Shown piece by piece: positions 1 through 64,000 of a DNA stretch of 64,000 nt. The notes under the pieces are model-generated. The model was given only the letters and a program-made list of their open reading frames with translations. It did not search any database and was not told where the DNA came from. Position 1 is the stretch's first letter; each line of letters begins with the position of its first letter. This DNA comes from an uncultured Alistipes sp. (GTDB taxonomy: Bacteria; Bacteroidota; Bacteroidia; Bacteroidales; Rikenellaceae), in NCBI GenBank assembly GCA_947177225.1, contig CAMWTS010000001.1, positions 110,507 to 174,506 of the forward strand, written 5' to 3'. A program made the translations under genes and the position numbers.

Positions 1-105
1 TTCTCGTCCGCCATATGTAATTAAGTTATATTCGCTTCAATTATGCAAAGATACGAATAAACGACAGTAAAAGCAAACTTCAAACTATTTTTACCGAGTA
101 TGAGG

Positions 106-1479
106 TCAGTTTTGCCAACCTCCGCCCAACGCCTTGTAGAGTTGCACCAAAGCCAGATGCTCATCGCGAACGGCATTGCTCAAACCGGTCTGGGCATTGA
201 AATAGCGGCGTTGTGCGTCCAACACGTCGATGTAATTGATACTGCCGGCACGATACTGCAAATTAGCCAGATCGACATACTTGCGGGCTGCATCGCACAG
301 ATCCGATTTCAACTGCGCCGCCTCGCGAGCGCTTCTGTAAGATACAATGGCATCGTCGGTCTCCTTGAACACCTCCAACACCTTCTGCTCATAAGCCAGG
401 CGCGCCTGTTCGTAGGCGGCAAGCTGAGCCTTGTAAGCAGCTTTCTTACGGCCGAATCCGAATACCGGAGCCGCCAGCGTTCCCGCCACATACGAGAACG
501 GCGAACGCAGCAGACCTTTGATATCGTCATTCTCCAAACCGCCGGTCAAACTGAACACCAGACGGGGAAAACGGTCGGCATAGGCAATACCCACTCCGGC
601 CAACGCCGCACGCAACCGTGCCTCCGAAGCCCGCAAATCGGGACGTCGCTGCAACAATACCGACGGAATGCCCACCGGAAGATCCTCCGACCGTATTTCG
701 CTCACATTCATCTTGCCGCGAACAACCTCCCAATCGGGATAGCCGCCCATAAGCAGCGAAATGGCATTCTCCGTAATCTCGATCTGACGTTCGAGATCGG
801 GGATCAACGCGGCAGTGGCGGCATACTCCACTTGCGCCTGCTGATAAACCGTCTCCGATGTAAGGCCTCCCTCGAAACGCAACTTGGCCTGCGCCACTCC
901 CTCGCGACGGGTATCGAGCGTCTGTCTGACGATCGACAATTCATTGTCGAGTGCCACCAGCCTGAAATAAGCCGAAGCCGTTTCGGCCACCAGCATCATG
1001 CGCATGGCACGCTCGTCCTCCACCGTGGCCATATATTCGGATTCGCCTTTACGTTTTGCCCAACGCAGATTGCCCCATAAATCGGCCTCCCAGCGAACGG
1101 TAGCTTTCAGATCGAACTGCGGATCGCGCAATGGAGCCTCACCGTAATAATCGTTGGTCTCATAATCGCCCAAAACGCCGATCGACACATTGGGAAGACG
1201 ATTGGCCTTGCTTATTCGATACATTTGCTGCATCTGCTCTACACGGGCGGCAGCCGACCGTATGTTTTTGTTGTCCGACAGCGTGCGTTCGATAATCCGG
1301 CATAGTATGGTATCGCCGTAGAACTCCCACCATGCAACATCGGCCACGGTCAGCGAATCGACACGTCCGGCTATATTATCGGGCAGATTGAGTTGCGGCG
1401 CCTGACACTGCTTCACCGCAGAGCAGGCGACCGACCCGACGGCAGCCAGGCAAATTAAAACCGTATTTATATATTTCAT
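106..1479 (-). CDS. RND efflux outer-membrane lipoprotein, NodT/OprM-TolC family
   Basis: Translation MKYINTVLICLAAVGSVACS (lipobox) plus TolC-type repeats (LRASEARLRAALAGVGIAYADRFP); start reassigned to the internal Met before the signal peptide. Confidence 0.9.
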   Translation of the reverse strand: MKYINTVLICLAAVGSVACSAVKQCQAPQLNLPDNIAGRVDSLTVADVAWWEFYGDTILCRIIERTLSDNKNIRSAAARVEQMQQMYRISKANRLPNVSIGVLGDYETNDYYGEAPLRDPQFDLKATVRWEADLWGNLRWAKRKGESEYMATVEDERAMRMMLVAETASAYFRLVALDNELSIVRQTLDTRREGVAQAKLRFEGGLTSETVYQQAQVEYAATAALIPDLERQIEITENAISLLMGGYPDWEVVRGKMNVSEIRSEDLPVGIPSVLLQRRPDLRASEARLRAALAGVGIAYADRFPRLVFSLTGGLENDDIKGLLRSPFSYVAGTLAAPVFGFGRKKAAYKAQLAAYEQARLAYEQKVLEVFKETDDAIVSYRSAREAAQLKSDLCDAARKYVDLANLQYRAGSINYIDVLDAQRRYFNAQTGLSNAVRDEHLALVQLYKALGGGWQN

Positions 1480-4400
1480 CGTTTCAGTCGACTTTTGAGT
1501 TTGTAAATCCACACGAAAAAGAACGGGACGAATACTATACCGACAGTTATGGCCACAAGCATTCCGAAAAATACTCCGGTGCCGATGCCCTGACGGCTCG
1601 CCGAACCCGGGCCGGACGCTATGACGAGCGGCAGCAATCCCAGAATGAAAGCCAGCGAAGTCATGACGATAGGGCGGAATCGCAGACGTGCGGCAGTAAG
1701 GGCTGCCGATACGACATCACACCCCTTCTCGACCTCTTCTTTGGCGAACTCGACGATCAGAATAGCATTCTTGGCCACCAGTCCCACCAGCATCACCAGT
1801 CCTATCTGGAAATATATATTGTTCTCCAATCCGCAGATCCATATGCCGATATACGCACCTATGCCAGCCACCGGAAGCGAAAGAATCACGGCGATGGGGA
1901 CAGTCCAGCTCTCATACTGGGCGGCAAGGAAAAGAAAGACGAAAAGGAATGCAAGAGCAAGCACCACTCCGGTCTGTCCGCCTTCATGCTTCTCCTGATA
2001 CGACAATCCGCTCCACTCTACGCCGATATTCGCCGGCAGGTGCTGCCGGGCAATCTGTTCCAGCTTGGCCATGGCCTGACCCGAGCTGTATCCATGCGCC
2101 GCTGCACCGGTGACGGTAGCCGAGTTGAACATGTTGAAACGCTTGACAGTTCCGGCTCCGGTAGTATACTTCGTCGCACCCAACGACGTCACGGGAATCA
2201 TGGCTCCGCCCGTACCGCGCACGAAAAACAGATTCAGATTGTCGCGCTGCATACGATACGGTGCCTCGGCCTGAATATAAACGCGATAGATACGGTTGAA
2301 CATATTGAAATCGTTGACGTAGATCGATCCCGTAAATGCCTTCATCGTAGAGAATATGTCCGACATGGCCACTCCCTGCAATCGCGCCTTGTCGCGGTCG
2401 ACATCGAAATACAGCTGGGGGATATCACCCTGCATCGATGAGGACACGCCCTCCAATTCGGGGCATCGTGCAGCATGGAACAGCAGCGTATCGACCGCAC
2501 GCCGCAGATCGTCGTAGGTGGCATCGCCGCGTGCTTCGAGTATCATCTCGAAACCGCCCGACGATCCCAGTCCGGGGATAACCGCAGGAGTGGAGATATA
2601 GACCTTGCTCTCCGGATACTCCACAAGTTCAGCTCTGATGCGCTGCATAACTGCGGCGATATCTTCCGTGCGACGTTCGTCCCAGGGTTTGAGAATTACC
2701 GTAAACGAACTTCTCGACTGATTGGTGCCCACACGCGGACTCGATCCGGTGACGTTGAGCACATATTCCACATCGGGATCATTCGACATGAAAGCCATTG
2801 CCCGATCCGTCACTTCGCGCGTACGCTCCAAAGAAGCCCCTTCCGGAAGTTCCAGCTCGACAGTAAAATATCCCTGATCCTCCTGCGGCATGAAACTCTG
2901 CGGCAGCAGGCGGTTCATCAGCCAAATGCCGACCAGTATGATACCGAATGCAGCAAACATACGGCGGGAATGGGTGAGTGCTCCGACGATCATGCGGCCG
3001 TAAAACTTGTTGCCACGTGCAAGTGCGTGGTTGATACGGCGGAAAAACCGGTTTTTACGACCATGCGACGGACGTAAAAAGAGCGAGCACATCACCGGAC
3101 TAAGCGTGAGAGCCACCACCGTAGAGATAATTACCGACACGGCAATGGTAATGGTGAACTGCCGATAGAGCGTACCGGTGATTCCGGCCAGAAAGCTCAC
3201 CGGTACGAAGACGGCGCACAGCACAAGCGACATGGCAATCAAGGCTCCGCCCAGTCCCTTCATGGCTTTCTTGGTAGCCTCGTATGGCGACAGATGCTCC
3301 TGCTCCATGATGCGGTCGACATTCTCCACGACGACGATGGCATCGTCGACCACGATACCGATAGCGAGGATCAATCCCAGCAGCGTAAGCAGGTTGAGCG
3401 AGAATCCGCACACCAGCATCACGCCGAAAGTACCGATGAGCGAGATGGGCACGGCGATGATCGGAATCAACGTCGCCCGCCAACTCTGCAACGAGAGATA
3501 TACAACCAGAATCACCAGCAGCAGTGCCTCGAACAACGTGCGATAGACATGATGTATAGATGCTGAAATATAGGTCGTCATGTCGAACGGGATATCGTAG
3601 GTGATACCCTCCGGGAAACTGCTGCTGATCTCCTTCATAGCCTCCTTGACGGCTGCGGCGACCTCGATTGCATTGGCTCCGGGCAACATGTTTATATTCA
3701 TAACGGCGGCATTCTCTCCGTTTATACCGCTTTCGGTCGCATATGATTGAGCTTCGAGCGATATGCGCGCCACGTCTTTCAACCGTATAATCGAACCGTC
3801 GGGGTTGGCACGAACCACAATCTGTTCGAACTCGCCCACAGACGACAGACGCCCCTGAGCCGTGATGGGAATCGTGATGTCGATTCCCTCGGCCGGAGCC
3901 TGCCCCAGCACACCGGCTGCCGACTCCCGATTCTGATCCTGCAATACGGATTGCAGATCCTTGACCGTCAAACCGAAATTCGCCAATTTGTCGGGCTGCA
4001 CCCAAATCTGCATGGCATAATAACGGCTGCCGACATTCGATACACGGCCGACACCGGGCACACGCCGCAGCATATCAAGCACATTGAGCGTTGCATAGTT
4101 CGACAGATAGATCTCGTCGAACTTGGGATCGGAAGATCGCAATGCGATGGTCAGAAGTTTGCTCGACGCCTGCTTTTCGACCGAGAGGCCGTTTTGCACG
4201 ACCTCCACCGGCAACCGTGATTCGGCACGCTTCAATCTGTTCTGAATATCCACGGCTGCAAGATCCGGATCGGTAGATATGTCGAACGTCACCGAAGCGG
4301 TAAAGCCGCCCGAATTGGAGCTCGACGACTCCATATATATCATTCCCGGCGTACCGTTCAACTCCTGTTCGATCGGAGTGGCTACGGCCTGCGTCACGGT

Positions 4401-4568
4401 CTGCGCATCGGCACCGGGGTATGAGGCCGAGATCGTCACCACGGGAGGAACGATCTGCGGATACTGATCGACGGGCAACATCGCAAGGCCGATGCCGCCT
4501 ACAATTACTATGATGACCGAGAGAACCGTTGAAAAGACCGGTCTGTCGATAAAGAAATCGGATTTCAT
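1476..4568 (-). CDS. RND multidrug efflux permease, HAE1/AcrB family
   Basis: 1030 aa, MKSDFFIDRPVFSTVLSVIIVIVGGIGLAMLPVDQYPQIVPP and AcrB-like TM motifs. Confidence 0.95.
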   Translation of the reverse strand: MKSDFFIDRPVFSTVLSVIIVIVGGIGLAMLPVDQYPQIVPPVVTISASYPGADAQTVTQAVATPIEQELNGTPGMIYMESSSSNSGGFTASVTFDISTDPDLAAVDIQNRLKRAESRLPVEVVQNGLSVEKQASSKLLTIALRSSDPKFDEIYLSNYATLNVLDMLRRVPGVGRVSNVGSRYYAMQIWVQPDKLANFGLTVKDLQSVLQDQNRESAAGVLGQAPAEGIDITIPITAQGRLSSVGEFEQIVVRANPDGSIIRLKDVARISLEAQSYATESGINGENAAVMNINMLPGANAIEVAAAVKEAMKEISSSFPEGITYDIPFDMTTYISASIHHVYRTLFEALLLVILVVYLSLQSWRATLIPIIAVPISLIGTFGVMLVCGFSLNLLTLLGLILAIGIVVDDAIVVVENVDRIMEQEHLSPYEATKKAMKGLGGALIAMSLVLCAVFVPVSFLAGITGTLYRQFTITIAVSVIISTVVALTLSPVMCSLFLRPSHGRKNRFFRRINHALARGNKFYGRMIVGALTHSRRMFAAFGIILVGIWLMNRLLPQSFMPQEDQGYFTVELELPEGASLERTREVTDRAMAFMSNDPDVEYVLNVTGSSPRVGTNQSRSSFTVILKPWDERRTEDIAAVMQRIRAELVEYPESKVYISTPAVIPGLGSSGGFEMILEARGDATYDDLRRAVDTLLFHAARCPELEGVSSSMQGDIPQLYFDVDRDKARLQGVAMSDIFSTMKAFTGSIYVNDFNMFNRIYRVYIQAEAPYRMQRDNLNLFFVRGTGGAMIPVTSLGATKYTTGAGTVKRFNMFNSATVTGAAAHGYSSGQAMAKLEQIARQHLPANIGVEWSGLSYQEKHEGGQTGVVLALAFLFVFLFLAAQYESWTVPIAVILSLPVAGIGAYIGIWICGLENNIYFQIGLVMLVGLVAKNAILIVEFAKEEVEKGCDVVSAALTAARLRFRPIVMTSLAFILGLLPLVIASGPGSASRQGIGTGVFFGMLVAITVGIVFVPFFFVWIYKLKSRLKR

Positions 4569-4577
4569 GGTATAAAT

Positions 4578-5807
4578 CTACTCGTTTTCGGGACTGTTTT
4601 CAACGACGGGCTTCACCGGCCGCACCTTCATTCCGTGTTGCAGTTTGTGATATCCCTCGACCACGATGTTCTCACCATAAGCCAGACCGCGCTCCACAAC
4701 CGTACGTGTATCTATCTCCGGGCCGATCTCTATGAAGCGACGCTCGACGATACTGTCGGGGCGTACCACATAAATGAAAACTCCGCCCTTCTCTATGACA
4801 AGCGACTTGGTAGGCACGACAACTGCGTCTTCACGGACGTCGAGCAACAACCTGACCTTGGTAAACTGACCTGGCAGAAGAATATGATCGGGATTGGACA
4901 TCTCGGCTCGCACGGAGAACGTACCGGTCTGAGGATCGACCTGAGGGTCGGCGAAGTCGACCAGTCCGCGGAACGGATATTCCGAGCCGTCGGCCAATGT
5001 AACGGTAATGTAAGGATCCCATTTGCGAGTGGAGTCGCGATGTCCGAGATTGACGTTGCGAGCCTTGGAACGCAGATAATCGAGTGCCGTCATGCTGAAA
5101 TCGACACGCACCGTATCGCTCTTGACCACCGTAGCCAGCAAAGATTTGCCGCCGGGGCCGACCAGTGTGCCTATGTCGACACTGCGCTCGGAGATGTATC
5201 CGGAAATGGGCGAACGTACATCGGTGTAACCCAACGTCATTTCGGCCTGCGTGAGGTCGGCCTCATTGACCACGACGTCGGCTGCGGCACTCTCGTAGAT
5301 GGCTATGGCGTTGTCCAGATCGAGCTGCGACGCGGCATTCTGCTCGTAGAGCGGGCGTATGCGATTCAGGTCGCGTTCGGCTTTAAGCGCCTGCGCCTTG
5401 GCCTTGTTGAGCGAAGCCTTTGCACGATTGACGCGGGCACGATACAGACGCGGATCGATTTCGAACAACGACTGTCCGCGCTCTACATACGTACCTTCGG
5501 CAAAGAGCATCTTTTCGAGGTAGCCCTCCACACGGGCACGTATTTCGACGATCTGCTGAGCACGGATACGCCCCACATAGTCGCCATAGATATTCACGTC
5601 GTCCATGGCAACCGGCTCGACCTCTACCGTCGGCAGGAACGGCGCGGCAGGACGCGGAGACAACAGCCAGAAAACGAGACCGACGGCAACAGCTATGGCT
5701 GCGATGATAACAATCCATGTCCGTCGGCCTATTTTTATTCGATAATGCGATGCGCGCAATGCGGCGTTTTTCATGGTGGCAATGCTCCAATCGGGTTTCC
5801 TCAGCAT
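4578..5807 (-). CDS. RND efflux periplasmic adaptor (AcrA/MFP family)
   Basis: 409 aa with IRARVEGYLEKMLFAEGTYVERGQSLFEIDPRLY; start may be the internal Met at 5774. Confidence 0.93.
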   Translation of the reverse strand: MLRKPDWSIATMKNAALRASHYRIKIGRRTWIVIIAAIAVAVGLVFWLLSPRPAAPFLPTVEVEPVAMDDVNIYGDYVGRIRAQQIVEIRARVEGYLEKMLFAEGTYVERGQSLFEIDPRLYRARVNRAKASLNKAKAQALKAERDLNRIRPLYEQNAASQLDLDNAIAIYESAAADVVVNEADLTQAEMTLGYTDVRSPISGYISERSVDIGTLVGPGGKSLLATVVKSDTVRVDFSMTALDYLRSKARNVNLGHRDSTRKWDPYITVTLADGSEYPFRGLVDFADPQVDPQTGTFSVRAEMSNPDHILLPGQFTKVRLLLDVREDAVVVPTKSLVIEKGGVFIYVVRPDSIVERRFIEIGPEIDTRTVVERGLAYGENIVVEGYHKLQHGMKVRPVKPVVENSPENE

Positions 5808-6049
5808 ATATCAACTGTATTTATATTAATAATAGATATACGATCGTGATTGCATTTTATTGTTTCATGGCCATATTTTTTTTCGACGCACCTCGATTCT
5901 TGCATTTTTTCCTGCCGCGACACATCAAACGATTAAGACAAAGGCATAGGTATGCAACATGAAGCACGAGTTACAGATGTCCGAATCAACGGCTTTGGTC
6001 TGCATTTTGCGCAGATTGCAACGTATAATCCGAAAACGCATCTTAACAT

Positions 6050-6634
6050 ATGAAAACAAAGAGTATCAAGGGCACACGCACCGAAGAGAATCTGTTGAAG
6101 GCATTTGCCGGCGAGAGTCAGGCTCGCAACCGTTATACGTTCTTCGCATCGGTAGCCCGCAAAGAGGGCTACGAACAGATCGCCGCAGTATTCGAGACCA
6201 CGGCCGATCAGGAGAAAGAGCATGCGAAACGATTTTTCAAGTTCCTCGAAGGTGGCGAAGCCACTATCCGCAACGCGTCGTATCCGGCAGGACGCATCGG
6301 AACCACTGCCGAAAATCTGTTGGCAGCCGCGCAGGGCGAACACGAGGAGTGGGATCTGCTATACTCCGATTTCGGTCGCACGGCCAGAGAGGAGGGTTTC
6401 ACCGAGATAGCCGCCGCATTCGCCGCCATAGCCAAGGTCGAGGCCGAGCACGAGCGCCGCTACCTGGCACTTCTGAGTCGCATGACCGATGGCGACTTCT
6501 TCGTCCGCGACGGCGAAGTGATGTGGCAATGCCGCAACTGCGGATTCATATGCAAAGGCAGCCAGGCCCCGCTCAAATGTCCGGCATGCGAACACCCGCA
6601 AGCATTCTTCGAGCCGATGGCCGACAACTATTGA
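6050..6634 (+). CDS. Rubrerythrin
   Basis: 194 aa; ferritin-like diiron N-terminus (ENLLKAFAGESQARNRYTFFA) and C-terminal rubredoxin-like CXXC pairs (CRNCGF...CPAC). Confidence 0.95.
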   Translation: MKTKSIKGTRTEENLLKAFAGESQARNRYTFFASVARKEGYEQIAAVFETTADQEKEHAKRFFKFLEGGEATIRNASYPAGRIGTTAENLLAAAQGEHEEWDLLYSDFGRTAREEGFTEIAAAFAAIAKVEAEHERRYLALLSRMTDGDFFVRDGEVMWQCRNCGFICKGSQAPLKCPACEHPQAFFEPMADNY

Positions 6635-6642
6635 AAAAGCCA

Positions 6643-6669
6643 AGAGCCGCTCTGCGACGGAGCGGCTCT
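6643..6669. terminator. Bidirectional intrinsic terminator between convergent rubrerythrin and CapA genes
   Basis: AGAGCCGCTC-tgcgac-GAGCGGCTCT flanked by A-rich and T-rich tracts. Confidence 0.8.
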
Positions 6670-6676
6670 CTTATTT

Positions 6677-7756
6677 TTATAAATACAGGAGAGAATTGGT
6701 ATCCGAGACGAATTGTTCGTACCGACGGCGGGCATCGTCCGGCATACAGATCGTATCGGCCACTTCTGGCGGCAGAATACGATAGCCGGGACACAGCACC
6801 CACACGGGTATGGCCTCGACAGCATATTGCAATCGTGACAGCGTATCGCATCTTATGACATCGACAGCCGCAATCAGCCCGCCGTCGCAATATCTGCGCT
6901 GCTGGTTCGACACAAAATTACCCAACGAATAGAATACCACACCGGCGGAATCTACCTCGAAAGGCTGTATGACATGAGGGTGGCTGCCGATTACGATGTC
7001 CGCACCGTGCCTCCTGAGAAAATCGGCCAGTCGCCGCTGCTCGGCATTGGCGCGACGTTCGTATTCGTTGCCCCAGTGCATGAACGCAATGATACAATCG
7101 ACGCTGTCGCGATCGATCGCAGCCATATCGCGCGAGATAACGAGCGTATCGATCAGATTTACCATACGGTCACCGGGAACCGGTATGCCGTTGGTGCCGT
7201 AAGTATAGTTTATCATCGCGAAACGCACTCCGCCATGGCCGAAACGAAGGATATTGTTGCGACGATAATCCGCCGAGTCGGCATATACGCCCGTGTGACG
7301 TATCGCGCGACGCTCCAAAGCCTCCACCGTAGAGGCGATGCCGCGACTCGCCCTGTCGCAACAATGGTTATTGGCCATCACGGCGACGTCGATACCCATA
7401 TCAGCCATGGCATCGGCCACCTCGACCGGCGAGCAGAAGCATGGGTACCCGCTGTAATGGCCGTCGGGCGAAAGTGTGGTTTCGAGGTTGATGACGGCAA
7501 CGTCGGCATCGCGGAAATAGTGGGCGACATACTCGAACGAACGGGTATAATCGTAGCTTCCGTCGGCACTCCGTGCCGCCGACACCTGCGGCATATGCTG
7601 CATAAGATCGCCACCGAAAACCAGTCGCACCGTATCGCACTTTACCTCCGGCTCAGACTCCGGTGACTCGGCCGCATATCGTATCGCGGGAGAGGCTTCG
7701 AGCACGAACCACACGCATAGCGGCACGGCAAGCAGTATGTAGATCAATCGTTTCAT
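6677..7756 (-). CDS. CapA-family (PGA_cap) metallophosphatase-like protein
   Basis: MKRLIYILLAVPLCVWF signal; VRLVFGGDLMQHMPQ, NHCCDRASRG, GSHPHVIQPFE motifs. Confidence 0.85.
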   Translation of the reverse strand: MKRLIYILLAVPLCVWFVLEASPAIRYAAESPESEPEVKCDTVRLVFGGDLMQHMPQVSAARSADGSYDYTRSFEYVAHYFRDADVAVINLETTLSPDGHYSGYPCFCSPVEVADAMADMGIDVAVMANNHCCDRASRGIASTVEALERRAIRHTGVYADSADYRRNNILRFGHGGVRFAMINYTYGTNGIPVPGDRMVNLIDTLVISRDMAAIDRDSVDCIIAFMHWGNEYERRANAEQRRLADFLRRHGADIVIGSHPHVIQPFEVDSAGVVFYSLGNFVSNQQRRYCDGGLIAAVDVIRCDTLSRLQYAVEAIPVWVLCPGYRILPPEVADTICMPDDARRRYEQFVSDTNSLLYL

Positions 7757-7876
7757 ATAGGACAAAGATAAGCAAATCCGGCAAATTATCAAACCGCAGT
7801 CTTTATGCGACAATAACGGCGGGACACCTATCGTATCCCGCCGTCGAAAATCAACCCAATTATCACACCTATGATC

Positions 7877-8323
7877 TTAGAATTTGAGTTGCGATATCTG
7901 TTTCAGGCTCAAATCGCCGACTACATCGACAACCACGATTTCGGAGCATGAGCAGGTCATCACGATAACCTCTTTTATCTTCTCTTCGACAGTCAGCGTA
8001 TATATCTTCACGGACTGCTTTCCATCGTTGGTCGAAACCATAACCGACAATCCCGACCGGTCGAGCATCTGATCGCATCTCTTGCGGAACGCCTCCATGG
8101 CCTCAGCATCGTCGGAGTCGAATGTTACCGACATCACGCCGTCGATCGACGCCAGTGCCATGTTGTAGTTGCTGTCCATCATGCGAAGCATCTGTTTCGA
8201 GACCTGTACGGTCGAGTATCCATCTCGTCCGACACAATCGTCGAACAAAGCCTTGTAGGCATCGTTCTGGGCTGCGGCCGCCAAAGGAGACAACATGAGC
8301 AGCAATATTATGAACTTTTTCAT
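7877..8323 (-). CDS. DUF4252-like secreted protein
   Basis: Signal peptide plus MSVTFDSDDAEAMEAFRKRCDQML; position next to ECF sigma module typical of this family. Confidence 0.65.
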   Translation of the reverse strand: MKKFIILLLMLSPLAAAAQNDAYKALFDDCVGRDGYSTVQVSKQMLRMMDSNYNMALASIDGVMSVTFDSDDAEAMEAFRKRCDQMLDRSGLSVMVSTNDGKQSVKIYTLTVEEKIKEVIVMTCSCSEIVVVDVVGDLSLKQISQLKF

Positions 8324-8342
8324 ATGATATTCCATTTATCGT

Positions 8343-9188
8343 TTAAAACCACAAACCCAAACCTACCGACATGCGATGCGCCTTGGGGGCACTGTCCTGC
8401 TTGAACATCTCCATGAACGAGTAGTTGCCGTAGACATAGAGACGCTGGAAGCCAAAACGAACCGTTGCGCCGACATTGAACGGATTGAGATGGCAGTTGC
8501 GATACTTCTCCTTGGGGAATTTGATCTTGGTATGGCCACCTATGTTGAGATCGAAATTAAGACCCGCCGAGATGAACATGCGTTTTTTGATATTCCAGTC
8601 GAGCAAAACGGGCATATGCAGATACGTAGCCACGAGCTTCGACTTCTTGTACGACGGATCTATCGGCTCCGGCCGCATCATGCCTTCCGAATATTTTATG
8701 GTCAGATCGTTCGAAAACGTGTAATTCTCCACCGACAGTCCCATGCCGATCGACAAACCGAGCGTTCGGCTCTTGTTGAGCACCGTATTGAATGTTACGA
8801 AATTGAATGCCACATGGATAGATTTGCCGTTGTTAAGATCCAGGAATCCGTGATCCTCGGCCGCATAGGCTCCGTAATCGGTATTGGCAAGCTGGCAAAA
8901 ACCGAACTCCATAAGCGACAAGTGATTGTACGACGCTCCGTTGATTCCGGCAAACGAGATTTTGGTACGCGATTCGTTTTTAGTGGGATATGCGCCGAGC
9001 GTCATCACGGGAGTCCGCTCGCCGAATGTCAGTTCCAGCCCGCCGATGCTTAGCGTGGCGGTATCGTCCGATGCCCTTAACGATGATTGTTGCTGTTCGT
9101 TGAGATAGATCGTCGAGCTGTCGGTCTGCTGAGCCTCGGCAGCACAGACGACGGCAATCGAGAGCAATGATAAAAAGATACGTTTCAT
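8343..9188 (-). CDS. Outer-membrane beta-barrel protein (PorT-like fold)
   Basis: 281 aa with signal peptide, alternating aromatic beta-strand pattern, C-terminal LGLWF. Confidence 0.65.
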   Translation of the reverse strand: MKRIFLSLLSIAVVCAAEAQQTDSSTIYLNEQQQSSLRASDDTATLSIGGLELTFGERTPVMTLGAYPTKNESRTKISFAGINGASYNHLSLMEFGFCQLANTDYGAYAAEDHGFLDLNNGKSIHVAFNFVTFNTVLNKSRTLGLSIGMGLSVENYTFSNDLTIKYSEGMMRPEPIDPSYKKSKLVATYLHMPVLLDWNIKKRMFISAGLNFDLNIGGHTKIKFPKEKYRNCHLNPFNVGATVRFGFQRLYVYGNYSFMEMFKQDSAPKAHRMSVGLGLWF

Positions 9189-9221
9189 ACACTGAATATT
9201 TGGAATTATTATGGATCGTAA

Positions 9222-9686
9222 CTATTTTGCCAATATGGACAATGTAGCAAGCATCTCCGCCGAGTGTTCTATATCCGACTGCACTCCGTCCAAGACGCGG
9301 CGCGTGAGACGTTCGGCTTCGTCCCGATCGGTTATTGCACGGCCGTTGAGATAGCAATACGCCACATCAGGCATCGCGTCCGGCACAAAATCACCGCTGC
9401 GATATATTGTCACCGCCCCCAGAACCATGCAGGCTGCTGCGGCTGCAACCGATGCCGCAATACCGAATCGTCGGCGTACAGAGCGTTTCAAAGAGGCCTT
9501 GGCCACCACCGGACGCGTCTGCGCACGTTTCTCGGCCGCATAGGCAAACATAGGAGCGGCATATCGCAAATCGGCAGGAATATCGGCTGTCGAGGCGAAA
9601 AATCGTCGCAACGTCTGCTCCTCGTCAAGAGTCGTCTCGCCATCGAAATAGCGGTCTAACAGTCGTTTGATCTCATTGTACTCCAT
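9222..9686 (-). CDS. Putative anti-sigma factor (single TM)
   Basis: 154 aa, cytoplasmic N-terminus then TM (FGIAASVAAAAACMVLGAVTIY); overlaps the 3' end of the ECF sigma gene. Confidence 0.6.
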   Translation of the reverse strand: MEYNEIKRLLDRYFDGETTLDEEQTLRRFFASTADIPADLRYAAPMFAYAAEKRAQTRPVVAKASLKRSVRRRFGIAASVAAAAACMVLGAVTIYRSGDFVPDAMPDVAYCYLNGRAITDRDEAERLTRRVLDGVQSDIEHSAEMLATLSILAK

Positions 9687-10185
9687 AGTTCATAATCTTT
9701 AAAAGTTCTTCACGCACCGTTCGTCGTGCCCGTGACAGATTCATTCTCACACTCGCTTCGTCGCTCTGCGTCACTTCGGCAATCTCATCGATATCCCATT
9801 GTTCGACATCGCGCAGATGTATCGCAATACGCTGGCGCTCGGGCAAATGCGATATTATGCGTTCGACGATTCGCACCTGATCCTCGGCTTCGTACTGCGA
9901 TCCGTAATCGGCACTGCGCTCGCTTGCATATCCTACCGCAGCCAATGATCGATCGTGTCGGTCGAGAGCACGGAAACGGTCGAGGCAGAGGTTTCTGACC
10001 GATCGCAGAACATAGGCACGCGGATTACCCATGCTCAATATTTCATCGCGTCTGCGCCATACCATTTCATAGATGTCCTGCGTCACGTCCTCGGCATCGG
10101 CGGCATTGCCGACAAGGCTCAAAGCCACGCGATAGGCCACATCTTTGGTCGACAGCATCAGCTCGTTATAACGATCGATCTTCAT
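9673..10185 (-). CDS. RNA polymerase ECF sigma factor (sigma-70 family)
   Basis: Region 2 ALSLVGNAADAEDVTQDIYEMVWRRRD and region 4 LPERQRIAIHLRDVEQWDIDEIAEVTQSDEASVRMNLSRARRTVRE. Confidence 0.93.
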   Translation of the reverse strand: MKIDRYNELMLSTKDVAYRVALSLVGNAADAEDVTQDIYEMVWRRRDEILSMGNPRAYVLRSVRNLCLDRFRALDRHDRSLAAVGYASERSADYGSQYEAEDQVRIVERIISHLPERQRIAIHLRDVEQWDIDEIAEVTQSDEASVRMNLSRARRTVREELLKIMNYGVQ

Positions 10186-10278
10186 CTTGCGATAAATCCT
10201 TTTTTTCTTGTCACATTTCACCTATATGACGAACAACGGCGGGAAAATGTAACATCTCCCGCCGAATATTTTTCATTT

Positions 10279-10566
10279 TTATTTGACCTCGCGTTTGGGA
10301 AACCAGCCCTTTTCGACTCGCTTGCGCTGCTCGAACACCTCGCCGATACTCCAAAACGACGATGTCCCCCACACGGCCAGAAGCGTCGACCACAAGACAT
10401 CGGCTACGAACAGCGATGCTGCCACAGACACGATACCCATCAAGAGAAAGGCTTTCCAGCAGCCTACGCCGAAATAGTACTCGCCCTTGATGACCATAGG
10501 GTGGAATATTCCGATAATGACGAACGTCGCCACGCCTATGATAAGACCCGTAAAATATAAATCCAT
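10279..10566 (-). CDS. DUF4491-like small membrane protein
   Basis: MDLYFTGLIIGVATFVIIGIFHPMVIKGEYYFGVGCWKAFLLMG. Confidence 0.75.
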   Translation of the reverse strand: MDLYFTGLIIGVATFVIIGIFHPMVIKGEYYFGVGCWKAFLLMGIVSVAASLFVADVLWSTLLAVWGTSSFWSIGEVFEQRKRVEKGWFPKREVK

Positions 10567-10664
10567 AATTCCAAATATTAATATATCGACAAAGATAGTA
10601 AAAGTCGGACGCATAACCAAACCGACGCCTGCCTCCGCCCGTTAAGAGACATTCCGCCGCATGC

Positions 10665-10797
10665 GGCGATACGCATCGAAAAAGGGCATCGGCCGCGATA
10701 CCGAAATGAAATTGGCGCGGACAGGTCGTACTCGACGTACTGCCTATTCGCGCCAATGACCGGGGTAAAGCTAACAACCGCTTTTCACTGAACGAGT
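10665..10797. repeat. Imperfect palindromic dispersed repeat, copy C
   Basis: Centre ATTGGCGCG...CGTACTCGACGTAC...CGCGCCAAT (10711-10757) and tail AAGCTAACAACCGCTTTTCAC matching copies at 54.8-55.1 kb. Confidence 0.65.
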
Positions 10798-10798
10798 C

Positions 10799-12133
10799 TT
10801 AGAAGTTGTATTGAACCATCAGACTGACTCTGTTGGCCGTGTTTTGCAAATCGCTCACGTCCTTGCGATAACCGCGCAGATACTCGACGGCAAGAGTGCA
10901 GTTGGAAGATACATTGCAGAAAAGGTTGGCGAATATGTACTGACCTTTCTTATACTGCTCGGGCGACAGATAACCGCTGTCCTTTTCGATATTGACATTG
11001 GAGTAACCGCCCGATACCCAGAATACGCCCGGTATGAAGCTGAGACGGCCGGCAGCCTGCCAGCCCCACATGGGCTGAGTCTCGATGCGTTCGGGATCCT
11101 CGGGATTGGGGATAAAGTCGTAGGGGCTGCCCGTGAGATCCTGTATGTAAGGTGTGATGCCCTCGCCGTAAACACCGTTGAAGAAGATGTCGAAGAAGCT
11201 GCAAAATGCCACGTGACCGCTGAACTGAACGCCCCAACCCACACGTGTAGTATTGGCATCGGTCAGATTATTGTGAAGATACATGTCGCGGATAACACCG
11301 GTGGCACGCACATGGCTGTTGCGATTCTCACCCCACGCATATTGCAGATAAACCGGGAAATCGGGCACTCGCTGTGCAATGGGAGAGAAATACTCGCCAT
11401 AAGTGGCGTTCACATGAGGCATCTCGGCTGCCACACCCACCGTCCAGTGGTCGCGCAGGAACGTATGCTCATAGCGGATCATCGTATTGAAGTTGAAATT
11501 GTAGGCATTGGGGCCGCGGAAATCGACTGTGCGGGGGCCTGCCGCCAAGTCGCAGAATGTGGTTATGTCGCGACCGATGGTAAAACCGCCCACCTTAACG
11601 TATGCCGAACGCAGACGCGGAATATAGCTCAACTCGTCACCGCCGCGGAAGTCCATGTCGACGAAAGCCACGATACGTCCCAGACGGCGGCTGTTGATGA
11701 TGGTTTTCATATAGAGACGCGAAGTGGTTGCGTCCATCGTCACGCGCTGACGATTGGCATAGTTGGTCGACATCGGGATATCGTAAGGAACGAAGTCGAG
11801 GTTGTCGACAGCGCCCATGAAGTCGTAGCTCGTGCGCAAATTGACGAATCCTCCGATAGCCATAGAGAACTTGTTGTTTTTGGTTGCGAATATGAACTGA
11901 GGATTACGCACCTGCTGGAATCCGCTGCGATACGTATCGAGATAGTCGGCAACCACGTTGTTGCGGATCATCGACGACGAGCAGCCGCCGCAGACGGTTT
12001 CGTTCTCCTGAACGGCAATCAGATACACCGTAGGCGAGTTGCCGTCGCGCTTGTCCGCACGTCTTTGTGCCGAGACGTTTGCCACCACCGCAACAGACAG
12101 AAGTGATACAATAAAAAGTCGAAATGTTTTCAT
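10799..12133 (-). CDS. Outer-membrane porin, DcaP-like
   Basis: 444 aa, signal peptide, MAIGGFVNLRTSYDF and DFRGPNAYNFNFNTMIRYEHTF, C-terminal VSLMVQYNF barrel signature. Confidence 0.65.
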   Translation of the reverse strand: MKTFRLFIVSLLSVAVVANVSAQRRADKRDGNSPTVYLIAVQENETVCGGCSSSMIRNNVVADYLDTYRSGFQQVRNPQFIFATKNNKFSMAIGGFVNLRTSYDFMGAVDNLDFVPYDIPMSTNYANRQRVTMDATTSRLYMKTIINSRRLGRIVAFVDMDFRGGDELSYIPRLRSAYVKVGGFTIGRDITTFCDLAAGPRTVDFRGPNAYNFNFNTMIRYEHTFLRDHWTVGVAAEMPHVNATYGEYFSPIAQRVPDFPVYLQYAWGENRNSHVRATGVIRDMYLHNNLTDANTTRVGWGVQFSGHVAFCSFFDIFFNGVYGEGITPYIQDLTGSPYDFIPNPEDPERIETQPMWGWQAAGRLSFIPGVFWVSGGYSNVNIEKDSGYLSPEQYKKGQYIFANLFCNVSSNCTLAVEYLRGYRKDVSDLQNTANRVSLMVQYNF

Positions 12134-12276
12134 AATTCGGAATGTTTTGGTTTTTAATTTGAATACCTAAAATATAACATCGTTCAACGTCGTATCGGAG
12201 TCTATTCGCCGAACTTTAAGCAAGGAATATGCCAAATAATCAATTCCGATTTCGTATATTTGAACCCTGAAAATCT

Positions 12277-13446
12277 ATGATCTGGATCATTTCCATATTG
12301 TCTCTCATCGCCGTGTGGCTCGACTTCACGGCATACAAACGCATATACAGCCGAGGCAAATGGCCGAAGACTGTTCTGACTGCGGCTCTGACCGACGATC
12401 TGCTGCCGCTAATCTCATTGGCAATCATGTTCGCAGTCTCAGACAATCCGCGTTGTCTCATTATGATCTCTTCGTGGATCATGTGGTTCTACATGGCCAC
12501 AGTGCCGACGCGCATGGTCGTTCTCCTGTTTGGCATATGGAGCAGGCGGCGCATATGGCGCATCATCGGAGGCGTCGCCGCCGCGGCAATGCTGCTCGCG
12601 CTAATATATGGCACTGCCGTAACCCGCACCGACTACCGCATCGAACGCGTCACACTGCAATACGACAATCTTCCCGAAGCATTCGACGGTTACACCGTCG
12701 CTTTGATATCCGACCTGCATGTCGGGGCGATGATTTCACCTCTGAAAGAGTGCAGGCGCATCGTCGGCATCATCGATTCGCTCGACGCCGATCTGGTCGT
12801 TTTCTGCGGCGACCTTATAAATATAAGGATCGAAGAGCTTACGCCCGAGATAAGAGAGGTGCTCGGTTCGATCGCTGCGCATGACGGCGTGGTCGCCGTC
12901 ACGGGCAATCACGACACGGGAGTCTATATCGGAGACAATGCACGCAGCCCCGAAACAGAAACGGAGCGGCTGATATCCCTCGAACGCGAGATGGGCTGGA
13001 AACTGCTCGACAACGAAACCGCATGGATTCGCCGCGGCAACGACAGCATATCGGTCAGCGGCATATCGTTTCTTCCCGACTGGCATCGCCAACGGCACTC
13101 CGACGACATTGACGGCGTAAAACTCGATCCGATCTATACAGATGTGGGCATCGAAGACTTCAATATCACGCTATCGCACATTCCGCAACTATGGAGCAGG
13201 ATCATCGATACCGGCAAGGCCGACCTGACGCTCTCCGGGCATATCCACGCCATGCAGTTCAAACTGCCGGTCGGACATCGCGGCATATCGCCGGCCATGC
13301 TGTTATACAGGAGATGGAGCGGCCTGTACAGTGAGCAAAACGCCTGCCTGTACATCAACGACGGCATCGGCTGCGTAGGCATTCCGGCTCGCATAGGTGC
13401 ATGTCCTGAAATTACCTTTTTCAGGCTCAAACATTCAAAAAAGTAG
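12277..13446 (+). CDS. Membrane-anchored metallophosphoesterase (YkuE-like)
   Basis: N-terminal TMs; LISDLHVGAMI, VFCGDLIN, VTGNHD, LSGHIHAMQF. Confidence 0.92.
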   Translation: MIWIISILSLIAVWLDFTAYKRIYSRGKWPKTVLTAALTDDLLPLISLAIMFAVSDNPRCLIMISSWIMWFYMATVPTRMVVLLFGIWSRRRIWRIIGGVAAAAMLLALIYGTAVTRTDYRIERVTLQYDNLPEAFDGYTVALISDLHVGAMISPLKECRRIVGIIDSLDADLVVFCGDLINIRIEELTPEIREVLGSIAAHDGVVAVTGNHDTGVYIGDNARSPETETERLISLEREMGWKLLDNETAWIRRGNDSISVSGISFLPDWHRQRHSDDIDGVKLDPIYTDVGIEDFNITLSHIPQLWSRIIDTGKADLTLSGHIHAMQFKLPVGHRGISPAMLLYRRWSGLYSEQNACLYINDGIGCVGIPARIGACPEITFFRLKHSKK

Positions 13447-13615
13447 GATATTTACATTCTAAATGTAATATTTTCGGGCGTCCAATGTTCTATTTCGACA
13501 CGCTCATATCTTATATGTCCGATATTTGCATTTATAGCGTATCAAGATAATTATTTTCGTTCTACATTTGCACCCGTATCAAAGAGCTTTAAAAGTAATA
13601 AAAGATAAGATCAAG

Positions 13616-15082
13616 ATGAAAAAATTATTGTTATCCATCGCACTGGCAACGATCGCATCGCTATCCACGGCACAACAGCCCGGCGTCACGTTGACCTTCG
13701 ACGATGCACTCAACATCGCATTGGAGAACAACCCCTCGATCGAGGCCTCGCAACGCGAGGAGATGGCAGCCAAGCGCGAGCGACAGGCAGCCATAGGATT
13801 GCGCATGCCGCAGATCAATGTTTTCGGAACCTACACCTATCTGGGCAAGGACATCGGCATAGACTTCAACTCGTCGAAAACGGCGATAGGACAGATGGCC
13901 GCCGGATTCATATCGGAGGGCGTGGCCGGAGGATTGATTACGCCTCAGATGGCGCAGCTGCTCCAAAGCAAACTGTCTCCGCTGCTCGATCTCGACCTGC
14001 AATACAAGATTCAGGATCGCAGCCTCGGATTCATCGGCGGCGAAGTGACCGTGCCGATATTCATGGGCGGCAAGATCAATGCCGCAAACCGTGCCGCACA
14101 GATCAATGAGCAGAGCGCGATCATGGCTGGCAACGGCACACGCAATGCTCTCATATCGGAGCTTGTCGAGCGTTACTTCGGATTGTCGCTGGCAATGCAG
14201 GTGGTCGATGTACGCCGGCAGGTGCTCAGCGGTGTGGAGGTGCATCTCCACGATGCCGAGGCCATGGAGGAGCAGGGTATGATAGCCCGCAGCGAGAAGC
14301 TGTATGTAGAGTTCAAACTTGCCGAGGCTCAGCGCGAATTGGAGAACGCCCGTCTGCAAGTGGCCACACTGCAAAGCGCATTGGCCAACACGCTCGGACA
14401 GAGCATCGACAACGATCCCGCACCCGTCAGTGTCATGTTCGTTCTGGATCGGCTCGAAAGCGTCGACTATTACAAGGATATGGCACGCGACAACAATCCT
14501 CTGCTCTCGCAAGTGGGGCTCAAACGCGAACTGGCCGAGCAGGGTGTGCGTGCCCAGCGCGCCGATTTCTTCCCACAGATCGTAGCCATGGGAGGCGGTA
14601 CGTTCTACAACTATCAGGTGACCAATATCCTGCCGCGATGGGCTGTCGGCATCGGATTCAATTTCAAAATATTCGACGGTCTGAATCGCGAATACAAATA
14701 TTCTGCGGCCAAGCAAACCGTATATCGTGTCGAGTCGTTGCAGAACAAGGCACAGCAAGACATATCGGTGCTGATCGAAAAACTCTACAACCAGCTCGTC
14801 AACTACGCCAATCAGATGACCTCGATCGAGGCTTCGATAGCCTTTGCCGAGGAGTATCTCCACATGAAGAACGAGGCTTTTCTCGAAGGCATGTGCTCTT
14901 CGTCGGAGCTGATAGACGCCGAGTTGAACCTGGCAAAGGTCAAGACTGAACGTATGCAGACGGCCTACGGCTACGACCTGGCATTGGCCAAGCTGCTCGA
15001 AGCGGCAGGCATAAGCGAGGAGTTCACACAATATGCCCGCCGAGCCGACGCACGTCCCATAACATTCGATTTAAATAGATAA
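13616..15082 (+). CDS. TolC-family outer-membrane efflux protein
   Basis: MKKLLLSIALATIASLSTAQQPGVTLTFDDALNIALENNPSIEASQREE. Confidence 0.9.
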   Translation: MKKLLLSIALATIASLSTAQQPGVTLTFDDALNIALENNPSIEASQREEMAAKRERQAAIGLRMPQINVFGTYTYLGKDIGIDFNSSKTAIGQMAAGFISEGVAGGLITPQMAQLLQSKLSPLLDLDLQYKIQDRSLGFIGGEVTVPIFMGGKINAANRAAQINEQSAIMAGNGTRNALISELVERYFGLSLAMQVVDVRRQVLSGVEVHLHDAEAMEEQGMIARSEKLYVEFKLAEAQRELENARLQVATLQSALANTLGQSIDNDPAPVSVMFVLDRLESVDYYKDMARDNNPLLSQVGLKRELAEQGVRAQRADFFPQIVAMGGGTFYNYQVTNILPRWAVGIGFNFKIFDGLNREYKYSAAKQTVYRVESLQNKAQQDISVLIEKLYNQLVNYANQMTSIEASIAFAEEYLHMKNEAFLEGMCSSSELIDAELNLAKVKTERMQTAYGYDLALAKLLEAAGISEEFTQYARRADARPITFDLNR

Positions 15083-15096
15083 AAAGAGATAACAAG

Positions 15097-16083
15097 ATGA
15101 AAAAGAAAAACATTATCGCTATCGTAATCGCTCTGTTGGTAATAGTGGTTATGATCTTTGTGGCCGATCGCATAATCGAGCGTAAGGAGCCGACCTACAT
15201 ACAGGGAACCATCGAGTGCAAAACCTACAAAGCCTCGTCGAAAATAGCCGGACGCATCGACTCGATGCTCGTGGAGGAGGGACAGCATGTGGTTAAGGGC
15301 GAAGTGCTCTACACGATCTCGACTCCCGAACTCAACGCCAAGCTCATGCAGGCCGAAGCCGTGCGCAGCGCAGCCGAAGCCATGAACAAGAAAGCCGACA
15401 AAGGCGCCCGCAAACCTCAGTTGGAGGCAGCCAAGAGCATGTGGCAGAAGGCCGAGGCAGGGCTCGATCTGGCACAAAAGACCTACGATCGCGTCAAGGC
15501 TCTTTACGACAAGGGAGTAGCCCCCAAGCAGAAGCTGGACGAAGCGCAAGCCAATCTCGATGCAATGCGTGCAACGGCGCAGGCCGCCAAAGCACAGTGG
15601 GATCTGGCCTTGGACGGAGCCTCGAACGAAGAGAAAGATGCCACGGCCGCCCAGGTGCGTCAGGCACAAGGTGTTGTAGACGAGGTGGAGTCGTATCTTA
15701 GCGATGCACTCGTCACTTCGCCCGTAACCGGCGAAATATCGACGATCATCTCCGAGGCAGGCGAACTGGTCGGCACGGGCTATCCGGTAGTGACGATCCT
15801 CGACATGAGCGACACGTGGGTCGTATTCAACATAAAGGAGACGATGATGCCCAAAATCAAAATGGGCACACGCTTCAAGGGCAATGTTCCGGCACTCGGC
15901 CGCGAGGTGGAATTCGAGGTGAATTACATTGCCGCAGAGGCCGACTTCGCTACATGGAACGCAACGCGCACGCAGGGCGGATTCGACATTCGCACATTCG
16001 CCGTAAAGGCCAAACCCGTGTCAGATCAGAGCGGCATGCGCCCGGGAATGAGCGTCATAGTGGACTGGGATACGATAGATTAA
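15097..16083 (+). CDS. HlyD/EmrA-family periplasmic adaptor
   Basis: One TM plus lipoyl-like IAGRIDSMLVEEGQHVVKGEVLYTIS and coiled-coil hairpin. Confidence 0.92.
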   Translation: MKKKNIIAIVIALLVIVVMIFVADRIIERKEPTYIQGTIECKTYKASSKIAGRIDSMLVEEGQHVVKGEVLYTISTPELNAKLMQAEAVRSAAEAMNKKADKGARKPQLEAAKSMWQKAEAGLDLAQKTYDRVKALYDKGVAPKQKLDEAQANLDAMRATAQAAKAQWDLALDGASNEEKDATAAQVRQAQGVVDEVESYLSDALVTSPVTGEISTIISEAGELVGTGYPVVTILDMSDTWVVFNIKETMMPKIKMGTRFKGNVPALGREVEFEVNYIAAEADFATWNATRTQGGFDIRTFAVKAKPVSDQSGMRPGMSVIVDWDTID

Positions 16084-16093
16084 CAAGCAGGGT

Positions 16094-17272
16094 ATGTTTG
16101 CCTTTTTTCACGACATATTCGCCGTTTTCCGACGGGAGTTGCAGCATATGGTACAGCACCGAATGTACCGTATGCTGACTATCGTGCTGCCGGTGATTTC
16201 GTTCGCATTCTTCGCCGTGCTGTTCGACAACGGTGCCATACACAAACTGCCCGTAGCCATACTCGACGAAGATCATACTCCGCTTTCGCGCAAGCTGTCG
16301 ATGATGATAGGCGAAACGTCCGGCGTTCTGGTAGCATACGACATATGCGACATGAACGAGGGCGAAAAGCTGATGCGCGAAGGCAAGATATCGGGTATCG
16401 TACTGATTCCCGACAATTTCGAGAGCGACATCTACGGCAACGAACAGACACATGTCGACGCCTATATATCCGGCTCCAACATATCGGTCAACGGCATGTT
16501 GTCCAAGGATATACAGACTACCGTACAGACATTTGCCGCCGGCATACAGCTCACCAAGCTGCAATCGGCCGGATTGACTGCCTACCAGGCCATGGCGCAA
16601 GTGATGCCCATACGCTTCTCGAAGCATGTCATCTCCAATCCGTATCTCAACTACGGCTATTATCTGGCTCCGATATTCATGTTGATGATGCTGATGATAT
16701 TCACCGTGTTGACCACTATCTACGCCATAGGGCGCGAGCTCAGATACTCGACCGCAGGCGAATGGATCGCCGCGGGCGGAGGCAACGTCACGGCATCGCT
16801 GCTGGGCAAAATACTGCCCATAACGCTCATCATGACAATACTTGCCCAGGTGATGTTCATCATCATGTTCCGCAGCGTCGGCGTGCCTCTCAACGGCAAT
16901 TACTGGGTGCTGCTCTTCGGTGCGGAGATGTTCATTATCAGCTATCAGGCCATAGCTGTATTCATCATCACGGTGCTTGGCAATCTGCGATTGGGCTTGT
17001 CCATAGGCGGAGGTTACTCGGTGCTGGCATTTACATTCTCAGGACTCACGTTCCCGATCATGGCCATGTACCCCGTCATGCAGGTCGTCTCGAAGATATT
17101 TCCGTTTACCTATTTCACGGAGATCTTCATCGACCAGGCCATGCGCGGTGCACCGAGCGTATATTCCATAATGCCCATAGTCTGCATGGCTGCGTTCATC
17201 GTGCTGCCCATACTGGTTATGCCGCGACTGCGCAAAATCGCAACCGACAGTAAATATTGGGGAAAATTATAG
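16094..17272 (+). CDS. ABC-2 type transporter permease (YhhJ/YbhR-like)
   Basis: 392 aa ABC2_membrane architecture: N-terminal TM, large extracytoplasmic domain, five C-terminal TMs. Confidence 0.88.
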   Translation: MFAFFHDIFAVFRRELQHMVQHRMYRMLTIVLPVISFAFFAVLFDNGAIHKLPVAILDEDHTPLSRKLSMMIGETSGVLVAYDICDMNEGEKLMREGKISGIVLIPDNFESDIYGNEQTHVDAYISGSNISVNGMLSKDIQTTVQTFAAGIQLTKLQSAGLTAYQAMAQVMPIRFSKHVISNPYLNYGYYLAPIFMLMMLMIFTVLTTIYAIGRELRYSTAGEWIAAGGGNVTASLLGKILPITLIMTILAQVMFIIMFRSVGVPLNGNYWVLLFGAEMFIISYQAIAVFIITVLGNLRLGLSIGGGYSVLAFTFSGLTFPIMAMYPVMQVVSKIFPFTYFTEIFIDQAMRGAPSVYSIMPIVCMAAFIVLPILVMPRLRKIATDSKYWGKL

Positions 17273-17274
17273 CT

Positions 17275-18537
17275 ATGAGGAGTATAGGACACATATTCAA
17301 AACATACTGGAAGCAATTCGTATCGGTCACCGGCAACGAACTGCGCAACATATTCACCGATGCAGGCGTGCTGCTGGTAGTCGTATTGGCCATCTTCATC
17401 TACACGACCATCTATTCCTGCGCCTACGGCACGCAGGTATTGCGCAATGTGCCTCTCGGAGTAGTCGACATGAGCAAAACGCCCGAGAGTCGCGCACTGA
17501 TAAATACATTCAGTTCAGGCCCCAACACCGTAGTGGCCTACGAACCGGCTTCGATGGCCGAAGCTGAAGAGATGTTTTTCGCACGCAAGATCTACGGTAT
17601 AGTCTACATTCCGTCGGACTACTCGAAGAATCTCTACGCCGGCATGCAGGCCAACGTGAGTCTCTATCTCGACGGCAGCTATCTGCTGATGTATCGTCAG
17701 GCATTCCAGGAGCTGGTTGCGGGAATAGGCACTACGGGCGCCATGGTGGAGGTGCAGCGACTGATATCGAAAGGTACCAACGCACAGATAACCAAATCGA
17801 CCGTACAGCCCATAATATATCAGACGCACAACATGTTCAATCCATATCTGGGATACGGTTCGTTCGTCATGCCGGCTATCATCATCGTAATCATACAGCA
17901 GACGCTGCTGATCGGCATCGGCATGCTCGGCGGCACATGGCGCGAGCACGGGTTATACGACAAGCTGCGCCCCGCAGGCGAAAAACGCATGGCCACACTA
18001 CCAATCGTAATGGGCAAAGCCACGGCATACGCCATGATCTACACCGTGACGCTGCTGCTCATATTAAACGTTATATACAGGATATTCGGATTCCCGATGA
18101 ACGGGCGCACGATCGACATCGTTGCCTTCATGATTCCATATCTGCTGGCCTGCATATTCCTCAGCATAGCCGTATCGACGCTCTTCCGCAGTCGAGAAAG
18201 CTCTCTGCTGCTGCTGTTGTGGACATCTATTCCCATATTGCTGCTCAGCGGTGCATCGTATCCGCGCGAGGCAATTCCCGACTGGCTATACGCCATAGGC
18301 AAGGTCTTTCCGAGCAGCAGCGGTGTCGAGGGCTTCATCAGATTGCAAACCATGGGAGCATCGTATGTCGATGTTCTGCCTCAGGTCAAGCTGTTGTGGA
18401 TACTTGCAATCATATATGCCGGTATGGCCTGCATAGGCATACATGTGGTCACGACGGGCAATCTGAGCGACCAGATCAAGGCGCGAGTCAAACATAGAAT
18501 GGCCTCGCTCAAAAATAAAATCGAAATGCAACAATAG
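17275..18537 (+). CDS. ABC-2 type transporter permease, second subunit
   Basis: Paralogous architecture, SSGVEGFIRLQTMGASYVDVLPQ; ORF continuous after the internal Met. Confidence 0.88.
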   Translation: MRSIGHIFKTYWKQFVSVTGNELRNIFTDAGVLLVVVLAIFIYTTIYSCAYGTQVLRNVPLGVVDMSKTPESRALINTFSSGPNTVVAYEPASMAEAEEMFFARKIYGIVYIPSDYSKNLYAGMQANVSLYLDGSYLLMYRQAFQELVAGIGTTGAMVEVQRLISKGTNAQITKSTVQPIIYQTHNMFNPYLGYGSFVMPAIIIVIIQQTLLIGIGMLGGTWREHGLYDKLRPAGEKRMATLPIVMGKATAYAMIYTVTLLLILNVIYRIFGFPMNGRTIDIVAFMIPYLLACIFLSIAVSTLFRSRESSLLLLLWTSIPILLLSGASYPREAIPDWLYAIGKVFPSSSGVEGFIRLQTMGASYVDVLPQVKLLWILAIIYAGMACIGIHVVTTGNLSDQIKARVKHRMASLKNKIEMQQ

Positions 18538-18570
18538 GGTAGAGATTATCCTGCCTGCCCAACTACGAAC

Positions 18571-18600
18571 ACGGCTGCAAGTCTACTTGCGGCCGTATTT
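18571..18600 (+). terminator. Intrinsic terminator of the TolC-HlyD-ABC permease operon
   Basis: ACGGCTGCAAG-tcta-CTTGCGGCCGT followed by ATTTTTATA. Confidence 0.7.
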
Positions 18601-18731
18601 TTATAATATACAACGAGGTGCCGATATCGGCTCGTATCAACTCCGGACGGCGATCGGTCACACTTGCAGGACAAAGTATTTGATGCCGGACAAATGTTTT
18701 ATTGTATATAGAAATAAATCAATTAAATAAG

Positions 18732-18762
18732 TTTGCGAATTACGAAAAAATTACTACTTTTG
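18732..18762 (+). promoter_or_regulatory. Bacteroidetes-type promoter (-33 TTTG, -7 TANNTTTG) upstream of a structured element
   Basis: TTTG (18732-18735) - 19 nt - TACTTTTG (18755-18762); same spacing as the promoters of both tRNAs in this window. Confidence 0.75.
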
Positions 18763-18766
18763 TATC

Positions 18767-18899
18767 GATCCGACTAAATCGAGACGGCATTTTGCCGAAA
18801 ACCTTACTCACACCGTAGGACTTGTGTCCCCAACGGTGAGTAAGGTTATACTCGGTTTAGTCGGATCATACTAAACAAAAAAGTTGGGGACACTTTTTT
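18767..18899 (+). ncRNA. Candidate novel structured RNA or leader
   Basis: Outer stem GATCCGACTAAATCGAG (18767-18783)/CTCGGTTTAGTCGGATC (18851-18867), internal hairpins CGGCA-ttt-TGCCG and AACCTTACTCAC(AC)CG/CGGTGAGTAAGGTT, loop GTGTCCCCAAC complementary to downstream GTTGGGGACAC-TTTTTT. Confidence 0.6.
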
Positions 18900-18920
18900 A
18901 ATTCGTCGTAGCGATTGAAC

Positions 18921-19031
18921 ATGCGCCGCTCGAAACGAACCGAATACACTGTCTTCCACTATTTTCATAAAATCGAGCGAAATCGGACAACCGACAACGG
19001 ACTGGCCGATGACATTTATCGCAACGACTAA
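18921..19031 (+). CDS. Possible 36-aa small ORF (MRRSKRTEYTVFHYFHKIERNRTTDNGLADDIYRND)
   Basis: ATG...TAA, in frame, between the structured element and a terminator; weakly reminiscent of the YozE/SAM-like motif (LADDIYRD). Not in the supplied ORF track because it is short. Confidence 0.3.
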   Translation: MRRSKRTEYTVFHYFHKIERNRTTDNGLADDIYRND

Positions 19032-19034
19032 AAC

Positions 19035-19065
19035 AATCGGGGAGCATGTGGCATGCTCCCCGATT
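19035..19065. terminator. Intrinsic terminator, probably for ffh (- strand)
   Basis: AATCGGGGAGCAT-gtggc-ATGCTCCCCGATT. Confidence 0.75.
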
Positions 19066-19084
19066 ATTGTCTGTTGGTGTCCGG

Positions 19085-20410
19085 TTATCGTCGCGGACGC
19101 ATGCCCATAGGCATCTTCAACTTACCGCCGGCAACAGTCTTCATCATCTTGCGAGTATCGTCGAACTGCTTCATCAAACGATTGACGTCCTGCACCGTGG
19201 TACCGCTTCCCTTGGCAATACGCTCGCGGCGGCGGGCATTGATTATATCGGGATTCTCGCGCTCGGCCGGAGTCATCGAGTCGATTATGGCCTCGGTCTG
19301 CTTGAAAGCATCGTCGGGAATATCGACATTCTTCAAAGCCTTGCCCATACCGGGTATCATCGACGCAAGATCTTTAAGATTGCCCATCTTCTTAATCTGC
19401 GCTATCTGATCGCGGAAATCGTTGAAATTAAACTGGTTTTTGATAAGTTTCTTTTTGAGTTTGCGCGCCTCCTCCTCGTCGAACTGCTCCTGCGCACGCT
19501 CCACGAGCGATATTACGTCGCCCATACCCAATATACGGTCGGCCATTCGTTCAGGGTGGAACACCTGCAAGGCGTCCATCTTCTCACCGCTCGATATGAA
19601 TTTCAAAGGTTTGTCGACCACCGAACGAATAGATATTGCGGCACCGCCTCGCGTATCGCCGTCGAGCTTGGTGAGCACGACGCCGTCGAAATCGAGTCGG
19701 TCGTTGAACTCCTTGGCCGTATTGACGGCGTCCTGACCCGTCATAGAATCGACTACGAACAGCGTCTCGCTCGGCTTTACAGCAGCCTTGATGGCCGTGA
19801 TCTCGCGCATCATCGATTCGTCGACGGCAAGACGGCCGGCCGTATCGACAATAACCACATTGTATGACTTCTGACGGGCATACTTTATCGCATTCTCGGC
19901 AATGTTCACCGGATCGGTATTTCCCGGCTCGGTATAGACCTCCACGCCGATCTGAGAGCCCAGCACCTGCAACTGGTCGATGGCCGCCGGACGATAAACG
20001 TCGCCTGCAACCAACAGCACCTGACGGCCGCGTTTGCTCTTTATGTGAGCAGCCAGCTTACCCGAGAAGGTGGTTTTACCCGAACCTTGCAGACCGGCGA
20101 TAAGTATCACCGCAGGGTTGCCTTCAAGACGAATATCGGTGGCAGTGCCTCCCATCAACGCGGCCAGTTCGTCGCGCACGATCTTGGTCATCATCTGACC
20201 CGGCTTGACAGAACGCAGCACGTCCTGACCCAATGCCTTTTGCTTGACTTCATCGGTAAACGACTTGGCAACCTTATAGTTGACATCGGCATCGATCAAC
20301 GCACGGCGAATCTCTTTGAGCGTCTCGGCCACATTGATCTCCGTTATGCGTCCCTCGCCTTTGAGTATTCGGAACGACCGTTCGAGTTTATCGGTTAAAT
20401 TTTCAAACAT
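19085..20410 (-). CDS. ffh: Signal recognition particle protein Ffh
   Basis: GLQGSGKTTFSGKLA, DTAGRLAVDESMM, TKLDGDTRGGAA, M-domain MIPGMGKALKNVDIPDD. Confidence 0.97.
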   Translation of the reverse strand: MFENLTDKLERSFRILKGEGRITEINVAETLKEIRRALIDADVNYKVAKSFTDEVKQKALGQDVLRSVKPGQMMTKIVRDELAALMGGTATDIRLEGNPAVILIAGLQGSGKTTFSGKLAAHIKSKRGRQVLLVAGDVYRPAAIDQLQVLGSQIGVEVYTEPGNTDPVNIAENAIKYARQKSYNVVIVDTAGRLAVDESMMREITAIKAAVKPSETLFVVDSMTGQDAVNTAKEFNDRLDFDGVVLTKLDGDTRGGAAISIRSVVDKPLKFISSGEKMDALQVFHPERMADRILGMGDVISLVERAQEQFDEEEARKLKKKLIKNQFNFNDFRDQIAQIKKMGNLKDLASMIPGMGKALKNVDIPDDAFKQTEAIIDSMTPAERENPDIINARRRERIAKGSGTTVQDVNRLMKQFDDTRKMMKTVAGGKLKMPMGMRPRR

Positions 20411-20561
20411 ATATCCTAATTTTTATATTTTTCGCATTTTCCGACAAAAATAGTAAAAACACTGCTATTTAGCAAATAAATAATCCCGATAACCGTCGTG
20501 CGCAGCATCTTTCGGGTGGCATATTTATTGAGCCTGGCAAGGTACACAATCTTTTGAATAT

Positions 20562-21932
20562 ATGGAACGCAACAGAGTGAACATGGAGACCATGCCCTTG
20601 CGCCGGGGACATTTCCGCGTACTCGTAGCAGCCTCTCTGGGACAAGTGACCGGAGCAGCTCTCTCGACGCTGATAGGCGTAATGCTGCCTATGATACAGC
20701 TGTTCCGGCACCCGGAACTGACTTCATTCCAACAGGGAGGCATAGCCTGCATGAGCCTCATAGGCATCATGATAGGATCGATCCTCGTCGGGAGATGGAG
20801 CGACAAACACGGTTATCTGATATATTTCCGCTTGTGTCCGTTAATAATATTCGCAGCATCGATCATGGTGCTAATGATCGACTCCATAGCGGTATTGACC
20901 GCAGGGTTGCTGATAATGGGTCTTGGCATCGGCGGAGAATACAGTCTCGATTCAAACTACATTTCAGAGATCATGCCGCACAAATGGCGGCAGCTGATGG
21001 TCGGCGTGGCCAAAGCCGCCTCGTCGATAGGCAACATTGCGGCGGCCGGCACAGCTCTGCTGCTGTTGCACGAATGGAACGATCCGCATATGTGGAATCG
21101 CATGGTGTGCATCGTATCGGCTCTGTCGCTGATAATGTTTCTGTGCAGTCTCCGGTTCCGCCAGAGTCCGGGGTGGTCGATCGTCCACGGGCGCATAGCC
21201 GAAGCAGAAGATGCCGTGCATCACTTTTTGGGCGACGACGTGCAAATCGACCTCGACAGACAAAGCGGGCGCATCGACAAGGCCGACGAACTGTCGTGGA
21301 GGGATATGTTTCGCGGCGACAATCTGCGCAAAGTGATATTCGGAGGCCTGCCATGGGCATGCGAAGGTCTGGGAGTCTACGGAATAGGAGTCTTTCTTCC
21401 GGCTCTGATAATGGCATTGGGGCTGGCACCGCATGCCGAGGAGGGATATGGCCACATAATCGATTCGGTGGAACTGACCACATACATCAACATCGCGATA
21501 CTTCCGGGATTCATACTCGGTCTTTGTCTGGTCAACCGCTGGTATCACGTTCGCACCCAGACGCTCGGATTCATACTGTGCGCCCTCGGACTCGCCATAC
21601 TGCTCACTGCCTACGAGTTGCATTGGCCGAGGTGGATCGCCATCGGCGGATTCATGATATTCGAGCTGTTTCTCAATGCCGGGCCGCATCTTATGACATT
21701 CATCATTCCGTCGCAGATCTACTCGGTAGCCGAACGGGGATCGGGCACCGGCATATCCGCCGCATGCGGCAAGGCCGGCGCAGTAATAGGGGTATTCTTC
21801 ATGCCGCTGCTGTTGAAATGGGGAGGCGTGGAGCTTGTTATGGGCGTAACCATTGCCGTGCAGTTGATCGGGGCTGCCGTGACATACGGCATAGGACGCA
21901 AGGTGCTGCCGCCCGAGCAGCGGCACGGCTAA
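20562..21932 (+). CDS. MFS transporter, substrate unknown
   Basis: 456 aa, 12 TM pattern, GSILVGRWSDKHGYLIYFRLCPL, GLGIGGEYSLDSNYISEIMPHKWR. Confidence 0.88.
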   Translation: MERNRVNMETMPLRRGHFRVLVAASLGQVTGAALSTLIGVMLPMIQLFRHPELTSFQQGGIACMSLIGIMIGSILVGRWSDKHGYLIYFRLCPLIIFAASIMVLMIDSIAVLTAGLLIMGLGIGGEYSLDSNYISEIMPHKWRQLMVGVAKAASSIGNIAAAGTALLLLHEWNDPHMWNRMVCIVSALSLIMFLCSLRFRQSPGWSIVHGRIAEAEDAVHHFLGDDVQIDLDRQSGRIDKADELSWRDMFRGDNLRKVIFGGLPWACEGLGVYGIGVFLPALIMALGLAPHAEEGYGHIIDSVELTTYINIAILPGFILGLCLVNRWYHVRTQTLGFILCALGLAILLTAYELHWPRWIAIGGFMIFELFLNAGPHLMTFIIPSQIYSVAERGSGTGISAACGKAGAVIGVFFMPLLLKWGGVELVMGVTIAVQLIGAAVTYGIGRKVLPPEQRHG

Positions 21933-22675
21933 CCGCAGCAACTCACCGAACGGAATCGACACGGCTGCTCCAAGCCGCACTCCTCCAACAGAGCCGAGTC
22001 GCCGAATACAGATGCCGTATCGCCGTCGGCAGCCACCGCACCGTCCTTCATGACTATCACGCGACGGCACAACTCGGCCACCATCTCCATATCGTGCGTG
22101 GCGATGAGCGAGGTGTGGTCGAACGAGTCTATCAGCGAGATTATCTGACGGCGCGACCGCGGATCGAGGCTCGCCGTGGGTTCGTCCATCACAAGTATCG
22201 AAGGCGACATGGAGAGCACCGTGGCAATGGCCACACGCTTCTTCTGACCTCCCGACAGCTGGTGCGGTGCAGCATGGCGCAATTCAGTGGCTCCGACTGC
22301 CGACAGCGCCGATGCCACCCGCACCTCGACCTCCTCGTCGGTAAGCCGCATGTTGACAGGGCCGAAGGCAACGTCTTCCTCGACTGTCGGCATGAACAAC
22401 TGATTGTCTGGATCCTGAAACACCAGTCCCACCGTCCGGCGCACCAAAGGCAAGGTCTTGGGGGTGACCGTCACGCCTCCCACCACCACATGCCCCGATG
22501 TGGGCAGCAACAATCCGTCGGTATGCAACAGCAGGGTAGACTTGCCGGCTCCGTTGGCACCGACCAGAGCGACCTTTTCGCCATGGGTAATGCAGAACGA
22601 CACTCCTCTCAACGCCTCGCAGCCGTTGGGGTATCTGTAATGTACGTTGTCGAAACGAAGATAGTGATGACTCAT
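21929..22675 (-). CDS. Cobalt/nickel ECF transporter ATPase (CbiO/NikO)
   Basis: MSHHYLRFDNVHYRYPNGCEALRGVSF, Walker A GANGAGKST, LSGGQKKRVAIA; start reassigned from the longer ORF. Confidence 0.93.
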   Translation of the reverse strand: MSHHYLRFDNVHYRYPNGCEALRGVSFCITHGEKVALVGANGAGKSTLLLHTDGLLLPTSGHVVVGGVTVTPKTLPLVRRTVGLVFQDPDNQLFMPTVEEDVAFGPVNMRLTDEEVEVRVASALSAVGATELRHAAPHQLSGGQKKRVAIATVLSMSPSILVMDEPTASLDPRSRRQIISLIDSFDHTSLIATHDMEMVAELCRRVIVMKDGAVAADGDTASVFGDSALLEECGLEQPCRFRSVSCCG

Positions 22676-23493
22676 TGCATTATAGAGTTGAACAGAGAAA
22701 ACATGCGCTCGACGGGAGACCACAGCCGCATGGTAAGCAGCAGTGCTATCCATGCTGCGCAAAACAGCGTGTCGCACCTGCACCACGCACGACAGTCGCC
22801 AATCGGCGACGGCATGCAGCCGGTGAATCCTCGTGCCGCCATTGCACGACCTACGAGCCTGCTGCGTTCGAAGGCGCGCATAAGCAACTGACCGATCATC
22901 ACGCCCCACATCTTGACAGGATAGGAGCGGCGGCCGAATCCGCGCGCACTGCGTGCACGCGACATGGCCAAAGCCTCCTCCAAAAGGACATACGTATAAC
23001 GATAGACCATAACCAGTTGCGTAGCCATTACCGACGGCACGCCCAGGCGTTGCATACTGCGGCACAGACGATAGAATCCCGTACTGCGTATGAGCAGCAT
23101 GACCGCCTGAACCGACAGCACGCCACGCAGCAGTATCGACAAAAACTCCACCCACCCGCGTGTAATCGCCATACTGCCGACAGTCATCACCGTCTCACGG
23201 TTGCACACGACATTGAAAATGCCTATCATAGCAGCAAACGGCACCGCCACCAGCGATCGCCTGGCAACAGCCATATAATCGTTGCCGCCCATGGCCGATA
23301 CCACCAGAGGAAATATGAAATAGAGCATTATCTCCGACAGTTGCCCGAGCGGCACCGACAGCATGATTATGAGGAACGACGCGGTGGTTATGAGTTGTGC
23401 CCGCGCATCTATGCGGTGCAGCGGAGCCGGGTGCTCCGCCGCACGCTCCAATTCGTTCATCTGCGCGAGGGCATATGCCAAACGCTCTTTCAT
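22672..23493 (-). CDS. Cobalt/nickel ECF transporter T component (CbiQ/NikQ)
   Basis: CbiQ motifs SARGFGRR and GRAMAARGF; overlaps neighbours by 4 bp. Confidence 0.9.
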   Translation of the reverse strand: MKERLAYALAQMNELERAAEHPAPLHRIDARAQLITTASFLIIMLSVPLGQLSEIMLYFIFPLVVSAMGGNDYMAVARRSLVAVPFAAMIGIFNVVCNRETVMTVGSMAITRGWVEFLSILLRGVLSVQAVMLLIRSTGFYRLCRSMQRLGVPSVMATQLVMVYRYTYVLLEEALAMSRARSARGFGRRSYPVKMWGVMIGQLLMRAFERSRLVGRAMAARGFTGCMPSPIGDCRAWCRCDTLFCAAWIALLLTMRLWSPVERMFSLFNSIMQ

Positions 23494-24485
23494 ATGCGTC
23501 GACGACTCGGACGGCAGAGGCGTGTGATGCCGAAAACGACTGCCAGAATGACTCCGCAACCTATGATTCCGGCAAACGAGGTATTGTATTCAGGCATTAC
23601 GGCCGTCGCATGCTGCACGTCGGCGACAATGCCATAGATAGGTTTGCCGTCGGCTGGCATGATCTCTTCGCCGCCGTTAACCTGCCCGATCGACCATTCG
23701 AGACCGTCGGGTTTCGACGAGGCCAGCCACGAAAACGATGCCGCAACCACGAGTGCCACGGCAACGGCAGCTGCCAGACCTCGTCGCCAACGTCGGCTGT
23801 CGGGCTGCACCGGGCGTTGGCAGTCGACGAGCAGCGACGGATCGTAACGATGCAAGGTGATGACTACGGCTGCCGTAGCCACTCCTTCACCTATGCCGAT
23901 GGCAAGATGTATAGGCAACATGAACAACAGAAAATCTCTTGCCGGAAGCGCAGCGACAGACGACAGCGAAGTCTCGGCCACAACAGCCGCCGCACCGAGT
24001 TCGAGACTGACCACCGATGCCAGCACCGATGCCGCAATGATTCTCCCGCGTGACATTCCGTCACCGACCACAGGACGATAGACAAGCGGATATGCCAGCA
24101 GACACGACAATGCGGCCATGTTGACAATATTGCAGCCCAATGCCATCAGCCCGCCATCGGCAAACAGCATACATTGAAGTATTATCACCGACGACAGCGT
24201 CACGAATGCCGGCCACGCACCGAGCACGGCCGCAAGCAGCACGCCTCCGACGATATGTCCGCTCGACCCTGTTCCGGGTATGGAGAAATTAATCATCTGT
24301 GCAGCGAAAACGAACGCACCCATCACGCCCATCATGGGCACGACGTGTGCACACCGCCCGTCGGCTTCGCCGTCACAGCGGCAGTCCCGACCGGTCTGCC
24401 TTACGGCCACGGCAAGCAGAGTCGCTGCGGCAACCCCGGCTGCCGCAGCCGTCGCGGGCGATACAAGAGCATCGGACATGTGCAT
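23490..24485 (-). CDS. Cobalt/nickel ECF S component CbiM fused to a PDGLE/CbiN-like domain (NikMN)
   Basis: MHMSDALVSPATAAAAG N-terminus, GSSGHIVGGVLLAAVLGAWPAF, C-terminal SSKPDGLEWSIGQVNG. Confidence 0.92.
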   Translation of the reverse strand: MHMSDALVSPATAAAAGVAAATLLAVAVRQTGRDCRCDGEADGRCAHVVPMMGVMGAFVFAAQMINFSIPGTGSSGHIVGGVLLAAVLGAWPAFVTLSSVIILQCMLFADGGLMALGCNIVNMAALSCLLAYPLVYRPVVGDGMSRGRIIAASVLASVVSLELGAAAVVAETSLSSVAALPARDFLLFMLPIHLAIGIGEGVATAAVVITLHRYDPSLLVDCQRPVQPDSRRWRRGLAAAVAVALVVAASFSWLASSKPDGLEWSIGQVNGGEEIMPADGKPIYGIVADVQHATAVMPEYNTSFAGIIGCGVILAVVFGITRLCRPSRRRI

Positions 24486-24492
24486 GGCTGCG

Positions 24493-25551
24493 CTAATGTT
24501 TCGATTCGACATCTTTCGCCGGCTCCGGCTCGGTTCCGCCCAGATGCGGTTTATGTCTCTTGTCCCAGTCGGAGTGATCGGGCTTCTCGACGGCATCGAG
24601 TTTCATCAGCGGCAGCAGGAACAGCCATGTGGTGACACAGAACGGAGCGGTGAGAGTGGCCACACCCAGCGGCTCGACCGCAACATTCATGGCTGCCTGA
24701 ACGAACACCGTAACGACAATACCCACAAGCGCCCACAAAGCCGAGCGCACATTCGGACGATAGAATACCGTCGCCAGCGCTATTGCCGTCAACACCGGAC
24801 TGAATCCGTAAAGACCGTGTGCAACATCGGCCGAAGATGCACCGAAGAGCATGGCCACGGCTACGGCCACAGCCGATCCGACAGCAGCCCAAAGTGCCGC
24901 CCAACGGTTGCTCACGGCCAATCCGATGAGGAACAGCAGTCCCGTCCACCACGAATCTATCAGAAACACCTGCGAGATGCCGCGCAGCCACCCGGCTACC
25001 AGATCGGCAAAGCTCAGCGATACGACGCCCGACACGGCATCGGGCATCGCAGGATCTGACATGTGCTCGGGCGGAATACCGTGCATGGCACGCGCCGCAA
25101 GCAGAAATATCCACGTACAGAAGACGAACGGGAAGGTAAACGAATTGACCTTCAAAGGAGCCATCACCTTGTTCATGCCGCGACGCACCCACACCGTCAA
25201 AGCCGCACAAATGATGAGTGCCACCCACATCTGCACCGTATTGCCCATAAACGTCGGAAACGCGCAGCCGACAAGAACGCCATTAAATCCCCAAAGCCCC
25301 TGTTCGCCGTCGCTGCGCGGATAACCGAGTATGTATCCCGTCAGCGACGATACGAGCAGTCCGACCAGCGCACCCCACGACACTATCGCGGTGTGAGTCT
25401 CGTAGGATCCCCAGAATATGCCGCACAGAAACAGCAGACCTGTCCACACGTTGTTTTGAAACATCACCTGTCCCGTGCCGCGCAACATTACCTTTATAAA
25501 ATCGGACGATCTCTGTTCGCGACGTCCGTCATCTACGATTGTTTGTGTCAT
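24493..25551 (-). CDS. Urea transporter (UT/Yut family)
   Basis: GLWGFNGVLVGCAFPTF and GLYGFSPVLTAIALATVF duplicated UT motifs; inside urease cluster. Confidence 0.93.
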   Translation of the reverse strand: MTQTIVDDGRREQRSSDFIKVMLRGTGQVMFQNNVWTGLLFLCGIFWGSYETHTAIVSWGALVGLLVSSLTGYILGYPRSDGEQGLWGFNGVLVGCAFPTFMGNTVQMWVALIICAALTVWVRRGMNKVMAPLKVNSFTFPFVFCTWIFLLAARAMHGIPPEHMSDPAMPDAVSGVVSLSFADLVAGWLRGISQVFLIDSWWTGLLFLIGLAVSNRWAALWAAVGSAVAVAVAMLFGASSADVAHGLYGFSPVLTAIALATVFYRPNVRSALWALVGIVVTVFVQAAMNVAVEPLGVATLTAPFCVTTWLFLLPLMKLDAVEKPDHSDWDKRHKPHLGGTEPEPAKDVESKH

Positions 25552-25586
25552 ATCGATCGTTAGTTTAATTTACAACAATAACTACC

Positions 25587-26546
25587 TTACCTCCACGGAA
25601 ATTCATCGGGCAGCGCACACCCCTTGACCTGCATTCGCACTGTCGAGCAGAATTGCCGCACCAAAGCCTTGACAGGAGCGGTCTCATCACCGAGCACCTT
25701 ATACAACAGACCGCAATCACCAGGCAGCCGCGTGATCCCGACCGCCAGCCGCCGTTCGGAATCCACATATGCCCCGGTGGCGTCGTAGATCATATCCGCA
25801 TGCTCCTTGGGTGTCAGCACCACGACATTGGCAAACACCTCGTAGTCGTCCATAACGCCTATCGTGCGCACCGACCGCATGTGGGGACGAACCACGAACT
25901 TCTCGCGAAATAGAGGCTCGCCGTCCGGCCGTCGGGCATGAGTGCAGACCGACAGCACATCGTACAGGAACGACTCGCCGCTGTCGAAGTATTTGCGGCC
26001 GCCCATGTATATCTCCGAATAGAAGAGCGTGGCCGTCGGCTCGACGACTATCTCCGTATCGCAAATATAACGTGTATGACGACACGGAATAACCGGTTCG
26101 GGCAAATATTCCAGATAGGCATTATCTTCGAGCAGTATATGTTGGCGCATTCCCGAATAGTTGTATCGCATCTCGGCCAGCTTGGTCGCCGCACCTGTCG
26201 ATATGTGGGCATAGGCGTCGCGTCTCACCGCAAAATACTGACGGTAGCGGTCGCCGTCGACGTTAGGTCCGCCCGACGACAATATATACACGCACGGCAT
26301 TTCGGGCATGCACTCGTCGAAGTACAGCTCCTGCTGCACGATCAGCGGAGCACGACGGTCGAGATCGCGCATTATCGACCGCCCGTCGGCATCGAGTTCG
26401 AACCCCAGATAGAGGTATCCCGATTTGCCGGGCGTGCCCACCGGCATGGCCTTGGGCTCGTCGAGATATGGCTGCATCTCCCTGGCCGCAGAGAAGTCGA
26501 CCGCATGCCGTGGAGACAGAATAGCATTACTTGTTTTCATCGACAT
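25587..26546 (-). CDS. ureD: Urease accessory protein UreD/UreH
   Basis: [38 protein letters not shown]. Confidence 0.92.
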
Positions 26547-27156
26547 CGAAAAGAGCCATTGTGCGTATCAGATCGACCAGTTCTTCGATGCCCTCGCCCG
26601 TCATGCAATTGGTGAAGACAAATGGCTTGCCCGGACGCATCAACTCCGAATCGTGGCGCATCACCTCCAAATCGGCATGAACATACGGAGCAAGATCGGT
26701 CTTGTTTATCACGAGTATGTCGGAGTGCGATATGCCGGGACCGTCCTTACGCGGTATCTTATCGCCTGCGGCGACATCTATCACATAGATAAAGAAATCG
26801 ACAAGTGCGGGAGAGAATGTCAGCGTCAGATTGTCGCCGCCCGACTCGATCAGCACCACATCGCCATCGGGGAAACGAGCCTCCATCTCCTCGACTGCTG
26901 CAATATTCATCGACGGATCCTCTCTGACGGCCGTATGCGGACACGCTCCGGTCTCCACACCGATGATGCGCTCCTCGACCAAAATGCCTTTGAGCATCTT
27001 GCGCACGTGTTTGGCATCTTCGGTAGTCACCACATCGTTAGTTATGACGAGAACCTTGTAGCCCATATCCAACAGCCGGGGCGTAATGGCCTCGATCAAT
27101 GCCGTCTTACCCGAACCGACCGGTCCTCCGATTCCTATTCTGCAAGTATTGTTCAT
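26527..27156 (-). CDS. ureG: Urease accessory GTPase UreG
   Basis: [58 protein letters not shown]. Confidence 0.97.
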
Positions 27157-27174
27157 AGTAGCAATTATTAAATA

Positions 27175-27867
27175 TTAATTCATAAACATTCGCTTGGTTC
27201 CCTTTTCGTGCAACGATGCTATAATGTCGGCATGCGGCGAAAAGGCGCACATGTCGTCGAGATCGAGTTCGCGCACCTCGTCATAAAGGGAGTCGATCTC
27301 GTCGGCCGCATCGAACATGATGCGCTGCGTCTGGTAGTGCGATACGCGCAACGACCGGAGCGCAGCTCCGAGAATCATATTCGTCACGCCGTACTGATGA
27401 GAGCAAAAGAGATTTCGTTCGGATATGCCGCAGGCCGCGAATACCGCCGCCTGAGCCACGGGATAGGTGCCTGGGGTCGCATCGTCGCGAATGTCGTCCG
27501 ACAATCGGGCGACAGTATCATCGGAGAATATCTTCTGCGACAGTTCGACCATCTTGCGACCCATGCGTCGGGTCATCAGCCGCGCCTCGGCATTCATCTT
27601 GCACAGAATGACATATCGGTCGGCTTGCAGCATAGTGTCGTAATCACCTTGAAGATAGGCGCGATATGCCTGCAAAGCAGCTATACCGTCGGTGAATGCC
27701 GCCTGATGCGCCATGTCGCGCACATACTCTTCCAAAGTCGCTTCATCGTGCACCGCACCCATATCGGCCGCCGTCTCCAAGCCACCGGAAAAGGCAAACG
27801 TACCGACCGGAAACGCCGAATCGGTAAAGGCCAGCAGACGCATTACGGTTGTTGCATTATCGTTCAT
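27175..27867 (-). CDS. ureF: Urease accessory protein UreF
   Basis: LLAFTDSAFPVGTFAFSGGLETAADMGAV and synteny. Confidence 0.95.
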   Translation of the reverse strand: MNDNATTVMRLLAFTDSAFPVGTFAFSGGLETAADMGAVHDEATLEEYVRDMAHQAAFTDGIAALQAYRAYLQGDYDTMLQADRYVILCKMNAEARLMTRRMGRKMVELSQKIFSDDTVARLSDDIRDDATPGTYPVAQAAVFAACGISERNLFCSHQYGVTNMILGAALRSLRVSHYQTQRIMFDAADEIDSLYDEVRELDLDDMCAFSPHADIIASLHEKGTKRMFMN

Positions 27868-27879
27868 GCTTCGTAGCCG

Positions 27880-28524
27880 TTAATGCAGATGCGGTTCATG
27901 CTCATGGCATTCGCAATGTTCGTGATGTTCCCGGTGGCCGTGATGGTGTCCATCATGCGAGTGATGCCGGTAATGGTCGTGCGTATGACTGTCAGGCCCC
28001 GTAGCACCGAACAGACGCCGTATCTCATGCGGAGCCAAATAGGGTATTATCTGATCGCCCGGACGGAATTCGTAGCTGATATTCTCTATATGGTGAGTGC
28101 GCATGACGCTGTCCATGACCTTGCGATCGACAGTCAAAGGCACATACACCGCAGTTCCCTTGACCACCGCCGGCCAATGCTGGTTGCCTATGGCGTGTCC
28201 CAACTCGACGGCTATGTGTATGACGGTTTCGGGATTCTGCTTTGCCAAGCCTCCGAGGTCGATGACCATTACTTCATTGAGGCGTATTCTTACGGCCGCT
28301 ATCCTGCGCTGCTGCGGGTCATACTCTATGATGTCGCCATCAGAGAGTTGCGATCGGCGTTCGAGTGCCACGGCATATTTGTTGTTTCGGTCGCCGACAG
28401 CCACGAAACGACTCTTCTGCGCCGTCCACTGATCGAGTTCCATATACTCCACGTCGCAATCGGCAATGCGCTCCTTCCACTCCGGCGACGAGAGATTTCC
28501 TATGATTCTGGTATATATCTTCAT
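27880..28524 (-). CDS. ureE: Urease accessory nickel chaperone UreE with His-rich tail
   Basis: C-terminal HTHDHYRHHSHDGHHHGHREHHEHCECHEHEPHLH; HIAVELGHAIGNQHWPAVV. Confidence 0.95.
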   Translation of the reverse strand: MKIYTRIIGNLSSPEWKERIADCDVEYMELDQWTAQKSRFVAVGDRNNKYAVALERRSQLSDGDIIEYDPQQRRIAAVRIRLNEVMVIDLGGLAKQNPETVIHIAVELGHAIGNQHWPAVVKGTAVYVPLTVDRKVMDSVMRTHHIENISYEFRPGDQIIPYLAPHEIRRLFGATGPDSHTHDHYRHHSHDGHHHGHREHHEHCECHEHEPHLH

Positions 28525-28543
28525 CTTGTTTGTACTACGTATT

Positions 28544-28582
28544 AAAAAAACGTCGGGAGCCCCCGGCCGGGGGCTCCCGACG
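28544..28582 (-). terminator. Strong intrinsic terminator between ureC and ureE
   Basis: Perfect palindrome CGTCGGGAGCCCCCGGCCGGGGGCTCCCGACG (28551-28582), followed on the minus strand by TTTTTTT. Confidence 0.85.
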
Positions 28583-28590
28583 ATCGCATA

Positions 28591-30309
28591 TCAGCTGAAC
28601 CAGTAAAGCTGGCCGAGCGAAAACTCCTTGGCCGGTTTTACATATGCCCTAACGCCGTCGACCATAACATCGAACGTCTCGGGATTGACATCGATCTGCG
28701 GCATGCCGTTGTTGCGCACCATATTGAACTTGGTGAGCTGACGCGTGCGGCGCACCGGCAGCACCTGACGCTCCAAACCGAGCCGCTCCTTCACACCTGC
28801 CTGGTGTGCGGCATGCGATACGAACGATACGCCGGTCGACTGCAATGCGCGGCCGAACGCGCCGAACATCGGACGATAGTAACATGGCTGAGGAGTCATG
28901 AGCGAAGCATTAGGATCGCCCATATTCGACCAGTTTATGATACCGCCCTTGATAACCATCTTCGGCTTGGCGCCGAAGAACTGCGGCTCCCACAGCACCA
29001 GATCGGCGATCTTGCCCTTTTCGATCGAACCGAGATAGTCGGACACACCGTATGTGATGGCCGGATTGATCGTTATCTTGGCCAAATAGCGCAATACGCG
29101 GAAATTATCGTTGCTGTCGCTGTCTTCTGCAAGTTTGCCGCAAGCGTTCTTCATGAACGATGCCATCTGGAACGTACGCATGAACGATTCGCCTATACGA
29201 CCCATGGCCTGCGAATCCGAAGATACCATCGACAGCACACCGAGGTCGTGCAGCACGTTTTCGGCAGCCTGCGTTTCGGGGCGTACACGGCTCTCGGCAA
29301 ACGCCACGTCCGACGGGATCTTGGGATTGAGATTGTGGCAGACCATTATCATGTCGAACAGCTCGGCCTGCGAGTTGATGCCGAACGGCAGGGTAGGATT
29401 GGTCGACGAGGGCAGAACATACGACATCGACGCCACCTTCAACAGGTCGGGAGCATGACCTCCGCCGGCACCCTCGGTGTGGTAGGTGTGTATGGTTCGA
29501 CCGTCCATGGCCGCTATCGTATCCTCCACATAACCGCCCTCATTGAGCGTATCGGTGTGTATGGCCACCTGCACATCGTAACGGTCGGCCACGCCCAGCG
29601 CCGCACGAATGGCGGCAGGCGTAGAGCCCCAGTCTTCGTGAATCTTCAAACCGCACGCACCGGCCTCGATCTGCTCTTCGAGAGGCTGGTCGAGCGAGCA
29701 GTTGCCCTTGCCCAACAGGCCGACATTGACCGGAATGCCCTCGAACGACTGCAATATGTGTTCGATGTTCCATCTGCCGGAGGTGATAGTGGTGCCGTTA
29801 CTGCCGTCGGTCGGACCTATACCGCCTCCGAAGACAGTTGTTATACCATTGCTCAGACAAGCGTAGGCCTGCTGAGGCGCAATCATATGCACGTGACCGT
29901 CGATACCGGCAGCCGTCAATATCAGATGTTCGCCCGATATGGCATCGGTAGCCGTACTCGTCACCAGATCGGGGTGTACGCCGTGCATCACATTGGGATT
30001 GCCTGCTTTGCCGATACCGGCGATTTTGCCGTCCTTCACTCCGACATCGGCCTTTACCACACCCAGTATTGGATCTATTACCGTAACATTCGTAATCACC
30101 AGATCGAGCGAACCCTCCTTCGAGGTCATCGTATTGGCCAGACCCATACCGTCGCGTATGGTTTTGCCGCCGCCATACACGACCTCGTCGCCATACTCGC
30201 GCAAATCTTTCTCGATCTCCACATAAAGATCGGTATCGCCCAGACGTATCTTGTCGCCGACAGTCGGACCGAACAGGTTATTATATTCCTGACGTGAAAT
30301 TGTTGCCAT
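28591..30309 (-). CDS. ureC: Urease subunit alpha
   Basis: [46 protein letters not shown]. Confidence 0.98.
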
Positions 30310-30315
30310 ATCGCT

Positions 30316-30864
30316 CTATTTTTTAACGTTATCACTTTTCTTTGATGAAGCGGCGGCAGGTGCGGCAGGCTTGCCCGACGACAGCTTCGCACTCTTGAAT
30401 CCAGCCTCGGCCATACGGTGCATGGCGCGTATACGCGCCGGGTAGTAGGCCGGAGCATCTTCATCGCCAGTATATCCCATCACCAGTCCGTTGAAGCCCA
30501 TTATGCGACGTTTGCCGGAGTATGTCACCAGCTCGACATCTTTCTGATCGCCCGGCTCGAAACGAATGGCTGTCGTCGACGGAATATTGAGATGACAGCC
30601 GAATGCCGCTTCGCGGTCGAATTCCAGATAGCGGTTCACTTCGAAGAAATGGAAGTGAGAACCGACCTGTATGGGACGATCGCCCGTATTGCGAACGGTA
30701 ACTTTTACCGTCCGGCGTCCTACGTTGTAATCGATCGGATCGCTTTTCAGCACGACACCGCCGACCACGGTTTTCGTTTGAGGCTTGAATCCAGGCTTAT
30801 TCGGATATAGACTCTTACTCTGAGGCTGCGTTTTGGCAGCCACAGCCTTATTATCTGTTTTCAT
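30316..30864 (-). CDS. ureB: Urease subunit beta, extended at N- and C-termini
   Basis: [48 protein letters not shown]; low-complexity K/A/S tail. Confidence 0.96.
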
Positions 30865-30957
30865 TACAATTCGAAATTAAATACATTATTATATGACCGT
30901 CATGGCAATCGCAGTCGCCGGCATCGCCGATCGCGACGATCTGCCAAGACCGTTAAA

Positions 30958-31260
30958 CTATTTGATCGGGTGATGTATGCTGACAAGGCGCGAACCGTCG
31001 GTAAACACCGCCTCGACCTGCAAAAGATCGATCATGTCGGCCACGCCCTCCATAACATCGCTCCTTTTCAATACGCTCGCTGCGCCCTTCATAACCTCCT
31101 CTACGGTCTTGCCCTCGCGAGCACCCTCCAACGCAGTCGAAGTAATATAGGCGACAGCCTCCGGGTAATTGAGCTTCAAACCCTTTTTCATGCGTCTCTC
31201 GGCAATAATGCCCAAAGAAAGCAACATCAATTTGTCGATCTCTCTCGGTGTCAAATGCAT
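30958..31260 (-). CDS. ureA: Urease subunit gamma
   Basis: [40 protein letters not shown]. Confidence 0.97.
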
Positions 31261-31441
31261 AATATTATCTTATTTTACGGTTAAATTGATTTTTCGCTAT
31301 CAGGAACCGTCGCACACACTGCACGACGATCTCGAATCGTTTCACTCAACGGAACAAAGAATATGCCACACGTCAGTAACATATAGATACATGGCACCAT
31401 ATTTGGACTTTGCCTGCCCGAATCCAAAACAATTTCTATCT

Positions 31442-31813
31442 ATGATTAAAGCAATGTTGATCGCCGGCATGGGCGGATTTATCGGCACATGTCTGCGTTT
31501 TCTTACCGGAAAACTATGCCATGCCATATGTATATCGGCCTTTCCGTGGGGCACATTCACAGTCAACGTTATAGGCAGTTTTCTGATCGGCATATTCTTC
31601 GGTCTGGCCGAGAAGGGCAATCTGATTTCGTCGTCGATGAATCTGTTTCTGATAACCGGATTTTGCGGCGGCTTCACCACATTTTCATCAATGGCCGATG
31701 ATATGTACCTGCTGCTGCAACAGCGTCATTGGGGCTATTTCGGGCTATACGTATCATTGAGCTTCGCACTGGGACTGGTGCTGGTATGGCTCGGACGGTC
31801 GCTTGTAAAATAG
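31442..31813 (+). CDS. crcB: Fluoride efflux channel CrcB/Fluc
   Basis: GGFIGTCLRFLTGKL, GTFTVNVIGSFLIGIFFGL, GFCGGFTTFSS. Confidence 0.95.
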   Translation: MIKAMLIAGMGGFIGTCLRFLTGKLCHAICISAFPWGTFTVNVIGSFLIGIFFGLAEKGNLISSSMNLFLITGFCGGFTTFSSMADDMYLLLQQRHWGYFGLYVSLSFALGLVLVWLGRSLVK

Positions 31814-31832
31814 CCAATCCTCAAAATAGAAA

Positions 31833-31860
31833 CAGCGGCTGCCTTACCGGCAGCCGCTGC
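31833..31860. terminator. Bidirectional intrinsic terminator
   Basis: CAGCGGCTGCC-ttacc-GGCAGCCGCTG between convergent genes. Confidence 0.8.
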
Positions 31861-31862
31861 TG

Positions 31863-32846
31863 TTATCTATTTTCGGTCAAAAACGACATCGTGTCCACTC
31901 CGTCGGCATAATCGCTAAGAGCGGGATATTGTGCTCTTCCTGGCGGTACCCGCCGTGGGTGCGGCACGACGTTCGACACGACACACTGCAAATCTTCGTC
32001 GTGTTCGGCAAGCCACTGCTCCACATGCGCCAGATCATCGTAACGGGTATACGACACGCAACTCAGCACAGACGAGAACGCCGGCTGTTCGATGCACAGA
32101 AACGCACCGCAATCGACGAAATCGCGCCGTTGCATCGTCAGCATCGCGCGGGCGGCCACACAGTTTTTATGGCGTTTGCTGCTACCGCTCGTCACAGCGA
32201 GAGCATTAAGCCTGAAATCGCGCGGCACGAACAGCATCGACACATTGCGGCAACCAAGTCCTGAATATGATGTTATGTCCTCTGCGATTCCATGCAACTC
32301 CTCCGCGCTCTCCTCGCCCGACAGAACCGCCACCGAGTGACGGCTGCCTCGCAAAAGCGATTTCACACCGGCGAAATGCGAACGGAAATATCGGTTGGCA
32401 TCGTCACCGCCGGTAGCGATCGCCATGTCGTAGCGTGCATCGGGATCGTATTCGAATATCGGAATCGCCGGCTCTATATCTCGCAGCAAAGCTACTGCAT
32501 AGTCCATCATCACCCGATCCTTGCTCGACGGTTTGATATGACATTCATTACCGCTCGCCACCACGCACAACAGATCGAAAAATCCGACCAAAGGGATATT
32601 GCCGGCCATTATGACCGCCACACGCCGAGGCTGTGTCACGGGAGTATAATCGGCCAGCCATGCCGCCAGCTTGTCGCGATCGAGCATCTCGGTGCGTATG
32701 GCATCGACCGCACGGCACAAATCGCGCTCGGTAAACCAGCCGTTTGCCTCAATGGCCATGGCCATGCAACGCTGCGAATCCGAATCGCGGCCGAATAGTC
32801 GCAATCGCTCGCCCAAGGCGGAGAATATGTCTATTACAGGCATCAT
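31863..32846 (-). CDS. Acyl-CoA reductase (LuxC-like)
   Basis: VAVIMAGNIPLVGFFDLLCVVASGNECHIKPSSKD; SYSGLGCRNVSMLFVP. Confidence 0.8.
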   Translation of the reverse strand: MMPVIDIFSALGERLRLFGRDSDSQRCMAMAIEANGWFTERDLCRAVDAIRTEMLDRDKLAAWLADYTPVTQPRRVAVIMAGNIPLVGFFDLLCVVASGNECHIKPSSKDRVMMDYAVALLRDIEPAIPIFEYDPDARYDMAIATGGDDANRYFRSHFAGVKSLLRGSRHSVAVLSGEESAEELHGIAEDITSYSGLGCRNVSMLFVPRDFRLNALAVTSGSSKRHKNCVAARAMLTMQRRDFVDCGAFLCIEQPAFSSVLSCVSYTRYDDLAHVEQWLAEHDEDLQCVVSNVVPHPRRVPPGRAQYPALSDYADGVDTMSFLTENR

Positions 32847-32849
32847 CGG

Positions 32850-33344
32850 CTATAATATTTTCATGGCTATGACGGCACACGCCTCTGCATCGGCCAAGGC
32901 ATGATGGTGATTATCGAGCACATAACCGCACGCCTCGGAGACGGTATGGAGCTGATGGTTGGGCAGCGACCGTCCGAACACCCGACGCGAAGCACGGCAC
33001 GTGCAGTGAAACTCATAGTTGGGATACGGCATTTCGTACAGTTCGTGTACCGCACGCAAACACCCTTCATCGAAAGGAGAGTTGTGCGCCACCAGCGGCA
33101 GACCGCCTATGTAAGGCTGTATCTCACGCCACACCTGCGGAAAATCGGGAGCGGAATCGGTGTCGCGGCACGTCATGCCGTGCACGGCCGTACAAAACGA
33201 AGAGTAATAGTTTGGGGCGGGGCGTATAAGCCGATAGATCGAATCGACGATGCGACCGTCGCGCACGACGACTATACCCACCGAGCATACACTCGATCGT
33301 TTGCCATTGGCCGTTTCAAAATCTATCGCTGCAAAATCACGCAT
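32850..33344 (-). CDS. DnaQ-like 3'-5' exonuclease (DEDD)
   Basis: FAAIDFETANGKRSSVCSVGIVVV, VAHNSPFDEGCL, HHALADAEACAVIAMKIL. Confidence 0.92.
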   Translation of the reverse strand: MRDFAAIDFETANGKRSSVCSVGIVVVRDGRIVDSIYRLIRPAPNYYSSFCTAVHGMTCRDTDSAPDFPQVWREIQPYIGGLPLVAHNSPFDEGCLRAVHELYEMPYPNYEFHCTCRASRRVFGRSLPNHQLHTVSEACGYVLDNHHHALADAEACAVIAMKIL

Positions 33345-33379
33345 ACTTCACCCGCTAAAATCGAGGTGTAAAGATACTA

Positions 33380-33420
33380 AAATATCGGGAGCGGACAACA
33401 AATCCGCTCCCGATATTTTT
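33380..33420 (-). terminator. Intrinsic terminator
   Basis: AATATCGGGAGCGGA-caacaaa-TCCGCTCCCGATATT. Confidence 0.8.
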
Positions 33421-33437
33421 CGTCCGTTGCCGGAGAA

Positions 33438-33932
33438 TCACTCCGCATCGTAGTCATACATGGCAGTACCCGTATATGTCAACGGGTATTTGCCGCACGT
33501 CATCGACAATGTCATGCGTCCGTTCTCTATCTTGCCGCGCAGGCCTGTAATGGTATAAGCGGGGAACTCACCGCCCATGGCCAAAGGCACTATGCCTTCG
33601 CCCTCAATCTCGATGGCTCCGCCCTCATACGAGAAGTCGACACCGGGAATGGTCATATCCAGCTTTACGGGCATGGCCTCGGCGAACTGCACGCGATACA
33701 TGTATATGTCCATCGTAAGCGGCACGTCATCGATGTTCATCTCGTATCTCAGCTCTACGTCCTGCTGACGGAAAAAAGTACCGTCGGTCTGGTCTACCGA
33801 CAACTCTCCCGAAAAAGTATTGTCGACCGGTATAAGTATGTAGTCGTTATCCGATTTGTCGCAAGCGACAGCCAAAGATATCGCACAAGCGACACACATC
33901 ATCATTTTAATCAACTTCATAGAAATAATCAA
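33438..33932 (-). CDS. Hypothetical lipoprotein (calycin-like beta protein)
   Basis: MKLIKMMMCVACAISLAVAC lipobox, beta-rich remainder. Confidence 0.6.
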   Translation of the reverse strand: MIISMKLIKMMMCVACAISLAVACDKSDNDYILIPVDNTFSGELSVDQTDGTFFRQQDVELRYEMNIDDVPLTMDIYMYRVQFAEAMPVKLDMTIPGVDFSYEGGAIEIEGEGIVPLAMGGEFPAYTITGLRGKIENGRMTLSMTCGKYPLTYTGTAMYDYDAE

Positions 33933-33933
33933 T

Positions 33934-36174
33934 TTATATGTTTACACTCAATTTGACTCCGAAGCTGGCGGGACGTCCCTTGCTGAAAAACGACCGCGAC
34001 ACCGACTTGAAATAGAACGTATCGTAATCGGCATCGGTCAGATTGCGCCCCCATACCGACAGAGAAAAGCCGCCCTTATTCAGTTCGACATATGCCGACA
34101 GCAACGAATAGAAAGGTTGCCACAGGGTATTCTCCTCGTTCCAATAGATGCGTCCCACGCCCCGCAGTTGCGCACCCACGACTATACGGTCCAGCATGCG
34201 GCAGCCGAGATTCCATACATAGGTCGCGCCAACGGCCAACGTATTTCCGGGGGCATAAGGAAGTATGTTGCCATCGTAGGAATTCAAACCGTCGTCGTAC
34301 TCGGTAAAGCGGGCGCATGTATAACCGTAATCTGCCGTCAGCGACAAATCTCCGACCCGATACTCGGCCGACAACTCGGCACCCATACTGCGCGCACGGC
34401 CGGCATTCGACATCATACGTCCGGTATTGTTGCCGTCGGGCAGTACCGTCACCTGCTGATTGCGGCACTCGATCAAAAAAGCAGCCGCATCGACGCGCCA
34501 GTGCTCGCCCAGACGCAGATGCGCACCCAGTTCGAAGTTCCAACTCGTTTCGGGCTTATATCTCGTAGCCGTCGCCGAGTCGTAGCTCGCATCGCCCACA
34601 CCGGGAAGATATACGCCCAGATCGCCCATCATATCGTTCATCATTCTCACCTGCAATATGTCGGAGAATATCTGGGTATTGAATCCGCCGGCCTTGTATC
34701 CTCGCGTGACAGTGGCATACAGATCGCCGCAACGCATCGAATATCGTGCCGAGAGCTTTGGCAGCACCTCGAAAAAAGACTGAGTCTCACGCCCTGCGAA
34801 ACGAGTGTGCAGAGTCTTGAAATCGGTCATGGTCATATCGAACATGTAGCGTATGTCGCTGTGGGAATCGTATCGCATGGCGGTGTATTCGCAGTCGAAT
34901 CTTATGCCGGCCGTAAGCGTCCACCGTCCCAGCGAGACATTGGATTCGTGATACAGCGCCGCACCGTATACCGGTATGCGGAAATCGCTTGCAATAAGAA
35001 AGTCGTCGCCGGCGATAGAGATGGAGTAGTCGGGAAACTGGGTGTGTATGCCGGCATTTGCATTTGCAAGGATCAGATCCTCTATGCCGTCGCGCTTGAA
35101 TGTAACGGGCGACGACATGTCCAGCCACTTGCCGAACAGAAACACGCCCGACAGCCATTGCCAACGCGATTTTTCGTCGGCATTGCGCAGGACTATATCC
35201 TGCGTAAAGACATGCTCTCTCTGGCTCTGCACCAGGGTGAAGAACGAACGCGGTGTGAAGTCCTGATCCAAAGTCATGCGATCGTCGAGATACTGATAGC
35301 TCGTCACACTCGACAGATTCACCCTCTCTCCGCGATGTTTCACCACCACACCCTCACAGATATTCATTCGTCGATAACCGCACGGATCGTTATAGTCGAT
35401 AGGGGAGTATGCACCCGTCGCATCGTCATACAGACGATAGGCATAGCCGCCCTCGTCGGTAAAGCCCACAGACAGCGTATTGTCGATGCTCCAACCGGTG
35501 ACGGGCAGCCACTGCAAACGAACTCGTACACCGCCGTTATCGCCCCAGTCACACTTTTCGCCGTCGTACCGGTTGGTGAAAAAGCCGTCGCTATGAGAGT
35601 ACGATGCCGCAACCGAATAGCCGAACCGCTCGCCCGCCGAACCGTAATATGCCGCACGGGCTGCATATGAGGTGGCCGACGAGTACTCCATCGACAAACG
35701 CGCACCCTGCCACATAAGCGGCGACAGGGTGGATATGTTCATCACGCCTCCGCTTGTATTGCGGCCGTAGAGCGTACCCTGAGGACCGCGCAGCAGATCG
35801 ATCTTGCGTATGTCGTAGAAGTCGAAGTCATAAGCGTTTTTGTTCATCAACGGCACATCATCGACATTTACACCCACCACCGGCTGATCGATGCGCGAAC
35901 CGAATCCGCGCACATAGATCGATGAAGTCATCTTGGAACCGTAGGAGGGTTGATAAAAATTGGGAGCCACAGCCGATATATCCTTAATCGACTCAACGCC
36001 CTCGCGCATCAGACGATACATGCCCAGCTCAGTCGACGAGACGGGCTGTCGCCGAAGATCGTCGCGGTGTTTCAACGATGCAGTCACCTCCACCTGTTCT
36101 ATGTGATAGAGGGTATCGGCCTGCTCGGCAGGCTCGCTCGCCATGAGCGACAATGCAGCCAAAAGAGTTTTCAC
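33934..36174 (-). CDS. TonB-dependent receptor
   Basis: VEVTASLKHRDDLRRQPVSSTELG plug box, SSIYVRGFGSRIDQPVVGVNVDDVPL; probable GTG start at 36174. Confidence 0.92.
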   Translation of the reverse strand: MKTLLAALSLMASEPAEQADTLYHIEQVEVTASLKHRDDLRRQPVSSTELGMYRLMREGVESIKDISAVAPNFYQPSYGSKMTSSIYVRGFGSRIDQPVVGVNVDDVPLMNKNAYDFDFYDIRKIDLLRGPQGTLYGRNTSGGVMNISTLSPLMWQGARLSMEYSSATSYAARAAYYGSAGERFGYSVAASYSHSDGFFTNRYDGEKCDWGDNGGVRVRLQWLPVTGWSIDNTLSVGFTDEGGYAYRLYDDATGAYSPIDYNDPCGYRRMNICEGVVVKHRGERVNLSSVTSYQYLDDRMTLDQDFTPRSFFTLVQSQREHVFTQDIVLRNADEKSRWQWLSGVFLFGKWLDMSSPVTFKRDGIEDLILANANAGIHTQFPDYSISIAGDDFLIASDFRIPVYGAALYHESNVSLGRWTLTAGIRFDCEYTAMRYDSHSDIRYMFDMTMTDFKTLHTRFAGRETQSFFEVLPKLSARYSMRCGDLYATVTRGYKAGGFNTQIFSDILQVRMMNDMMGDLGVYLPGVGDASYDSATATRYKPETSWNFELGAHLRLGEHWRVDAAAFLIECRNQQVTVLPDGNNTGRMMSNAGRARSMGAELSAEYRVGDLSLTADYGYTCARFTEYDDGLNSYDGNILPYAPGNTLAVGATYVWNLGCRMLDRIVVGAQLRGVGRIYWNEENTLWQPFYSLLSAYVELNKGGFSLSVWGRNLTDADYDTFYFKSVSRSFFSKGRPASFGVKLSVNI

Positions 36175-36275
36175 GCAGCAAAAGTAGGGTATTTGCCACA
36201 ACCGATCAGCCCTCATTTGTAATAGTTTTACGCGATGCGCATGCGCATCTTCGGCCACACGCTGCCATATAAACG

Positions 36276-36306
36276 ATCGAAGTCGACATTATATGCCGAC
36301 TTCGAT
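36276..36306 (-). terminator. Hairpin downstream of the small basic ORF
   Basis: ATCGAAGTCG-acattatatgc-CGACTTCGAT. Confidence 0.5.
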
Positions 36307-36336
36307 GCCTGATCCTAATCGATAAATCGCAGTCGA

Positions 36337-36528
36337 TTATCGATTGCCCGACTTCTTGGTGTACTGATTGTGTCCCTCAGGATTGTTATTGTGCGATGCA
36401 CGCGATGACGACGAAGTGCCTGCCGTGGTGCTGCGGCTCGTTTTTGCCGTAGCACGCGACGAACCGGTCGTGCGCGACGACTTGTTGGTCTGCGAACGAC
36501 TCGTAGTCTTGTTGGTAGAATCTTTCAT
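36337..36528 (-). CDS. 63-aa Ser/Thr/Arg/Lys-rich, predicted disordered basic protein
   Basis: MKDSTNKTTSRSQTNKSSRTTGSSRATAKTSRSTTAGTSSSSRASHNNNPEGHNQYTKKSGNR; own downstream hairpin, no competing ORF. Confidence 0.55.
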   Translation of the reverse strand: MKDSTNKTTSRSQTNKSSRTTGSSRATAKTSRSTTAGTSSSSRASHNNNPEGHNQYTKKSGNR

Positions 36529-36768
36529 AATTCAAAAAAAGGTTTAAATTTAACAAATCGGCCGCTGTAACAACGGTTGCCCATATTAACGCAAATAGCA
36601 TACAAATCCGGGCACGATTCACTCGTATACGCCCCCATGCGACTCTTTCGGCTCTGAAATTCGGGCAGTTTGGCAGCAATTTTTTTTCACGGTTCACAAT
36701 CGGCTTATCATCGTTTCGTTCGGTACAGGCTTTGCTGATCCCGCAATGAAATACAATCGAACAATATT

Positions 36769-37986
36769 ATGGAAGAATTATACGAAGGCAGGCCTTACTG
36801 GCTTATAAAAAACAGACTTTGGGATTATCACAAACCTCTGCAAAACGACATCAAAACAAGAGTAGCCGTCATCGGAGCCGGAATAACCGGAACACTTGTT
36901 GCGCATGCTCTGTCGTGCTCCGGCATCGAATGCTGCATAATCGACAAACGCGAACCGGCATGCGGCAGCAGTTGTGCCAGTACGGCGCTTCTGCAATATG
37001 AGATCGACATGCCGCTCTACCGAATGGCGCGTATAATGCCCGAAGCAGATGCCGTCACGGCATACAGATCATGTCTGTACGCTATCGACAAGCTCGAAAC
37101 ACTGTTCAGAGAAGCCAAGATCGACGCGGGGTTCCGCCGCGTGCCGAGCATATTCTACGCCGACAATCGCAAGGGGCTTAAACTCATACGCAAAGAGTAT
37201 GAAATACGCAAACGTTACGATCTGCCGGTGGAGTTCCTCGATCGCAACGAACTGAAAAGCATCATGGGCATCGAAGGCCGCGGAGCGTTGGCCAATACCG
37301 CATCGGCACAGATCGACACGTATCGTGCGACAACCGAGCTGTTGAAGCACGATATCAAGTGCCACAATCTGCCGCTCTACACCCACACGGAGATAACGCG
37401 CTGGAACCGTCGCGACGACGGCTACACGCTGGTCACATCGGACGGGCACCGCATCGAATGCGAATACGTGGTGGTAGCGACCGGATTCGAGGCCGGGAAG
37501 TTTCTGCCCCGAAAGCTAATGCGTCTGACATCGACCTATGCCATCATATCGCAGCCCGTCGCCGAAAAATATCTGTGGAAAGAGCACTGCCTGATATGGC
37601 AGACTCGCAATCCATATCTATATATACGCACCGACAACAACAACCGCATCATAGTCGGCGGCGAGGACAACCCCTCCAACAGTGCATCGCGACGACGTTC
37701 GCGGCTGCCTCGCAAAGCCCGGACGCTGGAAAGCAAATTCAACGAGCTGTATCCCGACATACCATTCATCACGGAGATGGCATGGGCCGGCACATTCAGC
37801 TCCACACGCGACTCGCTGCCCATCATCGGCAGCTACAAAAACGATTCGCGCATGCTGTTCGCACTGGGATACGGAGGCAACGGAATAACATTCAGCATGA
37901 TCGCCGCAAGAATCATAGCCCGCCAAATCCAGGGCAATCCCGATCCGACGGCGCATGTATTCAGCCCTAATCGCCGGTCGTTGTAG
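36769..37986 (+). CDS. FAD-dependent oxidoreductase (DAO family)
   Basis: VAVIGAGITGTLVAHALSCSGIECCIIDKRE; GGEDNPSN; ALGYGGNGITFSMIAARI. Confidence 0.9.
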   Translation: MEELYEGRPYWLIKNRLWDYHKPLQNDIKTRVAVIGAGITGTLVAHALSCSGIECCIIDKREPACGSSCASTALLQYEIDMPLYRMARIMPEADAVTAYRSCLYAIDKLETLFREAKIDAGFRRVPSIFYADNRKGLKLIRKEYEIRKRYDLPVEFLDRNELKSIMGIEGRGALANTASAQIDTYRATTELLKHDIKCHNLPLYTHTEITRWNRRDDGYTLVTSDGHRIECEYVVVATGFEAGKFLPRKLMRLTSTYAIISQPVAEKYLWKEHCLIWQTRNPYLYIRTDNNNRIIVGGEDNPSNSASRRRSRLPRKARTLESKFNELYPDIPFITEMAWAGTFSSTRDSLPIIGSYKNDSRMLFALGYGGNGITFSMIAARIIARQIQGNPDPTAHVFSPNRRSL

Positions 37987-38127
37987 CCGGCCGCCGTCAG
38001 ACCGACGGCCGCAGAATATGGATTTCAAGCGCATAGGATCGTCATCGCTGATTTTTTACACGGCACAGCATATTGGAATGCGGTTTGCAAAACAATAGGG
38101 TGCCATTATAATTAAAATATAACTGAT

Positions 38128-38562
38128 ATGAAAAAATTTTTATTATTCATCGCTTGTGCCGCAACGGCTCTCGCAGCAAATGCAGCACCTCAGGAAGTGG
38201 ATTTCGACAAACTGCCTAAGAATTCGCAGGAGTTCATACAAAAGAACTTCCCCGGCGAGAAGGTGAAATCGGTAGAGATGGACCGTGAGGCATCGTGGGA
38301 CAAGTACACCGTATATTTCAACAGCGGCAACCAGGTATCGTTCGAAGGAGGTTCGGGCGACTGCTCGCAGATAATCATGAAAAACGGTGCGGTGCCCATG
38401 ACGGTTTTGCCGACCAAGGTCAAGAGCTACGTACTCGGCAAATATCCCAATCTGAAAGTTGTGTCGTGGCAGACAACTGCCGACGGCAGCAAGATAGGTC
38501 TGTCGGACAACACATGGCTCGACTTCGACAAAGACGAGAACTTCGTCAAGGCAAGCAAATAG
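38128..38562 (+). CDS. PepSY-like (DUF2874-type) periplasmic protein
   Basis: MKKFLLFIACAATALAANA signal; LPKNSQEFIQKNFPGEKVKSVEMDRE. Confidence 0.8.
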   Translation: MKKFLLFIACAATALAANAAPQEVDFDKLPKNSQEFIQKNFPGEKVKSVEMDREASWDKYTVYFNSGNQVSFEGGSGDCSQIIMKNGAVPMTVLPTKVKSYVLGKYPNLKVVSWQTTADGSKIGLSDNTWLDFDKDENFVKASK

Positions 38563-38585
38563 CATCTGCAAGACCTAATATCGAC

Positions 38586-38612
38586 GGGTCGCCTGGCAAG
38601 GGCGACCCTTTT
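38586..38612 (+). terminator. Intrinsic terminator
   Basis: GGGTCGCC-tggcaag-GGCGACCC-TTTTATTT. Confidence 0.75.
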
Positions 38613-38675
38613 ATTTGCCCGGCAGCATCGCATGGTTGTTTGTTTGCCGTAAATTCACTATCTTTACCCTCGATT

Positions 38676-39266
38676 ATGAAACCACAGATCGCCGTCATAG
38701 ACAACAACACTCTCAACTGCATGGCACTGCGCAGCATACTGTGCGACATGCTGCCGTGGGCAGACGTGGTCACCTACAACTCCATGGAGGAGTTCGACTC
38801 GGAGTCGCACGAAATGGCGGTGCATTTCTTCGCAGGGGCGGAGATCGTATTCCGCAATCTGCCCATGTTTCAGGCCAATATACGCCGCACGATCGTTATC
38901 GTCGAGGGCAAGAACACCACATTCTCACTTTCGGGTTTTCGCACGATAGATGTCACACAAAGCGAAGCGCAGATCGTAAGGTCTATACTCCGAATACACG
39001 AAAGCGGACACCCGAGCGGACATCACATGGCGCATGCGGCTGCCGACGGCAGCACGGCACAGGTGCTTTCGCAGCGCGAACGCGACGTACTGGCTCTGAT
39101 GGTCAAAGGTTATATAAACAAGGAGATCGCCGACCGGCTCAACATATCGACCACAACGGTCATTTTCCACCGTAAGAACATATCCGAAAAACTCTGCACC
39201 CGCTCCATCGGACGGCTGACGATCTATGCCGTCATCAACGGCATAGTAGACATTCGTGAATTATAG
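38676..39266 (+). CDS. LuxR-family transcriptional regulator with degenerate receiver domain
   Basis: C-terminal HTH LSQRERDVLALMVKGYINKEIADRLNISTTTVIFHRKNISEKL; start reassigned from the 323-aa ORF. Confidence 0.85.
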   Translation: MKPQIAVIDNNTLNCMALRSILCDMLPWADVVTYNSMEEFDSESHEMAVHFFAGAEIVFRNLPMFQANIRRTIVIVEGKNTTFSLSGFRTIDVTQSEAQIVRSILRIHESGHPSGHHMAHAAADGSTAQVLSQRERDVLALMVKGYINKEIADRLNISTTTVIFHRKNISEKLCTRSIGRLTIYAVINGIVDIREL

Positions 39267-39890
39267 TCAGGCCGTAAGCGAGTCGTATATGTCATCGAAC
39301 GCCCGCCGTATAGCGTCCCGATCCTCTATCAGCCGGCGAAACGCTTCGAGCCGTCGGGCATTGTCAGATTCGGGAATCCACAGCCGCATATAACCGTTGC
39401 GCCCATACTTCCCTACAAGATGCGACATGCAGCGTTCGAAATTCTCGTCGCGCGTCATCTCAGGGTAGTGCGCCATAGTATATTGCACCGTGCGGCGCAA
39501 CGTCACGTCGGCATCGATCTGGCGATCGGCCTCGGCAACTATACGGCCGTAAACGGTGCGCGGCTCGTGATCCGACGACGCACGATGATCCTCCACGGCG
39601 TCGCCCATCACAGCTATCGCCTCGGGCGTAAACCAGCGACGCAGCTCACCATCGTTCAGCACTATACGGCGCGATACTTCATGATGATGTTCACGACCCT
39701 CGACAAGCCCCGTATCGTGATATGCGGCAATGGCATACACCATATTCCAGTCTACGTCGTAGTGTTCGGCCAAAGCCATGCTCTGTGATATCACGGCGCG
39801 CACATGGTCGACGTTATGCGCTGCATCGAAGCCGGCATAGCGGGGTATGATCTCGTTCTCGATATATCGTACAAGCTCTGCGTTCATCAT
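39267..39890 (-). CDS. HD-domain phosphohydrolase
   Basis: NVDHVRAVI, YAIAAYHDTGL HD motif. Confidence 0.88.
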   Translation of the reverse strand: MMNAELVRYIENEIIPRYAGFDAAHNVDHVRAVISQSMALAEHYDVDWNMVYAIAAYHDTGLVEGREHHHEVSRRIVLNDGELRRWFTPEAIAVMGDAVEDHRASSDHEPRTVYGRIVAEADRQIDADVTLRRTVQYTMAHYPEMTRDENFERCMSHLVGKYGRNGYMRLWIPESDNARRLEAFRRLIEDRDAIRRAFDDIYDSLTA

Positions 39891-40029
39891 TGCGGAATCT
39901 TAATCGGAGGGCGAAGATACTAAATTTTCAGCAAATGCCTATACCGTTCGCTTCGCGACACGACATATCGCATAAGCCGCATCATATAAAATTTGCATAA
40001 TCGAAAATAATGTTATACTTTCGTCCCCG

Positions 40030-40116
40030 ATTTAGGGGTGCTTATCGCGCCATGCGCGATTGGCTGAGATTATACCCATAGAACCGGATACGGGTAATGC
40101 CGAGACCGGGACTGGC
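40030..40116 (+). promoter_or_regulatory. TPP (THI-box) riboswitch
   Basis: GGGGTGC...GGCTGAGATTATACCCATAGAACCGGATACGGGTAATGCCG matches the conserved THI-box core; next genes are a TonB receptor and PnuC. Confidence 0.93.
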
Positions 40117-40167
40117 ATATCTTACATACGACCCCTTTTCAAACTATAAACAATTTAATTTATAAGT

Positions 40168-42441
40168 ATGAAAAGGAACCTTTACCTTGCGGCGGCATTC
40201 GCAATGATGACCCAAGTGCCGCTATGGGCGCAAGAGCCCTATCACGAGGTCGATTCGACCCGTGTCTATCAACTCCAACAGATCGAAGTGACCGCCACGC
40301 GAGCCTCGAAGTCGACACCGATGGCCTACACCGACATCTCTCAGGAGCAAATCGCCCACAACAACTACGGACTCGACGTCCCGTTCGTGTTGCAGATGAC
40401 CCCCTCGTTCATCGCCACCTCCGAAACCGGCATCGGCATAGGTGCCACCTCGATGCGTCTGCGCGGTACCGACGCCTCGCGGCTCAACGTCACGGCCAAC
40501 GGAGTGCCGATCAACAATCCCGACTCTCACGCCGTATACTGGTACGACACACCCGACTTCATATCGGCCGTCGGCACGGTGCAGGTGCAGCGAGGAGCAG
40601 GCACCTCGACCCACGGCACAGGTGCATTCGGCGGCGCACTCAACATGACCACATCGCCGCTCACCACCCGTTTCGGAGGCGACGTATCGCTCTCATACGG
40701 ATCGTTCAATACAAACAAGCAGGCCGTGCACATAAGTTCGGGACTCATGGGCGGACACTGGATCGTCGATGCCCGTCTGACACACATCGGTTCCGACGGA
40801 TATATCGATCGCGGAGCGACCGACCTGAAATCTTATATGTTCCAGGCAGGTTACTATGCAGGACGCACATCGGTCAAGCTGTTGTCGTTCGGAGGTAAGG
40901 CCAAGACATATCTGACCTACACCGGCGTAACGAAAGAGGATATGGAGCTTTACGGCCGCCGCTACCACACCGAAGGACAATACGTCACGTCCGACGGCAA
41001 CCACGTATTGGCCGACGGCACGCACGTAGGCTACTACGACGATCACACCGACAACTATCTGCAAATAAACAACCAACTGATTATAAACCACCAGTTCAAC
41101 AACAATTGGAATCTTAACTTCACCGGATTCTACACCTATGGCGACGGATTCTATCGCCAATATAAGGACGACGCCAAGCTGCTCGAACACGGGTTCGGGG
41201 CAGACAATGCGTTCGATGCCGGCGGCAGCAAGATCAAAAAAGATCTGATTCGTCAGAAGCTCATGCGCAACCACTTCGGAGGCTTCAACGCCTCGGCCGG
41301 CTACACCTCGCGCAACCTCGATCTTGTTTTCGGCGGCTCTTACAGCTATTACAGCTGCCCCCACTGGGGAGAGTTGGACTGGGTGCAGGACGCCCCTTCG
41401 GGATTCACTCCGGGCATGCACTGGTACGACAACGATGTCGACAAGCATGACGCAAATGCCTTCGTAAAGGCAGCATGGCGTGTGGCAGAGGGGCTGACCC
41501 TTGTCGGCGATCTGCAATACCGCTATGTTCACTACAAGGCGTGGGGCGTCAACGACAACTACGACGATGCAATCGAAGGCATGCAGGTTATAGATGTCGA
41601 CCAGACATATCACTTCTTCAATCCGAAAGTGGGCATCAACTACTCGCCCAACAAGCATCACCATCTGTACGCATCGTTTGCCATAGCTCAGAAAGAGCCT
41701 ACGCGCAACGACTTCACCGATCGTTTCCGCCAGACATTTCCCTCTTCGGAGAAACTCTACGACTACGAGGTGGGGTATCAGTACAATCACCCGATAGTGA
41801 GCGTAGGTGTCAATTTCTACTACATGTATTACAAGGACCAGCTGGTCAAGACCGGACAGATCAGCGACAGCTACGATGCGCTTAATATCAATGTTCCGAA
41901 GAGCTACCGCCGCGGTATAGAGCTATCGCTCGCTGTCAATCCGCTCAAATGGCTGAGTTTCGGCGGTAACCTCACGCTCAGTCAGAACAAGATCAAGGAT
42001 TATGTCAACATGGTCGTCGACTACGATTCGTGGGACAACGACACCAACTTCTTCGGCTACCACACCGAGGAGATGGGCGACACTCAGATCTCATATTCGC
42101 CCAATACCATCGCCAATGCTTTCATCAGTTTCAACCATCGCGGATTCGGCGCTTCGATCATGACCCAGTACGTCAGCGATCAATATTTCACCAATTACCG
42201 CAACGACAACATGAAGCTCGACGCATATTGCGTTACGAACCTCAATCTGTCATACACGATGCAGGCTCGCTCGAACAGGGAGGTGCGATTCGGTGTCACG
42301 ATATACAATCTCTTCAATGCCAAATACTGCAACAACGGCTACGGCTATTCGGAGTATTCGGGCGGAAAGCAGTATGATGTGGCATTCTACTTCCCTCAGG
42401 CCACGATCAACGCTCTGGCCAACGTAACCGTCAGCTTCTAA
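40168..42441 (+). CDS. TonB-dependent receptor, likely thiamine uptake
   Basis: QQIEVTATRASKSTPMAYTDIS, TSMRLRGTDASRLNVTANGVPINNP; downstream of TPP riboswitch. Confidence 0.93.
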   Translation: MKRNLYLAAAFAMMTQVPLWAQEPYHEVDSTRVYQLQQIEVTATRASKSTPMAYTDISQEQIAHNNYGLDVPFVLQMTPSFIATSETGIGIGATSMRLRGTDASRLNVTANGVPINNPDSHAVYWYDTPDFISAVGTVQVQRGAGTSTHGTGAFGGALNMTTSPLTTRFGGDVSLSYGSFNTNKQAVHISSGLMGGHWIVDARLTHIGSDGYIDRGATDLKSYMFQAGYYAGRTSVKLLSFGGKAKTYLTYTGVTKEDMELYGRRYHTEGQYVTSDGNHVLADGTHVGYYDDHTDNYLQINNQLIINHQFNNNWNLNFTGFYTYGDGFYRQYKDDAKLLEHGFGADNAFDAGGSKIKKDLIRQKLMRNHFGGFNASAGYTSRNLDLVFGGSYSYYSCPHWGELDWVQDAPSGFTPGMHWYDNDVDKHDANAFVKAAWRVAEGLTLVGDLQYRYVHYKAWGVNDNYDDAIEGMQVIDVDQTYHFFNPKVGINYSPNKHHHLYASFAIAQKEPTRNDFTDRFRQTFPSSEKLYDYEVGYQYNHPIVSVGVNFYYMYYKDQLVKTGQISDSYDALNINVPKSYRRGIELSLAVNPLKWLSFGGNLTLSQNKIKDYVNMVVDYDSWDNDTNFFGYHTEEMGDTQISYSPNTIANAFISFNHRGFGASIMTQYVSDQYFTNYRNDNMKLDAYCVTNLNLSYTMQARSNREVRFGVTIYNLFNAKYCNNGYGYSEYSGGKQYDVAFYFPQATINALANVTVSF

Positions 42442-42445
42442 ACTT

Positions 42446-43012
42446 ATGGATTGGGGACTCATATTACAGATCGTCGGCACGACGCTCGGACTCATCTATC
42501 TGTGGCTCGAATACCGTGCCGACATATGGGTGTGGCTCGTTGGCATGATAATGCCCTTGGTGCACGGCGCGCTCTATCTGAGTCGCGGCATATATGCCGA
42601 CGCCGCCATGCAGCTCTACTACGTGGCGGCCGGCATATACGGCTGGATCATGTGGCGCAAGCGTCCGAAAAATACCGCAGCCGGACGCATACGCCGCACA
42701 CCGGCCGCCACGGCACTGCGGCTTGCGGGTGCATACGTCGTATTGCACACGGCAATATATCTCCTGCTGACATACTGCACCGACAGCCGCGTGCCGTTTT
42801 GGGACAGCATGTCGACTGCAATGTGCATAGTGGCCATGTTCATGCTCTCGCGCAAATATGTCGAACAGTGGCTTGTATGGCTCGCGGTGGATATAATCAG
42901 TGCAGGTCTGTATATGTATAAAGGAATCCCCATAACTGCGGGACTCTATATTCTCTACTGCATACTCGCCGTGGCCGGTTACATGCGCTGGCGCAAGGAG
43001 CTGCAAGATTGA
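42446..43012 (+). CDS. PnuC/PnuT-like vitamin transporter (thiamine inferred from riboswitch)
   Basis: WLEYRADIWVWLVGMIMPLVHGALYLSRGIYADAAMQLYYVAAGIYGWIMWRK. Confidence 0.88.
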   Translation: MDWGLILQIVGTTLGLIYLWLEYRADIWVWLVGMIMPLVHGALYLSRGIYADAAMQLYYVAAGIYGWIMWRKRPKNTAAGRIRRTPAATALRLAGAYVVLHTAIYLLLTYCTDSRVPFWDSMSTAMCIVAMFMLSRKYVEQWLVWLAVDIISAGLYMYKGIPITAGLYILYCILAVAGYMRWRKELQD

Positions 43013-43033
43013 CACCGCCGATCCGGCAATGAA

Positions 43034-43066
43034 AAAGAGGTTGCGAGCGAATCGCAACCTCTTTTA
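43034..43066. terminator. Intrinsic terminator
   Basis: AAGAGGTTGCG-agcgaat-CGCAACCTCTTTTATTT. Confidence 0.8.
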
Positions 43067-43084
43067 TTTCGGGCAGTCCTGCAT

Positions 43085-44560
43085 CTACATCTTCACACAG
43101 CGCACCGGAGTGGCATTGGCACGTTGCAACGCGCGTTGCGGCTCATAACCGTTATAGGTACGCGTCACAGTATTCAGATCGAAAAACATCGCCTGCGAAT
43201 TGTCGCCGACCGTACCGCACGTCCAGTAATAGCCCGTCCAGGGCAAAGGACGCTCCTCGTTGGCATTGACGTTGTCGAGAACGCCATTGAGATAGTTGCG
43301 ACGGCCTGCTGCCGAGAAGAAATAGGTTTTGCCGGTAGCGATCTCCTCCAAATGCCAGCCATACATGGCCTTGGCCTCGGTCCAGTCGAGCTGGTCGTCC
43401 GCAGCCGATATGGTAAGTGCCGTGAACAGACCGGCATCGGGCATGCGCCAGCCGTCGGGGCAGGGATCGTTGTCGGTCTTGCTACCGCCTGCGCTCCAAA
43501 GCGTATCATCGTGCTGTGCATGAAGCCAATCGTAGGCGTTGTCCTTGTATCCCTTGATAAACGACATCGGGTGAGCCACGGCATAATCCATGGTGCCCGT
43601 CAAAGCGTCGTTATCCTCATATTCGAAATAGAGCCGGCGCGCAAGAGCATTGAAAACGCGGGCATCAGAGTTGCCTTTGAAATTATACTCGGCAGGACCT
43701 ACGAACGGATCTTTGCGTCCCCACTGATAATACAGGCCGTAAGACTCCAATATCTTCTCGCCGTCCGTATCGCCGTTGCTGTTAAGCTCGGCACCGAGAT
43801 TGCGGTTCATGACATCTGTACCGGCTATGGTTATGGCATCGGCTGCCGGATCGCTCGTAGTCACCCATATATGCCAGCTCCATATAATGTCGCCTGCGGC
43901 ATTGCGCGCAGCTATAACGGCATTGCCGGGTATGACGGCATCGATCTCGTTGCCGTCGTCATCGGTGTCCTTTTCAAGATAGAACGAGGCTATGCCGTCT
44001 TTGAATGTCAGATACTTGATAAGATTGCTCGATGTCTGCCACAGCAGCTCCACGCTCTGGGTTTCGAGTCGCGCACCGCTCGTACCGCGCTTGAAAGGAT
44101 CGAACAGATAGCGGGTTTCGGGCTTGGTTACGACAAAACAGTTGGACGGAGTCGACGTGAAATCGATGTCGGCATTCTGCAAAATGGCAACATATATAGT
44201 CACCGACTGCGTGGCTCCCGTAGGAGTGTAACCCACCAGCGCAATGCTGCCCTCGGTAGCCTCTTCGTCATCGAACGACGAAGGAGCTGTCACCGTGATC
44301 TCGCCCTTATACATATCGATGGCGTCGATGGTCCAGCCTTCGGGATACGACGATACGCGTATAGAGGTGATGTTATGCGTATTGAACGTAGTCGTACCGG
44401 TCTGTCCCGGCATCGTGAGCAGAATGCTGCCCGACGGCACGACGAACTCTTTGGTCTCGCTCTTGTCGCACGAAACGAAAGTCAGGAACATGCAAACGGC
44501 CACAAGGCCGCGCAGAAGATTTTTCATATATCGGATATTAACTTTTTTCATATGATGCAA
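43085..44560 (-). CDS. Surface lipoprotein with FISUMP-like/BACON-like architecture
   Basis: MKNLLRGLVAVCMFLTFVSCDK lipobox; VMNRNLGAELN...YGLYYQWGRKDPF; DPCPDGWRMPDAG. Confidence 0.65.
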   Translation of the reverse strand: MHHMKKVNIRYMKNLLRGLVAVCMFLTFVSCDKSETKEFVVPSGSILLTMPGQTGTTTFNTHNITSIRVSSYPEGWTIDAIDMYKGEITVTAPSSFDDEEATEGSIALVGYTPTGATQSVTIYVAILQNADIDFTSTPSNCFVVTKPETRYLFDPFKRGTSGARLETQSVELLWQTSSNLIKYLTFKDGIASFYLEKDTDDDGNEIDAVIPGNAVIAARNAAGDIIWSWHIWVTTSDPAADAITIAGTDVMNRNLGAELNSNGDTDGEKILESYGLYYQWGRKDPFVGPAEYNFKGNSDARVFNALARRLYFEYEDNDALTGTMDYAVAHPMSFIKGYKDNAYDWLHAQHDDTLWSAGGSKTDNDPCPDGWRMPDAGLFTALTISAADDQLDWTEAKAMYGWHLEEIATGKTYFFSAAGRRNYLNGVLDNVNANEERPLPWTGYYWTCGTVGDNSQAMFFDLNTVTRTYNGYEPQRALQRANATPVRCVKM

Positions 44561-44673
44561 TATCTGGGCAAAGATACCAAAAATGAGTTAAAAAACCTAC
44601 TTCGCGCCATATTATTTCTGCATTAGGAACAATTCTTGTCGGACAGATAACGGTTTCAAACTGCAATTATTGT

Positions 44674-45441
44674 ATGAAAACACTAAAAATCATGACGGGT
44701 TCGAAGCCCGCCGATGCAGGGTTTCACATCACCATCGCCGAAAACGGACCTTATCTGGTATACGGCCGTCCGCCATTGGCGCAGCAATTCATCATGAACA
44801 ACGACAAGGGTGAGAGCTGGTATTTTCAAGAGGGCAAACACTTCTCTACCGAGGCCGAGCCCACGGCATTATGCCGTTGCGGAGAGTCGCATCGCAAACC
44901 TTATTGCGACGGATCGCACAAGACCGCAAATTGGGATCCATCGACAGGCGGCGCGGAAGATCGTCTGCTGGACAATGTGGAGATGACACGCGGCGGAGTG
45001 ATAGACATCAGCGACAATCGCAAATATTGCGTATTCGCGCGTTTCTGCGATGCCGAAAGCGGCGTTTACGAATTGGCCGAACAATCCGACGATCCGCAGG
45101 CACGACAGCTTGCCGTGCGCGAAGCATCGATGTGCCCCTCGGCTCGTCTCACAGCCTGGGACGCAGCCACCGAGCGTCCCTACGAATATAAATACGAACC
45201 GAGTCTGGGGCTGATCGAAGACATCGCCATAGGCGCAAGCGGCGGATTGTGGGTGCGCGGCGGCATCACCGTACAAAATGCCGATGCAGAAGCATACGAG
45301 GTGCGCAACAGGGTAGTATTGTGCCGATGCGGGCAATCCGCCGGCAAGCCATATTGCGACGGCACGCACGCTGCAATCAAATGGAACGACGAGTTGGAGG
45401 GTGTACCGGAAGGCGAAACGGTGCCGGAAAATGTATATTGA
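44674..45441 (+). CDS. Dual CDGSH iron-sulfur (NEET-type) protein
   Basis: Two CDGSH motifs: CRCGESHRKPYCDGSH and CRCGQSAGKPYCDGTH. Confidence 0.9.
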   Translation: MKTLKIMTGSKPADAGFHITIAENGPYLVYGRPPLAQQFIMNNDKGESWYFQEGKHFSTEAEPTALCRCGESHRKPYCDGSHKTANWDPSTGGAEDRLLDNVEMTRGGVIDISDNRKYCVFARFCDAESGVYELAEQSDDPQARQLAVREASMCPSARLTAWDAATERPYEYKYEPSLGLIEDIAIGASGGLWVRGGITVQNADAEAYEVRNRVVLCRCGQSAGKPYCDGTHAAIKWNDELEGVPEGETVPENVY

Positions 45442-45445
45442 ACCT

Positions 45446-45475
45446 AACATGGTGCCGATAAATCGGCACCATGTT
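45446..45475. terminator. Intrinsic terminator
   Basis: AACATGGTGCCGAT-aa-ATCGGCACCATGTT. Confidence 0.75.
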
Positions 45476-45494
45476 TCAAATATGCCGCTCCAAG

Positions 45495-46079
45495 CTATAA
45501 CAATCCGGCCTCATAATAACGTACGATCTGTTCGAGCATCGCATCTTCGCCTTCCGGATCGTAACGCATCTTCAAATCATTGCCGAAGATCTTGGCTATC
45601 ATCTGCCAGAATCCGGCAGTAAACCCGCTGCGAAACTCCTGTATGATGCGATAGGCCGTATGATCGGTCTGTCGATCGAGCAGTTTGAGCAATATGCGCC
45701 CCTCGTATCGCGTCATCTTGAACAACACCGGCGACAACTCCTCTTTCAAGGCTTTCTCTATCGCACGCGTATATTGCCGACGATCTTTGCGGCGATCCAT
45801 TGCCGACAGAGTATCGTCGAGATTCTCCATGCGTCGGGCAGCCTCCACGGCAAGCGGATACACCTTTTTCACCGCACGTATCATCTTTTGATGGCGTCTC
45901 AGATCTGCCTTGCGATTGAATATATAAACCGGCAGAGAAGTGATATGCAACACCGAATCGCCTGCTCCGACACGCTCCCACTCCACACGGCTCGCACCTC
46001 GCACACGTACACTTTGCGCGAAGACATCGGTACAGACGAACACTACCATACACAATATTATCGAAAACCGTCTCATCAC
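45495..46079 (-). CDS. DUF4294-like secreted protein
   Basis: LPVYIFNRKADLRRHQKMIRAVKKVYPLAVEAARRM. Confidence 0.75.
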   Translation of the reverse strand: MMRRFSIILCMVVFVCTDVFAQSVRVRGASRVEWERVGAGDSVLHITSLPVYIFNRKADLRRHQKMIRAVKKVYPLAVEAARRMENLDDTLSAMDRRKDRRQYTRAIEKALKEELSPVLFKMTRYEGRILLKLLDRQTDHTAYRIIQEFRSGFTAGFWQMIAKIFGNDLKMRYDPEGEDAMLEQIVRYYEAGLL

Positions 46080-46243
46080 TTTGTCTTGTCAAAGATACGA
46101 AAAATCGGGCGCAGACGCAAGCGGCAGCCTGATTATACCGTGCGAGAATATCTTCGGCGGCGACGAATATGCAAATATCGGACGCTGATTGCGCGATTCG
46201 GATTTTTATCGCTACATTTGTATTTGCAAAACTTATAATCATT

Positions 46244-46621
46244 ATGTTGAAAGCAGGATTACATTTCCAAACGCAAATGGTCGTATCTCCGGGCAATACG
46301 GCCGAATACATCGGATCGGGCGATATGGCCGTGCTGGCCACTCCCGCAATGGTGGCACTGATGGAGAACGCAGCCATGCTGGCCGTAGCTCCTTTGCTGC
46401 CGGAGGGTTCGACGACCGTAGGCTCGTGCATATCGACTTCGCACCTGAAACCGTCGGCCGTCGGAGCAACCGTAACGGCACGTGCGGAACTTACGGAGGT
46501 GGATAACCGCCGACTGACATTCCGTGTCGAGGCCTACGAAGGCGAAGAGAAGATAGGGGAGGGCGAACACGTGCGCTACATTGTCGATCGCGAGAAGTTT
46601 CTTGCGCGCATCGGCAAATAA
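46244..46621 (+). CDS. Thioesterase, hot-dog fold (FlK-like)
   Basis: MLKAGLHFQTQMVVSPGNTAEYIGSGDMAVLATPAMVALMENAAM. Confidence 0.85.
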   Translation: MLKAGLHFQTQMVVSPGNTAEYIGSGDMAVLATPAMVALMENAAMLAVAPLLPEGSTTVGSCISTSHLKPSAVGATVTARAELTEVDNRRLTFRVEAYEGEEKIGEGEHVRYIVDREKFLARIGK

Positions 46622-46710
46622 AACCGACATATCGGACACGGGAATTTCGGCCTAAAATTTTGCCGTTTCAAAACTTTACACTATCTTTGCCGTGCTTTCG
46701 AGCAAATGAT

Positions 46711-46784
46711 TGAGCTATGGTGTAACGGTAACACAGCAGATTTTGGTTCTGTCGTTCTGAGTTCGAATCTCGGTAGCTCAACCA
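46711..46784 (+). tRNA. tRNA-Gln (TTG), CCA encoded
   Basis: TGAGCTA/TAGCTCA acceptor stem, anticodon loop ATTTTGGT, TTCGAAT T-loop, promoter TTTG-N19-TATCTTTG at 46659-46689. Confidence 0.97.
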
Positions 46785-46846
46785 AACGAGTCAAAGCCCG
46801 GCATAATGTCGGGTTTTGTTATTTTCAGATTAAAACTCTTGTCATT

Positions 46847-47764
46847 ATGCCCTTTCCAATCGAAAACAAGCTCGTCGTAGCAGTCTCATCGTCGGCACTG
46901 TTCGATCTGTCGGAATCCGACAAAATATACAACGAGCACGGCCTGGCCGAGTATCGTCGTTACCAAGAGGCCAACATCGACAAACCGCTCGGAAAGGGCG
47001 TGGCATTTCCATTTGTCAAACGTCTGCTCAGCTTCAACGAGATATTTCCCGACGAGCAGCCCGTAGAGGTGGTGCTGCTCTCGCGCAACTCGCCAGAAAC
47101 GGGATTGCGCGTATTCCGCACCATAGCCCACTATGGTCTCGACATCACGCGGGCATCGTTCTTTTCGGGCGAATCGCCATACAAATATCTGCCTGCATTC
47201 AACGCCTCGCTGTTTCTGTCGGCCTCAGAAAGCGACGTGCGCAATGCCTGCGATGCCGGCTATGCCGCCGGACGCGTACTCGACAGCAAGGTGCTCGACG
47301 ACGAGTCGGACGGAGAGTTGCGCATAGCATTCGACTTCGACGGCGTGATCGCCGACGACGAGAGCGAGAAGATCTACAAGGAGCAGGGATTATCGGCCTT
47401 TCATCGCCACGAATCGACCACCGACAAACCTCTCGATCCGGGACCGCTGGCCGATCTGCTGAAAAAAATATCCAACCTGCAACGGCTCGAAACCTCGCGC
47501 CTCGGCATCGATCCGTCGCATCGGCGCCGACTCAAAATATCGATCGTAACGGCGCGCAACGCGCCTGCCCACGAGCGCGTGGTCAATACGTTGAAGAGCT
47601 GGGGAGTAGAGGTAACCGAAGCCTTCTTCCTCGGAGGCATATCCAAAGACAGAGTGCTGGAAATCATGCGTCCTCACATATTCTTCGACGATCAGATGTC
47701 GCATCTCAACCACCTGCGCAACGTACCGGCCGTACATATTCCGATGGGCATAGCCAACGAATAA
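46847..47764 (+). CDS. 5'-nucleotidase superfamily protein
   Basis: MPFPIENKLVVAVSSSALFDLSESDKIYNEHGLAEYRRYQ; LRIAFDFDGVIADDESEKIY. Confidence 0.88.
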   Translation: MPFPIENKLVVAVSSSALFDLSESDKIYNEHGLAEYRRYQEANIDKPLGKGVAFPFVKRLLSFNEIFPDEQPVEVVLLSRNSPETGLRVFRTIAHYGLDITRASFFSGESPYKYLPAFNASLFLSASESDVRNACDAGYAAGRVLDSKVLDDESDGELRIAFDFDGVIADDESEKIYKEQGLSAFHRHESTTDKPLDPGPLADLLKKISNLQRLETSRLGIDPSHRRRLKISIVTARNAPAHERVVNTLKSWGVEVTEAFFLGGISKDRVLEIMRPHIFFDDQMSHLNHLRNVPAVHIPMGIANE

Positions 47765-47863
47765 ATACTCCATAAAGCATATTGCTACGATAAGTTTTCA
47801 ATACAATCGTGCATATATATGATTTTTTATTGTACATTTGTAAAATATAATATTTAAATACAG

Positions 47864-48010
47864 ATGTACAACAAGTCCGGCGAGGAGTATGTCTCTCCGC
47901 AAATCGAAATCTTGACTGTGAAGGTCGAATACACACATATCAGCGAAAGCGGAACCGAGATGAATCGCATAGATCCGGTACTCGAAAATCAGTTCGACGA
48001 GATATTATGA
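47864..48010 (+). CDS. 48-aa peptide coupled to downstream fimbrillin-like lipoprotein
   Basis: MYNKSGEEYVSPQIEILTVKVEYTHISESGTEMNRIDPVLENQFDEIL; stop overlaps next start as ATGA; TACATTTG -7 box at 47833-47840. Confidence 0.7.
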   Translation: MYNKSGEEYVSPQIEILTVKVEYTHISESGTEMNRIDPVLENQFDEIL

Positions 48011-49389
48011 AATCGACAGCCATAATTTCTGCCGGCCTGCTATCGCTTGCCATGGCATCGTGCTGCAACAATGGCGAGGAGGCTCCGGCCGCTCAGCGGG
48101 TGCAGTTTCACATCGAAGCATCGGCCGACAATACACGCACGCAGTGGGGCGAGTCGGACACCGACGGATATCACATGCAATGGAGCGAAGACGATCGTCT
48201 CAAAATCATAATCTCAACAGCCGACAACATAGCGGAGGCATCGATAGGACATATCTCCGACGACAGATCATCGGCATCGTTCGATGTCGATATGGAGTTG
48301 GCATCGACACCCGACGAGTACCGGCTCTACGCCTGCTGTCCGGCTTCGGCATTCGACGGGATAACGACCGATAGAGACAATACGCGACAAGTGCCGCAGC
48401 TCGATTTCACCGTCCCGCAGCATCAGCGACCGACATCGCAGTCGTTCGCCCCCGACGCCGCCGTGATATTCGGCTGCTCGGCAAGCGATATAGCACCGAC
48501 ATCGTTTGTCGCCATGCAATTTACCTCGATAGTGGCTTACGGAAAGATAACGGTCAGAGACCTGCCTTTGGACGACGGCGAACGGGTGACGTCGATAACG
48601 CTTGCGGCATCTCGCCCGATATCGGGCAAGGCGACATACCGCTTCGACGACGATACGCCGCACAGTGAGGCCGCACAATCGGCATCGGATACGATAGAGA
48701 TAGAATATTCGACCGCCGATGCCACATTCTCAGCATGGTTCACGACCATACCGGCTTCGCTGCGCGACGGAGTGTTGTGCGTATGCGTCAAGACCGACCG
48801 CGGCAGATACGAAAAGATGATCGATCTGAGCGGCAAGGATTTCGTCTTCGAGCAAAACCGCATATTGTCGTTTACAGTCGACATGAGTGCCGCCGCGCGT
48901 TCCGAACACCCCGTATGGCACCGCATATCGTCACCGGAGATGATCTCGGACCGTCCACATATCATAATATGCAACGGATTCTGCTGCTCCAACACGCTGT
49001 CGTTCGACGGGCACCCGCAGGCCTTATCGCTCTCCGATACAAATATCGCCATCGACGGCAACTGCATTTATAACATGGTCGGCGACTCTTTGAAATGGAA
49101 CTTCACGACATCGATCACCGGCGAAACCGTCATTTCGCAGTATGGCAATCCAGACATTTGGCTATATGCAGCCAACACCAACAACGGCATATATGCCGAC
49201 AACAACGCTGCCCGCCGTTTTCGTTGGATATTCTCAATCGCAGACGGAGCCATGCGAGCTTCGTGCCGCAACAGCAGCGACACACGTTACCTCGGTATCG
49301 CCTCGGCAGGCTGGCGGTCATACACCTCTTACAACAACGTCAACTACATATCCACGGCAATAGAGCTGTTCGGATTGTATGTAGAGTAG
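48007..49389 (+). CDS. Fimbrillin-family-like lipoprotein
   Basis: MKSTAIISAGLLSLAMASCC lipobox; FHIEASADNTRTQWGESDTDGYHMQWSEDDRLKI. Confidence 0.8.
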   Translation: MKSTAIISAGLLSLAMASCCNNGEEAPAAQRVQFHIEASADNTRTQWGESDTDGYHMQWSEDDRLKIIISTADNIAEASIGHISDDRSSASFDVDMELASTPDEYRLYACCPASAFDGITTDRDNTRQVPQLDFTVPQHQRPTSQSFAPDAAVIFGCSASDIAPTSFVAMQFTSIVAYGKITVRDLPLDDGERVTSITLAASRPISGKATYRFDDDTPHSEAAQSASDTIEIEYSTADATFSAWFTTIPASLRDGVLCVCVKTDRGRYEKMIDLSGKDFVFEQNRILSFTVDMSAAARSEHPVWHRISSPEMISDRPHIIICNGFCCSNTLSFDGHPQALSLSDTNIAIDGNCIYNMVGDSLKWNFTTSITGETVISQYGNPDIWLYAANTNNGIYADNNAARRFRWIFSIADGAMRASCRNSSDTRYLGIASAGWRSYTSYNNVNYISTAIELFGLYVE

Positions 49390-49522
49390 ACACCTTGCAG
49401 CTATCAAGATACAACAACGATTGCATTTCGCAACGCTTATATTAAAAGATAAAGCTGCATAATATTCAAATTCTCACCGAGATTCGCACAGTCTCCCGTA
49501 CTAACGGCAATCGGGCGACGTG

Positions 49523-50020
49523 TCATATCGCACCCTCGTCGCAGAGCATACGCCGTTTCAGCTCCGAGCCCCAATAGTATTGCCCGATGGAACCGTCACG
49601 CCGCACGATGCGATGGCACGGAACCAGGAGCGTAACAGGATTGTCGCCGACGGCCGAGGCAACGGCTCGTACTGCCGACGCATGTCCGGCACGCCGCGCA
49701 AGTTCCGAGTAACAAATCGTCTCTCCGCGCCCGACATCAAGCAATGCCCGCCACACATCTATTTGAAAATGCGTACCTATAAGATGAAGTGTAACGTCGC
49801 AAGAAAATATGTCGCGACACTTGCCGGCCCCGGCAAGGCGTATGTTGGGAAAAATCTCCGCGACATGATTCAAGACCGTTGTCCGATCGGGCTGCGCAAA
49901 ACCGAGATAACACAGTCCGTCATTAGAAAATACCTCGATCATCTCACCGTATGGCGAGTCGACAAACGCATACTCGGCATCGAAAGCCTCTCGGCGATCA
50001 TGGGAAACATTGATATTCAT
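49523..50020 (-). CDS. ogt: Methylated-DNA-[protein]-cysteine S-methyltransferase
   Basis: AVGDNPVTLLVPCHRIVRRDGSIGQYYWG (PCHR active site). Confidence 0.93.
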   Translation of the reverse strand: MNINVSHDRREAFDAEYAFVDSPYGEMIEVFSNDGLCYLGFAQPDRTTVLNHVAEIFPNIRLAGAGKCRDIFSCDVTLHLIGTHFQIDVWRALLDVGRGETICYSELARRAGHASAVRAVASAVGDNPVTLLVPCHRIVRRDGSIGQYYWGSELKRRMLCDEGAI

Positions 50021-50104
50021 GGCACAATCCTTATAAACATCAGTACGGCAAAGCCGCCTATTGCAAATTTAACGATTTTATCGTACATATGCAACCACAA
50101 AAAA

Positions 50105-50128
50105 ATCCGGTCTCTAAAAGACCGGATC
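50105..50128 (-). terminator. Intrinsic terminator
   Basis: ATCCGGTCT-ctaaa-AGACCGGAT, minus-strand T-tract. Confidence 0.75.
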
Positions 50129-50151
50129 ATATCCCGCGAAACTTTCGCTGA

Positions 50152-50931
50152 CTAACGCTCGCCGTAGATCGATTCGAGCAATGCCGCCAGACGAAGACCG
50201 CCTTTCAGAAACTGCTCCTCTATGACGGGAGTATATTTGTTGACATAGTCGAACGAGATCTCGACACCGGCCGGAGAGTCGAAATAGATCTGACGGCTCA
50301 GCTCGACAGTCTCCTCGATCCAGTCGTTGGGCGTACCTGCCACGATCGTCTCGATCTGCTCGGGCGTAGCGCGATCGATCTGATACTGCCACTCCGAATA
50401 GCTCCACTTGTGTGCCGACTCCACGATCTTGGTATCCCACACGCTATGCAGCTTGGCGTTCGAATAGAAATATTTTACCTGAATTGTATTGCCGCCCAGA
50501 TCGCATTTATGACCGGCATGCATAGGACAGTGCATGTCGCCTACAAGGTGTATGAGCATCATCAGATCGAGCTTCTCCTGCTCAGGCGACAAACCTCCGT
50601 TTTTCAGACGCGCCACAATATCGTTGATCGCTACGACGACATCGCCTTTCGGCTCCTTCTTCGACTTTGCATACGTACGCTCATTCTCGTCGACATTGAC
50701 ATAATGCCACGTCTTGGTGTAAGCATACTCGGGCGTATGGCTGGCGTTATCGAGCCAGTTGGCATAATATACGAGCGAGTGGCCGTCGAGCAGCGCCGTC
50801 ACCTTCGATGCCACTTCGGGCGACAGATGGTTCTCTGCGATATAGGCCACCGTGTCGTGCCCCTTTTGTCCCCAGCCGAATACATTGCCGACGGCCGCAA
50901 GACACAATAATGATACGATCAGTCTCTTCAT
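50152..50931 (-). CDS. S1/P1 nuclease family protein
   Basis: FGWGQKGHDTVAYIAENHL; LIHLVGDMHCPMHAGH; VWDTKIVE. Confidence 0.93.
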   Translation of the reverse strand: MKRLIVSLLCLAAVGNVFGWGQKGHDTVAYIAENHLSPEVASKVTALLDGHSLVYYANWLDNASHTPEYAYTKTWHYVNVDENERTYAKSKKEPKGDVVVAINDIVARLKNGGLSPEQEKLDLMMLIHLVGDMHCPMHAGHKCDLGGNTIQVKYFYSNAKLHSVWDTKIVESAHKWSYSEWQYQIDRATPEQIETIVAGTPNDWIEETVELSRQIYFDSPAGVEISFDYVNKYTPVIEEQFLKGGLRLAALLESIYGER

Positions 50932-50951
50932 AATCGGGTCTATGTTTAGGT

Positions 50952-52586
50952 TTATTGATTCATCGTTGCGAGGAACTCCTCGTTGCTGTCGGTCATATTC
51001 ATCTGCTTTTGCAGGAACTCCATCGCCTCGACAGTCGTCATATCCGACAGATACTTGCGCAGAATCCATGTGCGGCTCATCACATTCGACGAGAGCAGCA
51101 GATCTTCTCTACGCGTACCCGACGAAATAACATCGACAGCAGGGTAGATGCGCTTGTTTGACAACTTGCGATCGAGCTGCAACTCCATATTGCCCGTACC
51201 CTTGAACTCCTCGAATATCACCTCGTCCATCTTGGAACCGGTATCGATCAATGCCGTGGCGATAATCGTCAGCGACCCCTTCTCCTCGGTATTTCGCGCC
51301 GCACCGAAGAATCGCTTGGGCTTATGCAGCGCATTGGCATCGACACCGCCCGAAAGCACTTTGCCCGATGCAGGCTGAACCGAGTTATAAGCACGTGCCA
51401 GACGCGTAATCGAATCGAGGAAGATGACCACATCATGTCCGCACTCCACCATACGTTTAGCCTTCTCCAACACCATCTCAGCCACTTTGACATGGCGCGA
51501 AGCCTGCTCGTCGAATGTCGAGGCCACCACCTCCGCCTTAACGTTGCGCGCCATCTCCGTAACCTCCTCCGGACGTTCGTCGATAAGCAAAACGATCATA
51601 TATACTTCGGGGTGATTGTCGGCAATGGCATTGGCTATCGACTGCAACAGCATGGTTTTACCGGTCTTGGGCTGTGCGACGATCAACGCTCGCTGTCCCT
51701 TGCCTATCGGAGAAAACAGATCGATTATACGGTTCGAGAGCGAATTGTGCCCGTTGCCCGTCAGATGGAATTTCTCGCTCGGAAACAGCGGCGTCATATA
51801 CTCGAACTGCACGCGGTCGCGGATATATTCGGGTTTCAAACCGTTGATCTCCGATATATGCACCAGCGGGAAATACTTTTCACCCTCTTTCGGAGGACGT
51901 ATCGTGCCGCTCACCGTATCGCCCGGCTTCAAACCGAACAGCTTTATCTGCGACGGAGACACATACACGTCATCGGGCGAATTGAGATAGTTGTAATCAG
52001 CCGAGCGCAGGAATCCGTAGCCGTCGGGCATGATCTCCAACACGCCCTCACCGTCGATTTCGGCTGCGAAATCGTCTTTGGTCACCACGTCCGACGGCAA
52101 CCCGTCGTCGTATATGGCATTACCGTCTATATCGTCCATCAAAGGCTCTTCGACAATATCCTGCTCGACAGATATTTCATCTGCAACACGGTCAGCCTCC
52201 GGCTGAGTTGCCGCAGCGGCAGCAGCGCTCTTCGGCTTGCGACCGCGTCGTTTGGGCATAGGGTGATCCGGCGTCTGCTCAACCGTCTCCGTTGCAACGG
52301 CAGCCGGCTCGGCTTGCAAGGCAGACTCTTCGCCACGACCCTGAATATCGTCTGCACGACGCACGGGGCCGCCGACCTTGACTCCACCAACGCGCGGACG
52401 ACGTCCGCGTTTCGCAGGCTGGGGAGCCGCCGCCTCTGGCTCTGCGACCGGAGCATCGTTGGCAACCGAAGAGATCTTGTCCAACAACTCTCTCTTTTTC
52501 ATAGAGGTTCCGTCGATGCCGAGCACTTTGCCGATAGCACGCAATTCGACAAGCGTCTTACTCTCTAATGCAGTTAAATCTTGCAT
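50952..52586 (-). CDS. rho: Transcription termination factor Rho
   Basis: [66 protein letters not shown]. Confidence 0.98.
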
Positions 52587-52782
52587 ATATATAAATTAAT
52601 TATGTATTCGTGATTATTATGAACGGAATCATTATCCAACCGAAAGCAGTGCAAATATAATACATTTTTTATTATCGCCAATATTTTTCATAACAATTAT
52701 ATATTATTTAACAGCGTAAGATCGTATTTTATTACAAAAAATCGTACATTTGTCTTACAATTATTAACGACTGACTACAACT

Positions 52783-53289
52783 ATGGATTTAGTTTTAAGA
52801 TACCGCATGTTGAGCGACGAAAGCGACCATTTCGTACGCGACTTCGAAGTGCGTCCCGAAATGACGCTGGCCGAGTTTCACCGTTTTATCATCGAATCGC
52901 TCGGTTACGACGACTGCATGTCGTCGATATTCAAGTCAGATGCCCAGTGGAGCAAACAGCAGGAGTACACGCAAATGGACATGGGAATCGATGTCGAATC
53001 GGCACCGATTGCAATGGACAGGGTGCATCTGCTCGAAGTGACCTCCGAACTGCACGACCGAATGATCTATCTGTTCGACATGCTCAACGAACGGGCGTTC
53101 TACATCGAACTGGTAGAGGTGAAACGCGCCGAGGACGATATGACATATCCGCGCGTGGCGTTCGAACATGCCACGGCTCCCGATCAGTACGACCCAGAGG
53201 TCACGGTCGACGACGGATCGATCTTCGAGGAGATGATGGGTGAATTCGGCGAGTTCGACGGCGATGACAGCTATGACGACGAATATTGA
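52783..53289 (+). CDS. Plasmid pRiA4b ORF-3-like family protein
   Basis: MDLVLRYRMLSDESDHFVRDFEVRPEMTLAEFHRFIIESLGYDDCMSSIFKSDAQW. Confidence 0.75.
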   Translation: MDLVLRYRMLSDESDHFVRDFEVRPEMTLAEFHRFIIESLGYDDCMSSIFKSDAQWSKQQEYTQMDMGIDVESAPIAMDRVHLLEVTSELHDRMIYLFDMLNERAFYIELVEVKRAEDDMTYPRVAFEHATAPDQYDPEVTVDDGSIFEEMMGEFGEFDGDDSYDDEY

Positions 53290-54196
53290 TCGCCCGACGC
53301 TTATCGTAGTGGTAGGTCCCACCGGATCGGGCAAAACAGATCTCAGCATACGTATTGCACAGCACTATGCCGCACCTATTCTGTCGACCGACTCGCGACA
53401 GATGTACATCGGCATGCCCATCGGAACGGCACAGCCTACGCCCGAACAGCTCAACTGCGTCGAACACCACTTCATTGCCGACCGCACACCCGACAGAGAG
53501 TTCAACTGCGGCCAATACGAGATAGAAGCATTGGCTCGGCTCGACGAACTGTTCGCCACCCGCAAATATGTGGTTGCCGTGGGGGGTTCGGGACTATATA
53601 TACAGGCTCTGTGCGAGGGTATGGACGAGCTGCCGCAAGCCGACAACGATCTGCGGCAGACGTTGCACCAACGGCTCGAACATGAGGGTCTGCAATCGCT
53701 CGTCGATCAGCTGCGGCAACTCGATCCCAAGTGTTGCGACACGATCGATATCCGCAACCACGCACGCGTAATGCGGGCTTTGGAGGTGTGTCTGCTAAGT
53801 GGCCGTCCATACTCGGAACAGCGAATAGGACAACGACGCGAACGACCGTTTCGCATAATCAAGATAGGTACCGATATCGACCGACCCACACTATACCGGC
53901 GCATCGACTGCCGTGTAGACCAGATGATAGCCGACGGACTGGAAAATGAGGTGGAATCGATGCTCCCGTTTCGCCACTGCAACGCGTTGCAAACAGTAGG
54001 ATACAAAGAACTGTTCGCCTATATGGACGGCGAGTGTTCGCGCGAAGAGGCTATCGAGCTTATCAAACGCAACTCGCGACGATATGCCAAACGGCAAATG
54101 ACATGGTTCCGCCGCGACACCGAAATAGCCTGGTTTGCCCCCTCCGACACCGATGCCATAATAGAATATATAGACGGAAAGGTTTTGCAGAATTAA
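53273..54196 (+). CDS. miaA: tRNA dimethylallyltransferase MiaA
   Basis: VVVGPTGSGKTDLSIRIAQHYAAPILSTDSRQMYIGMPIGTAQP. Confidence 0.97.
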   Translation: MTTNIDRPTLIVVVGPTGSGKTDLSIRIAQHYAAPILSTDSRQMYIGMPIGTAQPTPEQLNCVEHHFIADRTPDREFNCGQYEIEALARLDELFATRKYVVAVGGSGLYIQALCEGMDELPQADNDLRQTLHQRLEHEGLQSLVDQLRQLDPKCCDTIDIRNHARVMRALEVCLLSGRPYSEQRIGQRRERPFRIIKIGTDIDRPTLYRRIDCRVDQMIADGLENEVESMLPFRHCNALQTVGYKELFAYMDGECSREEAIELIKRNSRRYAKRQMTWFRRDTEIAWFAPSDTDAIIEYIDGKVLQN

Positions 54197-54214
54197 ATAA
54201 AAATACTACTTTTG
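54184..54214 (+). promoter_or_regulatory. Promoter of tRNA-Leu
   Basis: TTTG-N19-TACTTTTG. Confidence 0.7.
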
Positions 54215-54237
54215 CAGAGTCGTTTAAGCGACACAGG

Positions 54238-54323
54238 GCTCGGATGGTGGAATAGGTAGACACGCCGGACTTAAAATCCTGTGACCAGTAATGGTCGTGC
54301 CGGTTCGACCCCGGCTCCGAGTA
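54238..54323 (+). tRNA. tRNA-Leu (TAA)
   Basis: Long variable arm, GCTCGGA/TCCGAGT acceptor, anticodon loop ACTTAAAAT, GGTTCGACCCC T-arm. Confidence 0.95.
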
Positions 54324-54351
54324 CACGTAAGAGTCTTCGGCTCACAATGGC

Positions 54352-54383
54352 ACCGAAAGCGAATAACCGCTTTCGGTTTTTCG
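54352..54383 (+). terminator. Terminator after tRNA-Leu
   Basis: ACCGAAAGCG-aataac-CGCTTTCGGT-TTTTCG. Confidence 0.75.
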
Positions 54384-54454
54384 TTATAAACACTTTCAGT
54401 CGTCGGCCGATCGCATGCGGCTTCCTGAATAGACTGAACTTGCAGCATATTAAG

Positions 54455-54810
54455 AGTCTGTGGAAATAATCGTGCACAGATTTCTCGCTTGTGCTCGAAA
54501 TGACAACCCGATGTCACTCTGAGTGAGGGCATGCCCGACCGTGGGTGTCTCGCCGTCGGTAATTGTCACTCCGAGGAGCCGCAGGCGACATGGGAGTCTC
54601 GCGATCAGGAGAGCGCAGCCTGCCGCAACAAAAGAGATTCTCACGTCGGACGTGCCGTCCTCCTCAGAATGACAATCCGCAATCTGTCATGTCGAACGAA
54701 TGTGAAACATCTGGGGTAGACAAGACTTGTGACACGCGGAGAGGAAAGAATCAATGGAAATAATCGCGCACAGATTTCTCGCTCACGCTCGAAATGACAT
54801 AACAATGGAA
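54455..54810. repeat. Mosaic of short intergenic repeats
   Basis: Near-identical GTGGAAATAATCGTGCACAGATTTCTCGCTTGTGCTCGAAATGACA (~54461) and ATGGAAATAATCGCGCACAGATTTCTCGCTCACGCTCGAAATGACA (~54753), with TGTCACTCTGAG/CTCAGAATGACA modules between. Confidence 0.7.
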
Positions 54811-54836
54811 ATAGCCAACCAAGAACAATGCGCCAC

Positions 54837-54957
54837 ATTTTTCGTCAAAAGCGGTATTATGCCATGCAACGCAGGAGTGAGACGATGGGCTGTACTGACG
54901 TACTGCCCATTGGCGAACGACAAGGCGCGGAAGCAAATAGCGGCTTTTCATGGAAAA
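54837..54957. repeat. Imperfect palindromic dispersed repeat, copy A
   Basis: Arms TTTTCGTCAAAAGCGG / CGGCTTTTCATGGAAAA, centre ATGGGC-TGTACTGACGTACT-GCCCAT. Confidence 0.75.
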
Positions 54958-54959
54958 GA

Positions 54960-55085
54960 TTTTTCGTCAAAAGGCGTTAGTAGCAAGCCGCACGTGAAAA
55001 GTCCGCCGATGGGGCGTACTGGACGTACGTTCCATTGGCGGACTTAAACGAGGCGAAGCTAATGACGTCTTTTCACGAAAAAGAC
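54960..55085. repeat. Imperfect palindromic dispersed repeat, copy B
   Basis: Arms TTTTTCGTCAAAAGGCGTTAGTAGC / GCTAATGACGTCTTTTCACGAAAAA, centre GTCCGCCGATGGGGCGTAC...GTACGTTCCATTGGCGGAC. Confidence 0.8.
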
Positions 55086-55834
55086 AACCACTGCTTAAAC
55101 TCCGGAACACGAGCCTTGGAGATGATGATACGTTCGGGAGTGTCGACCACAAGATTAAGAGACAAACGACTGCCGAACCATACGGCAATATCCTTGACGG
55201 CACTGCGAGAGACGATAAACTGGCGGTTGGCTCGGAAAAATTCGTCGTCGGCAAGCATACCCTGCAAAGTCTCCAAAGTCTTGTCGACAGGATAGCTGTC
55301 GCCGGAAAGGGTAGTGAGAGACACCTTCTCTGAAAATGTGTAGAAAAAGGCGATCTGCTCTGTCGGCACAGGAATTATCTTATCTTTGAACCGCACAAGA
55401 ATAACGCGCGGACGCTCCGCACGCGAAGCTATCATCTCATCTACACGCGCCTTATGCCGAGACCTGTCGGCAGCCGACAGTCTCGACAGTTTGTCCAATG
55501 CCCGTTGCAGATCCTCCTCCTTGAACGGTTTGAGCAGATAGTCGATGCTGTTGACCTTGAATGCCCGCAAAGCATATTGATCGTAAGCTGTGGTAAACAC
55601 CACCGGAGCTTCGATCCTCACACTGTCGAATATGCGGAACGAGTCGCCATCGGCAAGGTGGATATCCATAAATATCAGATCGATGCGCCCGGTATCGGAA
55701 TTAAAAAATTCCACACTCTCCTCAACGCTCTCCAACACTGCCACAATCTCCGCATCGGGCACGACGCTCTTCAACATGCTGCGCAGGTTGATGGCAGCAG
55801 CAGTCTCGTCTTCTATAATCAGAATTCTCATCAT
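55073..55834 (-). CDS. LytTR-family response regulator
   Basis: MMRILIIEDETAAAINLRSML receiver, DLIFMDIHLADG, LytTR ILVRFKDKIIPVPTEQIAFFYTFSEKVSLTTLSGDSYPVDKTL. Confidence 0.95.
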   Translation of the reverse strand: MMRILIIEDETAAAINLRSMLKSVVPDAEIVAVLESVEESVEFFNSDTGRIDLIFMDIHLADGDSFRIFDSVRIEAPVVFTTAYDQYALRAFKVNSIDYLLKPFKEEDLQRALDKLSRLSAADRSRHKARVDEMIASRAERPRVILVRFKDKIIPVPTEQIAFFYTFSEKVSLTTLSGDSYPVDKTLETLQGMLADDEFFRANRQFIVSRSAVKDIAVWFGSRLSLNLVVDTPERIIISKARVPEFKQWLSFS

Positions 55835-57183
55835 AATTTCGGTTTTTGCAATGGCAAACGAACGATGAAATCGGTCTCGGTATTCTCCACGACGATATCC
55901 CTGCCGGTAATTATATGCCAGCGGCTGCGCAAATTGTCAAGGCCGATACCGGTCGAGGGTTCGGGTTCCAGCTTGGGGTGTTTGCCATTGGCCACCACAA
56001 GCATGCCGTCCTCGGTACGGATCGAGACATGCAACGGGTTGCGAGTGGTTATGGTATTGTGCTTGACTGCATTGCCTATCAGCGGTTGCAACGACAGAGC
56101 AGGCAGCGTCCAATTGTCGTAATGCGAATCGATATCGATATCGAAAAAGAGTTTGTCGGCATAGCGGATCTTAAACAGATAGATATACGCCTTGGCCGAC
56201 TCCATCTCCTCGGCAAGCGACATCATGGTGTTTTGCCCGTTTTGAATAGTGTAGCGGAACGTATACGAGAGTTGCTCGATATACTCCAATGCACGTTCAT
56301 CGTCGTGTTCGCGCACAAGCATCGACAGCGAATTAAGCGAGTTGAAGAAGAAATGCGGGTTGATCTGCCCGACAAGCATGTTGTAGCGCGTGGTAAGATA
56401 TTCGTTTTTCAGGCGTTCGTTTTCAAGTGTCATGGCTTCGCGCTGACGCATAAGCGCATAGATACGTGAATACAGAGCCGTCACTACCCACATGAACAGA
56501 CACTTCAACAGTACGACCATATAGTCCATCGGGTGAAGATCGGCCTGAAATACAGCCATGATGCGATTGGGGTGGAAGCACACCACAGGTGCAAAGAAGA
56601 ACATGACGCCCATCAGCAGCAGGCTTACGGCAAGACGCCGCACGAATGTCCAGGAGGTCCATTTGCCCGATCTCGGACGCAGTGTCATGACTATAAGAAG
56701 CAGGAACGACACCACAGCATAATAGAGCATCTGCCACACCATATCGTACGTACGGCTCGGACGGTCGTAGATGGCCTCGAAATCGAACGGTTCGCCATTG
56801 CGACGTATTATGTCGTGCATACGGTCGTGAGCATTGGCAATCTGCTCCTCTGTGAAATTATTACCCGACAACGGCTGCACATCGACCACGAGACGATCGC
56901 CCTCGGCGAGCTTCAAAAAACCGATTTGCCACGACGATACATAGACGCTGTCCGCCGTATCGTCATAGACGATATAGCCGTGCATGTCGCGAGATATGTG
57001 CAGTATGCCTTCGCGATCGATCAAGCGCGAGTCGTCCGTCTCGCGGCGCGAACGCGCATCGACATCTCCGCGCTGTGTTATAAGCGGCATCAGCAGATAG
57101 GAGAAATTGATGACAAGGCTCAAAGCCACCGCCACCAACAGATGAATTCCTATCGGATTGTTCTGTTTTCCGAATATTGTCAT
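55831..57183 (-). CDS. LytS-like sensor histidine kinase (His_kinase domain)
   Basis: GQINPHFFFNSLNSLSMLVREHDDERALEYIEQLSYTFRYTIQN; overlaps RR gene by 4 bp. Confidence 0.93.
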   Translation of the reverse strand: MTIFGKQNNPIGIHLLVAVALSLVINFSYLLMPLITQRGDVDARSRRETDDSRLIDREGILHISRDMHGYIVYDDTADSVYVSSWQIGFLKLAEGDRLVVDVQPLSGNNFTEEQIANAHDRMHDIIRRNGEPFDFEAIYDRPSRTYDMVWQMLYYAVVSFLLLIVMTLRPRSGKWTSWTFVRRLAVSLLLMGVMFFFAPVVCFHPNRIMAVFQADLHPMDYMVVLLKCLFMWVVTALYSRIYALMRQREAMTLENERLKNEYLTTRYNMLVGQINPHFFFNSLNSLSMLVREHDDERALEYIEQLSYTFRYTIQNGQNTMMSLAEEMESAKAYIYLFKIRYADKLFFDIDIDSHYDNWTLPALSLQPLIGNAVKHNTITTRNPLHVSIRTEDGMLVVANGKHPKLEPEPSTGIGLDNLRSRWHIITGRDIVVENTETDFIVRLPLQKPKL

Positions 57184-57221
57184 GGGTCGGCAGATTTTAT
57201 ATCGATTGCTGTTGCAGTCTA

Positions 57222-57749
57222 CTACTCCTCGTACCACGAGGCGTACATGCGATAATCATGGGCGATGCGCCGTATGATCTCATCGCGCTGCTCAGGAGTC
57301 ACCTCCTTGACCTTTTTGGCCGGGACACCGGCATATACGGAGTTAGGCTCCAAGCGCTGATTCGACAATACCAGAGCATTGGCCGCCACGATGCAGCCCG
57401 ATGCCACGACTGCGTTGTCCAGCACAGTGGCACCCATGCCTATCAAACAGTTGTCCTCGATGGTTGCACCGTGTATGGTAGCGTTGTGGCCTACCGATAC
57501 ATAGCTGCCGATATGTGTCTGCGACGGGTGTTTCGAGCCGTCGTAGAGAGTGTGTATCACCGTTCCGTCCTGAATGTTGGTATGATCGCCGATTGTAATG
57601 CTGTTGACATCGCCACGCAAGACGGCATTGTACCATATCGAACAGTCGCGACCTATCTTAACGTCGCCTATCAGAACAGCCGTCTCGGCCAAAAACGTAT
57701 TCTCGCCCACCTCGGGACGGTGTCCGCGCACCTCTTTGAATAAAGCCAT
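57222..57749 (-). CDS. Gamma-carbonic anhydrase family protein
   Basis: Left-handed beta-helix hexapeptides; NAVLRGDVNSITIGDHTNIQDGTVIH, VGHNATIHGATIEDNCLIGMGA. Confidence 0.93.
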   Translation of the reverse strand: MALFKEVRGHRPEVGENTFLAETAVLIGDVKIGRDCSIWYNAVLRGDVNSITIGDHTNIQDGTVIHTLYDGSKHPSQTHIGSYVSVGHNATIHGATIEDNCLIGMGATVLDNAVVASGCIVAANALVLSNQRLEPNSVYAGVPAKKVKEVTPEQRDEIIRRIAHDYRMYASWYEE

Positions 57750-57765
57750 AATATTACAGTTTTCC

Positions 57766-58554
57766 TTAAATCGTTTTCAATTCCTCTTTTGCCTGCTGCC
57801 ACAACGACTCCATCTCCTCGGTCGACAGTTCATGCAGTGTATGCCCATTCGCTGCGGCTTTCGACTCCATGTTGTTGAAGCGCGCAATGAATTTCTTGTT
57901 CGTACGCTCCAACGCCGCTTCGGGATCGATACCATAGAGACGACACATGTTTATGAGCGAGAAGAACAGATCGCCGATCTCCGCCTCGGTAGCCTTGGCA
58001 TCTTTGCGGCTCATCTCCGTCTCGACCTCCGCAATCTCCTCTCTGACTTTGTCCCAAACGTCGTCGCGCTCGCGCCAGTCGAAACCCGTGGCAGCCGCCT
58101 TCTCGCCTATGCGATAGGCCTTGACCATTGCCGGCAGGCTGCGCGGCACACCGCCAAGAGTACCGCTCTTACGGTTCTTCTTACGCAATTTGAGTGCCTC
58201 CCAATTCTCCTTTACCTGCTTGGGCGTATCGGCATGAATATCGCCATAGACGTGCGGGTGGCGATAGATCAGCTTGTCGCATACGCCGTTCACCACATCG
58301 GTATAGTCGAATGCCTGCTGCTCGTCGCCCAACTTGGAATAGAATACCACATGCAGCATTAGATCGCCCAGCTCCTCCTTTATTCCGTCCATATTGCCGT
58401 CGACGATGGCGTCGGCCAACTCAAACGTCTCCTCTATGGTATTGTGTCTGAGCGAATCGAATGTCTGTTCCTTATCCCACGGGCACTTCTCTCTCAGCGT
58501 GTCCATGATCTCGATGAGTCGGGCAGTAGCCTCCCGAGCCTTGTTCATATCCAT
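57766..58554 (-). CDS. mazG: Nucleoside triphosphate pyrophosphohydrolase MazG
   Basis: LREKCPWDKEQTFDSLRHNTIEETFELADAI; EELGDLMLHVVFYSKL. Confidence 0.95.
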   Translation of the reverse strand: MDMNKAREATARLIEIMDTLREKCPWDKEQTFDSLRHNTIEETFELADAIVDGNMDGIKEELGDLMLHVVFYSKLGDEQQAFDYTDVVNGVCDKLIYRHPHVYGDIHADTPKQVKENWEALKLRKKNRKSGTLGGVPRSLPAMVKAYRIGEKAAATGFDWRERDDVWDKVREEIAEVETEMSRKDAKATEAEIGDLFFSLINMCRLYGIDPEAALERTNKKFIARFNNMESKAAANGHTLHELSTEEMESLWQQAKEELKTI

Positions 58555-58666
58555 ATCTGTACTTATATTTAAGGTATTAACCCGATGCAAAGATAAAAAT
58601 TATATCGATAGCATCGGTTATTATGCACGAAAATATTACCTTTGTAGAGACATAACTCACATATTT

Positions 58667-60829
58667 ATGAGACTCAAACTACTGCTTTTTCTAACACTCA
58701 TAACGGCACATGCGGCTACGGCATCGCACATAATTCCGCAACCCGCCGCATATCGCTCCTGCCAGGGCAAGTTCACAATAGACCAGAACACGCGCATCAC
58801 ATGTTCGGCCGAATTCGGCCGGCTGGCACACTATCTGGCGGAATACCTGCCGCTAAGCATCGAGCAGTCCACCGACGACGACAACGGCTGCATAGCTCTG
58901 CGGCTCGATCGTTCGCTCGACGGCGAGGCTTATCGGCTGAACGTGTCCGGGCATGGCATAATCATATCGGCGGGAACATATGCCGGTGCATTCAACGGCA
59001 CGGAGACTCTGTTGCAGCTGCTGCCGGCTGCCGTATACTCAAATATCGATCTGCCGACAGAGATAGAGTGCTGCCAAATCGAAGACTCTCCCTTGTACGA
59101 CTACCGCGGATTCATGCTCGACGTGTGTCGCACATGGATCGACAAGGATAAGGTAAAACATTACATATCGATTCTTGCACACCACAAGATCAACAAGTTG
59201 CACCTCCACCTAAGCGACGACGAAGCGTGGCGCATCGAGATCAAGTCGCACCCTGAACTGGCCGAAGTGGGAGGCTTCCGCGGCGGCGACAGCCCAATAT
59301 GGCCTCGATACGGCAAATGGAACGAACGTTACGGAGGATATTTCACGCAGGAGGATATGCGCGAGATAATAGAGTTCGCCGCAATACGCAACATCGAGAT
59401 CATACCTGAAATCGACCTGCCCGGACACAGTCTTTGTCTGGCGACGATGCACCCTGAGGTATTGTGCGACTACACGCCCGATCTGTCGGCATCGTTCGGC
59501 TACGACACACGTTCGGCATTGTGCGCCACCAAAGAGAGCAACTACCGGCTCATCGACGACATATTGAGCGAGTTGTGCTCACTGTTTCCATCGGAATATA
59601 TCCACATCGGCGGCGATGAAGTGGAGATGACCCAATGGAGACAATGTCCGTCGTGCCGTCGCTTCATGCAGCAGCAAGGCATGAACGACCCTCACCAGTT
59701 GGAGGTATATTTCATGTCGCGCGTCGATAGTATGCTCCGCTCGAAAGGCAAACGCGCCGCCGTATGGAACGAAGCCGTCAACGGCGGAAAGCTCGACGCA
59801 ACGACACACGTCTACGGCTGGGAGAGCATAGACGCCTGCCGCAAAGCCACCACCGCAGGCTACTCGACAGTGGTGATGCCAGGTGCCTATTTCTACTTCG
59901 ACATGAAACAGTCGCCACGCGAACCGGGACACGACTGGGCTGCCATATTCGATTGTCGCAAAGTCTATTCGTTCTCGGCGGACGATGCCGGATTCTCACC
60001 CGAACAACAGAACAACATACTGGGATTAGAAGCCACATTTTTCAGCGAAGCCTATGTCTCGCGCACGCCCGAAACCACTGAGTATATAGAATATCAGACA
60101 TTTCCCCGTGTCTGTGCTCTGGCCGAGACGGCATGGAGCTCAGCACCGAAAGATTGGGACGCATTCTACGATCGGCTGCGCCGGCACTATCGTCGCATGG
60201 TTGCCATGAACATTCACTTCCGACTGTTTCCGCCGACGGTAAAATACGCCGACGGTACGCTCTCGGCCACTGTCGACGACAACAGCACGATATACTATCG
60301 CCGCGAACCGCTCGACGAATACATACGCTACACCGCACCTATCGTCACCGACCGTCCTTCGGAATATTCGTTCATCAGCCGCTACTTCACGGCAACAAGT
60401 CCCGAAGCGGGTATAGACAGACATTTCAAGACCTCTACTCCGGCATTCACCATCACCTCATCGATGCCAGAAAGCCCCGCATTCTCGTTCGAAAAGGCTC
60501 AGAACTACGGACGACTGGCACGCACGTCGCGCGTAGCCGATGCCGGCGACTGGGTTCAGTTCACATTCGCCAAACCGGTTGCATGCCGCCGCATGAAGGT
60601 GGCCACCGGCAATTTCCAGTTGCCGCGGTTCATCTTCGAGAACGGATATGTGGAGATCAGCTACGACGGTTCGACATTCCATCGTGCAGGCGAACTGACG
60701 GCAGGAGCCTACACGATAGAGTATCCGGCACGTCCTATCAAAGCCGTTCGCATAACATGCACCTCGCGCGGCAACGGCGCGGCATTCGTCTCAATACAGC
60801 CGCCCACGATATATCCGCTGTTGGAGTAG
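58667..60829 (+). CDS. GH20 beta-N-acetylhexosaminidase
   Basis: YDYRGFMLDVCRTWIDKDKVKHYISILAHHKINKLHLHLSDDEAWRIEI; HIGGDEV; start reassigned to the signal-peptide Met. Confidence 0.95.
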   Translation: MRLKLLLFLTLITAHAATASHIIPQPAAYRSCQGKFTIDQNTRITCSAEFGRLAHYLAEYLPLSIEQSTDDDNGCIALRLDRSLDGEAYRLNVSGHGIIISAGTYAGAFNGTETLLQLLPAAVYSNIDLPTEIECCQIEDSPLYDYRGFMLDVCRTWIDKDKVKHYISILAHHKINKLHLHLSDDEAWRIEIKSHPELAEVGGFRGGDSPIWPRYGKWNERYGGYFTQEDMREIIEFAAIRNIEIIPEIDLPGHSLCLATMHPEVLCDYTPDLSASFGYDTRSALCATKESNYRLIDDILSELCSLFPSEYIHIGGDEVEMTQWRQCPSCRRFMQQQGMNDPHQLEVYFMSRVDSMLRSKGKRAAVWNEAVNGGKLDATTHVYGWESIDACRKATTAGYSTVVMPGAYFYFDMKQSPREPGHDWAAIFDCRKVYSFSADDAGFSPEQQNNILGLEATFFSEAYVSRTPETTEYIEYQTFPRVCALAETAWSSAPKDWDAFYDRLRRHYRRMVAMNIHFRLFPPTVKYADGTLSATVDDNSTIYYRREPLDEYIRYTAPIVTDRPSEYSFISRYFTATSPEAGIDRHFKTSTPAFTITSSMPESPAFSFEKAQNYGRLARTSRVADAGDWVQFTFAKPVACRRMKVATGNFQLPRFIFENGYVEISYDGSTFHRAGELTAGAYTIEYPARPIKAVRITCTSRGNGAAFVSIQPPTIYPLLE

Positions 60830-60860
60830 CAGCCCGATACACATGCTATCAACAAAAAAA

Positions 60861-60890
60861 ATGGATTGCCTCATTGGGGCAATCCATTTT
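60861..60890. terminator. Intrinsic terminator
   Basis: ATGGATTGCC-tcattgg-GGCAATCCAT with flanking A/T tracts. Confidence 0.8.
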
Positions 60891-60918
60891 TCGTCCGACA
60901 ACAAATATCGGTCGTCGT

Positions 60919-63725
60919 CTATTTTCTTATCTCGGCACCTACCTGCTTTTCGAACTGAGTCTGCAACGTGGTCATCACACGTTCGATCTGCTTGTCGGTA
61001 AGTGTTTGCGACTTATCTTCCAGAACGAAGCTCAACGCATAAGATTTCTTGCCTGCGGGGAGCTTGTCGCCTTCGTAGACATCGAACAGAGAAACACTCT
61101 TCAACAGCTTCTTCTCCGATGCGAAAGCGATGCTGCGCAGACGCGAGAACTTCACCTCCTTGTCGAGCAGCAGTGCCAGGTCGCGACGCACTTCGGGGAA
61201 TTTCGACAACTCCGAGAATGCGATCTTATGCTTGCGCGTAGCTTTCACCAGCTGTTCGAAGTTCATCTCCATGAAGAACACGTCCTGCTTCAAGTCGAAG
61301 CGGCGACGCAATGCCGGAGCCACGACACCCATTTGCAGCAGTTCCTTACCATTGATCGACATGGTGACAGCATCGGCAAAAAGGTCGCTCTCCAACGTAT
61401 CGCACTTCAAATCGAAGATCTCTACACCGAAACGGCGCAGCAGTTTCTCGACAATGGCGCGCAGCGTAAAGAACGAAGCGGTATCGGCCTTGGTATTCCA
61501 CGAAAGCGGGGTAGCCACACCCGTTACGGCAATTGCAAGACGATAGGTCTCGGCATATGGAGCCAAAGCATTATCCTCCGCCACGCGAGCGGCATCGTAA
61601 GAGTAGCAGTTGCCGAACTCGTATATGCGCAAATCGCCATTGCGACGGTTGGCATTCAGCTCAATAGCCTCCAACGCATTGAACAGCAACGTCTGGCGCA
61701 TCACACTGAGATCCGCACTCAGCGGATTCATTATCTTAACGCAGTTTTCAGCCTTGTAAGACTCCAATCCCTCGTAATAGGCCGCCTTGGTGAGCGAGTT
61801 GGACATGATCTCCGTATAGCCGTTAGACGACAGAAAATCGGAAGCCGTATTGACCAGCTTGTTGCGATCGGGCTTGGGGGCATACGACAACGTCGAGTTG
61901 ACATGTTCGGGAATCTCCACATTGTTGTAGCCATATATGCGCAGAATATCCTCTATCAGATCGGCCTCACGCTGCACATCGACACGATAGGGCGGAACAG
62001 CTACCGTCAGAACACCGTCGCTCTCTGCCATAACCTCCACTTCGAGTGCGGACAATATCGTACGCACCGTCTGCTGAGGGATCTCCTTACCGATCAGACG
62101 GTTGGTTCTTTCCAACGACAGATCGAACACGAACGGCTTTGCCGGAACGGGATTTATGTCTATGATCTCGCTCGATATCTCACCGCCGGCCAGCTCCTTC
62201 ATCAGCAGCGCAGCGCGCTTCAAGGCATAGACCTGAATATAGGGATCTACACCTCGCTCGAATCGGAATGAAGCATCGGTATTAAGACCGAAACGCTTGG
62301 CAGTCTTGCGGATCCATACAGGATTGAAATACGCACTCTCCAAGAATACGTTGGTAGTCTCTCTGCCATAACCTCCACTTCGAGTGCGGACAATATCGTA
62401 CGCACCGTCTGCTGAGGGATCTCCTTACCGATCAGACGGTTGGTTCTTTCCAACGACAGATCGAACACGAACGGCTTTGCCGGAACGGGATTTATGTCTA
62501 TGATCTCGCTCGATATCTCACCGCCGGCCAGCTCCTTCATCAGCAGCGCAGCGCGCTTCAAGGCATAGACCTGAATATAGGGATCTACACCTCGCTCGAA
62601 TCGGAATGAAGCATCGGTATTAAGACCGAAACGCTTGGCAGTCTTGCGGATCCATACAGGATTGAAATACGCACTCTCCAAGAATACGTTGGTAGTCTCA
62701 TCGCTTATGCCCGAATCCAGGCCTCCATAGACACCGGCGATGCACATAGGACGCTCGGCCGAGCAAATCATAAGATCGGCCGCCGTCAGCTTGCGCTCCA
62801 CACCGTCCAGCGTCACGAAGGGCGTGCCCTCGGCACAAGTCTTGACCACAACACGGCCACCCTCGATCTTATCGGCATCGAAAGCATGCAGCGGCTGTCC
62901 AAGCTCGAACAGCACATAGTTGGTTATATCGACCAAATTGTTCTTTGGGTGAATGCCTGCCGCACGCAATTCGTTCTGCAACCACTCCGGCGAGGGTGCG
63001 ATCTTGCAGTTGCGCACCGTCACGGCCGCATAACGCGGAGCAGCCTCATGATTCTCCACCGTAACGTCTATCGTCAGATCGTGGTTATCAACCTTGAAAT
63101 CCTCGACCGACGGCAATACGAGGCGGGCACTCTCATCTCCGCGGCTGCGCAGGTAGGCTGCCAGATCGCGCGCAACACCTATATGCGAAGCGGCATCGAC
63201 ACGATTGGGCGTCAGACCCACAGAGATCAGATAGTCGTCCTCGATATGGAGATAATCCTTGGCCGTAGTACCGACAACGGCATCAGCCGGCAGCTCCATT
63301 ATGCCGTCGTGCCCCTGGCCTATACCCAGCTCGTCCTCGGCGCAAAGCATACCGAGCGACTCCACGCCGCGAATCTTGCTGCGCTTGATCTTGAACTCCT
63401 CCTCGCCGCCATTGGGGTAAAGCACACTGCCCACGGTTGCGCACAGCACCTTCAAACCCTGACGACAGTTGGAAGCACCGCAGACGATCTGCAACGGAGC
63501 CTCGCCACCAACATCTACCGTAGTGATATGAAGGTGATCCGAATCGGGGTGATCCTCGCATGTCAGCACCTCGCCTACAACCACACCGGCCAAACCGCCG
63601 CGGATAGTCTCTATCTTCTCGAAGCCCTCGACCTCCAAACCTATGTCGGTCAAGATCTCGGCAACACGCTCAGCCGAAATATCGGTTGCGATATAGTGTT
63701 TAAGCCAATTATATGAAATATCCAT
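60919..63725 (-). pseudogene. pheT: Phenylalanyl-tRNA synthetase beta subunit, interrupted by an exact tandem duplication
   Basis: Two overlapping frames (492 aa and 474 aa) together span PheT; overlap consists of an identical duplicated segment. Confidence 0.9.
62021..62698. repeat. 338-bp tandem duplication inside pheT
   Basis: CTCTCTGCCATAACCTCCACTTCGAGTGCGG... at 62021 recurs at 62359 and continues identically to ...GGTAGTCT (62360 / 62698). Confidence 0.95.
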
Positions 63726-63823
63726 ATCGTTATATTTTTGATTATTTGCTCTTCAATCGAGCAAAGGTAGCAAAATTTCCTCTAAATATGCAACTTTACA
63801 CTCCGTTTCCTCGCGGCGACGCA

Positions 63824-64000
63824 CTATTTGCTGCCCACATACAGCAATGCCATACCTGCCAGAATCAGCAGCAGATCGATGAATTTGGCTCGCAGATTTC
63901 GTTCACCGAAGAGCAGTGCTCCACAGGCAAACGACACCACGACCGACGAGCGGCGTACCATCGAGATGATCGAGATCATGGCATCGGGACGGCTCAATGC
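63824..64000 (-). CDS. EamA/DMT-family transporter, C-terminus (5' end outside window)
   Basis: Reverse translation ALSRPDAMISIISMVRRSSVVVSFACGALLFGERNLRAKFIDLLLILAGMALLYVGSK*. Confidence 0.8.
   Translation of the reverse strand, partial: ALSRPDAMISIISMVRRSSVVVSFACGALLFGERNLRAKFIDLLLILAGMALLYVGSK

Follow-up and report, generated by a model that had tools for sequence, protein, structure and literature searches.

A lineage-restricted, predicted structured small RNA gene beside ffh in Alistipes with conserved complementarity between an apical loop and the 3' tail

The interval between an ABC-transporter gene and ffh in the window (the whole 64,000-nucleotide stretch of Alistipes DNA analysed here) contains a promoter-like sequence followed by a strongly folding segment, and the question raised by this locus is whether the segment is an RNA gene in its own right, the leader of a gene downstream, the end of a mobile element, or a diverged form of a familiar RNA. 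To our knowledge few non-coding RNAs are known in Bacteroidota outside Bacteroides, and among the papers searched there was none devoted to sRNAs of Alistipes. The explanation that we favour, with moderate confidence, is a stand-alone, lineage-restricted, predicted structured sRNA gene, about 130 nt long and with a promoter of its own, in which the loop and the 3' tail would close a pseudoknot against a competing mini-hairpin. The features of the locus are listed in Table 1.

Table 1. Predicted features of the ffh-side element, in window coordinates.
Feature	Position	Strand	Observations
Upstream box AATGTTTT(A/G)TTGTATA	18693..18708	+	15 of 16 positions identical in three species; flanks diverge
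Promoter TTTG-N19-TACTTTTG	18732..18762	+	Bacteroidota sigma-ABfr type; boxes and 19-bp spacing conserved in three of three species
P1 stem, 5' strand	18767..18783	+	MFE fold; 14-16 of 16 pairs kept in homologues
Hairpin H1, CGGCA-UUU-UGCCG	18785..18797	+	MFE fold; folds of homologues
Hairpin H2, conserved two-nt AC bulge; apical loop with GGAC...GUCC mini-hairpin	18800..18847	+	Folds of the three species
Apical-loop segment GTGTCCCCAAC	18824..18834	+	Complementary to tail
P1 stem, 3' strand	18851..18867	+	MFE fold
Weak hairpin AAAAAAGU...ACUUUUUU plus U-run, probable 3' end in the window	18877..18899	+	-4.3 kcal/mol
3' tail GTTGGGGACAC	18883..18893	+	Complement of apical loop

The element at 18767-18900 (134 nt) has an MFE of -64.2 kcal/mol, compared with a mean of -28.7 +/- 3.9 kcal/mol for shuffled sequences (z = -9.1), and after GC correction it is tied for the second-most structured place in the window, at about 6 sd. 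The transcript would fold as a three-way junction of P1, H1 and H2. The 17-bp length proposed for P1 in the initial annotation is confirmed, as is one G-U pair, and the alternative of a mismatch can be dropped; the GTAT/ATAC extension of this stem is present in the sequence, but it lacks conservation and most of it precedes the expected transcription start. Both of the hairpins proposed to be enclosed by P1, CGGCA-UUU-UGCCG and AACCUUACUCAC(AC)CG...CGGUGAGUAAGGUU, are found in the MFE fold. Two features had been overlooked, the GGAC:GUCC mini-hairpin within the apical loop of H2 and the ability of the tail to fold on itself (Table 1). A still stronger fold, the strongest in the window at -69.3 kcal/mol, is at 54851-55080, where a pair of long hairpins resembling one another (GATGGGCTGTACTGACGTACTGCCCATTGG and GTCCGCCGATGGGGCGTACTGGACGTACGTTCCATTGGCGGAC) lies in an apparently non-coding stretch; they are possibly a repeat or the remnant of a mobile element.

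The element is present as a single copy in its own genome. A BLAST search over 180 genomes of the genus identified two true homologues, in the genomes designated G168 and G098, and a covariance model made from the three sequences and run on the 180 genus genomes and 268 genomes of the family identified the same three loci and no others, these many-genome searches having been run under stricter filters that strongly diverged relatives could escape. GTDB contigs, scanned independently with a pattern, yielded both known homologues again together with five unrelated chance matches, BLAST searches of phages and plasmids gave nothing beyond short matches at chance level, and a pattern scan of viral contigs gave no matches. 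One covariance-model match, in G233 (E 0.06), sits in unrelated sequence and was discarded as noise. G168 and G098 have the closest Ffh among the species compared (99% and 96%, versus 92% or less for the rest), and in other species of the genus the orthologous stretch that follows ffh has no such promoter in the orientation of the RNA. Across the genomes searched, the predicted RNA gene is restricted to one lineage of three sister species. In all three its place is just past the end of ffh, and the two are convergent. Its other neighbour in G168 is the same ABC transporter as in the window, whereas in G098 the other neighbours are a tRNA and a gene that, as read from its sequence, we take to be lepA-like, so that ffh is the constant neighbour of the RNA and the opposite flank varies. 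Terminators set the RNA apart from the ABC-transporter gene upstream and from ffh downstream. We note that the ABC-transporter gene terminator (hairpin plus T-run, 18571-18603) has a similar hairpin at the same place in G168.

The promoter described in the initial annotation as near-ideal for Bacteroidetes is borne out, with TTTG at 18732-18735, a 19-nt spacer and TACTTTTG at 18755-18762, in agreement with the Bacteroidota housekeeping consensus of TTTG near -33 and TAnnTTTG at -7 (PMC7366714). The strict pattern occurs seven times in the 64 kb window when both strands are counted; two of the other plus-strand matches are directly upstream of tRNA genes and one minus-strand match is upstream of ffh, and because of these placements the pattern probably marks real start points in the window. 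The promoter spacer has diverged in G098, while the boxes and the 19-bp spacing are unchanged, so that a conserved promoter of its own, as would be expected of a stand-alone intergenic structured sRNA, accompanies the element in three of three species. Transcription would start at about 18767-18769, as predicted from the position of the promoter. Further upstream there is a conserved box (Table 1), 22-23 nt before the -33 element in the window and in G098, and a search for this box as a regulon motif found no exact copies away from the RNA locus in each genome.

The RNA is considerably more similar among the three species than are the four-fold sites of the neighbouring gene. Identity to the window is 129/138 (93%) in G168 and 113/132 (86%) in G098, and at ffh four-fold degenerate sites it is 68% and 53% respectively (Fisher p about 1e-9 or below for each relative). 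The fold is strong in each species (z = -9.1 in the window, and -7.2 and -5.7 in the homologues), with H1 re-registered in G098 as UCGGC-UUUU-GCCGA. Over the whole structure, with the loop-tail helix counted, 94% of cells in the three-sequence alignment are standard pairs, compared with 30-42% when the strands are slid, a control that leans in favour of the structure since this was taken from the window sequence. These comparisons indicate that the sequence and structure of the RNA are maintained by selection. The element is non-coding, since 1-nt indels between the homologues break the reading frames; there is also no ATG in the window element.

The most distinctive feature is the pairing between the apical loop and the tail. 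The initial annotation reported an exact 11-nt complement of the loop in a tail segment that runs into T6, and we find it to be so; 20,000 shuffles of the tail gave complements to the loop of at most 9 nt and never 11. The pairing is 11/11 in all three species, 100% of the cells of the helix are paired over the 10 pairs counted in the alignment, and the loop segment is part of an 18-nt block (18824-18841) that is invariant in all three species. There are two departures in G098. One is a U-A pair changed to a U-G wobble, and the other is an inserted loop G opposite a U-to-C change in the tail, which gives an extra G-C pair and a helix of 12 bp. Among the aligned columns there are no pairs with a substitution on both sides and no formal covariation, as there are three sequences only. 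The U-run that follows is T6 in the window and is present in G168, and because in G098 it shrinks to UUU while the pairing grows, the pairing appears to be kept for more than termination. The earlier proposal of a pseudoknotted sRNA with a self-made 3' end is thus upheld as to the loop-tail complementarity, which is conserved, and weakened as to the 3' end by the decay of the U-run. From comparison of the three species, then, the locus contains a conserved, promoter-equipped, non-coding element with conserved loop-tail pairing.

A fold with an open loop plus the loop-tail duplex beats the nested MFE by 7.4, 9.9 and 10.7 kcal/mol in the three species before a pseudoknot penalty is subtracted, and because this gain of 7-11 kcal/mol is about equal to a typical penalty, the modelling suggests that the closed and open states are similar in energy. 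P1 is joined to the tail by a linker of 15, 16 and 8 nt in the three species (8 nt in G098), and closure within one molecule would therefore require H2 to be folded back along P1; pairing between two RNA molecules instead of within one is possible. We propose that the H2 apical loop (GUGUCCCCAAC) would pair with the 3' tail, GUUGGGG(A/G)CAC, closing the molecule as a pseudoknot, and that the invariant GGAC:GUCC mini-hairpin in the loop would compete with the tail. Loop and tail would both be masked in the closed state and one or other would be free for a partner in the open state, in which the invariant loop may bind that partner. We infer in this way transcription, pseudoknot formation, a two-state switch and a trans-acting regulatory role. 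A broader and rather doubtful extension is that the RNA represents a self-locking class of regulatory RNA, in which sealing of the apical loop by the tail is reversible, and opening by a partner or condition frees loop or tail to act in trans; if true, this would be a new regulatory RNA class in bacteria with little known base-pairing regulation.

Other explanations differ mainly in what the loop and tail would be for. One of them, a special case of the explanation we favour with the stress on the target, is a trans-acting antisense sRNA whose C-rich apical loop would be an mRNA seed, with the tail serving chiefly as a self-inhibitory lid or terminator. This is conceivable and we hold it tentatively. 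The loop is invariant over 11 nt, which is seed-like and beyond what pairing alone demands, and GibS of Bacteroides thetaiotaomicron is a precedent for trans-acting sRNAs in the phylum (PMC7366714). However, a perfect complement of the loop is confined to the RNA locus in each of the three genomes, 1-mismatch sites are about as many as a control with the pattern reversed gives, and a search for extended trans targets, with 0-1 mismatch to the loop, found none beyond background in these genomes. A riboswitch or attenuator, which the initial annotation offered as an alternative, would have the tail helix act as a ligand- or leader-controlled terminator ahead of a 36-aa ORF (18921-19031). The layout in the window of promoter, structured leader, weak terminator and short ORF could be read in this way, and GUCC does have two mutually exclusive pairings, but the interpretation is improbable because no sense gene follows the RNA in the two relatives, where ffh comes next in both and is read in the opposite direction. 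Moreover, the ORF is not conserved, being absent from the syntenic place in G168 and without relatives in 60 genomes searched, and has no Pfam match, and the loop-tail helix, if forced into the form of a nested terminator, costs about 22, 19 and 9.5 kcal/mol in the three species.

The long and near-perfect inverted repeat is also what would be seen if the terminal repeats of a mobile-element end or remnant (MITE/IS) mimicked an RNA stem, and the initial annotation had raised the end of a known IS/MITE as an identity that would undo its reading. There is, however, one copy per genome at the same site beside ffh in three species, with no copies in the other genomes, phages, plasmids and viral contigs searched, and the promoter and internal loop are conserved too; such an origin seems very unlikely. 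We give equally little credence to a diverged housekeeping RNA (SRP RNA or 6S RNA), although the location beside ffh is suggestive and five genomes of the genus give no 6S match. The genome has a normal SRP RNA elsewhere. 6S RNA folds as a rod with a central bubble, unlike the three-way fold proposed here, and other species of the genus that lack the ffh-side RNA also lack a 6S match, so the RNA does not fill that gap. As a candidate for the locus SRP RNA was rejected, there being no RF00169 match at that place, and the SRP RNA of the genome is on another contig. The 6S models (RF00013 and RF01693) have no match in the genome that holds the window, and a survey of five genomes of the genus with or without the ffh-side RNA (G000, G098, G168, G004 and G064) gave none, so that the genus has either lost its 6S RNA or carries one that has diverged beyond the reach of Rfam.

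The stand-alone sRNA gene that we favour would represent a new RNA family, compact and strongly conserved, whose architecture lends itself to sharp tests; it would also be a lineage-specific RNA gene under strong selection in three sister species, with no occurrence found elsewhere in the genus. The view in the initial annotation that it is not a named RNA family agrees with a search of Rfam 15 at the locus, which at gathering and permissive thresholds gave no family, the best weak match being to a microRNA model (E = 0.28). Elsewhere in the window RF02514 (5' ureB sRNA) matches the plus strand at 29861-30155 (55 bits), probably because the opposite strand encodes a urease-like protein, and not as the sign of a real antisense RNA. 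The element resembles 6S RNA and Bacteroidales-1 (RF00013, RF01693) as a stand-alone structured RNA of similar size, but it is a three-way junction with loop-tail pairing and without an Rfam match. Pseudoknotted riboswitches and other RNAs with loop-to-tail pseudoknots likewise combine pairing of a loop with a 3' segment and a competing local pairing, but the ffh-side RNA is its own gene, with no downstream sense gene in two of the three species. It is closer to the intergenic sRNAs of Bacteroidota of the GibS type, with which it shares a TAnnTTTG promoter, a 3' terminator region, an intergenic site, no neighbouring target and a limited taxonomic range (PMC7366714). GibS uses a single-stranded 5' seed (PMC7366714), whereas in the ffh-side RNA an apical loop holds the conserved segment, which is complementary to the RNA's own tail. 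We therefore rate it as a new family within a known kind, of which intergenic sRNAs such as GibS are the nearest members, with a different architecture.
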